The notes below the pieces were generated by a model. It worked only from the letters and a program-made list of their open reading frames with translations. It was not told where the DNA came from and searched no databases. Source: a virus. Taken from it: 54,209 nucleotides of DNA. This document shows, piece after piece, positions 1 to 54,209 of the stretch (positions are counted from its first letter, which is position 1; the number at the start of each line of letters is the position of its first letter). The stretch covers positions 1-54,209 of the IMG/VR virus record IMGVR_UViG_3300028800_000117. One strand, written 5' to 3'. The translations under genes and the position numbers were made by a program.

Positions 1-80
1 ACCTTGATGCCCTCCAAACTCGGGATTGCGTCAATCAGGCGTCGTAACTTTTCGGTGTCTATCGCAAAAGTCTTTTTCAC
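1..80 (-). CDS. Partial gene of unknown function (5' end only)
   Basis: Only the first 26 codons are visible; the frame runs off the left edge. It opens with GTG in a GTGA junction shared with the stop of the upstream gene, and an AGGAGAGG ribosome site sits seven bases before it, so the start and translational coupling are well supported. The N-terminus reads MKKTFAID followed by a charged helical stretch (KLRRLIDAIP). No domain can be named. Confidence 0.6.
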   Translation of the reverse strand, partial: MKKTFAIDTEKLRRLIDAIPSLEGIK

Positions 81-787
81 TTTGGATCCTCTCCTGCTCC
101 AGCGGCCCGCTCCAGTGCGCCCTCAAGGTACCGTACAGGCTTTCCAGTGGCCTTGGCGTGTTCAATCTCGCCGCGTGTCGAGTCTCCGATGTAGCCGCCA
201 ACGTTGAGCACTAACACCTCGTCGGCAAGGTCAATCTTTCGCTTGTGAAGTTCGTCCAGAGCAATCTTCTGCTCAGGTGTGACACCGCACTGCTCGCCGT
301 GCGCCTCATCCTGCGCGTGAGGATAGAAGCCGACCGACAGCACGATATTGCCTGCCATCGTTTCGCGGTAATTAGCTTTCTGGAACTCGGTGTAGAACCG
401 TGTCGAGCCGCACAGACACACAACTTTGGGCTTAGCATCCCGTTGCGCCAGAGCGGAGGTTGAGGGGAGGGAGAGAGCGGCCTTTGCGCGTTCCGTCCAG
501 CCAATCCATCCCCACGCAGGAACTTCGCCTGCATTCTCTACGGCATGAGCAACCAATGCGTGCAGCTGTCCGGCTCTCGCTACCCACTCCGCTGCCTGCT
601 GCTGGGATGTGGCTAGTTGGCGTTGGAGGTCGGCAATAACAGCTTGCTCACCGAAACTCTTTACTTCTTCTGGAGTCCATTCAGTTCGTACAAACGGCAG
701 CGATTGATGGAGCGGACATCCGGCACGGTTGGTTATGCCATTTGACCCAGTGTAACAACAGCAAAGGTCCTCTATGTGATCTCTCAC
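77..787 (-). CDS. Nucleoside 2-deoxyribosyltransferase-like Rossmann protein
   Basis: Protein of 236 residues. The first 115 or so look like a variable helical N-terminus with a Gln/Ala-rich segment. The C-terminal half carries the features of nucleoside 2-deoxyribosyltransferase-like folds: a first strand and loop VVCLCGSTRF (about 122-131), then IDLADEVLVLNVGGYIG (about 185-201), then a STRGEIEHA segment whose Glu occupies the usual catalytic position. Family members cleave or exchange N-glycosidic bonds of deoxynucleosides, and phage copies are thought to act in nucleotide metabolism; substrate is unknown here. The start is fixed by an ATGA overlap with the upstream gene, and its own stop overlaps the next GTG start. 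Confidence 0.7.
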   Translation of the reverse strand: MRDHIEDLCCCYTGSNGITNRAGCPLHQSLPFVRTEWTPEEVKSFGEQAVIADLQRQLATSQQQAAEWVARAGQLHALVAHAVENAGEVPAWGWIGWTERAKAALSLPSTSALAQRDAKPKVVCLCGSTRFYTEFQKANYRETMAGNIVLSVGFYPHAQDEAHGEQCGVTPEQKIALDELHKRKIDLADEVLVLNVGGYIGDSTRGEIEHAKATGKPVRYLEGALERAAGAGEDPK

Positions 788-1143
788 TTCCTGCTCCTTT
801 CCGCTTCCAACTGCTCTTTGCAGCGGGCGAGTTCGGCTTCGGCAGATTCGGCGCGCGTGTTAACAAGCACCCATTGTTCATCGGCAGTCACGCCGATACG
901 TTCAAGCTCATTGCGAGCATGGTGGTCCTTTGTAGATTCTCGTAGCCGCAACTCCCGCAGGCTGGCTTCGAGAGTGGCTATCTTCTCGGACATCGACCCG
1001 TGAGCTACTAATCCTGCTAGTCCTGCACTCGGCCTCTCGCGTGGGGCGGGTTGGGTGGAGTCGGTGGTCATGGGGTCGAGGTAGCCAATCCCCTTAGCGC
1101 GAAGTTCGGCGTCGATAGCTTTGGTGTCCTTGAAGTCAGGCAT
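784..1143 (-). CDS. Small coiled-coil protein, unknown function
   Basis: Protein of 119 residues starting MPDFKDTKAID. The start was chosen because GGAGAGGAAGCAG precedes this ATG, and a longer in-frame version would overlap the upstream gene. The middle is Pro/Ser-rich; from about residue 60 on (MSEKIATLEASLREL and later AESAEAELARCKEQLEAE) it is strongly helical with heptad spacing, so a dimeric coiled coil is likely. The stop overlaps the next start by four bases (ATGA). No family recognised; it belongs to a run of small accessory early genes. Confidence 0.65.
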   Translation of the reverse strand: MPDFKDTKAIDAELRAKGIGYLDPMTTDSTQPAPRERPSAGLAGLVAHGSMSEKIATLEASLRELRLRESTKDHHARNELERIGVTADEQWVLVNTRAESAEAELARCKEQLEAERSRK

Positions 1144-1175
1144 TCTGCTTCCTCTCCTCCGGGTGGGCCTCAGCC

Positions 1176-1544
1176 CTACAGACCCTTCCACTTCATCCAT
1201 CGCTCTCGCAGATACTTCTTGGCCTCGACGGTTTCCAGTTTGTCGAAGCACGATTCGTTTAGCTCTCCAAAGTTAGCAGTCAGTGACTCCCAAAAGTCAG
1301 AGCCGTATACCTCGCCGTCGCATGAGAACGCGGCGCGGATTTCGGCGCACACGGAGCAGGTGACAAAGCAGTTGAATTCCCCGTCCCACTTACCAGAAAC
1401 CTTCTGGTAAACCTGCCCGACCGCTATTATCCTGCGGCATTCCTCGCACTTGTGCTCCTTGCGAGCCTTCGGCCACGAGACCTCGAAGAACTCCGGACTA
1501 TCGCCTTCGTAATCGTTGTATACGCAAACACCACAATCAGCCAT
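1176..1544 (-). CDS. Zinc-ribbon protein, unknown function
   Basis: Protein of 122 residues starting MADCGVCVYNDYEG. It contains HKCEECRRI (about 35-43) and, some 25 residues later, CFVTCSVC, which together form a likely four-cysteine zinc ribbon; a C-terminal helical region ends in basic/aromatic residues (RERWMKWKGL). The GAGGGTAGCA site before this ATG and the 8-base overlap with the upstream gene favour this start over longer in-frame ones. The role is not known; small Zn-ribbon proteins are unusually frequent in this region. Confidence 0.7.
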   Translation of the reverse strand: MADCGVCVYNDYEGDSPEFFEVSWPKARKEHKCEECRRIIAVGQVYQKVSGKWDGEFNCFVTCSVCAEIRAAFSCDGEVYGSDFWESLTANFGELNESCFDKLETVEAKKYLRERWMKWKGL

Positions 1545-1749
1545 TGCTACCCTCAACCGGACGGGACTCGGTACGCTCATTGAACTTTGTCCGAATGCCG
1601 CATCCGTCGTCACCTGACTTGACTGCGAGCATGTGACAGTGGTTGAAACACCATCCACACAGAAGCATTTTGCAGTTGAAGCAGCGAGTGCGTCGATGTG
1701 GGCGCTCAACCTCCTCGCCGCGGTCCTCGCAGAAAGTACGTTCAACCAC
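1537..1749 (-). CDS. Cysteine-rich small protein, putative zinc-binding
   Basis: Protein of 70 residues. The cluster CFNCKMLLCGWCFNHCH (about 23-39) has two CxxC-type pairs and a His, suggesting one structural zinc. It overlaps the genes on both sides by 8 bases, a spacing typical of coupled translation in this operon. Outside the cysteine cluster it is charged and probably disordered. No family recognised. Confidence 0.6.
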   Translation of the reverse strand: MVERTFCEDRGEEVERPHRRTRCFNCKMLLCGWCFNHCHMLAVKSGDDGCGIRTKFNERTESRPVEGSNG

Positions 1750-2227
1750 GCTGTTCCTCCTCTCGCGGACGGGACTTCAGGGATTCGATGCGCTTGGCAC
1801 ACGTGACCGCAACGTCAACAGACTCCTTCGGAGCCACGCGATACAGGCGACTATCGCCCTCGGCGTTGCACACGGCTATAGCCTCATCCAGCGCGGCGTT
1901 TCGTATGTCGTGGCTGTATCTATTGACCAAAGTTGTGGCGACGGCAATGGGGGAACCCGCTGGCTCGCTGGCCTGCCGGGACTCCCGTTCCCTTGCTGCG
2001 CGGTCACACGCTTCTACGGTTAGGCGTGACACATCTTCTGCGGTCATGGCCGGACGAGACTCCACGGCACGAACGTAAGCTGTAGCCCGGTAGTGATTAT
2101 GCTCGTCAGAGAACCGCCTAGCCGCAGCATTTGCGGGGGCTTCATCCAAGAAGCAATGCTCGGTTATGGGCTGCCAATCGCCTGCCTCGTATAGATATTC
2201 CACCACCCAAAGCCGCTCACTCAGCAT
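1742..2227 (-). CDS. Hypothetical protein
   Basis: Protein of 161 residues starting MLSERLWVVEYL. The ATG follows GGGAGGGAACG and overlaps the upstream stop (ATGCTGA). The first 50 residues (EYLYEAGDWQPITEH, then AARRFSDEHNHYRATAYVRAVE) resemble a small alpha/beta domain of the kind used by phage proteins describing a cell or argument in a short sheet, but no family can be assigned. The middle is Arg/Glu-rich and the C-terminal third helical with an AALDEAIAVC segment. Function unknown. Confidence 0.65.
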   Translation of the reverse strand: MLSERLWVVEYLYEAGDWQPITEHCFLDEAPANAAARRFSDEHNHYRATAYVRAVESRPAMTAEDVSRLTVEACDRAARERESRQASEPAGSPIAVATTLVNRYSHDIRNAALDEAIAVCNAEGDSRLYRVAPKESVDVAVTCAKRIESLKSRPREEEQRG

Positions 2228-2466
2228 CGTTCCCTCCCGTTTCGCACCCATCCCCACGACGTGCCGTCATGCTTCCATCGGCACAACCCCTCTCGCTCCA
2301 TGCGTTTTAGGATACGTGCAGCCGCACCACCCAGACCTTGTGCCCGAAGCGTAGAATCCGGCCAGATCGACTGTCCAACGCTGGATGCAACAAGTGGTTG
2401 ATTGGTTAGAACTGCCAGTGCCCGCTCCCTAGCCACGTCATAACTTACTGGAGTCTTGACCCTCAT
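2221..2466 (-). CDS. Putative small winged-helix protein
   Basis: Protein of 81 residues. The pattern of a helix (YDVARERALAVL), a second helix with SVGQSIWP, a third helix (AAARILKRMEREGLC) and a C-terminal hairpin (RWKHDGTSWGWVR) matches a minimal winged helix-turn-helix, suggesting nucleic-acid binding. This is inferred from secondary-structure pattern only. It overlaps the neighbours by ATGA-type junctions and is translated as part of the same operon. Confidence 0.55.
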   Translation of the reverse strand: MRVKTPVSYDVARERALAVLTNQPLVASSVGQSIWPDSTLRAQGLGGAAARILKRMEREGLCRWKHDGTSWGWVRNGRERC

Positions 2467-2714
2467 TCGTTCCCTCCCTTGCGGGCCTCGGCCAGAGCCT
2501 TCACCAGAGAATCCTCGGCAGCGTAAAGCGCGTGCATTGCGGCGGTAGTCTCGGCGTCTCCGAAGTTCGCGCGGCGTGTATGGTAGATGGGGCCATCGAA
2601 TTTAATCGCCCGCCACGCTTCGACAGCCCGCAACAAATCCTGGATTCGCTCCCGCTCGGCGGTTCTGGAAGCTCGACGAAGCTCTAAAGTTTGAGCGCAA
2701 GGGCGAGACTTCAT
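2463..2714 (-). CDS. Hypothetical helical protein
   Basis: Protein of 83 residues from the ATG that overlaps the upstream stop as ATGA (MKSRPCAQTLEL). It is almost entirely helical with two Arg/Glu-rich segments (RTAERERIQDLLRAVEAW and AMHALYAAEDSLVKALAEA). A longer in-frame start exists but would run through the upstream gene. Unknown function. Confidence 0.55.
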   Translation of the reverse strand: MKSRPCAQTLELRRASRTAERERIQDLLRAVEAWRAIKFDGPIYHTRRANFGDAETTAAMHALYAAEDSLVKALAEARKGGNE

Positions 2715-2812
2715 GGTGGCAGATGCGAGTCGCGCAAGAAACAGGGGCCGCCAACGTGGATGATCTCCTTGCCGCACTCATCGCACTTCGCCGTGATGCG
2801 AACCTTTGCCAT
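2711..2812 (-). CDS. Very small zinc-ribbon peptide
   Basis: Peptide of 33 residues, MAKVRITAKCDECGKEI and a second half ending GGPCFLRDSHLPP. One CxxC pair plus a distal Cys and His could hold a zinc. The start is supported by GGAGAGGCAG directly upstream and the end by an ATGA overlap with the next gene. CDECGK-type peptides are common among phage accessory proteins but have no known role. Confidence 0.5.
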   Translation of the reverse strand: MAKVRITAKCDECGKEIIHVGGPCFLRDSHLPP

Positions 2813-2963
2813 TCTGCCTCTCCTGTTCTGGGCCGCTGGCCCCGATAAAGCTGAATGAGGAGTGCCGCCTTGCAATATCGCCGTCATCCCGCGCGGAAAT
2901 GCGGCGCACATGGAGACTGGTCGCACTCCCCAACTTGTACATAAACCTGTTCTTTCCCCTCCG

Positions 2964-3422
2964 CTACGGGTTAAGAATCTGCTCTCCCCAGAAATCCGGC
3001 GAAGGGAATATCGGTGCATACAGCGTCCCGTTGAGCCAGTTCAGCAACACCTTCCCGGTGCGACCATTACCGTCCACGAAGGGATGAATCAACTCGAACT
3101 CGCGGTAGAAATCGAGCGGCTCCATTTTGTCGCGGCGCAGAAACAGGGAGTTGAGCATCGCGTGCACTTCTTTTGCGGGAGGACAAATCCGCGTGCCGAC
3201 GCGAACCCCACAATTGCGGAATCCAGGGCTGTTTTTGTGCCGCTCGATGAGCGTCCCCAAACAGTGGGCATCAACGACCGATGGCTTGGTCTTTTGCCCT
3301 AAAGCATAGGTCCACGCTTCTAGCATCCACGCCACGCGCTCGATGCCTTCCAGCGCCGCTACATCGTGGCCCTGCCGATGAACTTCTTCGCGGACATAAT
3401 CGATCACGTTCCATATTTCCAT
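2964..3422 (-). CDS. Fic/Doc-family protein (putative AMP- or phosphotransferase)
   Basis: Protein of 152 residues with the Fic signature HPFVDGNGRTGK near residue 112, the loop that binds the nucleotide and supplies the catalytic His. The second basic position of the canonical HPFxxGNGRxxR motif is Lys instead of Arg. Fic proteins transfer AMP or other nucleotide parts to hydroxyl groups of proteins, and Doc proteins phosphorylate EF-Tu. It is compact, close to a bare Fic core, with no obvious inhibitory helix or antitoxin gene beside it. A GGGGAAAGAAC ribosome site precedes the ATG. The target is unknown; takeover of a host protein is a reasonable guess. Confidence 0.85.
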   Translation of the reverse strand: MEIWNVIDYVREEVHRQGHDVAALEGIERVAWMLEAWTYALGQKTKPSVVDAHCLGTLIERHKNSPGFRNCGVRVGTRICPPAKEVHAMLNSLFLRRDKMEPLDFYREFELIHPFVDGNGRTGKVLLNWLNGTLYAPIFPSPDFWGEQILNP

Positions 3423-3472
3423 GTTCTTTCCCCTCCGCTGCCCGCCGTCACCTGGCCTACCGAATAGTTACG

Positions 3473-3541
3473 TTATTGCGAAACCACGCCCGGATGACGA
3501 TTAGTCGGCTGCTTAGCTACAATGTCGTCAACTTTGGCCAT
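3473..3541 (-). CDS. Possible 22-residue peptide
   Basis: A short frame MAKVDDIVAKQPTNRHPGVVSQ-like in composition, preceded by AAGGAATCAGAG, an acceptable ribosome site. It fills the gap between the zinc-ribbon gene and the Fic gene in an otherwise gapless operon. There is no homology evidence and it may be untranslated. Confidence 0.25.
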   Translation of the reverse strand: MAKVDDIVAKQPTNRHPGVVSQ

Positions 3542-3578
3542 CTCTGATTCCTTCACGGCGGACCCGGTCCCCCGCCTG

Positions 3579-3770
3579 CTAACCCTCAAACCTCTGGCAC
3601 GGGCACCGCTCCGTCCAGTTCTTACCCTTCTCCGCTACTTCCGGCGCGAGCAGGATCATGCAGGCTCCAGTTCCCGCTGTCTTGTGAGCGGTTCGACTGT
3701 GGCCGCACGAGCAGAGTAAAGTTGCGCTCCAGCAGGAGAGGGATGTCGGTGCGGGCGTGGGCCGTATCAT
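3579..3770 (-). CDS. Zinc-ribbon protein with CxCGHS motif
   Basis: Protein of 63 residues from the only canonical start in this frame. The core CSCGHSRTAHKTAGTGAC followed 22 residues later by CPCQRFEG is a characteristic short zinc-ribbon pattern found in many small phage and actinobacterial proteins. The first 19 residues are low-complexity and the ATG has no ribosome site, so the true N-terminus may be the overlapping upstream frame, reached by a frameshift. Role unknown. Confidence 0.55.
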   Translation of the reverse strand: MIRPTPAPTSLSCWSATLLCSCGHSRTAHKTAGTGACMILLAPEVAEKGKNWTERCPCQRFEG

Positions 3771-3864
3771 TGCGAGTCCGTTTAATCCACGGCCCCTTAG
3801 CCGCCTTCTTCTCGCGCTCCGCTATCTGTTGCTCATCCTCTCGCAGTAGATCGTCTCGTTCCAT
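3622..3864 (-). CDS. Charged N-terminal frame overlapping the zinc-ribbon gene
   Basis: Frame of 80 codons whose ATG overlaps the upstream gene's end by a few bases. The first 31 residues (MERDDLLREDEQQIAEREKK and on) look like genuine helical protein, while the last 50 lose protein character exactly where the other frame shows the CxCGHS ribbon. Either two overlapping genes exist, or this is the 5' half of one gene interrupted by a frameshift. Confidence 0.45.
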   Translation of the reverse strand: MERDDLLREDEQQIAEREKKAAKGPWIKRTRNDTAHARTDIPLLLERNFTLLVRPQSNRSQDSGNWSLHDPARAGSSGEG

Positions 3865-3865
3865 G

Positions 3866-4072
3866 TCAGGCTCCCTCGCTCTCCGCCGGATAGATGAGAT
3901 CCATCGGATGAACTGGAACGTCAAAATTCCGGCCATCGAACTTGACGTGGACGTAATGGTCGTAACTGCGCTTCCGCGCGACGACACCTTGCTTCCCGCT
4001 GTCCTTCATCGTGACGCGCATCCCCGGTTCTGGATTCACGCCGTAATAAGACTTCACGTACTCATACGCCAT
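3866..4072 (-). CDS. Small SH3-like barrel protein
   Basis: Protein of 68 residues. The succession GMRVTMKDSGKQGVVARK, then YVHVKFDGRNFDVPVHPMDL has the strand-turn-strand pattern of small SH3-like barrels common in phage accessory proteins (G-R-G-x-V, then a DG turn, then HPxDL). A GGGGGAGAAGA ribosome site precedes the ATG. No biochemical role can be stated. Confidence 0.65.
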   Translation of the reverse strand: MAYEYVKSYYGVNPEPGMRVTMKDSGKQGVVARKRSYDHYVHVKFDGRNFDVPVHPMDLIYPAESEGA

Positions 4073-4100
4073 TCTTCTCCCCCTTACCGCGCGGCCCAGC

Positions 4101-4352
4101 CTAACCGGCTACAGTGTGCGCCGCAACGTACTCGACCACATCGCGGACCGTGACCAACTTCTCCGCGTCTGCGTCAGAAATCTCAAGGTCGAACTCGCCT
4201 TCCAGTGCGATAACCAACTCGACCACATCCAGAGAATCGGCGTCCAGATCGAGAACAATGTTGGACTCGTCCTTGATCTCCTCAATTCCAACTCCAAGTT
4301 GCTCCGCGATGATGCCGTGGATTCTCTGGGCGATGACTTCCTTGTCAGCCAT
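4101..4352 (-). CDS. acpP: Acyl carrier protein
   Basis: Protein of 83 residues, full length for a type II acyl carrier protein: acidic four-helix pattern with the phosphopantetheine site DADSL, Ser40 being the attachment residue, preceded by the usual NIVLDLDA segment and followed by [12 protein letters not shown]. Bacterial ACPs shuttle acyl chains on a 4'-phosphopantetheine arm for fatty-acid and lipid synthesis and need a host transferase. It sits 13 bases behind dnaB with an excellent GGAGG site. No acyltransferase or synthase gene is adjacent, so it would have to work with host enzymes, or act as a decoy or binding partner. Confidence 0.92.
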
Positions 4353-4365
4353 TAACTACCTCCGT

Positions 4366-5724
4366 TCAGTTTGTGATAGCAAGATTCTCAAACCGTGTGT
4401 ACTTGGCAATAAATGCCAGGTTGGCCGTTCCTGTAGCGCCGTCGCGGTTCTTGGCGACAATCGCCTCGGCGAGCCCTTCCAGGTCAGGATCGTTGTCGTA
4501 CATCTCTGGACGATGCACAAAGACCACAATATCGGCGTCCTGCTCCACCGAACCGGATTCCCGAAGGTCGGACAAAATCGGCCGCTTGTCGCTTCTACCT
4601 TCCACGGCCCGGCTCAACTGCGACAACGCCAGTACCGGGCACTCCAGATCCTTCGCCACGGCCTTCAGTGACCGCGATATGGCCGACACTTCCTGCGTTC
4701 GGTTCTCGAACTTGCCACCGCCGCTCATCAACTGGAGGTAGTCAACAACTGCCAGGTCAAGGCGCCCTTCCTTGCGCTTCAACTGCCGACACTTGGACCG
4801 CAGCCGAATCGGAGTCAGATGGCTGCTGTCGTCGATGAATAGTCGCTTCTCCGCGAGGTCGGAGATGGCCGTGGAGAGCCTGCGATTGTCTTCCTGGTCG
4901 CCCCACCCGTACTGTCGCGTCGAGTACGCGCGTAGGTTGATCTTCGCCATCGACGCCAGTAACCGAGACTCTATCGCCTGTTTGAACATCTCCAGCGAGA
5001 ACAACGCCACCACCAGTTCCTGGTCCTTCGCGAGAATGTTCTGGATGATGTTAAGCGCCAGAGAGGTCTTTCCAACCCCGGGGCGGGCGGCGATCACGAT
5101 CAGATTCGACTTCATCAGACCGCCGATGATATCGTCCAGCTTCTCGTATCCGGTCGGTGTACCCGACATCACAACCGGGTTCAGTATCTTGGACACGTAA
5201 CCGTCAATGCCGCCGGCGTCTCCCACTGAGTCACTAAACGTGGCCCACTTCCGCTCCTGCACGTTCTCAGTCAGGCGCGTGATCGCCAGTTCGGCCCGGG
5301 CCAGTACGTCCTCGGAACTTTCGTTCTGCTCAATGGCTTCAGCGATCGCCGTCTGCGCCACGTTTATCAGACCGCGGAGCATGGCCTTCTCGCGCACAAT
5401 CTTGACGTAGGCGAGAATGCTGGGTCTGTCGGGCACACCGTCCAACAGTGACGACAGGTACGCGACTCCGCCGATGGCTTCGACTTCGTTGTGCCGCGAC
5501 AGTTCCTCGCTGAGAAGAATCATGTCGATCGGCTTGCCAGCTTCGCGGAGCTCTACCATGCGATTCCATATGCGACGGTTGGCATCAAGAGAGAACTCAT
5601 CCCCGGTCAGGAACTCGACCGCTTCGTCGTAATGTGATTGGTCCAGCAAGATCGCCCCCAAGACGGCGCGCTCCGCCTCCAGGTTGGCAGGCGGTCGCTG
5701 ATCGAACTCCATCTCTCTCGACAA
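4366..5724 (-). CDS. dnaB: Replicative DNA helicase, DnaB family
   Basis: Protein of 452 residues, the usual DnaB length. An N-terminal helical primase-binding domain (LEAERAVLGAILLDQ at about 15-29) is followed by a linker and the RecA-like motor with Walker A ARPGVGKTS (about 213-221), SLEM motif, Walker B LAVVDYLQLM (about 324-333), the SQLSR sensor, and a late DADIVVFVHRPE segment with the arginine finger region. The hexamer unwinds the fork. No primase, loader or polymerase was found in the window, so these come from the host or from unseen genes. It is followed closely by the ACP gene. Confidence 0.97.
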   Translation of the reverse strand: MSREMEFDQRPPANLEAERAVLGAILLDQSHYDEAVEFLTGDEFSLDANRRIWNRMVELREAGKPIDMILLSEELSRHNEVEAIGGVAYLSSLLDGVPDRPSILAYVKIVREKAMLRGLINVAQTAIAEAIEQNESSEDVLARAELAITRLTENVQERKWATFSDSVGDAGGIDGYVSKILNPVVMSGTPTGYEKLDDIIGGLMKSNLIVIAARPGVGKTSLALNIIQNILAKDQELVVALFSLEMFKQAIESRLLASMAKINLRAYSTRQYGWGDQEDNRRLSTAISDLAEKRLFIDDSSHLTPIRLRSKCRQLKRKEGRLDLAVVDYLQLMSGGGKFENRTQEVSAISRSLKAVAKDLECPVLALSQLSRAVEGRSDKRPILSDLRESGSVEQDADIVVFVHRPEMYDNDPDLEGLAEAIVAKNRDGATGTANLAFIAKYTRFENLAITN

Positions 5725-5728
5725 TTAG

Positions 5729-5905
5729 CTACTCCTGTGACTGACCAAAGGCCGATGCGACGACCGACGGGAGGTTCAACCGCAGGCCGTCGATGTCGCG
5801 CGTGTTCCACACCCTCCGCCGGATGTGACGCGGCCAGTCGTCGGCCAATCGCTGCAGAACGGAGAGCAGGTCGGCAGATTCAAGTTGAGTCGTTGGTTCC
5901 ATCAT
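5729..5905 (-). CDS. Small protein of unknown function upstream of dnaB
   Basis: Protein of 58 residues starting at an ATGATG that overlaps the upstream stop. It shows one helix (ESADLLSVLQRLADDWP) and an Arg-rich middle (RHIRRRVWNTRD). It ends four bases before the dnaB start, so a helicase-loading role is conceivable by position alone; nothing in the sequence proves it. Confidence 0.55.
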   Translation of the reverse strand: MMEPTTQLESADLLSVLQRLADDWPRHIRRRVWNTRDIDGLRLNLPSVVASAFGQSQE

Positions 5906-6126
5906 CCGAGTTTCCTGTACGGGTACAAACCCTTGATCTGCGAGTTCAGCCAACCGCCAGCCGACGGAGAGTTCTCGAAGCCCATCGCGGTCGTCTCGGG
6001 AACGTTGGAGTAAACATACGTTCCGCCGTGGTTGAAGGTGACCGTCAGGTCGCCAGTCTCGTCATCCCACGAAATAGCGGTTATGTTGCCGGACTCGGAA
6101 GAGAAGTTGATGTCACGCGGTGCCAT
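5902..6126 (-). CDS. KTSC domain protein
   Basis: Protein of 74 residues that is essentially one KTSC domain: a first strand with INFSSESGNITAISWD, the strand pair LTVTFNHGGTYVYSNVP, then a helix with FENSPSAGGWLNSQIKG. KTSC domains occur alone in phages and at the end of some lysyl-tRNA synthetases; their ligand is uncertain. The GTGAGGT site before the ATG decides the start. A second KTSC domain is found at the N-terminus of the 469-residue protein nearby. Confidence 0.8.
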   Translation of the reverse strand: MAPRDINFSSESGNITAISWDDETGDLTVTFNHGGTYVYSNVPETTAMGFENSPSAGGWLNSQIKGLYPYRKLG

Positions 6127-6175
6127 GATTACCTCACTTTCCTTGTGATTGAAGTAGTCAACGGGATGCGGTGGT

Positions 6176-6484
6176 TCACGCATCGGCCTCGTTCGGCTTT
6201 GCGTCAAGATCGAGAACAACCCGCTTGTCCTCCGGGATCATGTCGCAGATTTCCTGAAATGTGGGACGCGGACGATCACCAACTAATTCAGCTCTAAGAT
6301 TTTCGGGCCGCGCGAACTCGTGCGTCCACACAGAACGGCCCAAGACCTTCTCGACCGCTTCTTGGAACCTGTCAAACGGCATACACAGCCGTTCTTCATT
6401 GAGTTGAAAGTCCACGATCTGCTCATTGGTGGCAAAGTTCCACCATCCAGAGTTAGCGAGTTTTACTGCGTCATCGTATTCCAT
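6176..6484 (-). CDS. Hypothetical early protein
   Basis: Protein of 102 residues beginning MEYDDAVKLANSGWW. It combines short helices (DRFQEAVEKVLGR) with acidic turns and ends PNEADA. Acidic and soluble; similar lengths and openings occur among phage early proteins, but no domain is recognised with certainty. Confidence 0.6.
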   Translation of the reverse strand: MEYDDAVKLANSGWWNFATNEQIVDFQLNEERLCMPFDRFQEAVEKVLGRSVWTHEFARPENLRAELVGDRPRPTFQEICDMIPEDKRVVLDLDAKPNEADA

Positions 6485-6511
6485 TTTGCTTTCCCTTCCG
6501 CGCGGTGCTGC

Positions 6512-6736
6512 CTATTCTTCGACCACAACGACTTTATCCGCCTGCAACTTGTCGTTGTGCTTGCCGATCTGAAACTCGACCAGTTGGTCTTTCTCCAACT
6601 GCTTGTAGCCGTCGGTCTGGATCTGGGAGTAATGCACGAAGTATTCGACCTCGGTCGTCAGTTCCTTGACGAACCCGAACCCCGTCTTGTCGTTGAACCA
6701 GACCACGCGGCCTCTTACGCGAACGTTTGAACCCAT
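6512..6736 (-). CDS. Cold-shock domain protein
   Basis: Protein of 74 residues with the cold-shock (OB-fold) signatures: RGRVVWFNDKTGFGFVKE at about 8-25 contains RNP1 (GFGFV), and YFVHYSQIQ at about 32-40 contains RNP2. These bind single-stranded RNA or DNA and melt RNA structure. It is the normal length of CspA-type proteins. It lies three bases after the upstream gene, in the early operon leading to dnaB; a role as RNA chaperone or antiterminator during early transcription is plausible. Confidence 0.92.
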   Translation of the reverse strand: MGSNVRVRGRVVWFNDKTGFGFVKELTTEVEYFVHYSQIQTDGYKQLEKDQLVEFQIGKHNDKLQADKVVVVEE

Positions 6737-6738
6737 TG

Positions 6739-6927
6739 TTATCTCTCCGATCTCTTGACGCGCCGAACCTTCTTCGACTTGACTACACACCGCTCGATTG
6801 CTGGCGGCAGACCCCATCCGTTGGCGGTGATCAGGGAACCGTTCCACTTGCGGACCTTGTGTTTGAACCTGTGTACGCGCCCAGAGAATCCGCGCCACCA
6901 GATGCGATACCACCAGTCGGCATTCAC
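6739..6927 (-). CDS. Small basic protein, unknown function
   Basis: Protein of 62 residues, very basic and Trp-rich at the N-terminus (MNADWWYRIWWRGFSGR) with a Lys/Arg-rich tail (KSKKVRRVKRSER). It overlaps the upstream gene by four bases and abuts the cold-shock gene. Nucleic-acid or membrane-surface binding is suggested by composition only. Confidence 0.55.
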   Translation of the reverse strand: MNADWWYRIWWRGFSGRVHRFKHKVRKWNGSLITANGWGLPPAIERCVVKSKKVRRVKRSER

Positions 6928-8333
6928 TTCTTCCGCCTCACACTCTCGACCGTATCGTTGAACGCCTTCACGCCGGGATAGGACATGGCCTTCTGCTGGC
7001 TCTTTGCCGCCTGATTGAGCGCCGTCTGATTGACCTCGACGAACGTGATTGGCGCGTGACCGCCGAGTCCCTTCCCGTCCCGCAGCGAGCAGATACCGGA
7101 AGCAATGTCGAGTACCAGGTCCTCGAGATTCGTCACCTCAGCCTTCCAGTTCTTCCGCTTCGAGATGCCCTTCTCTTCCGGCACCGCCGACTCGACATGC
7201 ACCGGCGGAAGGTAAACCGGAGCGGCCTGAATCGGTTCCGAGATCAACTTCTCTGCTGTGGAAGTGTCCCCACTCGCCAGCGCCTCATCGACGGCGCCCA
7301 ACGTCATCTGCTCGCCGCGCGCCTTGCGCTCTGCCTCAGCAGCCGCTTCCTGCTCTCGGCGTAACCGCTCCTGCTCGGCCAGGCGAATCCGCTCTTGCTC
7401 GTCGGCCCACATCACCCGCTGCCGCTTGACGTGCGCCATGGCCGTCTCGAACGGCTCCTTCGCCGCTTTGAGGAACCCTTGCGCTTTCTGGTACGGCGTC
7501 AGCAGGCACGACCGAATCGGGTCAAGGAAGTTCACCGCCCGATCCTGACAGGAAACGAGGAACTTCAGCCTCTCGCCGGCGTCGGCGTAACTTTTCGGAT
7601 CCGTTACCCGGACCGCCATGGCGTCCTGGGCCAACTCCCGGCTCTTGGCAATCGTGGCCTGAATCAGACCGTCCTGCTCAGTAAGTAGCCGGATGGCCTC
7701 TGCGGGCGTCTTGGGAGGCTCCAGCGGGGCCAGTACTGCAGGGACGGTCTGTAAGGCGTCCGGCTTCCCGTTCGTCGCTGTGGCGGCATCCTGTGAGGAT
7801 TGTGCCCCTGTTCCCGGCTTGGGGTGACAGAGAGAGCAGCACATGGTGCCGTCTGGGCGCTTCCAGTGTGGAACCGCTTTCATGTGGATGTAGCACTCGG
7901 ACAGTACCTCGTCACTCTCTGCGTAGACTGCGCCGGACTTTGACGGGGAATTCTCCGCGCCGCTGATCTCTTCGGCCTTCCTGATCACGGCGTGTTCCTG
8001 CTCAATGGCCGCAGTCGGAATTTCAGGCTGTTTCTCGAACTGCGATAGGTCCGCATCAGCCGCCACGTCCTTGCCGTCAACCTTCAACGGCGGTTTATCG
8101 CCTTCCTCGACCACCAGCACGTCGTACTTGTGCTTCATGTGCTCGTTGAAGAACCGGCCCTTGCTTTCGGCGGAGAGAAAGGACTCGTACACTTCCGGCT
8201 CGACGTTCTGGTAGCACTTCACCAGACCGCTCGGTTTGAAGCGCAGCGTCAACGTCCAATGGGCCTCGTCGTACAGGTAGCCATCGAACATGGAAGAATT
8301 GCAGGGGGTAAGAGTTACGGCAGGGTCGTTCAT
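6924..8333 (-). CDS. KTSC-domain protein with long coiled coil
   Basis: Protein of 469 residues with three parts. Residues about 10-72 form a KTSC domain (LTLRFKPSGLVKCYQNVEPEVYESFLSAESKGRFFNEH in outline). A central linker includes a CCSLCHPK cysteine cluster. From about 215 to 350 comes a long helical region with an Arg/Glu-rich coiled coil (DEQERIRLAEQERLRRE). The last 80 residues, with NWKAEVTNLEDLVLDI and a conserved-looking YPGVKAF, resemble phage proteins encoded near recombination genes. It is the first gene after its own promoter and starts the operon leading to dnaB. Precise role unknown. Confidence 0.7.
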   Translation of the reverse strand: MNDPAVTLTPCNSSMFDGYLYDEAHWTLTLRFKPSGLVKCYQNVEPEVYESFLSAESKGRFFNEHMKHKYDVLVVEEGDKPPLKVDGKDVAADADLSQFEKQPEIPTAAIEQEHAVIRKAEEISGAENSPSKSGAVYAESDEVLSECYIHMKAVPHWKRPDGTMCCSLCHPKPGTGAQSSQDAATATNGKPDALQTVPAVLAPLEPPKTPAEAIRLLTEQDGLIQATIAKSRELAQDAMAVRVTDPKSYADAGERLKFLVSCQDRAVNFLDPIRSCLLTPYQKAQGFLKAAKEPFETAMAHVKRQRVMWADEQERIRLAEQERLRREQEAAAEAERKARGEQMTLGAVDEALASGDTSTAEKLISEPIQAAPVYLPPVHVESAVPEEKGISKRKNWKAEVTNLEDLVLDIASGICSLRDGKGLGGHAPITFVEVNQTALNQAAKSQQKAMSYPGVKAFNDTVESVRRKK

Positions 8334-8364
8334 GGTCGTTACGTCCTTTCGTGCGATGGTTGCA

Positions 8365-8392
8365 ACTTAACTCAGGATGAGAGCAATTGCAA
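8365..8392 (-). promoter_or_regulatory. Promoter of the early operon ending in dnaB/Fic
   Basis: A -35 hexamer TTGCAA, 16 bases, and a weak -10 TTAAGT lie upstream of the 469-residue gene. The -35 sits inside the recurrent phage box TGCAAGCGTG (read on the plus strand). The -10 is poor, so confidence rests on the shared box. Confidence 0.4.
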
Positions 8393-8401
8393 GCGTGAAA
8401 A

Positions 8402-8884
8402 TTAACCGCCGTATCGAACAACGGCCTGCTTCATCTGCTCGACGAACAACTGCTTCTTGGCAACATAGTCCTCCGGGTACCCGTCTGGGTGATCCCTGTA
8501 TGCTTGTTCGTGACCGTCGAACAATTGTAGGTAATACGGCCAACGCTTCTTACCTTCTGCTAACTCCTTCCAGCAATACTCGCAGAGCGGCATCGAACCG
8601 GAATTGTCTACCCATGTCGTATGGAACTCAACGATGGGCCATGGCACCCCGCATCGCTGGCAGGACATAATTCCTCCCATTGCGTGTTGCAACCACGGAG
8701 CCAATGCCCTGCAGATATACATCCGTTCGGATGCAACATCATCCTTGTCTCCGGTTGCCCGTCGCTGGCGAACGATATAGGTTTTCCCGTCGGCACTATA
8801 AGTCAAGTCTTCCCGCTGGATTCTCGGAAGGCAGATCGTTGGCGGAAATAACTTCTTCATCAATCTAACAAGGGTGTTCTTCAT
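8402..8884 (-). CDS. Zinc-ribbon protein
   Basis: Protein of 160 residues. The middle holds CQRCGVPWPIVEFHTTW followed after about 12 residues by CEYCWKELAEGKK, a treble-clef or ribbon-like four-cysteine site. The N-terminus is basic (LVRLMKKLFPP) and a strand-rich part with YSADGKTYIVRQRRATG precedes it; the C-terminus is helical. Possibly a nucleic-acid-binding accessory protein; no family name can be given. It overlaps the upstream gene by four bases and ends just before the promoter of the following operon. Confidence 0.7.
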   Translation of the reverse strand: MKNTLVRLMKKLFPPTICLPRIQREDLTYSADGKTYIVRQRRATGDKDDVASERMYICRALAPWLQHAMGGIMSCQRCGVPWPIVEFHTTWVDNSGSMPLCEYCWKELAEGKKRWPYYLQLFDGHEQAYRDHPDGYPEDYVAKKQLFVEQMKQAVVRYGG

Positions 8885-9063
8885 ACAATCGCCTCCAGCA
8901 ACCGTTTCGCCTCATCGCAGAACCAACTCACGCTGTGATACCGCGCCTGGAGCCGGTTGCCGCTGTTGTCCAATTCGTACTTCGTGCCCGTGAACGAACT
9001 CACGCAGGCGCGGCAGGAGCGCAGGTGGAGCAGGTACGCGTCGCGACGGGCCTCATAAGTCAT
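8881..9063 (-). CDS. Small hypothetical protein
   Basis: Protein of 60 residues, MTYEARRDAYLLHLRSCRAC at the N-terminus, then a C-terminal helix (FCDEAKRLLEAIV). CRAC and a later Cys could bind metal. The ATG overlaps the end of the acidic gene upstream by 11 bases; its stop overlaps the next start. Confidence 0.6.
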   Translation of the reverse strand: MTYEARRDAYLLHLRSCRACVSSFTGTKYELDNSGNRLQARYHSVSWFCDEAKRLLEAIV

Positions 9064-9229
9064 TCAGGTCTTCTTCTGCCTCGCACTCTTCGCAATCCTC
9101 AGAGAACGGAACGCCGTGGTCGCAGCAATCTTCTTCGTCGTCCTCTTCGTAATCGTCGTCGAAGCGGTCGCCAGCTAGTTCCCCCGGAGGAGCGTTCCAC
9201 GGAGTTCGACCCCAATTAGGTTCAGACAC
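9053..9229 (-). CDS. Highly acidic 58-residue protein (GTG start)
   Basis: A short frame starting with GTG, MSEPNWGRTPWNAPP, followed by a strongly acidic stretch (FDDDYEEDDEEDCCDHG) and CEECEAEEDLNDL. About 40 percent of the last 35 residues are Asp or Glu, with five Cys. Such acidic peptides can act as DNA mimics or bind basic host proteins, but that is only a guess. Overlap with both neighbours (8 and 11 bases) supports it as a real operon member. Confidence 0.6.
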   Translation of the reverse strand: MSEPNWGRTPWNAPPGELAGDRFDDDYEEDDEEDCCDHGVPFSEDCEECEAEEDLNDL

Positions 9230-9419
9230 TGGTAACGCTCCTCTCCGCGATCAACTTGCGCCCATCGCCCCAATACGCCAGCCAGAACTGGACGATGGGA
9301 TTGCCGCGAAACTCTTCCAGCACTTCGCACAGGTGCTTGAAGTGAACGTGGCTGTCCATCGCTCCGCCCTTCGTTATCAGACGACCGCAGTACTTGCACG
9401 GGATCTTCACGCAGTTCAT
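9222..9419 (-). CDS. C2H2-like zinc-finger protein
   Basis: Protein of 65 residues starting at an ATG in an ATGA overlap. CKYCGRLITKGGAMDSHVHFKH (about 8-29) has the Cys-Cys-His-His layout of a classical finger, followed by an amphipathic C-terminal part. Small C2H2-like proteins in phages are usually of unknown target. It is adjacent to another one-finger protein, so the two may be a duplicated pair. Confidence 0.65.
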   Translation of the reverse strand: MNCVKIPCKYCGRLITKGGAMDSHVHFKHLCEVLEEFRGNPIVQFWLAYWGDGRKLIAERSVTSV

Positions 9420-9691
9420 TTCGGCAGCATCTCCACAGCAAGGCGGATGATGTTTGCGTTCCGCGCCCATTCCGCCCGCCATGCCCTTAGCACCTTCAGT
9501 TCATCGTCGTCTCTCCGGTGACTTTCTCTCATCGCACGGAGAGCGGATTCAGCGAGCGGATCGCCAAGACCACAGACATCCCAACACGAGTAGCCGTCCT
9601 CGGGATGCTTATCGCGATAATGCTCCCGCATCTTTTCGACTGTTTCGGTGCATCGACCGCAAACACCGCACTTGTAGTTACGCTCCGCCAT
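9416..9691 (-). CDS. C2H2-like zinc-finger protein
   Basis: Protein of 91 residues. The N-terminus CGVCGRCTETVEKMREHYRDKH holds a one-finger C2H2 motif and the rest is helical (ALRAMRESHRRDDDELKVLRAWRAEW), likely a coiled coil or dimer arm. The start directly abuts the upstream exonuclease stop; the stop overlaps the next gene as ATGA. DNA binding is plausible but unproven. Confidence 0.65.
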   Translation of the reverse strand: MAERNYKCGVCGRCTETVEKMREHYRDKHPEDGYSCWDVCGLGDPLAESALRAMRESHRRDDDELKVLRAWRAEWARNANIIRLAVEMLPK

Positions 9692-10342
9692 TTACTCACC
9701 CTCCATGAGTTTCTGCCCATGCGCCAACCGCTCATGCACCACGGTCAGCGCCGAGACGAACACATGCACGTCGTACTCGTGCCGCTCGTACACGTTGGTC
9801 TTGTACTTCCCCGTATTCAACAACTGCACCGCCCACCGCCGGGCCCGGCCACAGCGATTCGTGTTGAAGATTGCCAGTTCCTGCGCGGCCGTCTGAAACG
9901 CCCAACTCGGTTGCGCCTGGGCAACGGTCTTAAGCTCCACCACGGTCGGAAACTTGCCGCGAGAGCCGAGCACATCCGGCGTGACTCCGAAGGCCATGCC
10001 GTGTACGCAGGCGATCATCGGCTTCTCGACGAAATCGGGATCGGGTTCGAAGCCGGACTCGTGCAGGAACTTCTTGTAGGCTTCGACGTAGGGCATGATC
10101 TCGTCAGTCTGCCACGAAGGGTCAAAGTCTCCGTACCGCGCCAGCGCCCACGCAACTTGATGCACCGCCGTTCCGCGACGCGCGGCGTTCTCCATGACCT
10201 CTTTGGAAATGCAACCGTTGTAACTGGACAGGCCGGAGAGCGAAAGCACCTGGGTCAGCGACGGAACCCACTTCCCGTTCACGTCGCGGTACTCGTGCGG
10301 CGAGTCACAGTAGCTGCCGCCCGGGATTTGAACCGTGCTCAT
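9692..10342 (-). CDS. PD-(D/E)XK exonuclease, RecB/Cas4-like
   Basis: Protein of 216 residues. Key residues of the RecB-type nuclease fold are visible: RRGTAVHQ with His61, then GVTPDVLG with Asp123, then VVELKT with Glu136 and Lys138, and a later Gln-containing helix (FQTAAQELAIF). This arrangement is the catalytic core of phage recombination exonucleases that resect double-strand ends to give the single strand used by a RecT/Erf annealing protein. A RecT-like gene lies about 2 kb upstream in the same direction, so the two probably form a recombination pair. Start by ATGA overlap. Confidence 0.85.
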   Translation of the reverse strand: MSTVQIPGGSYCDSPHEYRDVNGKWVPSLTQVLSLSGLSSYNGCISKEVMENAARRGTAVHQVAWALARYGDFDPSWQTDEIMPYVEAYKKFLHESGFEPDPDFVEKPMIACVHGMAFGVTPDVLGSRGKFPTVVELKTVAQAQPSWAFQTAAQELAIFNTNRCGRARRWAVQLLNTGKYKTNVYERHEYDVHVFVSALTVVHERLAHGQKLMEGE

Positions 10343-10476
10343 CGGCTATTCAATCTCCTCATCGCCTGGAAGATGATGTCGATCGCACAGGCCCGGTTCA
10401 GAGACGGCATGTGGTGCAACTGCAAGTACCACCAGACGTGAAACAGGATCATCTTCCCGATGTCGCGCTCGTTCAC
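10339..10476 (-). CDS. 45-residue protein (GTG start)
   Basis: Small frame opening with GTG in a GTGA junction and ending in an ATGA junction with the exonuclease gene, so coupled on both sides. Sequence begins MNERDIGKMILFHVWWYLQL and ends in a basic helix. Possibly a helical partner of the exonuclease; nothing else can be said. Confidence 0.55.
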   Translation of the reverse strand: MNERDIGKMILFHVWWYLQLHHMPSLNRACAIDIIFQAMRRLNSR

Positions 10477-10709
10477 GGTTTCACCTGCGGAGGCTTCTCG
10501 CCGTTATCCAGAGCCCAGATAGTTCCGATTGCAGGCTGGCATTGATCGTTGAGCGCGTAGTAAGTGATGCGCATGTACATCTGGCCGCGCGATGGGGCCA
10601 TCGACGAATCTGAACGGACTTCTCTCAGGTCGATGTGGTACGCGCCGCTACCATCCCGATTGCCAGCGAAACCACTATTTACAACCTCGAATCTCGGTGA
10701 TGCGATCAT
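10473..10709 (-). CDS. Hypothetical protein
   Basis: Protein of 78 residues, MIASPRFEVVNSGFAGN, rich in beta-forming segments (SGAYHIDLREV, QMYMRITYYALND). The ATG overlaps the upstream stop as ATGA and has GAGG at a good distance; a longer start in frame is possible. No family recognised. Confidence 0.55.
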   Translation of the reverse strand: MIASPRFEVVNSGFAGNRDGSGAYHIDLREVRSDSSMAPSRGQMYMRITYYALNDQCQPAIGTIWALDNGEKPPQVKP

Positions 10710-11017
10710 CGTCTGAACCTCATGTGCCAAACTTCCGGCGAGTCCTCATCGCCATTGTCGCAGTCGTGGTCCTCGGTCCACCGCTTCTCCAGTAACCGTG
10801 TCTCGCCGTAGATGCGAGCCAAGTCCTCGTCCGAGCACACTTGGTCGAGATGCAGGTCGGTATCTCCGAACGCGCTGACGATCACCGGAGCACACACGCC
10901 GTTGCCGTAGGGCACGCCTGACGGCTTACTGGCGTGGTGCGAGTAGAGCGCAATGCCTGCGCCGGCGCCGAGGGCGATGGCCAGCAGGTAGGACGAGATG
11001 AGGAGTAGGCGATTCAT
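10706..11017 (-). CDS. Small membrane-anchored or secreted protein
   Basis: Protein of 103 residues with a hydrophobic N-terminal segment (LLLISSYLLAIALGAGAGIALY, about 4-25) serving as signal anchor, followed by an acidic soluble part containing two Cys pairs. The extracytoplasmic domain is probably about 75 residues. Superinfection exclusion or envelope interaction would be typical for such early phage proteins, but this is inference. ATGA overlaps at both ends. Confidence 0.6.
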   Translation of the reverse strand: MNRLLLISSYLLAIALGAGAGIALYSHHASKPSGVPYGNGVCAPVIVSAFGDTDLHLDQVCSDEDLARIYGETRLLEKRWTEDHDCDNGDEDSPEVWHMRFRR

Positions 11018-11283
11018 TTGGAAACTTTGGACTCGTACTCAGACATGGCTACGAATGTGCGCTTTAGTAACGCCTCCAGTAATATCGACACATCGCCACT
11101 GACCAATATGCTAGGTTCCACTGTTTCGGCTGTAAGGCGAACTGTGACCCTGAAGTCCTGACTGCGCCACGAAAAACGAATTGCATCGCTTTCCGATGTC
11201 GTGTCAATCTTCGTCATCTGCTCCGAGTACGGCAGTGCACGAATGATAATTTCCAGTAATCGATCTTTCGTAATCTCGCTCAT
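11014..11283 (-). CDS. Hypothetical protein
   Basis: Protein of 89 residues, MSEITKDRLLEIIIRAL, then a short beta region (SDAIRFSWRSQDFRVTVRLTAETVEPSI in outline) and a helical end. A GTG two codons upstream is an alternative start; AAGGTG precedes both. No domain identified; it opens the coupled run of small genes leading to the exonuclease. Confidence 0.55.
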   Translation of the reverse strand: MSEITKDRLLEIIIRALPYSEQMTKIDTTSESDAIRFSWRSQDFRVTVRLTAETVEPSILVSGDVSILLEALLKRTFVAMSEYESKVSK

Positions 11284-11424
11284 GATCACCTTTCCAGAAA
11301 CTCCCGACCCCGCCTAAGCCGCGATGCCCGAGCAGGACGCGCCTACAGGCCGAGGCCGGAAGTTGCCGCTGTCCCCAACCGAGGCACGCCAGAGCGTAGG
11401 TCGCGCGTGAGCCGGGGAAGACCG

Positions 11425-11619
11425 TTAGACTGCGATTTTCTCGCCGGGAACCTTGTTGGTCCCGAAGTGCTTGCGAAGATGCCGCTCGACGAATTGGCTG
11501 ATAGTTCGCTCATCGTCGAGCGCTTGCTTTTCGATCTCGCCGTACAACTCCGGCAACAATCGAACCGTGATGCTGCGTTTGCCGTCGTCAGTCTTTGCTG
11601 CTTCTGTGTCTTTCGCCAC
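11425..11619 (-). CDS. Ribbon-helix-helix DNA-binding protein
   Basis: Protein of 64 residues. KRSITVRLLPELYGEIEKQALDDERTISQFVERHLRKHFG in outline is the Arc/CopG pattern: one strand (SITVRL), helix A (ELYGEIEKQALD), a turn, and helix B (TISQFVERHLRKH). Such proteins dimerise and bind short palindromic operators with the paired strands. An AAGGAG site precedes the ATG. One copy of the phage-wide palindrome TCTACGCGTAGA lies 34-45 bases upstream of the start, making self-regulation likely. No toxin gene is adjacent. Confidence 0.8.
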   Translation of the reverse strand: MAKDTEAAKTDDGKRSITVRLLPELYGEIEKQALDDERTISQFVERHLRKHFGTNKVPGEKIAV

Positions 11620-11652
11620 TGAGTAGTTCTCCTTGTTGATGGTTTGAAATTG

Positions 11653-11664
11653 TCTACGCGTAGA
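11653..11664. promoter_or_regulatory. Palindrome TCTACGCGTAGA, copy 1
   Basis: Perfect 12-base palindrome between two genes, upstream of the ribbon-helix-helix gene. It is one of five exact copies in the window. Candidate operator for that protein. Confidence 0.55.
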
Positions 11665-11668
11665 ACGC

Positions 11669-12151
11669 TTAGTAATTGCTGCCGGTCATTGTGAACACAA
11701 CCCTCACGACTCTAGGGTCGTCCTTAAAGTACTTACTACGCCATTCCATCTTTTCTCCGGGATCAATTGTTTCATCACCGGAGATAACGTAGTTGCTGTC
11801 ATGAGCTACTACCGTACCGTCGGGGGCGTAACCCTTGTACAAGACCTGCGCGTAGTGAATCGGCCTGTGACCGGAATTGTGAAACCTGACCAGAGCGTAG
11901 TCTCCATCAAGGTCGATGGTGTCGATCTGGAGCGGTTCGCTTTCAATATTCTTTGGTTCCAGTTTGATCGGCTCTTTCGGGAGAACCTTAGCCCCGACGT
12001 ACACGTTGCGACGGTTTTCTTGGCTGACTTCCTTGCCGAACCTGTGCGCTCCGCGAACGAAGGTGAGCCAATAGATAGCTGCCAACCCAAGCACGGCAGG
12101 AATGGCGAACAGGGAGAATGTTGAAATTCCTCTAAAGTTGATGTCGTACAT
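11669..12151 (-). CDS. Membrane-anchored protein of unknown function
   Basis: Protein of 160 residues with one N-terminal transmembrane segment (FSLFAIPAVLGLAAIYWLTFV, about 12-32) and a beta-rich soluble domain after it (YALVRFHNSGHRPIHYAQVLYKGYAPDG in outline) that looks like an immunoglobulin-like or FxLYD-type fold. The N-terminus would face the cytoplasm. AAGGAG precedes the ATG. Possibly an envelope-modifying or exclusion protein. Confidence 0.65.
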   Translation of the reverse strand: MYDINFRGISTFSLFAIPAVLGLAAIYWLTFVRGAHRFGKEVSQENRRNVYVGAKVLPKEPIKLEPKNIESEPLQIDTIDLDGDYALVRFHNSGHRPIHYAQVLYKGYAPDGTVVAHDSNYVISGDETIDPGEKMEWRSKYFKDDPRVVRVVFTMTGSNY

Positions 12152-12283
12152 GGTGTCTCCTTACTGATCTTCGCGAGGGATGCGACCCGGCTATACTGCC
12201 AAGCCCAACTGCTCAAAGACCGCATCCCCTATCCGCCGCCAGCATTGTAATGACCTGCGCGCAATATGGCGGCGGAATCCCGT

Positions 12284-13180
12284 TTACTGCCCCTGCTCGA
12301 CCGGTTCAGCGTCGGGATTCCCGGCGTTGTCGGTCGGCACAGGCGCTTCCTGCTTCACTGGTTCGGGCTTCGACTGCGCCCACTCCATGCACTTCGCATA
12401 GTGCTTCTCAGGAATCATGTCGCTGGTGTCGGCGCCGGAAATCTCCTTCATCTTCGCCTTCGCCTGCTCGACCGTCCAACCGGAATTTTTCCAGCAGCGG
12501 TAAAAGGCCATAGCCTTCTCGCCCTTACCGATGGGGACGTCGCCGGGATCTTGCGACGGAATGCTGCGCTGGCGATCCTGCTCGACCAGTGCACCGCCTT
12601 CGATCACTTCGTAGTCCTGGGCCTCTTCGACAGAGACGATGCCCCTGAGCACATCGGCGAACGTGTCTCGACCACAGAAACTGCGCGCTCGCATCTGGAA
12701 CATGCGGTCACCGTACTTCTTGTAGATGTCCTTGCCGAGAAGATCGGCCTTGGCGGCGTCCGCGAACCCGAAACGGACCTCGTGCACTTCATTGCCGCGG
12801 CGCTTCATCTGGCACACGGCCACGCGGGTCTTGTCGGCCCCCTCAAACCATTCCTTGTGCCACTCGTAGTTGGGGCTGGCCTGAATCAGAGCGAGTAGCG
12901 CATCACCCCAGACCGCTCCGCGCCCGTTGATCACACTGATCGACTGGATGGATTGCATTGGCGCGAGGCCAAGTTCGGCTCCCATCTGGATTGCGATGAG
13001 AACATTCTCCGGCTTACCTTTGTAATCTTTCGGCGCGAGCTCGCTGTTCGCGACGAACTTGCAGAAGGTGATGGCTTCGTCCAGAGATCGCGGCGCGAAC
13101 GATGTCGGCGCTTTCTGGAGCATGGATGGTACCTGTGCTTTCGCAAGAGATAGTTCGTTCTTTACTTCTGTCTCGGGCAT
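12284..13180 (-). CDS. recT: RecT-family single-strand annealing protein
   Basis: Protein of 298 residues starting MPETEVKNELS, supported by AAAGGAACG upstream. The conserved RecT core is clear: LAPKDYKGKPENVLIAIQMG (about 53-72) then AELGLAPMQSIQSISVINGRGAVWGDALLALIQ in outline, then FGFADAAKADLL and MFQMRARSFCGRD near 175-190. It would anneal homologous single strands and drive phage recombination or concatemer formation, together with the nearby PD-(D/E)XK exonuclease. The C-terminal 60 residues are Pro/Glu-rich and disordered. Expressed from its own strong promoter. Confidence 0.93.
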   Translation of the reverse strand: MPETEVKNELSLAKAQVPSMLQKAPTSFAPRSLDEAITFCKFVANSELAPKDYKGKPENVLIAIQMGAELGLAPMQSIQSISVINGRGAVWGDALLALIQASPNYEWHKEWFEGADKTRVAVCQMKRRGNEVHEVRFGFADAAKADLLGKDIYKKYGDRMFQMRARSFCGRDTFADVLRGIVSVEEAQDYEVIEGGALVEQDRQRSIPSQDPGDVPIGKGEKAMAFYRCWKNSGWTVEQAKAKMKEISGADTSDMIPEKHYAKCMEWAQSKPEPVKQEAPVPTDNAGNPDAEPVEQGQ

Positions 13181-13235
13181 TTTGTATCGTTCCTTTCGTT
13201 CGAGGGCGTCGTTATTCGTGAGGATGACGGTTGCA

Positions 13236-13264
13236 AATGTAAACCCGCCATGCTTGCATGTCAA
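13236..13264 (-). promoter_or_regulatory. Sigma-70 promoter of recT
   Basis: Consensus -35 TTGACA, exactly 17 bases, -10 TACATT, followed about 56 bases later by the recT start. The spacer begins TGCAAGCATGG, a variant of the recurrent phage box. It immediately follows the terminator of the Ro gene. Confidence 0.85.
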
Positions 13265-13267
13265 GAA

Positions 13268-13303
13268 TTAAAAATGGGCGCTGCAGTTTTCCCGCAACGC
13301 CCA
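13268..13303 (-). terminator. Rho-independent terminator of the Y RNA-Ro operon
   Basis: A ten-base-pair stem (TGGGCGTTGC / GCAGCGCCCA, one G-U) with a nine-base loop is followed on the minus strand by TTTTTAA. It lies just after the Ro stop codon and just before the recT promoter, so it separates the two units. Confidence 0.88.
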
Positions 13304-13316
13304 CGATCCTACTTAG

Positions 13317-14690
13317 TTACTGCGCGGTTCTCTCGTACTCCCTGATGTAGTCGATCACCGCTTCGGAGAACCCGTCGATATGGGTCCACTTGCCATAACC
13401 GATTCCGTTTTTGTAGCTGGCGACATTGACCAGATAGTTTTGGCCCCCGAAGGCGTCCGCTGTAGCAGGATTGCATTTCAGGTCGCAGTCCTGCTCATCT
13501 GTGAACACGATGATTCGGTCGGCCGAACCCTCGGCGGTATGCACGAAATCCATGCACTGCTTCAGGAAAATTCCCCCGCCACCGAGATCAGATGCCGCCT
13601 TATGCACCAGATCACGGAGGGCAAATCCGTTTCTTGCCGGAATCAGCTTGGTCGCGTGAACACGCGTGCCATCGTTTCCAGCCGTACAGTACACAGCCAC
13701 TTCGTGACACACTTCTCTCACCAGCATCGCCAGCGCAGCGGCAGCGTCAACGCGCTGTAACTCGCTTTTGCCGCCGATCTGTCCTCCCATCGAACCGGAA
13801 ACGTCGATGATGAGCACCGTCTTGCCGGGGATCTTCTCCTGCGAAGCCAAGCACTTCATCATCGCCACTTCCAGGTCGGGTTCCAACTTCGGATTGTGAA
13901 CCGCCGCCGACACGAAGCGGAACGGCAAGACGCGGTCAACCTTGACGTTCTGCAAGGACTCACGAATCATGCCAATCGGAACTTCCGCCTGCTGCATATT
14001 GCGCAGGTTCCGCAGTAACGCCAATGCGCCCAACTTCTGTTCGCGCAACAGGCGCTCCCACGATTCCTTCTTGCCTTCGCCGGCCTTTGCCGACAATTCA
14101 ACTTCCCAAGTGTCCGGCGTTACCAACTCGCCAGCGACAAGTCGCTTCCACAACGATTCCTGCTCCGCGTCCTTCGGCTTCGCATGCGACAGGAACAAAA
14201 CATCGCGTAGTTTGATCGCATCGGCGCGGTTGTACTTCGCCAGCGAGTATTCGTTGAACTTCCCGAACGCCCGAGCCAGTCCCTTCTTGACCTGCGCCGA
14301 CAGAGGAACCTTGCCGTCCTTCCAGTAGATCGCCAGGAACTCCGTCAACTCGTCGGGACGCTGGATGACGCGCTCCAACGTGTCGGCAACAAGCAACTTC
14401 GCTTTCTTGTTGCCGCGTGCCAGTTCGCGCACCAGCAGCAGGGGGAGGTGGCGCAACTTCATCTTCTCGCGCGCTTCGACCGCCATGGCCGCTACATCTT
14501 CGGCATCGACGTTCGGAATCAGGTCGGCAATACGCTTGGCGTTGCTCTGACCGTCCTCGTAGAACTCGCCTTCCCATAGCATGTTTGCCATGACGGAACG
14601 GCGAAGTTCCTGAGCGGCGTTGATGACCGCTGCGGTTGCACCTTCGTGAGTTTTGCGGGTATTTACAGCAGGCGTGTTGAGACGTGCCAT
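13317..14690 (-). CDS. rsr: Ro60-type TROVE domain protein (Rsr)
   Basis: Protein of 457 residues with both parts of Ro60 orthologues. Residues 1 to about 285 form the helical-repeat TROVE ring that binds RNA ends and Y RNA (with LRHLPLLLVRELARG, YNRADAIKLRDVLFLSHAKP in outline). From about 289 a von Willebrand A domain follows, with the metal-dependent adhesion motif DVSGSMGG (Asp296, Ser298, Ser300), a Gly-rich loop at 370-373 and TDEQ at 397-400. Ro proteins bind misfolded RNA 3' ends in the ring and Y RNA on the outside, and in bacteria can tether a nuclease (PNPase). The start has an ideal GGAGG site and follows four Y-RNA-like genes on the same strand, so RNA and protein are probably co-expressed. 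Confidence 0.95.
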   Translation of the reverse strand: MARLNTPAVNTRKTHEGATAAVINAAQELRRSVMANMLWEGEFYEDGQSNAKRIADLIPNVDAEDVAAMAVEAREKMKLRHLPLLLVRELARGNKKAKLLVADTLERVIQRPDELTEFLAIYWKDGKVPLSAQVKKGLARAFGKFNEYSLAKYNRADAIKLRDVLFLSHAKPKDAEQESLWKRLVAGELVTPDTWEVELSAKAGEGKKESWERLLREQKLGALALLRNLRNMQQAEVPIGMIRESLQNVKVDRVLPFRFVSAAVHNPKLEPDLEVAMMKCLASQEKIPGKTVLIIDVSGSMGGQIGGKSELQRVDAAAALAMLVREVCHEVAVYCTAGNDGTRVHATKLIPARNGFALRDLVHKAASDLGGGGIFLKQCMDFVHTAEGSADRIIVFTDEQDCDLKCNPATADAFGGQNYLVNVASYKNGIGYGKWTHIDGFSEAVIDYIREYERTAQ

Positions 14691-14723
14691 TGGTGTCCTC
14701 CTTCACAGGACCTGAAATGTTAT

Positions 14724-14794
14724 GACCGGGGGAACAGGCGGCAAGGGCGTCTTTTCTGTGAAGGAGAAGTATCCCTCACCTTCACCACCCGATC
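14724..14794 (-). ncRNA. Y-RNA-like RNA, unit 4 (nearest to Ro)
   Basis: About 71 nt. Closing stem GATCGGG / CCCGGTC (7 bp) flanks the shared internal element, here TGGTGAA (a variant of TGGCGTA) opposite TGTTCC. The upper stem is GGTGAGGG / CCCTTGCC, and above it the conserved ATACTTCT...AGAAAAG forms a small helix. No tRNA-like insertion. It ends 33 bases before the Ro start codon. Confidence 0.75.
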
Positions 14795-14806
14795 TGAAAT
14801 TATTTA

Positions 14807-14932
14807 TCCGAGGGAACAGACGATCACGGTACGTGTTTCTCTTTTGCTCTACCAACTGAGCTACATGCCTTGCGACATGGTTGGATTTGAACCAACGACA
14901 TAAAGAAGTAACCGAAACCTACGCCACTCGGA
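14807..14932 (-). ncRNA. yrlA: YrlA-type Y RNA with tRNA mimic, unit 3
   Basis: About 126 nt. Closing stem TCCGAG / CTCGGA, then the shared element TGGCGTA / TGTTCC, then upper stem GGTTTCGGT / ACCGTGATC (8 of 9 pairs). The interior is a circularly permuted tRNA: a six-pair anticodon-stem-like helix TTCTTT / AAAGAG, a T-arm GTTGG-TTCAAAT-CCAAC, an acceptor-like hairpin CATGTC-GCAA-GGCATG with a GNRA loop in place of free ends, then TA and a canonical D-arm GCTC-AGTTGGTA-GAGC with G18-G19. Bacterial YrlA RNAs are known to carry such a tRNA-like module next to a Ro-binding stem. It lies upstream of a Ro gene on the same strand. Confidence 0.9.
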
Positions 14933-14939
14933 AGGAGAT

Positions 14940-15034
14940 CACTTCGAGGAACAGGCGACTAGAGTAGCTTGCTGGGGTTTCACCAGCATCCTTTTCAGCC
15001 GAAAGAAGTAACCCTAATCTACGCCATCGAAGCG
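14940..15034 (-). ncRNA. Y-RNA-like RNA, unit 2
   Basis: About 95 nt. Closing stem CGCTTCGA / TCGAAGTG (8 bp, one wobble), shared TGGCGTA / TGTTCC element, upper stem GATTAGGGT / ACTCTAGTC (9 bp with wobbles), then a conserved TTACTTCT segment and a hairpin with stem GCTGG / CCAGC and a 7-base loop TGAAACC that resembles a degenerate T-arm. There is no D-arm or acceptor hairpin, so this is a partial tRNA mimic at most. Confidence 0.75.
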
Positions 15035-15041
15035 AAACTTT

Positions 15042-15108
15042 TTGGCGGGAACAAACGCATGGAGTGTTTTCTGTTCAAGAGAAGTATCTCCATGCTACGC
15101 CACGCCAG
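15042..15108 (-). ncRNA. Y-RNA-like RNA, unit 1 (promoter-proximal)
   Basis: About 67 nt. Closing stem TGGCG / CGCCA, shared element TGGCGTA / TGTTCC, upper stem GCATGGAG / CTCCATGC (8 perfect pairs) and a loop with ATACTTCT...AGAAAAC that can form a small TTCT/AGAA helix. The predicted transcription start of the upstream promoter falls within a few bases of its 5' end. Confidence 0.75.
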
Positions 15109-15113
15109 AACTG

Positions 15114-15142
15114 AAATTACACGCTTGCAATTTTTATGTCAA
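15114..15142 (-). promoter_or_regulatory. Strong sigma-70 promoter of the Y RNA-Ro operon
   Basis: Perfect -35 TTGACA, 17-base spacer and -10 TAATTT. The spacer contains TTGCAAGCGTG, the recurrent phage box. Transcription would start at about the 5' end of the first Y-RNA-like unit. Confidence 0.85.
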
Positions 15143-15167
15143 GGCAAAATTTAGTTGCCCGCAATGC

Positions 15168-15196
15168 TTGCATGAAAAGAAGGGCGTCCATACACT
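15168..15196 (+). promoter_or_regulatory. Divergent promoter for the plus-strand regulator genes
   Basis: TTGCAT, 17 bases, TACACT, directed to the right. The predicted start falls at or beside the ATG of the first plus-strand gene, which has no ribosome site, so a leaderless mRNA is likely. A GCTTGCAT box overlaps the -35. Confidence 0.55.
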
Positions 15197-15203
15197 TACA
15201 ACC

Positions 15204-15413
15204 ATGGCAGAAAAACTCAGCAAGAGCGATCCAGATTTCTACGCCAAGATCGGAGCCAAGGGTGGCAATCGTACCAAAAGGCGGCTCGGAAAGAAGCACT
15301 TCGCGAAAGCCGCGAAACTTTCGCACATCGCACGTGCCGTCAATCGCCGAGCTAAAGCGAAAGCCGCCGGTGCCGCAAAGCAAGTACGTAAGCGTGCTGG
15401 ATCTGGCAAATGA
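15204..15413 (+). CDS. Small basic KGG-like protein
   Basis: Protein of 69 residues, MAEKLSKSDPDFYAKIGAKG at the start, then GNRTKRRLGKKHFAKAAKL. The IGAKGGNRT...KKHF pattern recalls the KGG repeats of stress-induced proteins and small phage proteins of unknown role; the C-terminal 35 residues are Lys/Arg/Ala-rich and may bind nucleic acid. It is the first gene of the only early plus-strand operon, divergent from the Y RNA-Ro unit, and the next gene overlaps its end. A leaderless start is inferred from promoter position. Confidence 0.65.
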   Translation: MAEKLSKSDPDFYAKIGAKGGNRTKRRLGKKHFAKAAKLSHIARAVNRRAKAKAAGAAKQVRKRAGSGK

Positions 15414-16077
15414 ACTCGGCGTAACCGACGTTGAGCGCCTGCGCCCCCTCATCGAGTACCACTACCTCCGCATACTCGAAGCACATGAATACCTGGCCGA
15501 CTGCCTTGTAGGCCGGCCTGAACCGGATGCTCTGCGCTGGCTCAAGGGCATGTTGGAACCACTGACCATGCGCCCGTTCCTGACCGTGGAGCAGGCAGCC
15601 GAGTTGATGCAGTGCAACGTCAACGAACTGCGCCTGCTGTGCGTGACTCACAACTTCCAGCTTTACGCTGACCCGGCCTTTGGCGAACTGATTTCCATTT
15701 ACCAGTTCCATCGCCTGTTCGACCGCCTGCGGGAAACCCATGACGGCATCCGGTTCGATCGCCAGTCCATGCTGCTCATGCTGCGCAATGTCATGCCGCA
15801 GCGCCAGGGCTTCCGCTACAGACAGAAACCGCTGTCCTACAGCAAGAGGCTGGAGTTGGAGATCATTCGGATCGGAAAGTTGCCGGAGCCGGACCGGACG
15901 CTCAGGGCCGTGGCGCTCTGGGAATCGTACTGCGATGCGCGCAACATCCGCGATTGCCTGCAACGCTACTACAAACTGACAAAGGGCGAGGCGCCGGAAG
16001 TCGAGGAACGGTTGAAGAACCTGGTGGAGCGGTGCGTGGGAGAGATTTCTGTTGACGCTGAAACCGAGTCGGCGTAA
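15370..16077 (+). CDS. Putative helix-turn-helix regulator
   Basis: Protein of about 235 residues from a GTG overlapping the previous gene; a second GTG eight codons later is also possible and neither has a clear ribosome site. Two helix-turn-helix-like stretches are visible: YVSVLDLANELGVTDVERLRPLI in outline near the N-terminus, and FLTVEQAAELMQCNVNELRLLC near 65-86, the latter like excisionase/MerR-type motifs. The rest is helical and basic (RLELEIIRIGKL). Being divergent from the Ro operon and central to the sites sharing the TGCAAGCGTG box, it is the best candidate for a phage transcription regulator in this window. That role is inference. Confidence 0.6.
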   Translation: MPQSKYVSVLDLANELGVTDVERLRPLIEYHYLRILEAHEYLADCLVGRPEPDALRWLKGMLEPLTMRPFLTVEQAAELMQCNVNELRLLCVTHNFQLYADPAFGELISIYQFHRLFDRLRETHDGIRFDRQSMLLMLRNVMPQRQGFRYRQKPLSYSKRLELEIIRIGKLPEPDRTLRAVALWESYCDARNIRDCLQRYYKLTKGEAPEVEERLKNLVERCVGEISVDAETESA

Positions 16078-16151
16078 ATTCCCTGTCAGCCTCTCTCGCT
16101 ATGGGGCAATTGGGTCTGTACGTGATTTGAACCTAAAGGAGGGTTCGATCC

Positions 16152-16193
16152 TTGAAAATGCGTATCGCTTCGCTGTCACTGCTTGCTCTGTAG
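16152..16193 (+). CDS. Possible leader peptide
   Basis: A 13-codon frame starting TTG (or ATG at its third codon), preceded by AAAGGAGGG at eight bases, encodes MKMRIASLSLLAL, resembling the beginning of a signal peptide. It ends 26 bases before a rho-independent terminator, a layout seen in attenuators. It may equally be a decayed remnant. Confidence 0.3.
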   Translation: MKMRIASLSLLAL

Positions 16194-16219
16194 CCTGACA
16201 ACCGGCAACAGAACGGATT

Positions 16220-16246
16220 AGCCGCTCCTGGCAAGGAGCGGCTTTT
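16220..16246 (+). terminator. Rho-independent terminator of the plus-strand regulator operon
   Basis: Eight-pair G+C-rich stem (GCCGCTCC / GGAGCGGC) with loop TGGCAA and TTTT on the plus strand. It ends the short plus-strand operon where it converges with the Thg1-like gene. No U-tract is present on the minus strand. Confidence 0.8.
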
Positions 16247-16257
16247 CTACGCGTAGA
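16246..16257. promoter_or_regulatory. Palindrome TCTACGCGTAGA, copy 2
   Basis: Exact copy, overlapping the U-tract of the preceding terminator and three bases from the end of the Thg1-like gene. Confidence 0.5.
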
Positions 16258-16260
16258 GGT

Positions 16261-17022
16261 TTACTGGTGACGCGGCACTTTGACGGTCAGCCACTCTCGT
16301 TCCTTCGTGAATACCGGCGGTTCAACCACAGCCCAATCGTCATGCGGCGGGATGTCGATGATGCCGACCTTTGTTTGCTTCGGTCCACCGGGCACTGGAA
16401 CCTTGATAACTGCAGCACCGTGCTTGAAGCGCACTGGATGATTGTTCCAGTTGTCGCCGTGCTCGTAAATCTTGTCGTGCATCTGTTCGACAGGCACCTT
16501 GTGCAGTTCGTTGTGTGAGCAGTAGTGCTGTGCCAGCATGGACACCGAGTTACGAACTGCGTCCTTCTGCCGGGCGACGAAGTAGTTCTCTACTTCGACT
16601 GGATCGGGAATCTGGAACACGCGGGAATCGAAGTGCGCTGGCTTCTTGTCCCAACCGAGAAAGCGAACAGCCTGATTAAACGCTGCGGTTGCCAGTGACG
16701 CACTGATCGAGCACAGCTTCTGCATGTTGTTATCGAACCATGCCGCCGTGTCGATCTTGGCGAAATCGGTCAGTAACACCGAAACTTCATCGGACTGGAC
16801 GTAAGCCAGTTGCGCTCCGGCGCACTCCTGACAGAGCGCCATCGCCACTTCGTCCATCGCCTTCATTAAGCATATGTCGTAGGGCCGTTCCAACCCACGA
16901 GTCCACGTATGAAAGGCCCGGCCATCGACTCGGATGATTGTGTAACTGCGGCGGGGAAGAAGGATTCGGTAGCGGTCTTCGTACTGCGCCTTCATGCGCA
17001 GGTCAATCTCTGTTGTGCTCAT
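16261..17022 (-). CDS. Thg1-like protein (3'-5' RNA polymerase / tRNA repair)
   Basis: Protein of 253 residues starting MSTTEIDLRMKAQYEDRY. Thg1-family signatures are clear: IIRVDGRAFHTWTRGLERPYD (about 29-49, metal ligand Asp33) and AYVQSDEVSVLL (about 73-84, Asp78 and Glu79), then the WFDNNMQKLCSISASLATAAFN region in outline. Thg1 adds the -1 guanosine to tRNA-His in eukaryotes; bacterial, archaeal and phage Thg1-like proteins add nucleotides in the 3'-5' direction to repair 5'-truncated tRNAs. The ATG is only seven or so bases behind a -10 box, so the mRNA is probably leaderless. Together with the Ro/Y RNA unit and the RNA ligase this points to RNA repair. Confidence 0.93.
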   Translation of the reverse strand: MSTTEIDLRMKAQYEDRYRILLPRRSYTIIRVDGRAFHTWTRGLERPYDICLMKAMDEVAMALCQECAGAQLAYVQSDEVSVLLTDFAKIDTAAWFDNNMQKLCSISASLATAAFNQAVRFLGWDKKPAHFDSRVFQIPDPVEVENYFVARQKDAVRNSVSMLAQHYCSHNELHKVPVEQMHDKIYEHGDNWNNHPVRFKHGAAVIKVPVPGGPKQTKVGIIDIPPHDDWAVVEPPVFTKEREWLTVKVPRHQ

Positions 17023-17029
17023 GCTTGCT

Positions 17030-17059
17030 TTTATAAATGCAAGCGTGACAGTTATGCAA
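17030..17059 (-). promoter_or_regulatory. Promoter of the Thg1-like gene
   Basis: TTGCAT, 18 bases, TATAAA. Two copies of the box CACGCTTGCAT lie in tandem, one giving the -35 and one in the spacer. The -10 is so close to the ATG that a leaderless or nearly leaderless transcript is expected. Confidence 0.75.
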
Positions 17060-17065
17060 GCGTGT

Positions 17066-17275
17066 TTATTTCGGTTTGCTGACTCGCGACAAAATGCAGT
17101 GCTTGAACTGCTCGCAGAGGTAAACTCCGGTTTCAACGCTGATACCGTTGTCCAGAGCGTGCGGTTCGCTGTCGCCATGAACGCTATAAATTACAAGAAC
17201 CTCACTGATCGTGTCGGCCTTCCCGGCCAAGTCGGCCGCAACTTCAACGATGCTGTCAACCTGCGTCCGTTCCAC
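17066..17275 (-). CDS. Hypothetical protein after the giant ejection protein
   Basis: Protein of 69 residues beginning MERTQVDSIVEVAADLAGK. Its ATG shares a base with the stop of the 2158-residue gene, so it is translated by coupling as the last gene of the ejection operon. It has short strands and helices (SEVLVIYSVHGD, GVYLCEQFKHCILSR); no family recognised. Confidence 0.6.
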   Translation of the reverse strand: MERTQVDSIVEVAADLAGKADTISEVLVIYSVHGDSEPHALDNGISVETGVYLCEQFKHCILSRVSKPK

Positions 17276-20200
17276 TACTGCACCGCCTCGCTCGTTGGTT
17301 TCGATACCTCTTGCGGTTGTCTGTCGCGGACAGCCTTGTTGTGCTTGGCGATTTGCTGCATACGCATCCTATTTAATATTCTCATCGTCTCTGGCGTATG
17401 ATTCTCCGTCTTCGCCTTATCGTAAATCTGCATAAACTGATCGTAGGTTAGATGGGCTCCACGAAGCATTCCAATTAGTGGCTCGCGTTTCGCGTCTTCA
17501 ATGAGATGACTCGCCTGTATTGGTGTGATCTCGTGCTTCTTCTGCGCCTCACGAATTTTATCTATCTTCCCTTTCTTGGCATCTAAGCGAAGGTCGTACA
17601 TTAGCGCGGCCTTCTCGGTATTCTCCTCGGTCGGCGCCTCATTGCCGAGACCTTGCAGCTTGTACTCCATCGCCAACTTCTCGGAACCAGACAATGGAAA
17701 CGACACACCGAATAGCGACCATGCGAACTTCTTCAATCCGTCCTCGCGCTCACTAATATTCATGCCGGATTGAATCGGAGCAACACTAGCTCCGCCAAAT
17801 CTGCGCAACTGCCAGAGTTCTTCGCCTAATTTGGCGTGTGGGTCGTAAATCTTACGGCCTGTACGCAAGTCTCGATTGGCGAACAACTCAACGCCTTCTT
17901 TTCCAACAATGGCGGGCGTAAATATTGATTCCATCACTTCAGTCGGAGTACGTTCGCCCTTGGACAATAAGTACATATTGAACGGGAATGTAGTAGCACC
18001 AGCTCGCCGCATCCTCGCCTTGTCGTCACCTGAAAGATATTTCACGATCTGGTCGGCAAGCGGGTACAAGACGAACGTCGTGATTCCAATTCCGGTCAGG
18101 ATGTCCAAACCGTGACGGACTTCCTGTGGTCGCGTTCTCGACGATGGCAACTCGCTAATTCCTAACGCCGACTTGGCTGCCTCTCCGTAACTCTTGAGTG
18201 TGCCATAGTGGTACGCCATGAACATTGACATAAGCGGATTGCGCATGATGCGCGAAACCATCGGAGAATCAAGTACGCGGGTCGGAATCCTGTAGTCAGG
18301 GATGTGCTTTGCTGTTTCGCTAATTGCCTCTTTCATGTCCATACCATTGGCTGTCTTTTCGTAGACTGCCTGCATGAACGCAACATCGTTTGTTACCCAG
18401 GTTATGCGGCCAGACAATCCGTACCACGCCTTGATCATCTTGACCGGATTGAGATAGCCGAAGGCGTCACCAATGCGATCTGTGATCGATGGCGTCTCCA
18501 ATAACTCGCGCCCCAACTTCTCGAACAGTAGCTTTTGCATCTGTTGAAGTTCGGTGCGGTGAGATTGAAGCGGGGCACCACTGCGCAGCGCTTCGACGTA
18601 ATCGTCGTTCTGGTGAATGACGGCATTGATGGCCTTAACTCCAGCATCACGTGCTTCAGGCGAAAGCGGGGAGAGGAGTCCTCCGAATCCAAGTTTGCCC
18701 TTCTCCACACTCCAGTGAACCGCGATATTCGGTACGTGGATGAGCGGATTCAGGAAGATCGACGTTGTGAGAAAATCACCAATCTTTTCCAATGCGCTTA
18801 CGTCACCACCGCGAAGATCATCGGCAAATCTGTTGAGTACGTCTGCAACGTGCTGCTCAAAGAAGTAATCCTTCAATTGTGGAAGGTTGGTCTTAGCATA
18901 TCCCTCGGGACGATTCATTCGTCCAGTGTCTTTAATGGCGTAGTTTGCAAACTCCGGAGATTCCTTCAATCCTTCAATGAACCGCTCTGCTCTCTCAGCC
19001 CGACGCAGTTCAAGATTCTCGGCAATATCCGACGCCAAGGCATTGTGGTAATACCTTAGATCGGGAACAGCGGATTCAATTTCCTTTGTAGTCGCTTGGG
19101 TGATCTTCCACTTCTTGCCGTTCTTATCCACCCACACCTGATCCGTGAGTCTTTCTGCTGGAACTGATTCCAGAATGCGGTCGCGCTGGTTCTCGGCTAC
19201 CGTCAGACTTTCGCGAGCCCGACGAATGCGTTCCTGACCGCGATTCGACATTTTTTCTTCGCCAGTTGCCGCTTGGATTTCGGCTTTCTGTTTCTCTAAC
19301 TTCTCAATCTCTTCTGTGATTGCCTTGCGCTTGCCGAACGATACCTCGATACCATGTACCGCTTCTTGACCTACGGCACGTCCACGAACGCTTGCAAGGA
19401 CTCTAGCCTTCTTTTTAAGGTCTTCAATTTTCGCGTCGATGTCCTCAACTTGCTGCGCTCGATCTTTGGCGGGAAGTTCATCAATTTCTTCGGTGAGTGT
19501 TCCGATTTTGTCTACAACTGGAGCAAGGCGTTCGTCTTGAAGTTTTAGCTTCGTTGTCAGTCCGCCACCGAGCGCACCGAGGTCTTCGCCGCTATTTCCA
19601 GTAATCCGATTGCCCTTAATAGAGACAACCTGACGGCGACCTGAAGGCTCAGCCTCAATCGCCATCATTGTGCGATGTTTCAGCGACGCTGCCGACTTAC
19701 TTAGAACGTTTCCGCGCGGAGCCTTGCCACTGATCGAAGAAACTAAACGATCAATCCATGACCCAGACTCTTCGACCACACGGTGAATATGTTGTTCGTC
19801 GGGCTCATTGTCCGTTAACTTCCTGTAAAGTTCGCGGTTCTGCGCGGCAATCGGAATGTCGTATTCCGCCGCGAGTTTCTGCTGCTCTGCGGTCAATGGC
19901 TCCTTGGGGTTCTCGCGCCAGTGGTAAATCGCCTCCCAATCTTCAGGTGTTCCGCCGGCCTGTTTCATCAACTTGATGGCTTCGAGATGGTCAGCCTCGA
20001 CGTTCTTCTGGAGGTCGAATAACCCGTCTTCAATCTCCTTGGCAGTACGAACCTTGCCGTGCTCTTTTTGAATGTCGACTACAAAGTCCTTAACGATTGG
20101 TGGAGCCTTTTCCACCGCTATTTCGAGACCGAATAGGGAACTCCTCAGCGTGACGGCGGAAGCAATCAACCGCTCCTTTTCCTTAGATTCTGCCTGAGAT

Positions 20201-23200
20201 ACCCGCTTCTCCATTTCCTTGACTTCGGAATCGTCGCCACGTTGCTTTGCGTATTCAAGTTGACGCTTCGCCCACGCGACATCTGGATCTTCAATTTTTG
20301 GATGCTCTGGTTCAACGCTGACCGGATGCCATGGTGCCGCTTCCGCTTCGGGCGTAGATTCGGCCTCGGCAACCGCCTGAACGGGTTCTGGGGTAGGCTC
20401 GCTGACCGGGATTGGCTTCGACGCTTCTGCTGGTACTTCCTGCGCCGCTTTAGGCGCTTCCTGCGCCTTCGCTTGGGAGAGTTCGGCTGTTAGTTTCTCG
20501 GCCTGCGCTTCGCCTGCTGCCGCTTTCTGTTCGGCTACGGCGTGCTCCATGCCGGGGAGGGTTGGGGCTTTAGATTCAGGCAGTGCCTTGCTCTCCCTTT
20601 CGATCGTCTGGTGCAGCGGCTTCGCGCCAGTTCCTTTATCAATAGCAATTTGACCCGGGTTATCTTGACTGCGAGCGAGGAAAACTTCTCGCACATAACC
20701 ACTGGCATCGCTGTCCAGTACTTTCGCAGCAACCGATGACGGCATAATGTGGCGACCGCCAAATGTGTCCTTGATGACAACCGACCGTTCGCCGCCCTCG
20801 CGTGAGAGTTCCGCAAGATTGTCCGTGTCAAGGATGTAACCACCCCGATCTTTGATGTCCTCCCACGCCCCCGCCTTCGTGCGCGGTTCTGGCTCGCGAT
20901 TTTCTTCGGGCAACCGCGGTTGCGATTTCGGTCTGTCGCCAACTTCGGAATCGAAGAACGCCTTCCTGACATTCTCCGGTAATTTCGCCTTATCCTGCAT
21001 AACGTCTGCCATGTGGTCGGCGATACGTTCTTCCAAACCTCCAGAGTGCTGCTTCTCAATGCTTGGATGGTCGAGCAGATACTGGTCAACAATCGAACGG
21101 TCTTCGTCGCTTAGGCGGTTATAGATGTCGTGGGCCAGTTCGTGGCCGATGGAATGCTCAGGGTCTTCGGCGGCAGCACTTACGCTCATCTTGCCAGTGC
21201 CGCGCTCAATATTCGCTTGCTCGCCAAGATCGAAGAGATGCGGCGAGTCAACCGTAAACCCATCAATGCCGAGACGCTCAAACTCTTTAGCAATTTGCTT
21301 GTTTTCTGACGCACGTCTCCATGCAGAGAGTTTTTCTTTCGGCGGAGGGAAATTGAACTTTGCTTCGATTGCCGAACGCTTCTCCGGCGCTACTGTATCC
21401 GGCTCGACGCTGACGGGATGCCATGGAGCGACGGCGGCGGCTTCTGCTGGCCGCTCTGGAGTCGCTTGAACTCCCTGATCGCGGCCTTCCACTGGCTGCT
21501 GGAGAGTTTCGGCCAGCGCCTTTCGGATGTCTTCGTAGGCTCTTTGCTTGACGGCATTGGGGTTCTCCTCGTCCTTTAATTCAGATGCTGTAGCCTCCGT
21601 TGACACGCCACCGAACAACCGCTTCTCCTGGGCGAGTTGCTTGCGAACGTATTCAGATATTTCGGCCTTCTCTAACAGGAGATTTCGCGTCATCTCCTGC
21701 ACGCCGAACAGAGTGTCCTGCCGCTCAGTTTTCTTGGGCGAACCCTTCGCCATGCGACCTAGTTCCTGCACCACGTCGTCGGTAACCGCCCGTCCCGACT
21801 TCTCCCGCTTCTGGATGAGTTTCAGGATGGCTTCCTGCTGCGCGGGATCTTCCGTTGCGCGACCGATCGCCACTCCCCGGCCCATCCGCATCTTGCCTGT
21901 GGCAACGTCGTCAAATATGGGGTCAGCCAACCGCGCCAAAGCGATGCCTCTTTCCGCCATCGCCTCGGTTATGGTGATGCCTTCACGTTCCAGATCGTTG
22001 ACATCGCGACCAGTGTCACGGAGGAATTTAGCCGCATCAATCGCGTTTCCCCGCCCCTCGGCGATGTTTTGCAGCGCACCCGCCGTCCTTGCCGTGGCAG
22101 CGTCCGGCGCGTCGATGTACTTCACCAAAATGTCCGGTACGCCGTTGTCCTTCGCCAACTGCACCCGGTGATGGCCGTTGACCACATAGGTTTCTTCGGT
22201 CTGCGGGTCGAACCATGCGGTGACGATGCCCGCCAGGTTCTCGTTCCACTTGCGGCCTTTGAGAAGATTTGTGGTTCCAGACTCGTCCACGTTCAGCTTG
22301 TACTGGAACCGCTTGGGGTCGACCACGAGGGCACCAGTCGGAACACGAACGACTGAATGCGGGGTCGCAGCCGCTTCTGCCTCGGGAGTAGATTCGGCCT
22401 CGACAACCTCCTTGACGGGTTCCGGCGTCGGTTCGCTAACCGGGATTGGCTTCGCCGCTTCCAATGGGGGTGCAGCAGCCGCTGCAGGGGCTTCCTGTGG
22501 CGTTTCGGCAGCGGGATGGGGTTCAGGCTCACCTGCCGCCTTGGGTGCCTCTACGGGCGTCTCTGAGGGCTTTTCAACCCCAATAGTCGGCTTCTCGCCT
22601 TTTGCCGCCCCATGAGCCGCCAGGCCAGCAAAAACTGTTGATAGTGCTCCACCTAACCACTGGCGCCGCCGCTCGCGGGTATCACCCTTCTCCCCAGCCT
22701 CATGACCAGCCTTGAACTGCTGATACGCCTGTTTTGCCATCGACAGCGAGAAGCCAGCGTCAATCAGTTTCTTGATCGCCGCTTCTTCCGGCAAGAAAGC
22801 CATCGACGCCAGTAGCGCAAGGTTCCCAGGAGTGCTGAGGCCGATCAGGGTCTGCATTCCAACCACGTCAGCATCGACAATTGCCGCCATCACCGGATGC
22901 TGCTTGGCGTCAATCGACTGTGCCAGCTTGCGGTGCTCCTCGACCACCTGCTCGCTATGCGGGATGAGCGAGTGCGAGAACGCTTCCCGATTCGATTCGC
23001 CCTTCTCCTTCGCAATCTTGTTGAGGTCGGGCGTCTCGGGAACTGGAGCCCCGGTGATATACCCTGCACGCCCAGGAATAGGCTCTGGTGCTGCGGGTCC
23101 AGCAACGGGAGCGGCCACCCCGGTACGCGCAAGTTCCTGCTTTGCCCAATCCTGCGGAGCGCCGGCCAACGGCTTCTTTTCCGCTCTACGCGTAGAATCT

Positions 23201-23751
23201 GACGGCTTTGCAGCGGCACCTGTGTCGGGTTGCTGGGAAATTACATTCCAACCAGAACCGTTCTCCGGTTCAGTCGATACCACCGACCAGTTCTTGTGCT
23301 GATCGGCGTGGCCCTTCACGTCATAGACGTACTGGCTGACTTCGCCGGGAATTCTCTTGCCCGCGGCAACGTTCTGCTCGCCCCAGTTGTAAGCAGCCAG
23401 AGCCTTGTCCTGATCGCCATTGAACTGCTTTAACAGGTCGGCAAGGTACTTCACGCCGCCTTCAATGTTCTGCTGCGGATCGTAGGAATCCTTTACGCCG
23501 TAACGCTTCGCAGTGTCGGGCATAAGCTGCATGATTCCCTGCGCGCCCTTGTTGCTTTTCGCCAGCGGGTCGTAAGCGGATTCAGTCTTGGCTACTGCAA
23601 CCGCGAGCTCCGGCGGAACGCCGTGCTGCTTCGCAATTTTCTCAATGTCGGCGGGAGAAACTTTGGGAACGGGCGTAGATGAGACGACGCCCCATGGGTC
23701 GTTGGTAGTGGAGTCTTTTTCTGTGGAGACAACATCCCACGCGCCCGCCAT
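17275..23751 (-). CDS. Giant multidomain ejection (polyvalent) protein with lytic transglycosylase
   Basis: Protein of 2158 residues. Order of visible parts: two short W-D/N-V-V-S repeats at the N-terminus; a soluble lytic transglycosylase domain (about 33-140: VAKTESAYDP with catalytic Glu57, GAQGIMQLMP, AAYNWG) to cut peptidoglycan; Pro/Ala/Glu-rich linkers; a ParB-like nuclease domain (about 470-610, ending VVNGHHRVQLAKD); a metallopeptidase-type motif GHELAHD near 870 with a downstream Glu; a second Pro/Ala/Glu linker repeating the PIPVSEPTPEPV phrase; and about 900 residues of helical, partly hydrophobic sequence. Fusion of such activities is typical of the polyvalent proteins that phages and conjugative elements inject with DNA. 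It follows two other putative ejection proteins without gaps. Confidence 0.85.
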   Translation of the reverse strand: MAGAWDVVSTEKDSTTNDPWGVVSSTPVPKVSPADIEKIAKQHGVPPELAVAVAKTESAYDPLAKSNKGAQGIMQLMPDTAKRYGVKDSYDPQQNIEGGVKYLADLLKQFNGDQDKALAAYNWGEQNVAAGKRIPGEVSQYVYDVKGHADQHKNWSVVSTEPENGSGWNVISQQPDTGAAAKPSDSTRRAEKKPLAGAPQDWAKQELARTGVAAPVAGPAAPEPIPGRAGYITGAPVPETPDLNKIAKEKGESNREAFSHSLIPHSEQVVEEHRKLAQSIDAKQHPVMAAIVDADVVGMQTLIGLSTPGNLALLASMAFLPEEAAIKKLIDAGFSLSMAKQAYQQFKAGHEAGEKGDTRERRRQWLGGALSTVFAGLAAHGAAKGEKPTIGVEKPSETPVEAPKAAGEPEPHPAAETPQEAPAAAAAPPLEAAKPIPVSEPTPEPVKEVVEAESTPEAEAAATPHSVVRVPTGALVVDPKRFQYKLNVDESGTTNLLKGRKWNENLAGIVTAWFDPQTEETYVVNGHHRVQLAKDNGVPDILVKYIDAPDAATARTAGALQNIAEGRGNAIDAAKFLRDTGRDVNDLEREGITITEAMAERGIALARLADPIFDDVATGKMRMGRGVAIGRATEDPAQQEAILKLIQKREKSGRAVTDDVVQELGRMAKGSPKKTERQDTLFGVQEMTRNLLLEKAEISEYVRKQLAQEKRLFGGVSTEATASELKDEENPNAVKQRAYEDIRKALAETLQQPVEGRDQGVQATPERPAEAAAVAPWHPVSVEPDTVAPEKRSAIEAKFNFPPPKEKLSAWRRASENKQIAKEFERLGIDGFTVDSPHLFDLGEQANIERGTGKMSVSAAAEDPEHSIGHELAHDIYNRLSDEDRSIVDQYLLDHPSIEKQHSGGLEERIADHMADVMQDKAKLPENVRKAFFDSEVGDRPKSQPRLPEENREPEPRTKAGAWEDIKDRGGYILDTDNLAELSREGGERSVVIKDTFGGRHIMPSSVAAKVLDSDASGYVREVFLARSQDNPGQIAIDKGTGAKPLHQTIERESKALPESKAPTLPGMEHAVAEQKAAAGEAQAEKLTAELSQAKAQEAPKAAQEVPAEASKPIPVSEPTPEPVQAVAEAESTPEAEAAPWHPVSVEPEHPKIEDPDVAWAKRQLEYAKQRGDDSEVKEMEKRVSQAESKEKERLIASAVTLRSSLFGLEIAVEKAPPIVKDFVVDIQKEHGKVRTAKEIEDGLFDLQKNVEADHLEAIKLMKQAGGTPEDWEAIYHWRENPKEPLTAEQQKLAAEYDIPIAAQNRELYRKLTDNEPDEQHIHRVVEESGSWIDRLVSSISGKAPRGNVLSKSAASLKHRTMMAIEAEPSGRRQVVSIKGNRITGNSGEDLGALGGGLTTKLKLQDERLAPVVDKIGTLTEEIDELPAKDRAQQVEDIDAKIEDLKKKARVLASVRGRAVGQEAVHGIEVSFGKRKAITEEIEKLEKQKAEIQAATGEEKMSNRGQERIRRARESLTVAENQRDRILESVPAERLTDQVWVDKNGKKWKITQATTKEIESAVPDLRYYHNALASDIAENLELRRAERAERFIEGLKESPEFANYAIKDTGRMNRPEGYAKTNLPQLKDYFFEQHVADVLNRFADDLRGGDVSALEKIGDFLTTSIFLNPLIHVPNIAVHWSVEKGKLGFGGLLSPLSPEARDAGVKAINAVIHQNDDYVEALRSGAPLQSHRTELQQMQKLLFEKLGRELLETPSITDRIGDAFGYLNPVKMIKAWYGLSGRITWVTNDVAFMQAVYEKTANGMDMKEAISETAKHIPDYRIPTRVLDSPMVSRIMRNPLMSMFMAYHYGTLKSYGEAAKSALGISELPSSRTRPQEVRHGLDILTGIGITTFVLYPLADQIVKYLSGDDKARMRRAGATTFPFNMYLLSKGERTPTEVMESIFTPAIVGKEGVELFANRDLRTGRKIYDPHAKLGEELWQLRRFGGASVAPIQSGMNISEREDGLKKFAWSLFGVSFPLSGSEKLAMEYKLQGLGNEAPTEENTEKAALMYDLRLDAKKGKIDKIREAQKKHEITPIQASHLIEDAKREPLIGMLRGAHLTYDQFMQIYDKAKTENHTPETMRILNRMRMQQIAKHNKAVRDRQPQEVSKPTSEAVQ
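23185..23196. promoter_or_regulatory. Palindrome TCTACGCGTAGA, copy 3 (inside coding sequence)
   Basis: Exact copy within the linker after the transglycosylase domain of the giant gene, so conservation cannot be explained by a promoter position. Confidence 0.45.
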
Positions 23752-25281
23752 CTATTGCCCCTGCGGTGCTGAGATTAGAACTGGCTTGCCCTTGCGAAGC
23801 GTCCATTTCGCGCCATTGCCGAAGGTCGTTATGAACCCTTCCTTGAGATGCGCCTTCGCTTCGTCGGGAATCTCTTCGGGATTCTGCGATGCCGGATGCG
23901 ATGACGCCGCGTGCGCGCCACCCTGCTTGTTCATCACGCCCGACGGAATCTCTTCGGCGTTCTCGCGCGCACTCTTTTTGCCGATCCAGTTGCCCTTGGC
24001 GTCGACATTCTTTCGAATGTCAACATGCTCGACAGAATTGCCGGACGCGGATTCGATCTGCTCCTCGTAGGTATCCTGGGCTTCCTGCCACGCGCCGATG
24101 TAATCGTCGAACGTGTACGGCGTGTCCAGCGGCAACCCTTTAGCGTCCTTCTGGGTCTGGTACATTTGCTGCGCCTTCTGGATGGCTTTGTTCTTGTCCT
24201 CAACGATCTTGCGAGCCGTACCCGCAGGAATACCAGCTTTGTGCGCCCCACCCTTTGGTTCGTACTCCTCTTGCGGCCCACGGAGAATCTTGAACGTCTG
24301 GTCAGCCGGATTCGTCGCAATGATTTCGCCGCGACTGGTAACGTGCATCTGGCTCTTGGGATCGAGGCCGGCCAACCGCCGCTCGTCAGGCGTGATCTCT
24401 TCACCCTTCTCGACCTTCTGGAAGATAGTATCCAACACCTGTGACTGCGCGTCACCCGGCTTTGGAGCGACAGGCTTCGTGGTCAACTCGGTCAACCGCT
24501 TCTGCTGTTCCGGCGTCCGCTGCTCAGGTGGAATCTGTTGTATCTTCAGCGCCTCTTGCTGCAACTGCTCCGCAGAAAGCTGGTTCGCGCTCTGCAATCC
24601 GGCAATCTGCTTTTGCTGCGCCTGGACCTTGGGATCACCCCCTTGGAGATAGATCGACGGCCCCAACTTCGCCATCATCGTGTAGGCCGCACGCATCTTC
24701 TCGTTCGGATCGTTACTCGCAAATGCCGCCAGCGGATTGTCGGCCGCCGTGTCGTCCTTCTTCTTGCCCTTCTTCCCCTTCGGATCCATCAAGCCGGGGA
24801 TGTGCTGCGCCCGGTACTGCATCAGCGACTGCCAGGTTGCGTCCACGGCGCCCACCGCTTCCTGCGCCTGCTTGAACTGATCGTCGCTCATACCATCCGG
24901 CTTCTTGCCTTGGTGAATCTGGATTGCCTGTTCGCGGGTCAGCGCCCCTGAATTGATCATGTTGTTCAGGTTGTCGCTGGCCATTTTGGAAGCTGACTGC
25001 AAGGCGTCGTCGTTGCGCTTGAATGTGACCGCCTGCTTCGTGGCAGCATCGGCCTTGCCGCGCATGTAGCCGCGAAAGAGCGAGTCACCCAACTGTACAA
25101 ACCCGGCACCGCGATTAGACGGGTCGCGCTGGATTTGTCCTTGATCTGGTGTTGGTTGCGCTACCTGTGGAATAGGCGGCGGGGTTGGCGCTGGCAGATC
25201 AGGCGGCGTGTACGGAGTTGGATTGGTCGGGTTGTACTCATTCGATGAGCGGCGCTCTGGAGTAATTGCAGGTGTAGACAC
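23752..25281 (-). CDS. Putative internal virion / ejection protein
   Basis: Protein of 509 residues, directly abutting the giant gene start. The N-terminal 60 residues are Pro/Thr-rich; the rest is Gln/Ala/Lys-rich helix (QQEALKIQQIPPEQRTPEQQ in outline, and several Glu-Glu-Ile-Pro turns), without cysteines of note. The order, small Ala-rich protein, mid-size helical protein, giant transglycosylase protein, is the same as for T7-type internal virion proteins that form the ejection channel. The assignment is by context and composition. Confidence 0.6.
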   Translation of the reverse strand: MSTPAITPERRSSNEYNPTNPTPYTPPDLPAPTPPPIPQVAQPTPDQGQIQRDPSNRGAGFVQLGDSLFRGYMRGKADAATKQAVTFKRNDDALQSASKMASDNLNNMINSGALTREQAIQIHQGKKPDGMSDDQFKQAQEAVGAVDATWQSLMQYRAQHIPGLMDPKGKKGKKKDDTAADNPLAAFASNDPNEKMRAAYTMMAKLGPSIYLQGGDPKVQAQQKQIAGLQSANQLSAEQLQQEALKIQQIPPEQRTPEQQKRLTELTTKPVAPKPGDAQSQVLDTIFQKVEKGEEITPDERRLAGLDPKSQMHVTSRGEIIATNPADQTFKILRGPQEEYEPKGGAHKAGIPAGTARKIVEDKNKAIQKAQQMYQTQKDAKGLPLDTPYTFDDYIGAWQEAQDTYEEQIESASGNSVEHVDIRKNVDAKGNWIGKKSARENAEEIPSGVMNKQGGAHAASSHPASQNPEEIPDEAKAHLKEGFITTFGNGAKWTLRKGKPVLISAPQGQ

Positions 25282-25293
25282 GTCAGTATTCCC

Positions 25294-25920
25294 TTATAAG
25301 GCAAAGAGTGCCGCAAAACTTCCGGCGTCGCCAGCAGCGGATGCTACGTCACCGCCAAGACCGGCAAGAGAACCGAAAGTTGAACCCTTTTGCTCGGCAT
25401 TGAACTGAGCATTAAATTCCTGCGCCTGTAATTGCTGGTTGCCGATTTGCCCCAGCGTGTTCGATGCCGCAGACAGTCCGCTGATTCCTGTGCCCGCCGA
25501 CGAGATGCTCTCATTGACGCCCTGCCCGGCAAGTTGCGCCAGCGCGTTCGGCGCGTTCAGAAACGACTTGGTTGCGACATCGGAAACCTGCGCGCCGCGG
25601 TTGGCCTCAACCTGTTCCAAAGCAAGATTCTTTTCGCCGCCAGGCGGAAGGTTCGCGAGGATGTTCGCCTTCGCGGAGTCTGCGGCCTTCGTGATCTGCT
25701 GGGTGGCAGGAGCCGTAGCTCTTGCGATCGCGTATGGGTCGCCGGTCGCGAGCGTGCTATAGAAGTCCTCGGCCTGCTGAAATCCCGGAAACGCAGAGCC
25801 GAACAACTGGCCTGCCCGGTCATTCTGCTGAGTCGCAATCGAACTTAGCGTGTTCGCGGTATTCGTTTCCGCAGTCGAAACGGAAGGACTCACGCCAGCA
25901 GGGTTCTTGCCGCCGCCCAT
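25294..25920 (-). CDS. Putative internal virion protein, Ala/Gly/Ser-rich
   Basis: Protein of 208 residues, low in aromatic and charged residues, rich in Ala, Gly, Gln and Ser (for example SISSAGTGISGLSAASNTLG). Such proteins (T7 gp14-like in position and composition) insert into the outer membrane as part of the ejection channel. The ATG has GGAGAG ahead, inside a seven-pair AAGGCTC/GAGCCTT hairpin that could modulate translation. Confidence 0.55.
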   Translation of the reverse strand: MGGGKNPAGVSPSVSTAETNTANTLSSIATQQNDRAGQLFGSAFPGFQQAEDFYSTLATGDPYAIARATAPATQQITKAADSAKANILANLPPGGEKNLALEQVEANRGAQVSDVATKSFLNAPNALAQLAGQGVNESISSAGTGISGLSAASNTLGQIGNQQLQAQEFNAQFNAEQKGSTFGSLAGLGGDVASAAGDAGSFAALFAL

Positions 25921-25989
25921 AGAAAGGCTCTCTCCGCGCCCATGATACCGCAGGAGCCTTGATTTTGTATGGATTATGGAAGGGAAAAG

Positions 25990-26313
25990 TTACAGAGGCT
26001 TTTCTTCTTTTTTGCTTTTGGTGATCGTCACCTTGATAGTGCCGTACCGTTGCAGGAGTTCAAAGAAGTCATTGGTGTATCTGATTCCGGCCATCGTCAG
26101 AGCACCACGGAAAAACTCGCCATGCTCCTTGAACGTGAAGATTTTTTCGAAAGTGTAGCCCTCGTGTTGACTGGCCCAAATGGGATCATCCCGGTCAGTA
26201 AAGCCTCGTATTATGGCGCGTTGAAGTTCAGCGCCGTTCGTGTTGCAATTGGCTTCCGAAGTCCATGCCGGGACAATCGGCTCGGCAACCATGTTCAGTT
26301 TCCAATCGCTCAT
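25990..26313 (-). CDS. Hypothetical protein of the ejection module
   Basis: Protein of 107 residues, MSDWKLNMVAEPIVPAW, containing TNGAELQRAIIRGFTDR and FFELLQRYGTIKVTITKSKKE at the end. It is mixed alpha/beta with a Lys-rich tail. It follows the acyltransferase-like gene by 14 bases. No domain recognised. Confidence 0.6.
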   Translation of the reverse strand: MSDWKLNMVAEPIVPAWTSEANCNTNGAELQRAIIRGFTDRDDPIWASQHEGYTFEKIFTFKEHGEFFRGALTMAGIRYTNDFFELLQRYGTIKVTITKSKKEEKPL

Positions 26314-26327
26314 TAAAACCTCCGAAG

Positions 26328-27002
26328 TTACCGATCGAACAGGCTCGCCTGACCGCGCTGCTCCGCGTAGTACTCGCTCAGGGTGCGCTCCAGGTATTGC
26401 TCGAATGTTTCCCGCTTCAGGCTGGACGCTATCGCCGGGCCCAACTTGCCGTTCCGCAGCATGTAGTCGTCGATCTGGCCCATGTCCTTGAATCCGAACT
26501 TTCGCATGAACCTCGCCGTCAGGTTGTTGCCGGGATAGCGTACCCCATGAATGGCCTTCAACTCCCACTCGCCGAACATGGCGCACAGGCCGAGCATAGT
26601 CAGCGCCTCAGCCTCCGGCTTTCCCCACCACTTGCTGAATATGCAGTAGCCGCCGAAGATCATCCGGTCGCCCGGCTGGCCGACTGGCTTGTCGGTAGGG
26701 AAGCCGAACCCGGCCACTTCGTACTGGTCGCCGTCCCACACCCCTACCGTGATGAGCGGGCGCTGGAGCAGGAACAGAGTCACGCTGTCCCATGAGAGGT
26801 CGGTGAAGCCGCAGAACAGCGCCGTCAGGGTGTCCAGCGAGTCCTCTCTACGCGTAGAGAAACGGGAGCCTTTGATGCTGTCGTAGAGAGAACCGACGAA
26901 TCCTTCGGGGAAAATTGCGAGCCTCGAACGGTCGTAGAGGATTGCTTGCGCGGGACCGATGCGGTACGCGTCCTCTTTGAAAGCGTTGATCAGGGATGGC
27001 AT
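26328..27002 (-). CDS. GNAT-like acyltransferase in the virion region
   Basis: Protein of 224 residues starting at an ATG in a TAATG junction (MPSLINAFKEDAYRIGPAQ). The middle strands (LITVGVWDGDQYEVAGFGFP, then MIFGGYCIFSKWWGKPEAEALTMLGLCAMFGEWELKAIHGVRYPGNNLTARFMRKFGFKDMG in outline) follow the GNAT order, including an Asn-containing late helix where a substrate folds back. Members near podovirus ejection genes are often called acetyltransferases, but the acetyl-CoA loop is not obvious here, so it may be a structural relative. Confidence 0.6.
   Translation of the reverse strand: MPSLINAFKEDAYRIGPAQAILYDRSRLAIFPEGFVGSLYDSIKGSRFSTRREDSLDTLTALFCGFTDLSWDSVTLFLLQRPLITVGVWDGDQYEVAGFGFPTDKPVGQPGDRMIFGGYCIFSKWWGKPEAEALTMLGLCAMFGEWELKAIHGVRYPGNNLTARFMRKFGFKDMGQIDDYMLRNGKLGPAIASSLKRETFEQYLERTLSEYYAEQRGQASLFDR
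26847..26858. promoter_or_regulatory. Palindrome TCTACGCGTAGA, copy 4 (inside coding sequence)
   Basis: Exact copy in the N-terminal third of the acyltransferase-like gene, reading Ser-Thr-Arg-Arg in its frame. Confidence 0.45.
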
Positions 27003-27430
27003 TATTCCGAACCCCACTCCCACAAACCCAACGCTCCCCTTACAACGTCAGTCGTCGGCAACAGAGGACGAACAAACTCCGTGAGCCAAGCATATCGGCC
27101 CTCACCAAAATCTCCGAAACTCAACTCTTGAACGCTTGGCTTCGATCCCATGACGTGCGCCAACTGAACAAGACCTTTGTCGCTGGTTGGAAAACACCCG
27201 AGCAGCCGAACAATGCACAACCCGCGAGACAGAGGGAATTCGTAGTCAGGCCCGAAGATCGCACTTACTTCTGGTTCGCGTGAAAATTCTCTCGCCCATT
27301 TTGGAAAACCCTTTGCCGCGTGAATCACAAGTTCGCCGCGATAGGAAGTTGCCCACGATCTCGTTTCAATTCGCTTCGCACCTGCGGCCATCAACGAAGC
27401 CCATGGCTGAGTTAAGGTGAGGGCTTTCAT
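27002..27430 (-). CDS. ASCH domain protein
   Basis: Protein of 142 residues. LTLTQPWASLMAAGAKRIETRSW (about 4-26) with YRGELVIHAAKG following is the signature of ASCH domains, beta-barrels related to PUA that bind RNA or modified nucleic-acid parts; some members act on nucleosides. The last strands (YAWLTEFVRPL, GLWEWG) close the barrel. Single-domain size fits. Its stop shares a base with the next ATG. Another RNA-related gene in a phage rich in them. Confidence 0.85.
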   Translation of the reverse strand: MKALTLTQPWASLMAAGAKRIETRSWATSYRGELVIHAAKGFPKWAREFSREPEVSAIFGPDYEFPLSRGLCIVRLLGCFPTSDKGLVQLAHVMGSKPSVQELSFGDFGEGRYAWLTEFVRPLLPTTDVVRGALGLWEWGSE

Positions 27431-27432
27431 CG

Positions 27433-27873
27433 TCAGTATCCCGCCACGGTCAGCGCCAATCCAATCACAAGGTAGATCGGCAGCGCAATGCTCATGGTCA
27501 GCGTGAACGCGTACTTGTTCGGTGTATACGAGAACCGCATTATCGCGCCGTTAGTCGTGTATCTGGTGTGTTCGTATCTTTCATACCAGAACATCACCAG
27601 CGCCTGAAACGCGATGTTGTCGATCAGCGCCGCAACCAGCAACCACGCCGCTGTCTTGTTGTGCGAGATCACCGCCCCGGCAAGCGCGAAGAAGTTCAGC
27701 CAGCCAACCCACTTGCAGAGCGAGCAATAGCGGTCGAAGAACTGGAAGAACGACCACGGTTGGCGGTTGATGTCCAACTCGAAGCCCTCGACGCCGCCGG
27801 GAAGTTGCAGTTGATGCCGCAGGTACACCCAGACAACCAGCATGGCGGCGGCGATGATGAGCACAGCGGTCAC
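27433..27873 (-). CDS. Membrane protein with about four transmembrane segments
   Basis: Protein of 146 residues beginning at GTG in a GTGA overlap, preceded by GGGAGGAAAT, a strong site. Hydrophobic segments lie at about 3-18 (LIIAAAMLVVWVYL), 50-70 (GWLNFFALAGAVI), 75-95 (AWLLVAALIDNIAFQALVMF) and 120-143 (TMSIALPIYLVIGLALTVAG). Loop residues include CSLCKW. Could be a holin-like or envelope protein, but the spacing from lysis genes argues against a definite claim. Confidence 0.6.
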   Translation of the reverse strand: MTAVLIIAAAMLVVWVYLRHQLQLPGGVEGFELDINRQPWSFFQFFDRYCSLCKWVGWLNFFALAGAVISHNKTAAWLLVAALIDNIAFQALVMFWYERYEHTRYTTNGAIMRFSYTPNKYAFTLTMSIALPIYLVIGLALTVAGY

Positions 27874-28136
27874 ATTTCCTCCCACGGCCACACGTCAGAA
27901 TTGAACGGCCTGTCCGGGTTGTACTTGTCCACCTTTTCGCTTTCGAGATCGTCAGCCGCTGAACGCAAGGCGTCAACGATTGCCTCTCTCATCTTCGGCG
28001 GAGCAGCGGCGAGTCCAGTGCGAATGAAGTCGTGGTGCCAGTTCAGGTAGCAGGGATTGCGGTCTTTCTCGTTGCGCCCGAACTGGAGCAACGCAATTAC
28101 CGTGTCCCTGCTACCTGTGTCGATGCTGGCGCTCAT
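27870..28136 (-). CDS. Hypothetical protein
   Basis: Protein of 88 residues, MSASIDTGSRDTVIALLQFG, with NWHHDFIRTGLAAAPPKMREAIVDALRSA in outline as two helices, ending DVWPWEEM. Four-base overlaps on both sides. No family recognised. Confidence 0.55.
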   Translation of the reverse strand: MSASIDTGSRDTVIALLQFGRNEKDRNPCYLNWHHDFIRTGLAAAPPKMREAIVDALRSAADDLESEKVDKYNPDRPFNSDVWPWEEM

Positions 28137-28405
28137 TGATGCCTCGGCACCATCTGCAACTGCGGACGGGCAATGTCGCCCCGGCCCTGGAACGCGTCGA
28201 TCACCATCTGCAACTGCACCGGGACTCCGAGCAACTTGTTCATGCGCTGCTGCTCGTCGGTGATGGCGTACTTGTTGGCGGCGAAGAGAATACCGGCCAC
28301 GCGCGTCCAGAACACTTTGTGGTCGCGCAACAGTGTGGTCAGTTCTTCTTCGGTGGGAATGGCGTCAAACTTCGTTTCGGGGAGAGAAGGGAGTTCAATT
28401 TCCAA
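28133..28405 (-). CDS. Hypothetical helical protein
   Basis: Protein of 90 residues, MEIELPSLPETKFDAI, three helices including EELTTLLRDHKVFWTRVAGIL and ITDEQQRMNKLLGVPVQLQM, ending Arg/Gln-rich. Overlaps the next gene by four bases. Function unknown. Confidence 0.55.
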   Translation of the reverse strand: MEIELPSLPETKFDAIPTEEELTTLLRDHKVFWTRVAGILFAANKYAITDEQQRMNKLLGVPVQLQMVIDAFQGRGDIARPQLQMVPRHQ

Positions 28406-28428
28406 TTTGCTTGCTCCTGAGTTAGTTT

Positions 28429-29091
28429 TTAGAAATCCTTGGTCTTTAGTTTAACGATTAGGCGAGCGCCCTTCTTGTCGAAGAGTGGTTCCGTTGTTCG
28501 CCCGACTAGTCCCTCGGCCTTTGCTTTTCCGTCGTTGAGCTTCGACTGGAATCCAGCACGCACTATCGCGGTTGCATCTTCCAGCGTCATCTCCCCGACG
28601 AATGGCACCACGTCCAATCCGATCTTGGACGCCACGTCATTGACGTTCTCTTGCGAGAGCCACCAGCCACCAAGTTTGGAATTGACCGTGTCCACCACAA
28701 ACACATCGAACACGATAATTTTCTTGGTTGGCGAATAGTCGCCGCCCTTCTGAATCCCGGCCCCGTATCCCTCGCCGTAAATGATGACGTGATTCTCTGG
28801 AAACACTTCAAACAACTTTGCGGCGCTCACGTTCTCGTAGAGCCACTTGATCAGGTCAGCATGGATTTGTGCGTTGTCGGTCTTTCCGCCAAAGGTCAGA
28901 GCTTTAGCGTATTCTCCGATAGCGTGAAACGCCGGACGCCAGATTACGCGAATGTTCGTGCCGTCGATCTTCTCCGTCCACTGCCAAGTCTTGATGAGGG
29001 CGTAGGTGCGATTCTTGAGCACCAGTTCGGGCTTGAGGCGATGCGTCTGCTCGTCTCGCTCGTATAGCGTTTCTATTTTGTGATATTCCAT
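28429..29091 (-). CDS. RNA ligase, Rnl2-like family
   Basis: Protein of 220 residues starting MEYHKIETLYERD. The covalent nucleotidyltransferase motif I is TEKIDGTNIR with Lys41 as the adenylation site (KxDG), followed by a motif III-like IIYGEGYGAG, motif IIIa/IV-like KIIVFDVFVVD and EGLVGR, and motif V-like ARLIVKLKTKDF. This is the minimal size of the RNA_ligase domain, without extra C-terminal part. Enzymes of this class seal nicks in RNA, often tRNA broken by host anticodon nucleases. It has its own promoter of the phage type, a few kb upstream of the Thg1-like and Ro genes. Confidence 0.88.
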   Translation of the reverse strand: MEYHKIETLYERDEQTHRLKPELVLKNRTYALIKTWQWTEKIDGTNIRVIWRPAFHAIGEYAKALTFGGKTDNAQIHADLIKWLYENVSAAKLFEVFPENHVIIYGEGYGAGIQKGGDYSPTKKIIVFDVFVVDTVNSKLGGWWLSQENVNDVASKIGLDVVPFVGEMTLEDATAIVRAGFQSKLNDGKAKAEGLVGRTTEPLFDKKGARLIVKLKTKDF

Positions 29092-29116
29092 GTTCGTGTC
29101 GATGCTTGCAATGGGA

Positions 29117-29145
29117 AATGTACCCGACGGCGGGAAATTATGCAA
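29117..29145 (-). promoter_or_regulatory. Promoter of the RNA ligase operon
   Basis: TTGCAT, 17 bases, TACATT. The -35 is part of the box CACGCTTGCAT; a second inverted copy (TTGCAAGCAT) lies just after the -10. The RNA ligase ATG is about 26 bases beyond the -10. Confidence 0.75.
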
Positions 29146-29152
29146 GCGTGAA

Positions 29153-29464
29153 TTATCGGACGGAATAAATGTAGCCAGCAACGCCACTGTTGGCGCAATG
29201 CAGATAGAACTTCGTCCCATCCCACAGCGGGTCTTGCCAAACAACCAGCACCGGAGAAGCGCCGGATGTGGTGATCTGAATGACGGCAAACGACGGGTTG
29301 TAACCGAGGTTGTGCGTGACCGAGAAATTCCCGCTGCTGCTGGTGAACGGGGTCTTTACAACCGACAGCGTGACATTCAACTCCGGGTCAACCGTGATCG
29401 CGCCCTTGAGTCGCCGGACGACCGCGTATATCTGCTGGAAGAAGTTCTGGTCGTCACTCGCCAT
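29153..29464 (-). CDS. Beta-rich virion-associated protein
   Basis: Protein of 103 residues starting MASDDQNFFQQIYAVVRRL, then mostly strands (VTHNLGYNPSFAVIQITTSG, SPVLVVWQDPLWDG, GVAGYIYSVR). The pattern, a short helix then a beta-sandwich-like part with aromatic turns, resembles tail-fibre or fibre-tip adaptors. Downstream of nozzle genes in the virion operon. Function by context only. Confidence 0.55.
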   Translation of the reverse strand: MASDDQNFFQQIYAVVRRLKGAITVDPELNVTLSVVKTPFTSSSGNFSVTHNLGYNPSFAVIQITTSGASPVLVVWQDPLWDGTKFYLHCANSGVAGYIYSVR

Positions 29465-29879
29465 GTCCACGCGCCTCGGTGATCGTGTTTAATCTGGTAA
29501 TGATTGCGGTTAAGAATTGACAGACTTCCGGTATGCCCGGCTTCTTGAAGTCCGAGTTCTTGAGTTGCACCAGCGGCACCGCTTCCACCCCGGTCAGGTT
29601 GTCCCGCGACAGCGCGTTCGTATTGTTCACCATGCTCGTCAGTTGAGTGTTGATGAACCGCAACTCCTCTTCCTCGAAGTCATCGGCCCTGAACTGTGCC
29701 CGAAACTGAACTTTCAGCGCGATATTGGGATTTACGGGAGAGAGAGCGTTGATGCGATCGACAATGGCATCGACCGTGGTATTGAATAACCCGACGCCGC
29801 CGCGGGAGAATTCGTGCTCACTAGCGAACTGCGGCAACGGCACTGGCGGGAGCGCCACTTGATTTCGACTTTCGGACAT
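29454..29879 (-). CDS. Putative tail/collar assembly protein
   Basis: Protein of 141 residues, MSESRNQVALPPVPLPQF, with strong helices (DAIVDRINALSPVNP, ELRFINTQLTSMVNNTNALS). The C-terminal segment PEVCQFLTAIITRLNTITEA looks like a coiled coil that could trimerise a short fibre. Start overlaps the upstream Zn-ribbon gene by 59 bases, so a later start is possible. Confidence 0.5.
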   Translation of the reverse strand: MSESRNQVALPPVPLPQFASEHEFSRGGVGLFNTTVDAIVDRINALSPVNPNIALKVQFRAQFRADDFEEEELRFINTQLTSMVNNTNALSRDNLTGVEAVPLVQLKNSDFKKPGIPEVCQFLTAIITRLNTITEARGHGE

Positions 29880-30054
29880 AAGGGAACTCGAAGAATGACA
29901 TCTCGTCGGACAGTCGCACAACCTTGGCCAGATCGACGTCCGTGTTTTCCACCACCCAATCGAAGCAGCCCTGGCAGTAGAGGTCTTTCGGCCCTATTCG
30001 CCAAAGTACCCGACGGCGTTCGTTCCTACATCGCTTGCAGCGGTTTTTTATCAC
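29821..30054 (-). CDS. Zinc-ribbon protein in the virion operon
   Basis: Protein of 77 residues. MIKNRCKRCRNERRRVLWR and YCQGCFDWVVENT give two CxxC pairs about 18 apart, a small ribbon, followed by a helix and a Ser/Ala tail. Overlap with the next gene is unusually long. Unknown role; the cluster of Zn-ribbons recurs throughout the genome. Confidence 0.6.
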   Translation of the reverse strand: MIKNRCKRCRNERRRVLWRIGPKDLYCQGCFDWVVENTDVDLAKVVRLSDEMSFFEFPYVRKSKSSGAPASAVAAVR

Positions 30055-30072
30055 GCCATCATCTCCGAAGTG

Positions 30073-33000
30073 TTAGGTCGTAAGTTCTGCGCGCGCATAG
30101 CCGGAACCTGTGCTGGCTGGCTTCCAGCTAACCTGGGGAGCCGTCCAGAACTGGAACGCCGTCCTATTGAGTTCCGATGTGCTGGTTGCCACCAGTCTCC
30201 ACAGTCGGCATTTGACCGCCGGAAACCGGACTCTCTGAGGAACCTGTGAGCGTTGCTGGTTTACCGGAAGGGTGAAAGCAAAGTACGGGTCGGTCGCACC
30301 ATCGGCGTACAGCGACACCGTGATCGGCGTCCCGCTGGTGTAATCGAAGTAGCCTTCCTTGATGAGTTTGCTCTCGTCGGTGTTGAACTTGATCCAGTAG
30401 GTATCAAACGAGTTTCTGCTGGCCGCGAGCACGGCTGCATAAATATTCAACTGGAACAGCGTTGGAGCGCCACCGAGAGCGCCGCTGCCGCTGATGATGA
30501 CACTCATCGAATAGGCTTCGTAGCCGAGGCCGTTGTTGATTTGCAACTCGTACTTCTGCCGGCCGACCAGCGATGGCAGGGTTCCAAGATCGAATGACGC
30601 GCCATCGTCGAACGCCACGGTTACGTCGATCTCGCCTTCGTCAACGTCGGCATCGACTTCGAGCATGTTCCACTGTTTCGGGAAATGCGGCTTGCCGAGG
30701 TCCTGGTACGGAATCTGTACCGTAAACGCCACGCTCTGCTGAATCAGGACGTGCGTTGGATCCCATCCCATATCGTCCGTGTCGCCCTGCTGGTCGATGC
30801 AGATGGCGTACCCCGGCCCGGTTGGTGGAGGGACGTAGCGGCAGTAGAGGAGATTATTGGTATCGGCTTCGTAGAACTGGCAAGTCGCCGCAATCGTGTC
30901 GTTGCGGAACCGGTTGTAACTCGTGCTGTAGATCAGCCGCGAGTTGCCGCCAACACTGTTCGGGTAGAGGGTCGTCGGGTAAGCTAGGTAGACGAAGTTG
31001 TCGTAGAACGCTATCGACGACAGAGCGATGTTGCTGAGGTCGGCGGTTGGAATCGGAGTTGGTCCGCCAAAGTCAACCTCGCGGAACAGCCACTCAACCG
31101 GAAGAGAGATATAGGCACCGTCTGCCCCTCGGAACTCGCGAATGCCGTCGATCGCCTGGTAGAAAATTGCCGACTCGGTTCGCGCCCATCCCTGCTTTGC
31201 CACCAGACCATGCTTCGAACCCGTTGGCTGGGCATACGGCGTCTGACCTCCGATGATCTGATACCACGTTGTCAGGGTCGCAACAAACAGCGTGCCGCGG
31301 AAGTTGATGACCGCCATGATCGGGTCGGACGGTTGCGACACCTGAATGTAGTTCTGCGGCCCAACATTCTCCGGATACCCCGGCTTCGAGTAGTACAGAT
31401 AGTGCGGATTGTTCGGGTCCCCGGCCCACCACAGTTGTCCATAAGCCAGTTCGATCAGGTCTACAGCCTGAGCGGGAATCGAGAACGCCTGCACGGGTTC
31501 GCCGGCGGCGTGCTGCAGTCGCAAGGTGACGTGGCAGCTACCGACCCCGGGCGACTCCACCGGAACCTGCTCGAGATTCTGCGGCGTACCGATGACCAAT
31601 ATCTGATTTTGGAGAAACTGCGTGCTGCCGTTCGTGACCGTGATCAGGACCGGCCCGAAACCGTCATAGACGTTTGGCCCTGAACCGCCAACCGGCGATG
31701 CCAAGAAGGTCGAGATTGGAACCCTGAGCGAGCTCGTAACCGGAGCATCGTTGTCTAGTTTAAGCGTGCTGGCCTGTACCAGACTGGCGTCGGGGATGAT
31801 GTCGGTGTAGAGGAACGAAGGGATGCTGAGAGAGTTCGGAACCTGGTCGACTAACAGCCAATCCTCGCCAAGCGTTCCGCCGCGGCGGTAGATACGAACG
31901 TGGGTCACCTGCGGGTCGGTCGAATAGTCGCCGACCACGATGATCGCTTGCCGCAGGACGATCAGCGGCGCCAGCGATGATGCGGTTCCAAACTGCTCGC
32001 TGCTGTACTGAAGCTGCGAGCCGTTCGATTCCGTTCCCGTGTTGATGTTGTAGTACGTGTAGCGATAGTCGTACCCGATGCCGCCGTAACTGCTGGGACC
32101 GTAGCCCCACTGGAGGTAAAGACCGTTCAAGGCTACGTCGCAACTGCCTTGATCGTTGGTCGTGATCTGCACGCGCCAACCGGCAACGTTCGCCCAGGTG
32201 TAATTTTCCTGCCCGGCCGCGCCAACGGGAAGGAAGTCGCCGCGGCGCATGTACACCGCTACCCAACTTCCCGCGCCGGTAGAAAAGTTCACCGGGGTAA
32301 TCTGCCCGACTGTACCGCCAACCCCGCCCGGCGCTCCAACCGGGAAATCGACTGGCTTCGCTTTCGTGGAGATTTGCGAGCCCGTCTGCCAGAAAACCTG
32401 ATTGAGTGTGGTCTGGAACGGGTCAGTTTGGTTCTGCACGCCTGACTGGTAATAGACCGGAGTGATGCTCTTGTAGTAGTAGGCGTAATCGCCGTCGGAA
32501 TCGTTGAGGATGAATACGACCCTGATCTCTTCAATGTTCTGCGGGTCGCTGACCATCATGGTCAGGACAATCAGGTCGTCGTCGGTTACCTGATTGTCTT
32601 GCGTGAGGTCGAGGAAAACGCCGTTCCTTGCAATCGTGCCAACCGTGTTTGCGGCAACCGTGCCCTGATAAGAGTTCAGAGCGAATGTCGTTGCGCCGAC
32701 GTTGGTCAGAGTTCCATTGATACCGACTGCGGCCAACTGGTCGACTTGCGGTGCCCCATAAACATCGAACATCCGAGCTAGTGTCGCCGTTCCACTGTTG
32801 CCGCTGACGTGAGCGACGGCACCGTTGAAGGCTGTTCCAATTCCACTCGCGATGCTGAAGCTGACGAAGTTGTTGACGGCCATCGCCGCGCCGCCGCTGA
32901 CCACGTTGCCGATGGGAACCGACGACCACCCGGTCACATTGACCAGCGTGTAGGAACCGAGCGCTTCGACAAAGTTGTCAATGGCGAGAAACTTCGAAGC

Positions 33001-33510
33001 GTTGGGTGTGATGTTCGCAATCGTGTTCGGCGGCAGGATGCCAATGCGGGTTGGACTACCGGTGCCGCTGTCTTTCAACATCTTTGCAGCGTCCGCAATA
33101 AACAGATACGGCGTCGAGGAGTTGTAGCAGGTGTTGACTACCGAAGAAAACGGAGCGCCCGACAAACCTGTTGCGATGACCGTGTACGGCCCCTGCGTGT
33201 CCCCGGCGCGGCGGTAGAGATTGCCTACTACGTCGGAGGCGTAGCGCCAGGTGCCGACAACTGAACGGAGACGCGAGAGGGAAACGGCAGGGTCTGGGAG
33301 AAAGTAATTGACGCCACCCATTGTGCCGTTGGCGTCGCGATTTATTATGACGCTGCCCAACCGCGTACTGACTGCGTTCTCTTCGCGCTCTTGCGCGTCG
33401 GCAAGGTTCAGATAGGTCTGTGGAGGACAGCGATCAACAGCGTAATGAGCGACAACCCCTCTGCTCTCAAAGAGGAAAACTACCGGGCCGTATTGGGTGT
33501 CCTGTGCGAT
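30073..33510 (-). CDS. Tail nozzle-like protein (start ATC, non-canonical)
   Basis: About 1145 residues if it begins at the ATC in a TAATC junction that mirrors the TAATG couplings used elsewhere, with AAGGAG seven bases before. The next in-frame standard start, a TTG about 50 codons on, has no ribosome site, and the intervening codons read as protein (IAQDTQYGPVVFLFES). The body is strand-rich: repeated short blades with Trp, Tyr and Gly turns (for example LFIADAAKMLKDSGTGSP, LFVATLTTWYQIIGG, GIREFRGADGAYISLP) suggest a beta-propeller nozzle such as P22 gp10 or T7 gp12. The C-terminal 250 residues carry a separate beta-sandwich. Assignment rests on size, pattern and position between adaptor-like genes and ejection genes. 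Confidence 0.6.
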   Translation of the reverse strand: MAQDTQYGPVVFLFESRGVVAHYAVDRCPPQTYLNLADAQEREENAVSTRLGSVIINRDANGTMGGVNYFLPDPAVSLSRLRSVVGTWRYASDVVGNLYRRAGDTQGPYTVIATGLSGAPFSSVVNTCYNSSTPYLFIADAAKMLKDSGTGSPTRIGILPPNTIANITPNASKFLAIDNFVEALGSYTLVNVTGWSSVPIGNVVSGGAAMAVNNFVSFSIASGIGTAFNGAVAHVSGNSGTATLARMFDVYGAPQVDQLAAVGINGTLTNVGATTFALNSYQGTVAANTVGTIARNGVFLDLTQDNQVTDDDLIVLTMMVSDPQNIEEIRVVFILNDSDGDYAYYYKSITPVYYQSGVQNQTDPFQTTLNQVFWQTGSQISTKAKPVDFPVGAPGGVGGTVGQITPVNFSTGAGSWVAVYMRRGDFLPVGAAGQENYTWANVAGWRVQITTNDQGSCDVALNGLYLQWGYGPSSYGGIGYDYRYTYYNINTGTESNGSQLQYSSEQFGTASSLAPLIVLRQAIIVVGDYSTDPQVTHVRIYRRGGTLGEDWLLVDQVPNSLSIPSFLYTDIIPDASLVQASTLKLDNDAPVTSSLRVPISTFLASPVGGSGPNVYDGFGPVLITVTNGSTQFLQNQILVIGTPQNLEQVPVESPGVGSCHVTLRLQHAAGEPVQAFSIPAQAVDLIELAYGQLWWAGDPNNPHYLYYSKPGYPENVGPQNYIQVSQPSDPIMAVINFRGTLFVATLTTWYQIIGGQTPYAQPTGSKHGLVAKQGWARTESAIFYQAIDGIREFRGADGAYISLPVEWLFREVDFGGPTPIPTADLSNIALSSIAFYDNFVYLAYPTTLYPNSVGGNSRLIYSTSYNRFRNDTIAATCQFYEADTNNLLYCRYVPPPTGPGYAICIDQQGDTDDMGWDPTHVLIQQSVAFTVQIPYQDLGKPHFPKQWNMLEVDADVDEGEIDVTVAFDDGASFDLGTLPSLVGRQKYELQINNGLGYEAYSMSVIISGSGALGGAPTLFQLNIYAAVLAASRNSFDTYWIKFNTDESKLIKEGYFDYTSGTPITVSLYADGATDPYFAFTLPVNQQRSQVPQRVRFPAVKCRLWRLVATSTSELNRTAFQFWTAPQVSWKPASTGSGYARAELTT

Positions 33511-34628
33511 TACCCGGCTCCTTGCGCGTTGACCTGCATCGAATCAATCCACCTTTGCACCGCTGCGACTCCGCGCTTGAACCGCTCTTGACTATACTTC
33601 GCCAATTGATCGTTGCGATACACGCCATCCTTTTGCCATATGTACGACAACGCGAGGTACTTGACGTAGTGCAGAATCGTGTCGGGAATGAGGAACCCAT
33701 CAAGCAGCGTCAAGGTGTCCGAATCTCGCTGAGAGAAAATGACTTCTACAGGCGCACCAACTGACGGAATCGGCCCGAGCCCCCACTGGTAATTCCCGCT
33801 GCGATCCTCGAAGAAGGAATTCGGCGTTCCTGCTCCTTGCCGCCACTGCCGATTGCTGAGATTGAGTTCCTCCTGGGTGACCTCGTATAAACGCTGGAAG
33901 TACGCAACCGTTCCGTTCACCGTGTACGAGTCGGGTTGATACTGGAGATACGTGAACTGCGTTGGACTCACGACGGAGAACACTCGGAACACGCCAACGA
34001 AACTTGGGTCGAGCGTGTTGATAATCCAGAAGGTCTGATTCACCTTCAGCCCGTGCGGGTCAACAAAGGTCGCCGTGACCATGCTCCCGCTTCGCACCAG
34101 CGTCTCAATCGGCAGCGAGAGTTGGGAGATGGAAACGTGGTTCAGTTCGATCGCGTTCGCCGGCAGCGGTTGGTAAAGCTGGCTCGTCGCCGTCTGCTGA
34201 TAGGCGAGAGCGAACGATACTGGCACCTGCTCCAGAAATTCATTCTGAGCTCTGGCAACGTACCCGATCATCTCGGACTGTTGAAAGATGGGATCTGTAG
34301 TTTGCTGCGTTGGAAACGTGGCCCCGGTCAGAGCAACGCCGCTGACGTGCGCCAAGGCGAAGTTTGCTGTGATCGTTCCCGCTACCGGGTCAAAGGCTAT
34401 GACCGTAATGACCTCGGCGTTCTGGTCAACGTCGCATACCAGCATGGCCCCAACATAGACGGCGATCTCACCGTTGGCCGCGTCGAAGAGAGAGGCGACT
34501 GAGATTGTCTGGACGCCGGGAGCGGGGACGGGAGCGGTGGTCGTGGTCAATAACAGCGGCTCGACAAGGTGTCGAGAAATTTCCATCAGCAGCGTATTGA
34601 CCGTTCTGAACCCGAAGCCGGGAATCAT
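33510..34628 (-). CDS. Putative neck/adaptor protein
   Basis: Protein of 372 residues, MIPGFGFRTVNTLLMEISR. A helical N-terminus, an inserted beta domain (about 40-110, with VITVIAFDPVAGTITANF), and a C-terminal helix set (ILHYVKYLALSYIWQKDG, KRGVAAVQRWIDSMQ). The C-terminal helices match the plan of head-tail adaptors that bind under the portal or extend the neck. Next to the nozzle-like gene. No firm family match. Confidence 0.55.
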   Translation of the reverse strand: MIPGFGFRTVNTLLMEISRHLVEPLLLTTTTAPVPAPGVQTISVASLFDAANGEIAVYVGAMLVCDVDQNAEVITVIAFDPVAGTITANFALAHVSGVALTGATFPTQQTTDPIFQQSEMIGYVARAQNEFLEQVPVSFALAYQQTATSQLYQPLPANAIELNHVSISQLSLPIETLVRSGSMVTATFVDPHGLKVNQTFWIINTLDPSFVGVFRVFSVVSPTQFTYLQYQPDSYTVNGTVAYFQRLYEVTQEELNLSNRQWRQGAGTPNSFFEDRSGNYQWGLGPIPSVGAPVEVIFSQRDSDTLTLLDGFLIPDTILHYVKYLALSYIWQKDGVYRNDQLAKYSQERFKRGVAAVQRWIDSMQVNAQGAG

Positions 34629-34690
34629 GCAAGAGTGACGCTGTGGTCGCTTGCATTGTACCGCAACAAGTTATAGAGGACGAAGATGAT

Positions 34691-35095
34691 TTACGCGGGG
34701 ACAACACACTTCCGTGCCATCGCCTGCTCAAACCCGGCCCGGACAGGCCGAGGACTCTTAACCGCCGCCAGCGCCATCATGCGGTCTACCTTGAATTCGA
34801 CTCTGGAGAGCGTAGGAGCGGCGATCTCGGAACCAGATGGTATGGAAGCCGCTTCCTCCCGCCTTTCGCGCTGTACGGGCTTCCTAGCGCAACTGCGCGG
34901 CCTTCTGTAAGCAGGCTTCGGCAATACTATGGGCTGTTCAGGTCTTAGTAGGCACGCAACCTGATGGTAATCGAACCCACCGTTGCCGACGCACTCCAGC
35001 ATTGCCGCCAATCCTTCCGGGGTCGGTTTCAAACCGAATTGTCGCTCGCGTTCGGCATACCAGTCGAGTAAGGCTTGTTTCCCGTTTCTCTTCAT
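34691..35095 (-). CDS. Hypothetical protein between virion and sugar genes
   Basis: Protein of 134 residues, MKRNGKQALLDWYAERERQF. The first half has helices with MLECVGNGGFDYHQVACLL; the middle is Arg-rich and disordered (RRPRSCARKPVQRERREE); the end is another helix. Ends 63 bases before the adaptor gene. No family recognised. Confidence 0.5.
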   Translation of the reverse strand: MKRNGKQALLDWYAERERQFGLKPTPEGLAAMLECVGNGGFDYHQVACLLRPEQPIVLPKPAYRRPRSCARKPVQRERREEAASIPSGSEIAAPTLSRVEFKVDRMMALAAVKSPRPVRAGFEQAMARKCVVPA

Positions 35096-35098
35096 GAA

Positions 35099-35659
35099 TC
35101 ACACGTCTTTGTTTTGGCGGTACTCGTAGTGGTACGTCGGCTTCTCGATCACATGCCAGTTCTTGATGAGTTTTGACTGCTCAACCGCGTTCTGCCAAAG
35201 ATGGTCTTCGCCAAACTTCCTGTCCTCAAACTTGATGCCCTGAACGATGCTCCGGCGAATCGCGTCCGTGTGCTGGAATCCGCGAATGTAGTGCAACTGC
35301 GTACCGATGATCCGCGTGTGCCAGCGTTGATACGGGATACCAGACATAATCGCCGGGCGTTCTCCGTTGTGCGTGAAAATTCTCGTCACACATACCACGT
35401 CAACGTTCTGATCGATGCCCTTGAGAATCTGATGAACGTAATCGTCGGTCACCGTGTCGTCGTCATCGATGAATGTGATGTAATCACCACTTGCTTTTGC
35501 CAGCAGCGAGTTGCGCTTCAGACCGATGGAAACATTTCTATCTTCCATTTCCACCAGAATTTCTACGCGTGGAGTGACCTGGGGGGCGAGGATAGCGAGC
35601 AGACGGTTTAGGAAGGAAACTCTTCTCGGCAGACTTGGGATGAGGATTGAAAGCAGCAT
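35099..35659 (-). CDS. Family-2 glycosyltransferase
   Basis: Protein of 186 residues beginning MLLSILIPSLPRRVSFLNRL at an ATG in a TAATG junction. GT-A fold features: SILIPS strand, KRNSLLAKASGDYITFIDDDDTV (about 70-92) with the DxD-type metal site, and EDHLWQ near 160 as the catalytic/acceptor loop. It is short, a single catalytic domain. It would transfer a sugar from a nucleotide sugar; acceptor unknown. First-listed of four such genes in this cassette. Confidence 0.85.
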   Translation of the reverse strand: MLLSILIPSLPRRVSFLNRLLAILAPQVTPRVEILVEMEDRNVSIGLKRNSLLAKASGDYITFIDDDDTVTDDYVHQILKGIDQNVDVVCVTRIFTHNGERPAIMSGIPYQRWHTRIIGTQLHYIRGFQHTDAIRRSIVQGIKFEDRKFGEDHLWQNAVEQSKLIKNWHVIEKPTYHYEYRQNKDV

Positions 35660-36678
35660 TAGAGGCGTTGCCTCGCCCACTGTGACACTTCCCACGGCCC
35701 ATCGTTCCACGGTGACAACTGAATCGGCCCTGCATGAACCAACTTCGCTTCCGGCGGCACCTCGGTTATGTACCGCACGTCCTGAAGCGAAAGAACTCTC
35801 CTGTCCAGCATGGCCTGAATCTTTGGCAGTTCCGTCACGCTTGGATTGTCGCCCTGACACATGTGCCGGTAGCAGTCCTCGGCGCTGTTCAGCCAGTCAA
35901 TCGACGTGTAGTAGTCGAGCTTCCGTACCCGCGATGACCGCTCCATGTAGCCGTAATGCTTCAGCCGTGCAGGAAGGTACTTGAATCCGTGAAGGAGTCG
36001 CTGCGGAACGCTGGAGCAGTGCAGGTTCGGCTTGTCGCTGTTAACGTGCCGGCCAAACGGTGTGGACATGAACCGGAACTCGGTGAGTAGCGTCCGCGTG
36101 TCCTCACTGCCGGGGACCTCGTGCTGCGGACGAAACAGCGACGGGCGCCAGAAGTCTCCGTAGATGCGGTCAGTCCGTACCGTCGTTGGCGCGTTCCACA
36201 GGAACTCAATCTTCAACGCGAAGGCGTTGACCGCCGCTGACGCACAATGCTCGCGAATGATCTGCGGCCCTCGGTACTCCAAAACCTCGTCTCCGTCTAC
36301 GCATAGAATCCACTGCGGAGCGCAGCGCCGGATGATCTCGTCGTAGAGCCAGTTCTTGTCGCGGGATTCGTTCAGGCCGTGGAAGGGAGAGCGGAATACC
36401 GTGACCCCTGGTACGGCTTCACAGATGGCAACGGTGTCGTCAGTGGAGTGATCGTCGAGAACGAAGGTGAGCTCGCACAGGGGGCGGATAGACTCCAGCA
36501 CTTCGCGTATCCATCGAGCCTCATTGTGGACGCGAAGCATACCAGCAAACTCGATCTCTTCGCGGTGAAACTCCTGCATCTCTGGGCCGAGGTGGGCCCG
36601 GCGCTCGCGGCCGCAGGTCGCACACAGCCAATCGTCGCAGGTGACGATGCCGGAATATTCAGATGGCGCGACCGACAT
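35659..36678 (-). CDS. Family-2 glycosyltransferase with N-terminal Cys site
   Basis: Protein of 339 residues. The N-terminus has CDDWLCATCGRERRAH, a possible small metal site; the GT-A domain follows: AGMLRVHNEARWIREVLESI (about 45-64), FVLDDHSTDDT (about 72-82), RDKNWLYDEIIRRCAPQWILCVDGDEVLEY (about 105-135) with the DGDE metal site. The C-terminal 150 residues are typical of the beta-1,4-glucosyltransferase-like group (waaE-like pattern). It shares a base with the next gene and overlaps the previous one by 20. Confidence 0.88.
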   Translation of the reverse strand: MSVAPSEYSGIVTCDDWLCATCGRERRAHLGPEMQEFHREEIEFAGMLRVHNEARWIREVLESIRPLCELTFVLDDHSTDDTVAICEAVPGVTVFRSPFHGLNESRDKNWLYDEIIRRCAPQWILCVDGDEVLEYRGPQIIREHCASAAVNAFALKIEFLWNAPTTVRTDRIYGDFWRPSLFRPQHEVPGSEDTRTLLTEFRFMSTPFGRHVNSDKPNLHCSSVPQRLLHGFKYLPARLKHYGYMERSSRVRKLDYYTSIDWLNSAEDCYRHMCQGDNPSVTELPKIQAMLDRRVLSLQDVRYITEVPPEAKLVHAGPIQLSPWNDGPWEVSQWARQRL

Positions 36679-37585
36679 AGCACCCCTTCGGTTTCAGAAC
36701 TTCTATCGCGTCCATCGGTCCGGCAGAAGTCGTGAGCGTTATCGGATTGACGTTGATGTTGGGAAATTGTGCCAGCGTCCATCGTTCGAGGTATAACGCA
36801 CAAGGCAACCAGTCCGAATAACGAAGGGCGCGCTCATCGTAAGCGGTCATCGAGTACTTCACTGCGTCGCCGAGGAAGTATCCGTTCCACTTGTTCATAA
36901 ACCGAACCACACCGTCGTGAATGATTCCCCCGGGCTTGTGATCGGCGGCGTCGGCCTTCGTTCCTGTCTCGTGGTGAACCACGTTGACCTTTGGCTCGCA
37001 CCCGATCTGAAACCCGGCCAGTCTCAGCCGAATCATCAGGTCAACTTCCGTGTGGTGGCCGAGGGTCGTGTCCAACATTCCGAGGTCTGGGCACCGCCGA
37101 TGCTTCCTGTCGGACTCGTAGAGAACTTTCAGCGCCGAACGCCGCATCATCCAACAGTACCCAGCGCACCACAGGCACTCGTGATACTGGCCGTTGAAGA
37201 AGCCGTAATGACCGGAACCGGGGTACATCTGCGCGATCTCGGGATGCGCCTCCATCGTCGCGCAGAACATCTCATCCCATCCCGGCGTCTTGACTTCGGC
37301 ATCGTCATCGAAGTAGGCGAAGTAATCGGTTTCGACCAGCGACAGAAGTTTGTTGACTGCGCCGCAGTAGCGAACGTTCTCCGGCAACCACACGGGAACA
37401 AAGCGCGGGTCGCGCTCGGCCCGACCGCAGATGAACTCGCGGATCAGTTCGTCGCCCTCCGACGGGTTGTGGATGATGAAGCAGCGCCATTCGGAGACGG
37501 TGTTCTGTGCAATGGCGATGAGGCACGCGCGGAGTTTTTCGATGTCGCGGTAGGCGCATACTCCGATGTCGAGGCGGCGGGTCAT
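36659..37585 (-). CDS. Family-2 glycosyltransferase
   Basis: Protein of 308 residues. GT-A motifs: LDIGVCAYRDIEKLRACL at the N-terminus, TDYFAYFDDDAEVKTPGWDE (about 90-109) with DDD metal ligand, MMRRSALKVL and a late HTEVDLMIRLRLAGF (ED-like site). Downstream of it is a linker and a mixed domain of unknown use. Acceptor unknown. Start in an ATGA-type overlap with the small gene upstream. Confidence 0.88.
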   Translation of the reverse strand: MTRRLDIGVCAYRDIEKLRACLIAIAQNTVSEWRCFIIHNPSEGDELIREFICGRAERDPRFVPVWLPENVRYCGAVNKLLSLVETDYFAYFDDDAEVKTPGWDEMFCATMEAHPEIAQMYPGSGHYGFFNGQYHECLWCAGYCWMMRRSALKVLYESDRKHRRCPDLGMLDTTLGHHTEVDLMIRLRLAGFQIGCEPKVNVVHHETGTKADAADHKPGGIIHDGVVRFMNKWNGYFLGDAVKYSMTAYDERALRYSDWLPCALYLERWTLAQFPNINVNPITLTTSAGPMDAIEVLKPKGCYVGRAI

Positions 37586-37905
37586 AGAACCCTTCTCAGG
37601 CCGCCAAATATTCCACGCTGGTAAACTTCGGTTTTCTTGGTTTGCACTTCAAGAATTTTGTCGGGCAACTTCTTTTCCAGCGTCTCGCGGATTTTGGCCG
37701 CTGCTTCAGCAACGGACAGAGTGGCGATGGCTTTCATATCCATCTCCGCGATGATCTCTTGGTAGTGGTCTGCAACGAACCGCTCCGCTACAAGGCGAGC
37801 TATTTCTGAAAGGATTGCGTTGTACGCGGGTTCGCGACTAAGAATTTCACTGAAGCGAAGTATTACGCTGTCGTCTGTTGCACTGTAACATTCCTTGACA
37901 ATCAT
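37582..37905 (-). CDS. Hypothetical helical protein
   Basis: Protein of 107 residues, MIVKECYSATDDSVILRFSE, nearly all helix (AYNAILSEIARLVAERFVADHYQEIIAEM in outline) and ending Lys/Arg-rich. The ATG overlaps the upstream stop. It sits inside the sugar cassette but no enzymatic feature is seen; a structural or chaperone-type partner is possible. Confidence 0.55.
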   Translation of the reverse strand: MIVKECYSATDDSVILRFSEILSREPAYNAILSEIARLVAERFVADHYQEIIAEMDMKAIATLSVAEAAAKIRETLEKKLPDKILEVQTKKTEVYQRGIFGGLRRVL

Positions 37906-38654
37906 CTGCCCTCCACCATCACCTTCTTCACAAACCAGTCTCCCGACGTCTGCTCGAACCCGATCCCCTGCAACAGCGGCACCCACTCTTCCACGTACCT
38001 GTCATTCACTTCCAAGTGCATCGGCATCCCGCCATCCGGCCCGCTGCCCGTAGCAAAGCGGTTGACCACGAAGAACCGGCCTCCCGGATTCAAACAGGCG
38101 TAGATTGCTGTCGCCCATTCGGGGATATTCGGGACATGCTCCAGAAAGTCGAATGACACCACGGCATCGAACTGCTGGCCGACAAGCGGGGTCGGGTCCC
38201 AAGAATCGGTCAGGAGTTGCTGCGGCGGGTTGAGACAGTACGTAGAAAGCCTTGCTGCGGCGAATAGGGCTGTCCTAGAGCCACGCAAATCGTGGTAGGT
38301 GGCCTCGAACCCCATCCGGGCGAGATAGAGCGTTAAATCGCCAATTCCGTCGCCCAGACACAGGACGCTCTTGACCCCCATGGCCTGAAGCGTTGTCGCC
38401 CCGCCGTAGCACATGCCAAAGTAATTGAACTCGGGATCAAGGTGGTAAGCGCTGAGTTCATAAATATATGAGTCTGTATTGCGATACCAGTCGAGCAACT
38501 CTTCTTCGGTCTTGGGATCTGCGCGGCGAAAGTCCTCGGTCACGGCGTGGTGCAGGATGAACCATCCCTCCGATAGCCTCGCAAGGCAGTCGTCGAACGG
38601 CAGGTTGAGGAATTGGGCGATCTCGGCGGCTCGCTCGATCAGCGTAGGCATCAT
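37902..38654 (-). CDS. SAM-dependent methyltransferase, class I
   Basis: Protein of 250 residues. The Rossmann motif I SVLCLGDGIGDLTLYLARMG (about 95-114), motif II-like ATYHDLRGS, and motif IV FDAVVSFDFLEHVPN (about 160-174), then LNPGGRFFVVNRF give a confident class I methyltransferase. Likely substrates in this context are sugars or lipid-linked glycans built by the neighbouring glycosyltransferases, though DNA or protein cannot be excluded. Confidence 0.9.
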   Translation of the reverse strand: MMPTLIERAAEIAQFLNLPFDDCLARLSEGWFILHHAVTEDFRRADPKTEEELLDWYRNTDSYIYELSAYHLDPEFNYFGMCYGGATTLQAMGVKSVLCLGDGIGDLTLYLARMGFEATYHDLRGSRTALFAAARLSTYCLNPPQQLLTDSWDPTPLVGQQFDAVVSFDFLEHVPNIPEWATAIYACLNPGGRFFVVNRFATGSGPDGGMPMHLEVNDRYVEEWVPLLQGIGFEQTSGDWFVKKVMVEGR

Positions 38655-39718
38655 ATGAAATTCGCGTGCACTCCCGGCTTCTTGACCTGCTCCAGTACTT
38701 CATTGAACCCGTTCCCGCGGCACAACAGCGGGCACTCCTCCAACGGCAGGTTGTTCACCATCGACCGCTTCTTCTCGCTATTCCACAGCGAAGGAAACGA
38801 CCTGTCGTTGATGTTGCCAATGATGAAGTCCTCATGCTCCATGTGGTGACAGCACAAGGTCACGTTGCCGCTGGCCGCGACTGCCGGCGTGAAGTGCACG
38901 AAGGCGCATTCGGTGTACCGGGGGATAACTCCGCTTTCGAGAATCTCGTACTTGGCGTCCGAGCACACAATCCTGGTTCTGCTGGTAGCCAGTTTCTTGG
39001 CCTCGGCAATGGCCGCGATGACCTCCTTCTGGCGGTCCAGCCGCTCGCCGGGATAGTGGAGCTCCTGCTTCCCCGGTTGGCGCAGCATCGGCCTGAACTG
39101 TAGGTAGTCCACTCCCAACCGAACCGCCAACTCGGCCGCTGGAACAATCTCCCGTATGCAGACCTCGCTTGGGTAGGTCAAAAACGCGAGCCCAACCGTA
39201 GCAAGGTTTGCTGAGGCGAGCGCGGCCTTCGTCTCGACCAGGTTCGCGATGCCGTCCAGAACGCGATTAAACTCGGCTTCGTCTTGCCCATGTGATCGGC
39301 GGAACTGCTCTGGAGAAGCAGCGTCGAGGCTGACCCTGACCCATACCAGGCGCGTCAAGATAGCCGCGGCAAGTTGTTTGGTAATGACAGAGCCGTTGGT
39401 GATCAGGCCCATCTCCGGACGGTGCTCACAGGAGATCAACTTCTCAAACTCAGGATGCAGTGTCGGCTCCGAACCGCCGGTGAGCGTTACGCTCTTGACG
39501 CCCAAATCCTGCAAGTCGCCAACCAGGCCAACGAACACATCCGCGTCCATCACGGCGCCGGTGAACCCCTGATACCCGGCTGTGCACATCGGGCAGGCGT
39601 GATTGCACTGCGAGTCGTAAGGGCAGATGTGCACGTTGATCGGAGTCGCTCTCCCGGTCGTGGCCCACGAGTGGATGTTCTCGAAGTGGTTAAGAATTTT
39701 TAGGGGTGATGGGTTCAT
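38651..39718 (-). CDS. Radical SAM protein with SPASM-like C-terminus
   Basis: Protein of 355 residues. The cluster-binding motif CNHACPMC (CxxxCxxC, about 38-45), the TGGSEPTLHP turn (about 79-88) and TNGS (about 107-110) define a radical SAM barrel. The C-terminal part has CAFVHFTPAVAASGNVTLCCHHMEH and CPLLCRG, a Cys pattern like SPASM/twitch domains that hold extra clusters. Such enzymes modify peptides or sugars. In this cassette, tailoring of a sugar or of a virion peptide is plausible. Overlaps the methyltransferase by four bases. Confidence 0.9.
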   Translation of the reverse strand: MNPSPLKILNHFENIHSWATTGRATPINVHICPYDSQCNHACPMCTAGYQGFTGAVMDADVFVGLVGDLQDLGVKSVTLTGGSEPTLHPEFEKLISCEHRPEMGLITNGSVITKQLAAAILTRLVWVRVSLDAASPEQFRRSHGQDEAEFNRVLDGIANLVETKAALASANLATVGLAFLTYPSEVCIREIVPAAELAVRLGVDYLQFRPMLRQPGKQELHYPGERLDRQKEVIAAIAEAKKLATSRTRIVCSDAKYEILESGVIPRYTECAFVHFTPAVAASGNVTLCCHHMEHEDFIIGNINDRSFPSLWNSEKKRSMVNNLPLEECPLLCRGNGFNEVLEQVKKPGVHANFI

Positions 39719-39726
39719 GCGTGCAT

Positions 39727-39738
39727 TCTACGCCTAGA
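39727..39738. promoter_or_regulatory. One-mismatch copy of the 12-base palindrome
   Basis: TCTACGCCTAGA lies in the 15-base gap between the radical SAM gene and the next glycosyltransferase, one base different from the repeated palindrome. Confidence 0.35.
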
Positions 39739-40429
39739 GTTCGTGGTTCTTTGCGCCGTATTTGCGCTCGAAAACTTCCCGATTCTGGTGAAACAGGTCG
39801 GCAGTATTCGGCCCGGTGCGGAATGTCGAATGTAACCCTGTGCTGTTCGGGTCGTGATCAGCGAAACACCCGTCCCAAATGCCGATCTTGTAACCTGCGC
39901 GCCGCACCCGCAGGCAGTACGAGTCGTCCTCGAAGCCGTAGCCAGTGAACTCTTCGTCCATCATTCCAACTTCGAGCAGCGTCCGGTCAGGAATGAAAAC
40001 GCAGATGAAGCACACGATGCGCGGATCCTCGCGCAACCCGATGTTCCTGCACCGCTGGTTTGGATTGCCGACTACGTTGGTCGAGGCCGCAATGACGCCG
40101 TACTCCTGATTTTGGTTCCACTGATCTTCGAGTCCCTGAAAGCCGAGGGGTGTGCGGAGTAGCGCGTCGTCGTTTAGCAGGACTACGTGCAGCGCCCCGG
40201 CTTTCATTGCCGCCTGGATGCCAATATTGGCGTTGCGGGCGAAGCAGAACGTGTCGTCGTGGTTCACGATCTGGCAGTTGTACAAGGTCATCCACGGTGC
40301 CTTGCCGTTTCCCCGGCTGCAATCCCACACGAGAACAACTGGTATCTCTGGCTCGCAGTCGCGTAGAGCCGCGATGCACGCGTGAGCGTTCTTCTCGGTG
40401 CGGGACAGAATTACGACGGAGGTGTTCAT
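39734..40429 (-). CDS. Family-2 glycosyltransferase
   Basis: Protein of 231 residues from an ATG in a TAATG junction (MNTSVVILSRTEKNAHACIA). The GT-A core shows CFARNANIGIQAAMKAGALHVVLLNDDALL (about 82-111) with NDD metal ligand, MDEEFTGYGFEDDSYCLRVRRAGYK (about 175-200) as the rhamnosyl/galactosyl-type ED site. Rhamnosyltransferase-like, based on this pattern; acceptor unknown. It starts the left half of the cassette. Confidence 0.88.
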   Translation of the reverse strand: MNTSVVILSRTEKNAHACIAALRDCEPEIPVVLVWDCSRGNGKAPWMTLYNCQIVNHDDTFCFARNANIGIQAAMKAGALHVVLLNDDALLRTPLGFQGLEDQWNQNQEYGVIAASTNVVGNPNQRCRNIGLREDPRIVCFICVFIPDRTLLEVGMMDEEFTGYGFEDDSYCLRVRRAGYKIGIWDGCFADHDPNSTGLHSTFRTGPNTADLFHQNREVFERKYGAKNHEL

Positions 40430-40629
40430 TAAGCCTTCTTTGCAGATTCGAAGCTGTCGATGCACTCTTGGCACACAATAACTCGTTTCGGCCCCGTGCA
40501 TAGGTAATGCCGTAATCCGGAAATGTCGAGTTTCCCGGCGTGCATAAGCGGGCCCTCCAGATTCATTACCTGCCCGACCGGAATCCGCTCTTTCGTTTCA
40601 TCGTCTTCAAGAATGAGATTGAGGCTCAT
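40429..40629 (-). CDS. Small hypothetical protein
   Basis: Protein of 66 residues with two short strands (LNLILEDDETKERIPVGQV) and a C-terminal CQECIDSFESA. Cys pairs may hold metal. Shares a base with the glycosyltransferase start, so probably co-translated with it. Confidence 0.55.
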   Translation of the reverse strand: MSLNLILEDDETKERIPVGQVMNLEGPLMHAGKLDISGLRHYLCTGPKRVIVCQECIDSFESAKKA

Positions 40630-41159
40630 TTCACCGCCTGCAACGAGATGGTAAGTTTCGACACTTCGTTCGGATACTGATTCTGAACCTCGCCCGTCAC
40701 CTTGAACCGCGCCTCGATGCCATACGATTTGCCGAACCGCTCGCGCTCAGGCACTCCGTCGGTAAAGTAGAAGAACGTGTTACGCGACCAAAACGTAACA
40801 TGGGTAGGATCTTGCCACGCGCCGCGCCCATCAGTCGTCGGGATGAAGATGTGAATCACGCCGCCCGGCTTCAGGACACGCCAGATTTCGTTCATCAGAG
40901 CGATGATGGGGTACTTGACGGGCTGACGCTTCAAGTGAAGAGATACGCCCTCGACTACCGATGAATCAGTCGTCGGCCAGATGTGTTCGAGGATGTCGTC
41001 TGCAACGATCTCGTCAACGCTGCTGGTTTCCCACGGCCACGGCAGTTGTTCCAGATCGACAACGAGGTCGGCAGGTTCGCAGCGGTCAACGTTGGTGAAG
41101 CCGTCGCCGCGCAATCTATCGCTACATCCGAGGTTTAACTTAACTAGCTTGTCATTCAT
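40626..41159 (-). CDS. SAM-dependent methyltransferase
   Basis: Protein of 177 residues. KLVKLNLGCSDRLRGDGFTNVD (about 4-25) is motif I of class I methyltransferases of the compact type; VDEIVADDILEHIWP (about 48-62) is motif IV; EIWRVLKPGGVIHIFIP (about 90-106) follows. Small methyltransferases of this kind modify sugars or phenolic groups. Its promoter is of the phage type, and the start codon lies close to the -10, so a leaderless mRNA is likely. Confidence 0.85.
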   Translation of the reverse strand: MNDKLVKLNLGCSDRLRGDGFTNVDRCEPADLVVDLEQLPWPWETSSVDEIVADDILEHIWPTTDSSVVEGVSLHLKRQPVKYPIIALMNEIWRVLKPGGVIHIFIPTTDGRGAWQDPTHVTFWSRNTFFYFTDGVPERERFGKSYGIEARFKVTGEVQNQYPNEVSKLTISLQAVK

Positions 41160-41166
41160 GCTTGCA

Positions 41167-41196
41167 AATGTACATGCAAGCGTCAGACAGTGGCAA
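41167..41196 (-). promoter_or_regulatory. Promoter of the sugar cassette
   Basis: TTGCCA, 18 bases, TACATT, with the box ACGCTTGCATG in the spacer. The -10 is only eight bases from the methyltransferase start. Confidence 0.65.
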
Positions 41197-41476
41197 GAGT
41201 TTTTTCTGGCTCAGGAACCGGCTCCGTCCAGTCGGCAGGACGGTTGACGCCGAACACGCCCTTACCGGCGCAGGGAGCGCATGTGCTGCTCATCGTGCCA
41301 GAGGCCGCACCGGCGACAGGAACTGTGGTTTGACCCGTAGCGTTGCAGTTCGTGCAATCAGCGACAAACCCGCGTCCTTTGCAATGGTCGCAATTCGTGA
41401 TGACGCCCTCACTGATCTTGCACATCGGGCAAACATGGACGGCACCGTGGTACTGGCTGACATCGTTCTTCGGCAT
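41183..41476 (-). CDS. DnaJ-type cysteine-rich zinc protein
   Basis: Protein of 97 residues from the ATG with AAGGAG at a normal distance (MPKNDVSQYHG). Four CxxC units, CPMCKISEG, CDHCKGRGF, CTNCNATGQ and CAPCAGKGVFG, reproduce the CxxCxGxG pattern of DnaJ zinc centres and of anti-TRAP-like proteins, binding two zincs. No J domain is present. Function could be protein or RNA binding. It ends inside the promoter region of the sugar cassette. Confidence 0.8.
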   Translation of the reverse strand: MPKNDVSQYHGAVHVCPMCKISEGVITNCDHCKGRGFVADCTNCNATGQTTVPVAGAASGTMSSTCAPCAGKGVFGVNRPADWTEPVPEPEKTLATV

Positions 41477-41486
41477 TGACATCTCC

Positions 41487-42179
41487 TTAGCGAGCGGTCG
41501 ATTGCGGTACTCCGACTTGTATACCAAGGTTCCGACTAAAAATATAGGGGTCGCGCCTGTCGGACAGTTCTGTGAGGCGCTTCGCCTGGTCGAGATATTC
41601 TCCGTACAGTGCGAGCGACTGCTCGAAGTCGGCACCGCCCTCTTTAATCCGGCACCAGTGTGCCGCATACATCTCAAGGGCACTCTCGATTTCATTTTGA
41701 AAAGGAATGACCACAGAACTGTCGTAAGGCCAAGTTTCTGTTGTAACAAGTTGAAGACCCGTAACCGTTACTGGTTCTGGAACCGATACCGCTGGGTGAA
41801 CGCCAAACGCTGTTAATCCTAGTGGCCACCAACGCTCGACCGCATCGCCGAGATCGTTCTGCCATGTACTCTGCCACGATGCTTGAGTGAAGTCCATGTC
41901 CCAGAGCGTCAGCTTATATAGCGCGCCACTGGCTCCATAGATATTGGTAATGCAAAGAAGGTCGGGCGGTAGTTGCTGCCAAATCGAATTCGGCTGCAGG
42001 GTGTACGGCACGTTCACAAAATTGGTCGGCCTCCCCACGAGCAGTAAGAGGTCCGAGCAGGCTTCAACCAAGGCCGAGTAAATTTCCGTATTTAGCTGCC
42101 AAAATGTCGGGGAATTTGGGTCGAGCTCCTCCAGGCGGCTGCACACCTGCGGAGCGAGTTGTCCGATTGTGGTCGGCAT
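41487..42179 (-). CDS. Putative head-tail adaptor protein
   Basis: Protein of 230 residues, MPTTIGQLAPQVCSRLEELD. N-terminal helices with ALVEACSDLLLLVG, a middle beta part, and a C-terminal helical segment (NEIESALEMYAAHWCRIKEGGADFEQ in outline, then LALYGEYLDQAKRLTEL) have the adaptor plan: N-terminal ring-forming helices and a helical tail inserting into the portal/neck. It is followed by the tail fibre gene upstream and the Cys-rich protein downstream. Assigned by position and pattern. Confidence 0.55.
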   Translation of the reverse strand: MPTTIGQLAPQVCSRLEELDPNSPTFWQLNTEIYSALVEACSDLLLLVGRPTNFVNVPYTLQPNSIWQQLPPDLLCITNIYGASGALYKLTLWDMDFTQASWQSTWQNDLGDAVERWWPLGLTAFGVHPAVSVPEPVTVTGLQLVTTETWPYDSSVVIPFQNEIESALEMYAAHWCRIKEGGADFEQSLALYGEYLDQAKRLTELSDRRDPYIFSRNLGIQVGVPQSTAR

Positions 42180-42188
42180 CAGACGGGA

Positions 42189-44447
42189 TTATTGTACGTG
42201 GGCGGATTCGCGAAGGGTAGAAATTTCTGCTTTCAACTGCTCAATCTCCGCCTGCTGCTCTTTCACGGCGTTCACGAGCGCGGCAATGATCGGACGATCA
42301 GCCAGGGTTAGGTACTCGGTGCCGTCGTGCTCTTCGTGCCCCACAGCCTCTGGGATGGCCTGCTGCACGTTCTGCGCGATAAATCCAGCTTGGGTAAGAT
42401 CAGCCGGGAATCCGGTAATCTTCTGCCCCTTATCATTCCAGCGATAGAGTTGCGGAGACAACTGCATGATCGCTTCAAGCCCACGACTGAACGGGGCCAC
42501 GATGTTCTTCAGTCGAGCGTCCGATGTTCCGGTGAGGACGGTGACGCCACCCAACTTAGTCTGTATTGCCGTGACCGCCGAGAACGAACCTGCGGTCACT
42601 CCCGCTGTGCCGTTATAAGAGAGCGTGCCACCTCCGCTGGCGAGGTTCACGTTGCCGGAGGTGTTGATGGCCACTCCGACCGTTGAGCCGCCGACGAGGT
42701 TACACGCTACGCTCGACCAACCACAGTTATAGACAGCTGTGATCGGCGTCGGGCCGCCGCTGCCCGTCTGATAGGCCACGTTGTAGAGCGTTGCGCCGCC
42801 GCCGTTGGTGGTGATGACCTGGCCGCTGAAATTGTTGTCGGCGGTGTAGTTGTTGGCGATGGCAAGTCCGCCAGAGATGGAGCCACGAAAGACACTAGAG
42901 ATGGCCAGCGGTAGTCCACTTCCAACTGCGAGGCCAATGTTGTTGTTGAGGTAGTACTGACCTGGAGCGCGTAGGTTAGTTCCGTCGGAGAACAGGTACT
43001 CGTTGCCCGTAGTGCCGGGAAAGTACCAGCTGCCTGCGGCGATGGCGGTCGAGCCGATTGCTAACGACACTCCATCTGCGTGGAACACAGTGTTATTGGA
43101 CGCTCCACCTTTGGTGTTTTCGGCAGTTAGTTGCAGTCCGGCCAAGGAATTGCCGCTGTTGTTCTCTACTATCGCTCCGCCTATTGTGGCCGGAAGATTG
43201 CCTTCGATGATTAGTCCGTTGCTGCTGGAACGGCCATTCACCTGAGCATATAAACTGTTGACTCCGCCCTGAACAGAGCATCCCGTCGCGCTCGATCCCG
43301 GATTTGCTCCCACGCCAGTCACGGTGAAGGTTGTCGTGCCAGTACCTCCCGACGCGATCAGCTTGGCACCGCTCTGCGCGATGTTGTAGGCCGAAGTTGA
43401 GCAGCTGGTGACGAATACCGACGTGCTTGTGGCGATGTAGTCCCACGGCCACGTCCCAGTGCCAATAGTGTACGTGAACGTGCCGCCGTTGGGAGACGAC
43501 CACGCCGCCGTCGCGGTGATCGGGGTGCCGTCCCCAGCCGCACCGTAGTACCAACCCATGCCTGTATCGAGGTAGTAGTTGCAGAACTTTTCCGTACCCG
43601 TGCTCACCGCAAACTGGCAGGTCTGCCAGCGCGTGTAGGCACCGTTCGTGCCCTGAATGATGTTGTGATACTCCATCGTGTCGGTGCCAGCGCCGGAGAG
43701 GTTGTAGTCGCCCTCTATCTGGTTCCAGATAGCACCGAAGGAGTTGCTGATTACTCCTCCCCCCTGCGCCGCGTTCCACCCGGAGATGATGACGGGGTCC
43801 CAAACCCCGTTATAGCTGGAGCCAGACATGCTGGTGCGGTAGATGTTGCCCGTCCCTTGGTCAACCCAATCGAGCAAGTTCTGTCCGCTGTTGGCCGGTG
43901 ACCCTAAGTTGATGTCGGCGCTGCCCGCGTGCGTCCCTGTCGAGAAGTTCAACGACTGGTTAACTGCCGTGGTCGTCAGGTTGGATAGCGCCGTGTTGGC
44001 GCACGTCGGCTGTCCGCACGCCCCTGTACCGCTTCCGCTACCACTGTTCGTTCTCGCCGATGCCGTCGACGTCGATAGGCTGACCGTAGCCGTACCACCA
44101 GAGAACGATGAACCCCTAACCCTGAAATTGGTCAGTCCGGCCGCGTTCACCTGCCAGGTTCCAACTCCGGTAGTTGAGGTCACCGCAGTCGTGGAGTTTA
44201 GCGGAGTGACATTGGTCGCCACGTAGTTGACGCCATCGCCGGTCGATTCAAACTGCAATGTTCCAGTGAACGAACCCGTTACTGTGACCACTACACCGCC
44301 GGTCCCGGGACCCAACGACGCGATAACGCAGGTTGTCGACAGCGAGCAGTCCCCGCCGGCGGTGCTGATCGTGCCCGTGGTAATCGCCCACAGTCTCCCT
44401 GCCATCAACGCAACAGCAAGAACGACCGCGGCGCGCGCAAGTTTCAT
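42189..44447 (-). CDS. Tail fibre with S74 chaperone domain and predicted signal peptide
   Basis: Protein of 752 residues. Unusually it begins with a classical Sec signal (MKLARAAVVLAVALMAGRLW with A-I cleavage site); GAAAGGAGAG precedes the ATG. The shaft is Gly/Thr/Ser/Asn-rich beta (GGG, GTG, NGG repeats) with no cysteine-rich tip. At about 640 the intramolecular chaperone starts with TSDARLKNIVAPF; ISDARLK-type Ser is the autocleavage site of S74 peptidases. It continues through FIAQNVQQAIPEAV to a coiled coil (QQAEIEQLKAEISTLRE). Function is host attachment after trimer folding and chaperone removal. Confidence 0.88.
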   Translation of the reverse strand: MKLARAAVVLAVALMAGRLWAITTGTISTAGGDCSLSTTCVIASLGPGTGGVVVTVTGSFTGTLQFESTGDGVNYVATNVTPLNSTTAVTSTTGVGTWQVNAAGLTNFRVRGSSFSGGTATVSLSTSTASARTNSGSGSGTGACGQPTCANTALSNLTTTAVNQSLNFSTGTHAGSADINLGSPANSGQNLLDWVDQGTGNIYRTSMSGSSYNGVWDPVIISGWNAAQGGGVISNSFGAIWNQIEGDYNLSGAGTDTMEYHNIIQGTNGAYTRWQTCQFAVSTGTEKFCNYYLDTGMGWYYGAAGDGTPITATAAWSSPNGGTFTYTIGTGTWPWDYIATSTSVFVTSCSTSAYNIAQSGAKLIASGGTGTTTFTVTGVGANPGSSATGCSVQGGVNSLYAQVNGRSSSNGLIIEGNLPATIGGAIVENNSGNSLAGLQLTAENTKGGASNNTVFHADGVSLAIGSTAIAAGSWYFPGTTGNEYLFSDGTNLRAPGQYYLNNNIGLAVGSGLPLAISSVFRGSISGGLAIANNYTADNNFSGQVITTNGGGATLYNVAYQTGSGGPTPITAVYNCGWSSVACNLVGGSTVGVAINTSGNVNLASGGGTLSYNGTAGVTAGSFSAVTAIQTKLGGVTVLTGTSDARLKNIVAPFSRGLEAIMQLSPQLYRWNDKGQKITGFPADLTQAGFIAQNVQQAIPEAVGHEEHDGTEYLTLADRPIIAALVNAVKEQQAEIEQLKAEISTLRESAHVQ

Positions 44448-44463
44448 GGTGCTCTCCTTTCGT

Positions 44464-45045
44464 TTAGAACTCGTCCCAGCTTGCAATGAAGGTGTCGGTC
44501 CCGGTGCCGTAGATCCAGAACTCGATTGTCTGGTACGGGTTGAACTGGCTGCCGGAGAACCTGCGGAATGGCTCGGTAGCCGTTGACTGGATGATGCCGA
44601 ACAGCGCCGCCGAGGTCGGAGACACGTCGGAACCGTTGCCGATGTAGATGTTGCCCAGCGACGTTTGGCGGTCGATGACCAGGTTCGCAAACGGCTGATT
44701 GAGCACAAAGTATTCGCCGCTGACGTGGTTGTTCTGGAGCCCCTGGACGATGATGATGTCGAACGGCGAGTGCGTGGTGATCGTCTTGATAATGCCGCCG
44801 TCGATGGACGAATACGGGTAGGCGAAGTTGCCCTTCGGAGCGATCGCTACCCTGTCTCCGACCCGGAAGCCTTTCGAGCTCGACACCGGAATGTACGAGA
44901 GCGCTTCGTTGCTGCCGGGCTTCGTGTTGCCGGTGAACTGATCGGGAGCCAGCGACCCGTTGGCGCCGAGAGTCGTCCCAAACAACGGTTGCGACACGTT
45001 CGAACTGGCGATGGTCTGGACACCAAAAGAACGAATGACGCTCAC
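44464..45045 (-). CDS. Beta-rich virion protein, putative fibre or collar
   Basis: Protein of 193 residues (MSVIRSFGVQTIASSNVSQP), rich in strands and Gly/Ser turns, with GFRVGDRVAIAPKGNFAYP and VLNQPFANLVIDRQTSLGNIYIGNGSDV in outline. The composition and its place directly before the tail fibre suggest a fibre-attachment or capsid-decoration protein. Confidence 0.5.
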   Translation of the reverse strand: MSVIRSFGVQTIASSNVSQPLFGTTLGANGSLAPDQFTGNTKPGSNEALSYIPVSSSKGFRVGDRVAIAPKGNFAYPYSSIDGGIIKTITTHSPFDIIIVQGLQNNHVSGEYFVLNQPFANLVIDRQTSLGNIYIGNGSDVSPTSAALFGIIQSTATEPFRRFSGSQFNPYQTIEFWIYGTGTDTFIASWDEF

Positions 45046-45048
45046 GCT

Positions 45049-45306
45049 TTACCCCCTCTTGTTGCTTGACGGGAATTTCAGTCCGCCCATGCCGCGCTTC
45101 GCGTTGCGGAGAATGTCGGCGGGACCTTCGACGAATGAACCGCTGGCCTCGTCGTATCGCGTCTCAGTCGCGAGCCGCGAGCGGTCAACGTAGTAGTTGC
45201 TGGTTCCATCCTTGCTGTTGACCGGGATGTCCACCACTCCGCCGTTGACTCTGCGGTAGGTATCGTGAACGCAGTCCGATGGGTCACGCTGCCGTTTCTT
45301 TGCCAT
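45049..45306 (-). CDS. Small basic virion-region protein
   Basis: Protein of 85 residues, MAKKRQRDPSDCVHDTYRR, mixed with acidic turns and a Lys/Arg C-terminus (NAKRGMGGLKFPSSNKRG). The ATG shares a base with the upstream stop (TGATG). No family recognised. Confidence 0.5.
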   Translation of the reverse strand: MAKKRQRDPSDCVHDTYRRVNGGVVDIPVNSKDGTSNYYVDRSRLATETRYDEASGSFVEGPADILRNAKRGMGGLKFPSSNKRG

Positions 45307-45638
45307 CACGCACTCCTGAACTTTCTGCGGTAGAAATCTGCCGGGGTGAAGACCTTTTGCTGAGGCGGCCCCTGATTTTCGGCGTTCATGTTGTGCAGGA
45401 CATGAGCAAAGTCATATCTTTTTTCGGCTTCACCCAACTGCCTGCCAGACGTGACGCGCACTTTGTTTCCTCTTTCATCGACCACGTGATCTAATACGAG
45501 GTCCCCATAGGGGTTCACATAGGCCGACCTGCGCTCCCGTGCCTCTTTCGCGCAGCGACAGTCCACACCCAAGAACTTGCCCCCTGCATACCTAGTACGG
45601 TAGCAAGTTTCCCCGCAGTTGTCGCAAACATTGGCCAT
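45306..45638 (-). CDS. Zinc-ribbon protein in the structural operon
   Basis: Protein of 110 residues starting MANVCDNCGETCYRTRYAGG, with CDNCGETC and CRCAKEARERR providing a probable four-Cys ribbon; the rest includes YGDLVLDHVVDERGNKVRV and ends with FTPADFYRRKFR. TGATG junctions on both sides. Role unknown. Confidence 0.6.
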   Translation of the reverse strand: MANVCDNCGETCYRTRYAGGKFLGVDCRCAKEARERRSAYVNPYGDLVLDHVVDERGNKVRVTSGRQLGEAEKRYDFAHVLHNMNAENQGPPQQKVFTPADFYRRKFRSA

Positions 45639-46645
45639 CAAAAATCTCCATAAGCGCTGTTCCCGGCCATCACGGCATGGGTCGCGTCCCACAAATTTCC
45701 GCCCGGGTCGAACATCGGAACGTCCTCGTAGGGCAGCGAGAGGTTTGTCCGGTACAGGTTTTCGTCCTGGGACGCCATGTGCTCGACTTCAGCGGAGAAC
45801 TCCATCCGCTTATTCTTCGCCTCATTGGCATCGTAGTACGGGTTGTTCTTCGGGCCGCGCCACACCAGCGCCTTCGCAATCGGCTCGAGAATCACAATGT
45901 CGGAGCGGATGTACGGCGGCGGGCTGTCGAGGTCGCCAACCAGATTCGGGGGCTGCACGTACAGCAGCAGCGGAAACGACTGCTGAATCCACGATGCCGG
46001 GTAAAGTTCGACCAGGTAATTACCGTTGGGATCCAGCGGCAGCGGGGCAATCGCCCACGGCCAGTTCTGGTTCTGCCGCCACGGGTCGACTGCGTTCATC
46101 CAATCCTGATTGGCGTGCACCCACATGCGCCGGCCAAGCTGCATGTTGACGATGTTCTTGATGTACTTCACGTTCGGGCCCACGTTCACGTACTGCTGGA
46201 GAATCCAGTAGCCGAAGGTCCCGCCGGTCGCTCCCCACTTCAACGTGAGTTGCAACTGCTGGCCGATGGGGTCGACGTCGAGAATCGTGTAAATGGGATT
46301 GTTGTAGCCGATTCGGAACTGCTGGCCAATGAGAGCCGCCGTCCACGCCGTACCTGTTCCCTGCACCACGTCAGAGCCAAGCGTCACCGTGGCTTGGCCC
46401 TGTGTGGTCGCCTGAGCAACAGTCAGTTGCCCGGTCACGAACAATCCGAACCAAGTCCTGCGGTCGTAAATCTTGCGGAGAGCCTCGTTGATCCAGATGG
46501 GTGCCTGCGCCTGACAGTTCGGATTCCAAGCAGTGACTTGGCCGATCATCTGGCCGAAGTTCATCTGGTTCTGGAATGGCTGGAAGCCACTCGGCAGAAC
46601 TTGCCAAGGCACGGTGCTCTGAAAATTGGGTGGGCCTGGAATCAC
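45638..46645 (-). CDS. Putative neck or head-completion protein (GTG start)
   Basis: Protein of 335 residues. The start is a GTG preceded by CAGGAGGAA (MIPGPPNFQSTVPWQVL). An N-terminal helical segment (APIWINEALRKIYDRRTWF), an inserted beta domain (VTLGSDVVQGTGTAWTAAL), and a C-terminal helical part (ILEPIAKALVWRGPKNNPYYDANEAKNKRMEF in outline) match the neck-adaptor layout; the 371- and 230-residue proteins share the same plan. It lies behind a terminator, so it may have a weak internal promoter or rely on readthrough. Confidence 0.55.
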   Translation of the reverse strand: MIPGPPNFQSTVPWQVLPSGFQPFQNQMNFGQMIGQVTAWNPNCQAQAPIWINEALRKIYDRRTWFGLFVTGQLTVAQATTQGQATVTLGSDVVQGTGTAWTAALIGQQFRIGYNNPIYTILDVDPIGQQLQLTLKWGATGGTFGYWILQQYVNVGPNVKYIKNIVNMQLGRRMWVHANQDWMNAVDPWRQNQNWPWAIAPLPLDPNGNYLVELYPASWIQQSFPLLLYVQPPNLVGDLDSPPPYIRSDIVILEPIAKALVWRGPKNNPYYDANEAKNKRMEFSAEVEHMASQDENLYRTNLSLPYEDVPMFDPGGNLWDATHAVMAGNSAYGDF

Positions 46646-46656
46646 TTCCTCCTGTG

Positions 46657-46691
46657 AAAACGCCCCCTCGGAGCGAAACCGAGAGGGCGTT
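46657..46691 (-). terminator. Rho-independent terminator between capsid and neck operons
   Basis: A 12-pair stem (ACGCCCTCTCGG / CCGAGGGGGCGT) with loop TTTCGCT, then TTTT on the minus strand. It lies between the 123-residue virion gene and the GTG-started neck gene, and may set expression of capsid genes above that of neck genes. Confidence 0.78.
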
Positions 46692-46712
46692 CAGCATCGA
46701 CCGACTGCGAGG

Positions 46713-47084
46713 TTAATAGCCCAAGAATTCTGCGAACCATGTGCACGCGCTGAGATCGGTGCCCGGCAAAATTTCCTGATTGCGACCCGTACCGGAGAAA
46801 CTCGGTATGGTCACCAGCAACTTAATCGACGTTTGCGGTTTTGGTGTCGTGCCGAATGCCCCCGCTGCCAACACGAAGTACGCGGCATACGCAATCGCCT
46901 CTGCGTTATCGCAGGCAATGACCCAGGCGCCGAAGAGGTACTGCATGTCCACCTGCGCCGCCGTGATCGGATAGCCGCCGGTAACGTAGTCGGACGTGCC
47001 CGGCTGCAACTGATACGCCCGCATGTTCTGCGATGGCCCGAGTACCGCCCGGCAATCCGCAATTCCTGTGACCTTCAACGACAT
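46713..47084 (-). CDS. Small virion protein, possible capsid decoration
   Basis: Protein of 123 residues, MSLKVTGIADCRAVLGPSQN, strand-rich with VDMQYLFGAWVIACDNAEAI and LLVTIPSFSGTG. It follows the 201-residue protein and precedes the terminator, in the highly expressed capsid block. No family recognised. Confidence 0.5.
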   Translation of the reverse strand: MSLKVTGIADCRAVLGPSQNMRAYQLQPGTSDYVTGGYPITAAQVDMQYLFGAWVIACDNAEAIAYAAYFVLAAGAFGTTPKPQTSIKLLVTIPSFSGTGRNQEILPGTDLSACTWFAEFLGY

Positions 47085-47096
47085 GGTTGTCGCTCC

Positions 47097-47702
47097 TTAA
47101 TTGATCCCGAAGCCCTTGACCAGAACATCGGACAGGCTGGTAGCCACTGCCGTCAGTGCCATTCCGGCAACGGTGTTTGTCGGTGCCGTGTTCGCGATCA
47201 TTCTCGCCGGCAGGAAGGCCGAGGTCGAACCGATGAGGTAGTCGCCAGCCGCAACCGATGCCGCCGACTCCGCGCCGGTGATGAATCCGCCGGTGATGAT
47301 CCAGATGAAGTTGCCCTTCACCGCGGCGAGCAACTGCGCGCCGGTCAGCGAGCCGGGGTAGTTCGTGGTGTTCAGCGGGCACCATCCGGCAACGCCGTTG
47401 ATGCCGAAACCGCCGGTGCCATCGTTGTACTTGCCGCTGACCGTGGTTCCGGTTTCGTCGGTGAAGTACACGAGCCCAGGGGCCGCGATGAAATTGTCGG
47501 CCGCCGTCGGGAAATAGCGCACGTACTTGATCGTCAGCGGCCATGCCTGACCGTTGGTTCCAGTGATCGGCACGGTCACCGGGAACGTGTACGTTGCCCC
47601 GAGCGGGTTCTGAGCACCGTTGTTGAGCAACGACGTGTTGTACGTGTCAATCGTCGTGTAGATGTTGCCAGTCGTGATTACCGGATACTCAGTGCCAAGC
47701 AT
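47097..47702 (-). CDS. Putative capsid decoration or head protein
   Basis: Protein of 201 residues from an ATG with GCAGGAGAAG upstream (MLGTEYPVITTGNIYTTI). Mostly strands with Thr/Gly/Asn turns (VTVPITGTNGQAWPLTIKYV, YFTDETGTTVSGKYNDGTGG) and a hydrophobic helix near the end. Placement directly behind the capsid gene and beta-rich make-up suggest decoration of capsomers. Confidence 0.5.
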   Translation of the reverse strand: MLGTEYPVITTGNIYTTIDTYNTSLLNNGAQNPLGATYTFPVTVPITGTNGQAWPLTIKYVRYFPTAADNFIAAPGLVYFTDETGTTVSGKYNDGTGGFGINGVAGWCPLNTTNYPGSLTGAQLLAAVKGNFIWIITGGFITGAESAASVAAGDYLIGSTSAFLPARMIANTAPTNTVAGMALTAVATSLSDVLVKGFGIN

Positions 47703-47752
47703 TGATTCTTCTCCTGCCCGCCTCAACCGCCGGCGGAAAACTTGTCTCGCAC

Positions 47753-47764
47753 TCTACGCGTAGA
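47753..47764. promoter_or_regulatory. Palindrome TCTACGCGTAGA, copy 5
   Basis: Exact copy in the short gap after the major capsid gene (just after its stop) and before the decoration gene. Confidence 0.5.
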
Positions 47765-47768
47765 GGCG

Positions 47769-48737
47769 TTAGCTCGTGATGCCGGCCAGGATGCCGCCCA
47801 ACCGGGGAGCGGAAACCACGATGTCACCGCCGAAGCAAAGCTGGCCTGCGGCGTCAACCGAGTTCGGAAGCTCCTTGAAGCCGGTGAACCCGAAGTCGAA
47901 CAGTTCCTGCTCCGAAATCCATGCGCACATGAAGTCGGTGTTGATCAGGAACAGGTAGCCGCTCGGACAGTACTGGTCCACCACCAACCGCTGGTTGTTG
48001 AACCGCAGCGCCTGGAAGCCGATCGAGAACAGGTCGCTCGTGGTGTCCATGACGCGCTGCGCCGGCACCATCTTGTTGTAGAGCGAGTTGTAGATCGACT
48101 GCGTGGTCGTCAGCAGGTTCGGCTGGCGGTTGCCAAACGTCGCCTGCCCGTAGGCCAACTGCAATGTCGGAATCGACAGCGGTCCGGCCACGTTCTGGTA
48201 GTAGCCGTTGATGCCGGTGTTGGCACCGGAGCCGATGGCAGCGCGCGACAACCCGCCGTATGACGGGTAGTTGGTGCCGTCGTCATAGGCCGCGAGGAAT
48301 CCGTCCAGCGCGATCTGCGAGGTCACCGTGCCTTGACCGTCGCCGTACATATCGGCGGCGAGTGAAGCAGCCAACGCCTGAGAGCCGTTGACCATCTTCT
48401 CCTCGACGAACGACATCACGGCAGCGGACCCGCGGTTCAGCGGCAACTGGGTGCCCTGAATGGTGACGTTCGCGTAGTAGTACTTCACGTTGAACGTCAT
48501 CGCCGTGTCCGTCTGGACGTAGCTGATGTCGAACGTTCCGCCAGGCGCGAACGGGCCGGCCTTCAGCGGAGCGTACTGAATCGGCTGCTGAATCTGATTG
48601 CCGCCAGGGAAGCCCTTGGTCGTCTCCCCTTTGAACACCAGCACGAAGACCGGGGACACCTTGTAGTAGTTGTCCACCAGTTCCGGCACGATGTAGTTAA
48701 CCGTCACGGCCGAAATATCGTTATACGGAATCGGCAT
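47769..48737 (-). CDS. Major capsid protein
   Basis: Protein of 322 residues. It follows a scaffold gene and precedes decoration genes. The pattern fits an HK97-fold shell protein: long N-terminal arm (MPIPYNDISAVTVNYIVPEL), an E-loop-like strand pair (YVQTDTAMTFNVKYYYANVTIQG in outline), a long helix (SFVEEKMVNGSQALAASLAADMYG), and late strands (LFLINTDFMCAWISEQEL, LCFGGDIVVSAPR). No pro-domain is visible at the N-terminus, consistent with a separate scaffold. GAGAGG precedes the ATG. Confidence 0.85.
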   Translation of the reverse strand: MPIPYNDISAVTVNYIVPELVDNYYKVSPVFVLVFKGETTKGFPGGNQIQQPIQYAPLKAGPFAPGGTFDISYVQTDTAMTFNVKYYYANVTIQGTQLPLNRGSAAVMSFVEEKMVNGSQALAASLAADMYGDGQGTVTSQIALDGFLAAYDDGTNYPSYGGLSRAAIGSGANTGINGYYQNVAGPLSIPTLQLAYGQATFGNRQPNLLTTTQSIYNSLYNKMVPAQRVMDTTSDLFSIGFQALRFNNQRLVVDQYCPSGYLFLINTDFMCAWISEQELFDFGFTGFKELPNSVDAAGQLCFGGDIVVSAPRLGGILAGITS

Positions 48738-48768
48738 TGTCAGATCCTCTCTTGTCGCTACAAACTAT

Positions 48769-48784
48769 CGGCCATTACTGGCCG
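48769..48784 (-). other. Hairpin in the leader of the major capsid gene
   Basis: CGGCCA-GTAA-TGGCCG, a six-pair stem with a GNRA loop, lies between the scaffold and capsid genes. No U-tract follows, so it looks like an mRNA stability or processing element rather than a terminator. Confidence 0.5.
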
Positions 48785-48792
48785 TAAACTTT

Positions 48793-49515
48793 TTACGCCT
48801 CGCTTGACTTCGCGGCCAGGCGCTCGTTCAGCGCGGCGGCAGCGCGGTCAACGTTCGTTCCACCGTTGACGTCGGTAACCTTGCTGCGATTAGCGAACAC
48901 CGACAGCGGCGACTTGGCCGACGGCGGCGTGAAGCCGGGAACCTGCGAACTCTGGTTGTCTTTCTGGAGTTCCTTCAGGCGCTCGCGAGCCCTGCCCTCG
49001 ACCCGCGCATCCTCGCGCTTCGTCGCGGTCATCTTTTCGTAGGCATCGGTAATGCTGTCGAATCGACGACCAGCCTTTGTCTGCTCGCTGACATACTGCT
49101 TAAAGGCGGCAGAGTCCAACTTTTCGCCAAATTCCTCGCGATGACGTTCGCGAACCATGGACAATTCGTCTGACTGTTCAAGGGCGCGCGACACCGCAGC
49201 TTGGACAAGTTCGTTGCCCTTATCCTGAATCGTCTTGTTCAGGTCTTCCTTCGTGACCACGTTGCCGAGTTTCTTGGTGACCTCGGTCAACTGCGAGGTC
49301 AGCGCGGCCAGGTCACTCGAAGCGGCGACGGGTTCCTTCTTCGCCGGCGGGTCCTCGCGCTTCGTCACCGCTGTGTCCGTGTCGTCGTCCTCGTACAGCG
49401 AGATCATTTCTTCGGCCTTGCCGAAACGGAACTTTGCGGTGGTGTCGGCTTCGATCTTTGCGACCGCTTCCTTGCCGAGAATTCGTTCGAGATCAGACAA
49501 GAGACTTGGCATCAT
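48793..49515 (-). CDS. Scaffold protein
   Basis: Protein of 240 residues, strongly charged and helical, Lys/Glu-rich with coiled-coil heptads (SQLTEVTKKLGNVVTKEDL, EEFGEKLDSAAFKQYVSEQ). The N-terminal 60 residues are acidic (EDDDTDTAVTKRED). This composition, and its place immediately before the capsid gene, is typical of phage scaffolding proteins. It starts at a double ATG with GGAGTG ahead; either may be used. Confidence 0.75.
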   Translation of the reverse strand: MMPSLLSDLERILGKEAVAKIEADTTAKFRFGKAEEMISLYEDDDTDTAVTKREDPPAKKEPVAASSDLAALTSQLTEVTKKLGNVVTKEDLNKTIQDKGNELVQAAVSRALEQSDELSMVRERHREEFGEKLDSAAFKQYVSEQTKAGRRFDSITDAYEKMTATKREDARVEGRARERLKELQKDNQSSQVPGFTPPSAKSPLSVFANRSKVTDVNGGTNVDRAAAALNERLAAKSSEA

Positions 49516-49521
49516 TCACTC

Positions 49522-49893
49522 CTACGCTGGAACCGGCACTTCCTGCGGCGACTTGTTCCCCGGCGGCGGAGCCGATGGCTCCTGCGGCGACTTGTTGTCG
49601 GGAACCGCGCCCGGCGCGGCCTCAGATTCCAGCATTTTCGGGTCGATGTTGAGTTTTCCGGAGATCACCCCGGACAGACTTTGCTTTACGCCCTCAAGCC
49701 CTTCCTTCAGCGCAGGTGCTGCTTCAGCCATCTTGTCGAACGTCTTGTCGATGGCCTTATACGCCGCCAGGATTTCGCCTTGAACTTTCGGGTCAACTCC
49801 GCCGCCAGCAGCAGGGGAAGCCTTTGGCGCACCACCGACGTTTGGCATCGCTGCCATGTTGTCGTAGACGCTCGGAGGAGGCGCTGCTGGCAT
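49522..49893 (-). CDS. Putative head-assembly protein
   Basis: Protein of 123 residues. It has Pro/Ala/Gly-rich ends (MPAAPPPSVYDNMAAMP, and repeated PPPGNKSPQE) around a central amphipathic helix (YKAIDKTFDKMAEAAPALKEGLEGVKQSL). The Pro-rich NKSPQE repeat occurs twice. Likely a small assembly factor; role unproven. Confidence 0.5.
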   Translation of the reverse strand: MPAAPPPSVYDNMAAMPNVGGAPKASPAAGGGVDPKVQGEILAAYKAIDKTFDKMAEAAPALKEGLEGVKQSLSGVISGKLNIDPKMLESEAAPGAVPDNKSPQEPSAPPPGNKSPQEVPVPA

Positions 49894-49897
49894 AGGA

Positions 49898-50086
49898 TTA
49901 CTGTTTGTCGCTCGACGCTACCGGGTGGCCGGTCTTCTGGTTGACGCTGTAGCCGCGCTCAGGAATCGCGCCGCCGTCCGTTGTGCTGCTGTGCCCGAAA
50001 ACTTCCATCGAGCCTTTCTTCAGCTTCGGACTCTTCGCGTCGTTGCCGTAAACTTCCTCGGTTCGGTTCTTCCCGCGGATTGGCAT
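49898..50086 (-). CDS. Small hypothetical virion-region protein
   Basis: Protein of 62 residues, MPIRGKNRTEEVYGNDAKSP, basic at the N-terminus and Ser/Gly-rich. No hydrophobic core, so probably disordered. It is separated from the next gene by only four bases. Confidence 0.5.
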   Translation of the reverse strand: MPIRGKNRTEEVYGNDAKSPKLKKGSMEVFGHSSTTDGGAIPERGYSVNQKTGHPVASSDKQ

Positions 50087-50111
50087 TGCTTGAACCTCGT
50101 TGAACGGTTAT

Positions 50112-50135
50112 GAGGGCCAGATCGCTCCGGCCCTC
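50112..50135 (-). other. G+C-rich hairpin between small head genes
   Basis: GAGGGCC / GGCCCTC, seven pairs with a 10-base loop, sits between the 22-residue basic peptide gene and the 62-residue gene. No U-tract; may act as an mRNA processing or stability element. Confidence 0.4.
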
Positions 50136-50153
50136 GATTGGCTGGGTGCCTGA

Positions 50154-50222
50154 CTACTTGCTGCGCTTGCCGCCGCGCTTTTTGCCACGGCCCTTGTGCA
50201 TACGTGCCTTGCGACGCGCCAT
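50154..50222 (-). CDS. 22-residue arginine/lysine-rich peptide
   Basis: A short frame with an ideal GGAGGG ribosome site seven bases before the ATG. It begins MARRKARMHKGRGKKRGG; 12 of its 22 residues are Lys or Arg. This resembles DNA-condensing internal head peptides such as phiX174 J in composition. It is the first gene after the portal and leads the head operon. It has no other features. Confidence 0.6.
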   Translation of the reverse strand: MARRKARMHKGRGKKRGGKRSK

Positions 50223-50375
50223 GCTGTCCCTCCTTTGTAGGATTCGGGGTTTTTTTAAGGTGGCCTCCACCACCGTCAGGCTTACCGTTTCCGGCTAACC
50301 CTACGCACACTTTCAAGCACAAGCGAAAGACTGTAAAGTGATTCGGTATATTTTCTATAAAACCAAAAAACTTGC

Positions 50376-50381
50376 TACAAT
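50376..50381 (+). promoter_or_regulatory. Extended -10 promoter of the plus-strand moron gene
   Basis: TGC-TACAAT, an extended -10 element, directed to the right. The predicted start is at the ATG, so a leaderless mRNA is likely. No clear -35. Confidence 0.45.
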
Positions 50382-50388
50382 CTCGGCG

Positions 50389-50829
50389 ATGGCACACGTA
50401 GACGAAAAGTGGTCGGAAGCACAAAGAAAAGTCGCTGAGTGGTTACGCAGTAAGGGACTCGTCATCAAACACGCCGGGGAGTTCGGCGACTTCAATCTCT
50501 GCACGCCGAAGATGACCCGCATCCGCGTTCGACGGGCCGCTTACAAGCAGATTGAGTATGAGCAAGAGCCGCGAGGTTGGAAGGTTTCGCTCACTAACGG
50601 CGGGGTTATGAATCAGCGCAACATTGACTTCTTTGTGCTGTTTCTCGAAGTGAGCGATGACCTGAAGGTCATCGGAATTACCCGACCGCTGTACGTTGTA
50701 ATTCCATCCCCGATGAAACAAACAGTTGTCACCATCACCACCCGGCATCTGTTATCACAGAAGTGGAAAACCTGCCTCGATAACTGGCAGGTCATTGCAG
50801 AATTCGATGAGAAGAAGCCAGTAGCCTGA
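50389..50829 (+). CDS. Plus-strand moron, putative PD-(D/E)XK-like fold
   Basis: Protein of 146 residues starting MAHVDEKWSEAQRKVAEWL, the only plus-strand gene in the virion module. A helix is followed by LVIKHAGEFGDFNLCTPK, IRVRRAAYKQIEYEQEPRGWKVSL and NIDFFVLFLEV, the strand order of a PD-(D/E)XK nuclease fold, but the usual E-x-K position reads IRVR, so activity is doubtful. It ends one base before the portal stop. A separately promoted gene against the flow is typical of a moron that may be expressed outside lytic growth. Confidence 0.7.
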   Translation: MAHVDEKWSEAQRKVAEWLRSKGLVIKHAGEFGDFNLCTPKMTRIRVRRAAYKQIEYEQEPRGWKVSLTNGGVMNQRNIDFFVLFLEVSDDLKVIGITRPLYVVIPSPMKQTVVTITTRHLLSQKWKTCLDNWQVIAEFDEKKPVA

Positions 50830-52632
50830 TTACTTCTTGTGCCCCTTGCCGCCTAACGCTCCTGCGGCCTGTGCAATGACCGCCTGTTCCGCCATCTCTT
50901 CCTTCAACTCCGCGTTGTTCTGATCGACGTCGATGTTCTCGTCGAGGAAGCGGAATACGTTCTTGCGAGACAAGTCCTTGTTCTTGCGGAGAGCAAAAAC
51001 AATCGGCATTTTCTCCTGTTTCTCTATGGCTAGAACGCTACCGCGACGAATGGTGAAACTGACGCTCCTAACGAAGTCCTCCGGTTCCATCCCCTTCGGC
51101 ATGAGATGGCCGTACCACGGAACCAAGTCCCCGGCCTGAATCCCCTTCGCGCCGTACTTCTGGATACGGTGCTTGACCGAGTAGAACTGGAGCATGTTGG
51201 AAACGACCAGACTGCCGGCCTTGACCAGGTAACTTTTCATCCCGCGACCCATGAGCCGGATGTTGGTCGAACGGCTGTTGAAGATCATGTCCAGCGCGTC
51301 GCCGCCGGGCACCTGCTTCTTCGAAATCGCTTGCGAGATCGCGCTGGCGCCGGAGGTCTGGTCCATCTCGCGCTCGATGCGATCTTGGGTTGCAGCTACG
51401 TACTGCGGAAGCGATGGCGCTTCGAGGTAGCGCGGCTCGCGCGGCGCGTTGTTGTTGTACGGCACCTTCTCGCCGGGACGGTTTGGGTCGATCGTATCCC
51501 AATCGCCCTGGCTGAACGCGGCCTTCGGTGCCATTAAGGGGCGCTCGATCGCGCCGTACACCGTGTCCAGAACGCCGCCGTTGATGCGGTTCAAGATCGC
51601 CTGCATCGCGGCAATGGGCTCCAGTGGGCTCAGTCCGTTCTTCTGCCACGGCACGCGCAATGACCTGTAGAGCGGAAACGGGAACTTAGCGTGCCAGTAC
51701 GGATTGCAGGTATCCTCGAGCACCTTCTGCTGTGCGCGCAGGATGATGCGGCCACGAGGCCACAACGGCATCCCCGGCTCAACCCGGTAGCACCAGTTGC
51801 AGGTTGGCTGGCCGTCCCGGTCAACCGGGCCCACGATGATCGACTCCTTGCCCTGCCACACGGCATCGTCGCGCAGCCAGAACTCCTCGAGCATGACCTG
51901 GGGGACCGTGGACTCAACCGTCTCGCCCTTGACACCGATCATGCGCTTGACCGAGTTCGGAAGGCTGTGCCACGTTCCCTTGCTCAACTTCGCTGGCCGC
52001 GTGAGTTGACCCGGCATATCGGTCAGACTGCGGTCAGCCTTGATACCTTCGGCAATCGTTCCGTAGCGCCGCTTCAGCCACGCCAGGTTCACCGGACGGC
52101 GAACGATGCACACCTCGGCTTCGTCGGGATCTCGTGCCGTGCCCAACATCATGAACTCGGCCGGCGAAAGGTCTTGGACTTCGACATCGCCCATGCCGTT
52201 GTTCAGCAGAGGGTTCCACTGCACCTTGCTCGGCCCAGTGTGAATCAACCCCCACATGACGATCATCTGGAGTGTGGTTTCGAACTCGGTGTCGAATACC
52301 CAATCCAGAATCAGCTTGTTGAAGAACTGCTGCAGCGGGGAGAATCCGTCGATCTCGGAGAAGAACTTGACTGTGAAGTCGAGCTCCAGATCGGTCAGCA
52401 GGCCGACCATTTCGACGAACTGGCGGAACATGCGGTTAACGACCGGGCGGGAGCGGCCATAACGAGCCTTCGCGCTCCACTGCTTGCCGTGGATATAGTC
52501 GATCAGCTTCGATGCAAGTTTGGTTTCATGGGATTCCGCAAGGTCGGCTTCAGCCTCTTGACTCGCGGCGTCGCACCACTCAAGGACATCTTTCTCCAGT
52601 TGTAGCGGCGGACGGTACTTTAGCGGCTCCAC
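50830..52632 (-). CDS. Portal protein
   Basis: Protein of 600 residues at the head of the virion operon. Features fit a podovirus-type portal: early helix with ADLAESHETKLASKLIDYIHG; KFPFPLYRSLRVPW and SPLEPIAAMQAILNRINGGVLDTV (about 300-340) typical of the stem/crown region; a long helical C-terminus with GASAISQAISKKQVPGGDAL (about 425-444). Ring of 12 copies, DNA entry and attachment site of neck. The terminase that would dock on it was not found in the window. Confidence 0.85.
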   Translation of the reverse strand: MEPLKYRPPLQLEKDVLEWCDAASQEAEADLAESHETKLASKLIDYIHGKQWSAKARYGRSRPVVNRMFRQFVEMVGLLTDLELDFTVKFFSEIDGFSPLQQFFNKLILDWVFDTEFETTLQMIVMWGLIHTGPSKVQWNPLLNNGMGDVEVQDLSPAEFMMLGTARDPDEAEVCIVRRPVNLAWLKRRYGTIAEGIKADRSLTDMPGQLTRPAKLSKGTWHSLPNSVKRMIGVKGETVESTVPQVMLEEFWLRDDAVWQGKESIIVGPVDRDGQPTCNWCYRVEPGMPLWPRGRIILRAQQKVLEDTCNPYWHAKFPFPLYRSLRVPWQKNGLSPLEPIAAMQAILNRINGGVLDTVYGAIERPLMAPKAAFSQGDWDTIDPNRPGEKVPYNNNAPREPRYLEAPSLPQYVAATQDRIEREMDQTSGASAISQAISKKQVPGGDALDMIFNSRSTNIRLMGRGMKSYLVKAGSLVVSNMLQFYSVKHRIQKYGAKGIQAGDLVPWYGHLMPKGMEPEDFVRSVSFTIRRGSVLAIEKQEKMPIVFALRKNKDLSRKNVFRFLDENIDVDQNNAELKEEMAEQAVIAQAAGALGGKGHKK

Positions 52633-52638
52633 GGTTGC

Positions 52639-52666
52639 AGTTTACCTGTTTGTCGGGAACATGCAA
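52639..52666 (-). promoter_or_regulatory. Promoter of the virion operon
   Basis: TTGCAT, 16 bases, TAAACT, upstream of the portal gene. A GCTTGCATG box overlaps the -35. The -10 lies six bases from the portal ATG, so the mRNA would have a very short or no leader. Confidence 0.55.
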
Positions 52667-52674
52667 GCACTTGG

Positions 52675-53154
52675 CTATGCGGTGACGTTCTCTTTTATGG
52701 CCGCCCAGAACTTGGAATTTTCCTGAGAAATGGATTCGTTCTCTGCGGCAAGTCGCTGGCGCTCCTGAGCGCAAGCAACCATCCCGGCACCCGTGGTCAC
52801 GCCGAGTTCTTTCAACTTTTTCGCCTGCTCGCCGGAAATGATGATCAACTGGTCGTCGAGACACAACTGCATGATCGACGCCATGGTCGCGCTCACCCGG
52901 TCGGGGAACCGTTCGATGAACTTCTGCCACACCTGGCTGTTGACCCAGACCTGAGCCTTGATGTCGTGCGGCCCCGGTTGCTCGTGGTGTTCGAGTTTGA
53001 TCATGTCCGGCTTGAGCGCCATGAGTTGCGCGTGCTCGAAGACGTGCCCCAACTGGCAGCGAAAGAGATGGACTTCGGGGTTCTCGGTAAAGAGTTCCTG
53101 CTTGGAGTTCTGCTTGTCGCAGTAGGGGCACCAGATGAACGATCTTTTTGCCAT
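52675..53154 (-). CDS. Zinc-ribbon protein with C-terminal coiled coil
   Basis: Protein of 159 residues. The N-terminus WCPYCDKQN (Cys9-Cys12) with a later C of RCQLGHVFEH is a probable zinc ribbon; the C-terminus has CAQERQRLAAENESISQENSKFW in outline, a coiled coil. In front of the portal gene one expects a small terminase subunit, but no DNA-binding helix-turn-helix is visible, so that call is not made. Confidence 0.6.
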   Translation of the reverse strand: MAKRSFIWCPYCDKQNSKQELFTENPEVHLFRCQLGHVFEHAQLMALKPDMIKLEHHEQPGPHDIKAQVWVNSQVWQKFIERFPDRVSATMASIMQLCLDDQLIIISGEQAKKLKELGVTTGAGMVACAQERQRLAAENESISQENSKFWAAIKENVTA

Positions 53155-53164
53155 GGATGACTTT

Positions 53165-53533
53165 CTACGCCGCCGCTGGAGGTTGCGGTACTAGCGGTGT
53201 GCTGACGCTGACAACCGGAGCGGCCGCAGGTGAAGATGCGTTAGCGACCGCAATCGCATCCTGAACCTTTGCCGGAGCGGACTGAGCGGTTGCGATGAGT
53301 TGCGCCGCCTGTCCCTGGGTGCTGTGAGAGCCGCTGTACTTCAGCGCAATACCCAACCCAGCCGCGAACAGCGCCGCGAGTGTCTTGTGCGTCGCCAGCG
53401 TTCCGTCCACGAGGTCTTTGAGCGCGGGCACCGATAGGTACATGGTGACGAAACCAACAATGGCCGCGCTGATTGTGTGGGTCGAGATGTTGAATGTCGC
53501 GAAGAACTTACTGATCGGATTAGTCTGATTCAT
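53165..53533 (-). CDS. Putative holin
   Basis: Protein of 122 residues with two transmembrane segments: TISAAIVGFVTMYLSVPAL (about 20-38) and TLAALFAAGLGIALKY (about 51-66), separated by a short loop, and a Pro/Ala/Val-rich tail. Size and two-segment layout match class II holins, and two other small membrane or zinc genes lie beside it. The endolysin was not identified with certainty. Confidence 0.55.
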   Translation of the reverse strand: MNQTNPISKFFATFNISTHTISAAIVGFVTMYLSVPALKDLVDGTLATHKTLAALFAAGLGIALKYSGSHSTQGQAAQLIATAQSAPAKVQDAIAVANASSPAAAPVVSVSTPLVPQPPAAA

Positions 53534-53714
53534 GCTTTCTGTCCTCCTCGATATCGAGAGCGACTTCCGTAACCAGTCTAATATGCAGCGCCACGAGCCG
53601 CTTGGCGTCGGACTGGTTGAGTGCAGGCATTTTGAAATCGCAGTCCTGGCACTCTACCACCCATGCCCCACTTTCCTTGAGCGTGGCCTTCACTCTGTGG
53701 CGCACTGTCGGCAT
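53520..53714 (-). CDS. Small zinc-binding hypothetical protein
   Basis: Protein of 64 residues starting MPTVRHRVKATLKESGAWVV, with ECQDCDF as a CxxC pair and a C-terminal helix with LHIRLVTEVALDIEED. A longer in-frame start exists but the ATG chosen gives a normal N-terminus; overlaps the holin-like gene by 14 bases. No family recognised. Confidence 0.5.
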   Translation of the reverse strand: MPTVRHRVKATLKESGAWVVECQDCDFKMPALNQSDAKRLVALHIRLVTEVALDIEEDRKHESD

Positions 53715-53715
53715 A

Positions 53716-53892
53716 TTAGAAGAACGTGCTAACCGCCCAGAAGAACAGCCCAGCGGCAATCAGCCGACCACGATACCACGTATCGGGGGTTCCCGGTGGC
53801 ACATTCCACGGCCCAACGAAGGCCGCAAGCCCGAAAAACACTACTGCCAACACAACGAAAATCAGATGAAGAGGTGCTCTATTTGGTTCCAT
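53716..53892 (-). CDS. Small membrane protein, possible second holin
   Basis: Protein of 58 residues, MEPNRAPLHLIFVVLAVVFF then GLAAF, a first transmembrane segment, a GPWNVPPGTPDTWYRG loop and a second segment (RLIAAGLFFWAVSTFF). A very good ribosome site (AAAGGAGATCAACA) precedes the ATG. Two short segments next to another holin-like gene suggest a lysis function (holin or antiholin); unproven. Confidence 0.55.
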   Translation of the reverse strand: MEPNRAPLHLIFVVLAVVFFGLAAFVGPWNVPPGTPDTWYRGRLIAAGLFFWAVSTFF

Positions 53893-53904
53893 TGTTGATC
53901 TCCT

Positions 53905-54209
53905 TTACAGTTTCGGAATTCCCCGACAAACGCCTGTGCCTTCGTCGAGGTCGTTCCACGTCACAATCTGAACGAACGGCAACTGGTTGGTTGCCGACCA
54001 GTATTTGTTGATGTTGGCCCATGACCGTGCCCATGTCGCCGCGTTCGGTCCCTCCGCGGGAGCGACGCGCGCCGGCAGGTTCGGATTCCACACGCTCGTC
54101 GGCTTCCCGTTGCGGATAACCGTGTCGTCGAATCCCATGAACACGCACGGCACGTACAGACCGCCGTCGTGCCTGGTCGCATACTGCTTGCAGAAAGTTT
54201 CCTGCGGGA
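53905..54209 (-). CDS. Partial protein with glycoside-hydrolase-like C-terminus
   Basis: The last 101 codons of a gene whose beginning lies beyond the right edge. It contains YVPCVFMGFDDTVIRNGKP, a helix with WARSWANINKYWSATN, and VQIVTWNDLDEGTGV near the end; the TWNDxxEGT pattern is typical of the last strand of GH71/GH99-like (beta/alpha)8 glycosidases, with Glu after the strand as a catalytic candidate. It is upstream of holin-like genes and may be a cell-wall or capsule-degrading enzyme. Family assignment is tentative. Confidence 0.6.
   Translation of the reverse strand, partial: PQETFCKQYATRHDGGLYVPCVFMGFDDTVIRNGKPTSVWNPNLPARVAPAEGPNAATWARSWANINKYWSATNQLPFVQIVTWNDLDEGTGVCRGIPKL

What the first reader, a model, noticed from the sequence alone, without database searches (positions are those of the whole stretch)
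13268..15142. Phage-encoded Ro/TROVE protein behind four tandem Y-RNA-like genes
Directly upstream of a full-length Ro60-type gene (TROVE plus vWA with DxSxS) there are four consecutive units on the same strand, 67 to 126 nt each, that share the same layout: a lower stem, then TGGCGTA (TGGTGAA in unit 4) on the 5' side and TGTTCC on the 3' side, then an upper stem, then an ACTTCT...AGAA segment. The stem sequences differ between units while pairing is kept, which is compensatory change expected for conserved RNA structure. A consensus sigma-70 promoter (TTGACA-17-TAATTT) begins at unit 1 and a strong terminator follows Ro, so RNAs and protein form one transcription unit. Known bacterial systems usually have one or two Y RNAs; an array of four in a phage is unusual.
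Basis: partly seen in the sequence, partly recalled or inferred. Interest (0 to 1): 0.95.

Follow-up and report, generated by a model that had tools for sequence, protein, structure and literature searches.

The report
Phage Ro protein with four Y RNAs
This virus of bacteria carries a Ro60-type RNA-binding protein and, just in front of it, four small Y RNA genes, one of which imitates a transfer RNA; such sets turn out to be common in phages, so it is a solid new example of a known kind rather than an oddity.

Summary
Four consecutive RNA units lie on the minus strand directly upstream of a full-length Ro60-type gene. A covariance model built from short units of related Ro loci finds exactly these four places in the 54-kb window; units 2 and 3 were not used to build it. 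Across 148 units in related loci, every one of 16 base pairs shows compensatory changes, including a two-pair helix behind a bulged U.

Anatomy: all four share a Ro-type stem and differ at the tip. Units 1 and 4 are minimal. Unit 2 carries one extra hairpin. Unit 3 carries a complete permuted tRNA-like module (T-arm, capped acceptor stem, D-arm) and matches Rfam YrlA at 48.8 bits, below its cut-off of 69.

The claim that four is unusual fails: related loci carry 1 to 8 units, and one phage has 11. Phage Ro proteins and phage Y RNAs were already known. In 100 Acidobacteriaceae genomes the RNA model hits 20 of 24 Ro-positive and 0 of 76 Ro-negative genomes.

Most likely function: a phage Ro RNP in which the Y RNAs gate and tether Ro. 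Binding, expression and partners are untested. In passing: crAss-like phages carry Y-stem/tRNA chimeras in unpermuted tRNA order.

The parts
15114..15142 (-). Promoter-like sequence TTGACA-17-TAATTT in front of unit 1 (good -35, weak -10)
   Evidence: sequence; not listed by the promoter scan
15158..15174 (-). CATGCAAGCATTGCGGG, near-identical copy of the motif at 13260-13244 in front of the next operon (recT); possible shared regulatory site
15043..15107 (-). Y RNA unit 1, minimal (Ro-type stem, small apical hairpin TTCT-7nt-AGAA)
   Evidence: R1 68.2 bits, E 3e-15 (in training set); fold z -3.2
14939..15035 (-). Y RNA unit 2, intermediate: Ro-type stem plus an extra hairpin GCTGG-TGAAACC-CCAGC at 14987-14971
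   Evidence: R1 57.1 bits, E 4e-12, not in training set; fold z -2.0
14807..14932 (-). Y RNA unit 3, tRNA mimic of YrlA type
   Evidence: R1 48.1 bits, E 1e-9, not in training set; Rfam YrlA RF02553 48.8 bits, E 7e-10, cut-off 69; fold z -2.2
14880..14896 (-). T-arm of unit 3, GTTGG-TTCAAAT-CCAAC
   Evidence: sequence, YrlA alignment, predicted fold
14864..14879 (-). Acceptor-stem analogue of unit 3 capped by a GCAA tetraloop, CATGTC-GCAA-GGCATG
14846..14861 (-). D-arm of unit 3, GCTC-AGTTGGTA-GAGC
14724..14794 (-). Y RNA unit 4, minimal
   Evidence: R1 65.0 bits, E 3e-14 (in training set); fold z -2.1
13317..14690 (-). Ro60/Rsr-type protein, 457 aa (TROVE HEAT-repeat ring plus vWA with DxSxS)
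   Evidence: Pfam TROVE 9e-14, vWA_Ro60 7e-7; PHROG 850 RNA-binding protein 5e-45; AlphaFold2 pLDDT 87.5; Foldseek: phage phiLo Ro60, Xenopus Ro-RNA 1yvp, D. radiodurans Rsr 2nvo
13274..13304 (-). Intrinsic terminator after the Ro gene
   Evidence: 13 pairs, 8 G-C, T tail

Best explanation
It is a phage-encoded Ro ribonucleoprotein locus: a Ro60/Rsr-type ring protein and four Y RNAs, probably co-transcribed and cut apart. Each Y RNA is predicted to be held by Ro through its lower stem: a helix, a bulged U, two pairs, then the YGWA / UGUU internal loop. The tips differ, so different members would do different things. The minimal ones (units 1 and 4) would mainly occupy and gate the outer surface of Ro. 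The tRNA mimic (unit 3) would tether Ro to a host partner that recognises tRNA-like folds or to a nuclease such as PNPase, as in the Deinococcus/Salmonella complex. The net effect during infection would be to direct the decay, or the sparing and repair, of structured or damaged RNA. Shown here: the RNA family, its base pairing, its modular tips, its linkage to Ro and the Ro fold. Inferred: binding to Ro, processing, tethering and the benefit to the phage. The confidence given is for the identity (Ro plus Y RNAs); for the gate/tether function alone it is about 0.5.
For: R1 finds all four units and nothing else in the window. In 68 sources it finds 179 places at E<=1, every one on the Ro strand. 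Covariation on 148 units: 92.5% of cells paired, all 16 pairs with double changes, score 0.81 against 0.22 in shuffles and at most 0.18 in slid controls. Motif-only test. In 100 Acidobacteriaceae genomes, 20 of 24 Ro+ and 0 of 76 Ro- genomes have R1 hits, Fisher p 2e-17. A blind scan of IMG/VR for the 5' motif returned 224 stretches, 127 with a Ro gene; 98 of 120 stretches with a full unit have Ro, against 29 of 104 without. YrlA match of unit 3. Ro fold. The tether/PNPase model and the tRNA-enzyme modification of YrlA are literature: PMC8394870, PMC7790460.
Against: No expression or binding data for this phage. The record encodes neither PNPase nor RtcB, so tethering would need host enzymes. 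The -10 box is poor. R1 was partly built from hits that were chosen for pairing, so its covariation figures lean towards the structure; the motif-only test does not. The host is unknown.
Confidence: 0.9

Rival explanations
1. The RNAs are Y RNAs, but the locus serves counter-defence and tRNA repair: the tRNA mimic is a decoy or competitive inhibitor of host anticodon nucleases, and Ro holds broken tRNAs for the phage's own RNA ligase and Thg1-like enzyme.
For: The same genome encodes an RNA ligase (phrog_548, E 1e-23, 28429-29289) and a Thg1-type enzyme (E 9e-28, 16261-17178). The authors of PMC7790460 suggest that YrlA could competitively inhibit an anticodon nuclease.
Against: The mimic has no anticodon loop. 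Thg1 was found clearly in only 2 of 24 Ro virus records and this ligase family in 5 of 24, so the partnership is not general.
Confidence: 0.3
2. The conserved stems are a cis-acting leader of the Ro mRNA (autoregulation or processing signals) rather than free small RNAs.
For: The array is in the Ro 5' leader, only 33 nt from the start codon.
Against: In crAss-like phages the units lie downstream of Ro, in other loci 0.1-2.5 kb away, and some Acidobacteriaceae hits lie on other contigs or 77 kb from Ro. Unit 3 is a full tRNA mimic.
Confidence: 0.06
3. Chance inverted repeats or transcription terminators.
For: Single fold z-scores are modest (about -2 to -3).
Against: Strand specificity (70 to 2), covariation and Ro linkage; no U tracts follow the units.
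Confidence: 0.01

Closest known systems
YrlA / bacterial Y RNAs with Rsr (Salmonella rsr-yrlBA-rtcBA; Chen et al. 2014; Rfam RF02553)
   Same: Y RNAs encoded next to a Ro60 orthologue, stem joining both ends, and in unit 3 the permuted tRNA-like module with T-arm, capped acceptor stem and D-arm
   Different: Only unit 3 matches the YrlA model, below its cut-off; the Ro-type loop is UGGYGWA/UGUUCC; units 1, 2 and 4 lack the tRNA module; no rtcB in the record
Deinococcus radiodurans Rsr-Y RNA-PNPase complex (RYPER)
   Same: Ro60-type ring protein plus Y RNA with a proposed gating/tethering role
   Different: The phage record has no PNPase of its own; tethering not tested
Ro60 of Thermus phage phiLo (PDB 9l5y, 9kop)
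   Same: Phage-encoded Ro; best structural match of the window protein
   Different: 24% identity; its RNAs were not examined here
Vertebrate Ro60-Y RNA
   Same: Ring with vWA domain (1yvp); RNA with a helix, one bulged nucleotide and an asymmetric internal loop at the Ro site (PMC4726728)
   Different: Different sequence; bulged U instead of C; no tRNA mimic in vertebrates (own knowledge)

Membership tests
Ro60/Rsr protein | TROVE domain | tested here: met
   PF05731 51.9 bits, cut-off 23; the best stretch covers only residues 189-264, but the fold match covers the protein
Ro60/Rsr protein | vWA domain with DxSxS metal-ion site | tested here: met
   PF25045 29.8 bits, cut-off 27.7; D296, S298, S300, D398 invariant in 34 sequences
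Ro60/Rsr protein | HEAT-repeat ring fold | tested here: met
   AlphaFold2 pLDDT 87.5; Foldseek E 6e-19 to phage Ro, 6e-15 to 1yvp, 8e-13 to 2nvo
Ro60/Rsr protein | binds Y RNA and misfolded RNA ends | not testable with these tools
   needs binding assays
Y RNA (Ro-associated, in general) | encoded near Ro and dependent on its presence | tested here: met
   20/24 Ro+ and 0/76 Ro- genomes; 56 of the Ro loci searched
Y RNA (Ro-associated, in general) | conserved stem joining 5' and 3' ends, with bulge and internal loop | tested here: met
   covariation incl. GG/CC to AG/CU pairs behind the bulged U
Y RNA (Ro-associated, in general) | bound by Ro | not testable with these tools
   no experiment
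YrlA (RF02553) | reaches Rfam gathering score 69 | tested here: not met
   unit 3 48.8 bits, other units none; no unit in 19 related loci reaches it
YrlA (RF02553) | permuted tRNA-like module | tested here: met
   unit 3 only: T-arm, capped acceptor stem, D-arm; absent from units 1, 2, 4
YrlA (RF02553) | modified by tRNA enzymes (TruB, DusA) | not testable with these tools
   needs RNA modification mapping
rsr-yrl-rtcBA RNA repair operon | RtcB in the same operon | tested here: not met
   no RtcB in the record, which may be a fragment
RYPER complex | Ro tethered to PNPase by Y RNA | not testable with these tools
   no PNPase domain in the record; a host enzyme would be needed

The most novel reading that the evidence does not exclude
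Phage and Acidobacteriaceae Ro loci carry a modular Y RNA system not captured by Rfam's cut-off: one Ro-binding stem reused in arrays of up to 11 RNAs whose tips range from nothing, through single arms, to full tRNA mimics and (in Acidobacteriaceae) a separate ~173-nt module. The same stem is also grafted, unpermuted, into the anticodon position of tRNA-like RNAs in crAss-like phages. A phage would thus load one Ro ring with interchangeable adaptors.
Probability: 0.35. Interest if true: 0.75.

Novelty: new member of a known kind. Interest (0 to 1): 0.55.

Why it matters
What phages gain from Ro and Y RNAs is not known. This locus shows minimal and tRNA-mimic Y RNAs side by side behind one Ro gene, which separates the Ro-binding part from the effector part by natural design. 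The covariance model and the stem motif make such RNAs findable in many genomes, where they are now missed or annotated as tRNAs, and they point to cultured phages (Caulobacter phage CcrColossus, Xanthomonas phage Olaya, crAss001) in which the question can be tested.

Tried and rejected
Rfam at gathering threshold: no hit in the window. ARAGORN: no tRNA. Listeria phage: PMC12282133 proposes that abundant transcripts upstream of a Ro-like gene are Y RNAs; in the relative P100 the R1 model finds nothing there, Rfam's ROOL family scores 86 bits, cut-off 99, and the protein is DUF2828/DUF7788, so that data set was not used as support. Thg1 or RNA ligase as a regular partner of phage Ro: not general. 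Original papers on bacterial Y RNAs: Chen 2014 is not held in the library, so its content is cited from other papers or marked as own knowledge.

Full report
What was checked. The window is a 54,209-b virus record with phage portal, major head, tail-fibre, RecT and DnaB genes. On the minus strand, between a divergent gene region and the Ro gene, lie four RNA-like units at 15107-15043, 15035-14939, 14932-14807 and 14794-14724, only 6-12 nt apart, with the Ro start codon 33 nt further on.

Is it more than chance? Ro relatives were fetched from IMG/VR (39 loci), phage records (66 records at E<=1e-5; fourteen stretches read) and genomes (14 loci, mostly Acidobacteriota). A search for the two sequence motifs alone, with no pairing asked, gave 70 places on the Ro strand and 2 on the other. 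Of the 70, 55 have at least 4 contiguous pairs next to the motifs, where shuffled partners give 7.2 on average and never more than 16. A covariance model (R1) was built from 35 short units. It finds 179 places in 68 sources, all on the Ro strand, and in the window exactly the four units. Units 2 and 3 were not used for building, and score 57.1 and 48.1 bits. On 148 aligned units all 16 pairs show changes on both sides and 92.5% of cells pair; shuffled and slid controls are far lower. This alignment is fitted to the model, so the motif-only test is the cleaner one.

Refined structure. TGG/TTCC is not a plain loop. The GG pairs with the CC of TGTTCC behind a bulged U: 131 units have G-C and 17 have A-U at the first of these pairs. 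The Ro-type site is thus a helix, one bulged U, two pairs, then an asymmetric loop YGWA against CGNNUGUU. Vertebrate Ro sites are described as a seven-pair helix with one bulged C and a three-nucleotide bulge opposite (PMC4726728). This is a likeness in layout, not in sequence.

Modularity. Unit 3 contains a T-arm, an acceptor-stem analogue capped by GCAA and a D-arm, in the permuted order of YrlA. Rfam YrlA scores 48.8 bits, E 7e-10, under the cut-off of 69. Units 1 and 4 end in a small hairpin. Unit 2 adds one hairpin with a 7-nt loop TGAAACC, which could fold as a T-loop (own knowledge, untested). Across 161 units at 56 loci a simple arm search classed 40 as full tRNA mimics, 24 with a T-arm only and 97 with neither; the last class includes long units that the search cannot resolve. 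Many arrays are mixed.

Is four unusual? No. Units per locus: one at 10 loci, two at 18, three at 12, four at 8, five at 4, six at 2, seven at 1 (CcrColossus) and eight at 1 (an Acidobacteriaceae MAG). These are lower bounds because flanks were limited to 3 kb. One virus record (G017) has eleven.

Linkage to Ro. In 100 Acidobacteriaceae genomes 24 have Ro. R1 hits 20 of these and none of the 76 others, p 2e-17. A scan of IMG/VR with only a 22-nt pattern of the 5' half gave 224 stretches, of which 127 contain a Ro gene. Of the stretches in which a complete unit is found, 98 of 120 have Ro, and 180 of 186 units at Ro loci lie on its strand.

The protein. Pfam TROVE and Ro60-vWA are above their cut-offs, and PHROG 850 covers it end to end. 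The AlphaFold2 model (pLDDT 87.5) matches Ro60 of Thermus phage phiLo, Xenopus Ro with RNA, human Ro60 and Deinococcus Rsr.

Mechanism. The best-supported view is a Ro RNP in which Y RNAs cover and gate the ring and, through the tRNA-like tip, tether a partner. In Deinococcus and Salmonella that partner is PNPase, and YrlA is a substrate of TruB and DusA (PMC8394870; PMC7790460; PMC9879122). The record has no PNPase or RtcB, so a host partner would be needed. A role in tRNA damage is the main rival: the same genome has an RNA ligase and a Thg1-type enzyme, but few other Ro phages do. Identity as Ro plus Y RNAs is strongly supported (0.9); the tether/gate function is an inference I would put near 0.5.

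Known or new. Phage Ro proteins are documented (PMC7824862; PMC7765460; crAss001, PMC8375218; PDB 9l5y), and Y RNAs in phages have been reported (PMC12282133 and PMC7765460, citing Chen 2014 and Sim and Wolin 2018). From own knowledge, the 2014 survey found likely Y RNAs near Ro60 in over 250 bacterial and phage species, at least one per species with a tRNA-like domain. So this locus is a new member of a known kind. What I did not find catalogued is the stem family outside Rfam's threshold, the long mixed arrays, a ~173-nt Acidobacteriaceae form and the crAss chimeras; the literature at hand was limited to open papers.

Noticed in passing
L050 (crAss001, MH675552) 4624-4767 and 4879-5020; L048 4605-4750 and 4860-5001; L047 4539-4680: Downstream of Ro in crAss-like phages there are tRNA-like RNAs in normal tRNA order (acceptor stem, D-arm, T-arm) whose anticodon arm is replaced by the Y stem, with the lower Y stem capped by a tetraloop: a circular permutation of YrlA. 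Rfam tRNA 46.6 bits with an 82-nt insert; upper-stem pairs are kept with changes between crAss001 and cr106_1. Not annotated in the records.
   Followed up: partly
L057 1661-1833, L065 1612-1784, L064 1732-1903, L067 1747-1908, L055 2024-2189: Five Acidobacteriaceae Ro loci carry a ~165-173-nt RNA with the Y stem and a different, conserved, non-tRNA branched tip.
   Followed up: partly
L072 34073-34624 (Listeria phage P100): The abundant non-coding transcripts near a Ro-like gene that PMC12282133 suggests may be Y RNAs are more likely a ROOL RNA (86 bits, cut-off 99); the protein is DUF2828/DUF7788. The same paper finds that protein in purified virions.
   Followed up: partly
window 28429-29289 (-) and 16261-17178 (-): The phage encodes an RNA ligase (phrog_548) and a Thg1-type tRNA(His) guanylyltransferase-like enzyme.
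   Followed up: partly
window 13244-13260 (-) and 15158-15174 (-): A 17-b motif CATGCAAGCATNGCGGG, with an inverted repeat ATGC-AA-GCAT, stands in front of both recT and the Y RNA array; possible operator or phage promoter element.
   Followed up: partly
L042 2831-2898, L041 2793-2867, L045 2173-2240: Phage records annotate tRNA-Thr, tRNA-Ser and tRNA-Gln at or beside Y RNA units; at least L042 (Xanthomonas phage 10KY502B) overlaps a Y unit, so it is probably a mis-annotated tRNA mimic.
   Followed up: partly
L025 1413-1703, L041 6369-6714, L044 6791-7046: Permuted (two-piece) tmRNA genes lie near phage Ro loci.
   Followed up: no
G087:C11:51198-51274, G060:C6:181305-181380: Single Y-type RNAs in Acidobacteriaceae genomes lie far from Ro (77 kb away, or on another contig).
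   Followed up: no
window 4101-4352 (-) and 34.7-41.2 kb (-): An acyl carrier protein gene and an island of sugar-transferase-like, methyltransferase-like and radical-SAM genes (the latter by reading translations, and PHROG).
   Followed up: no
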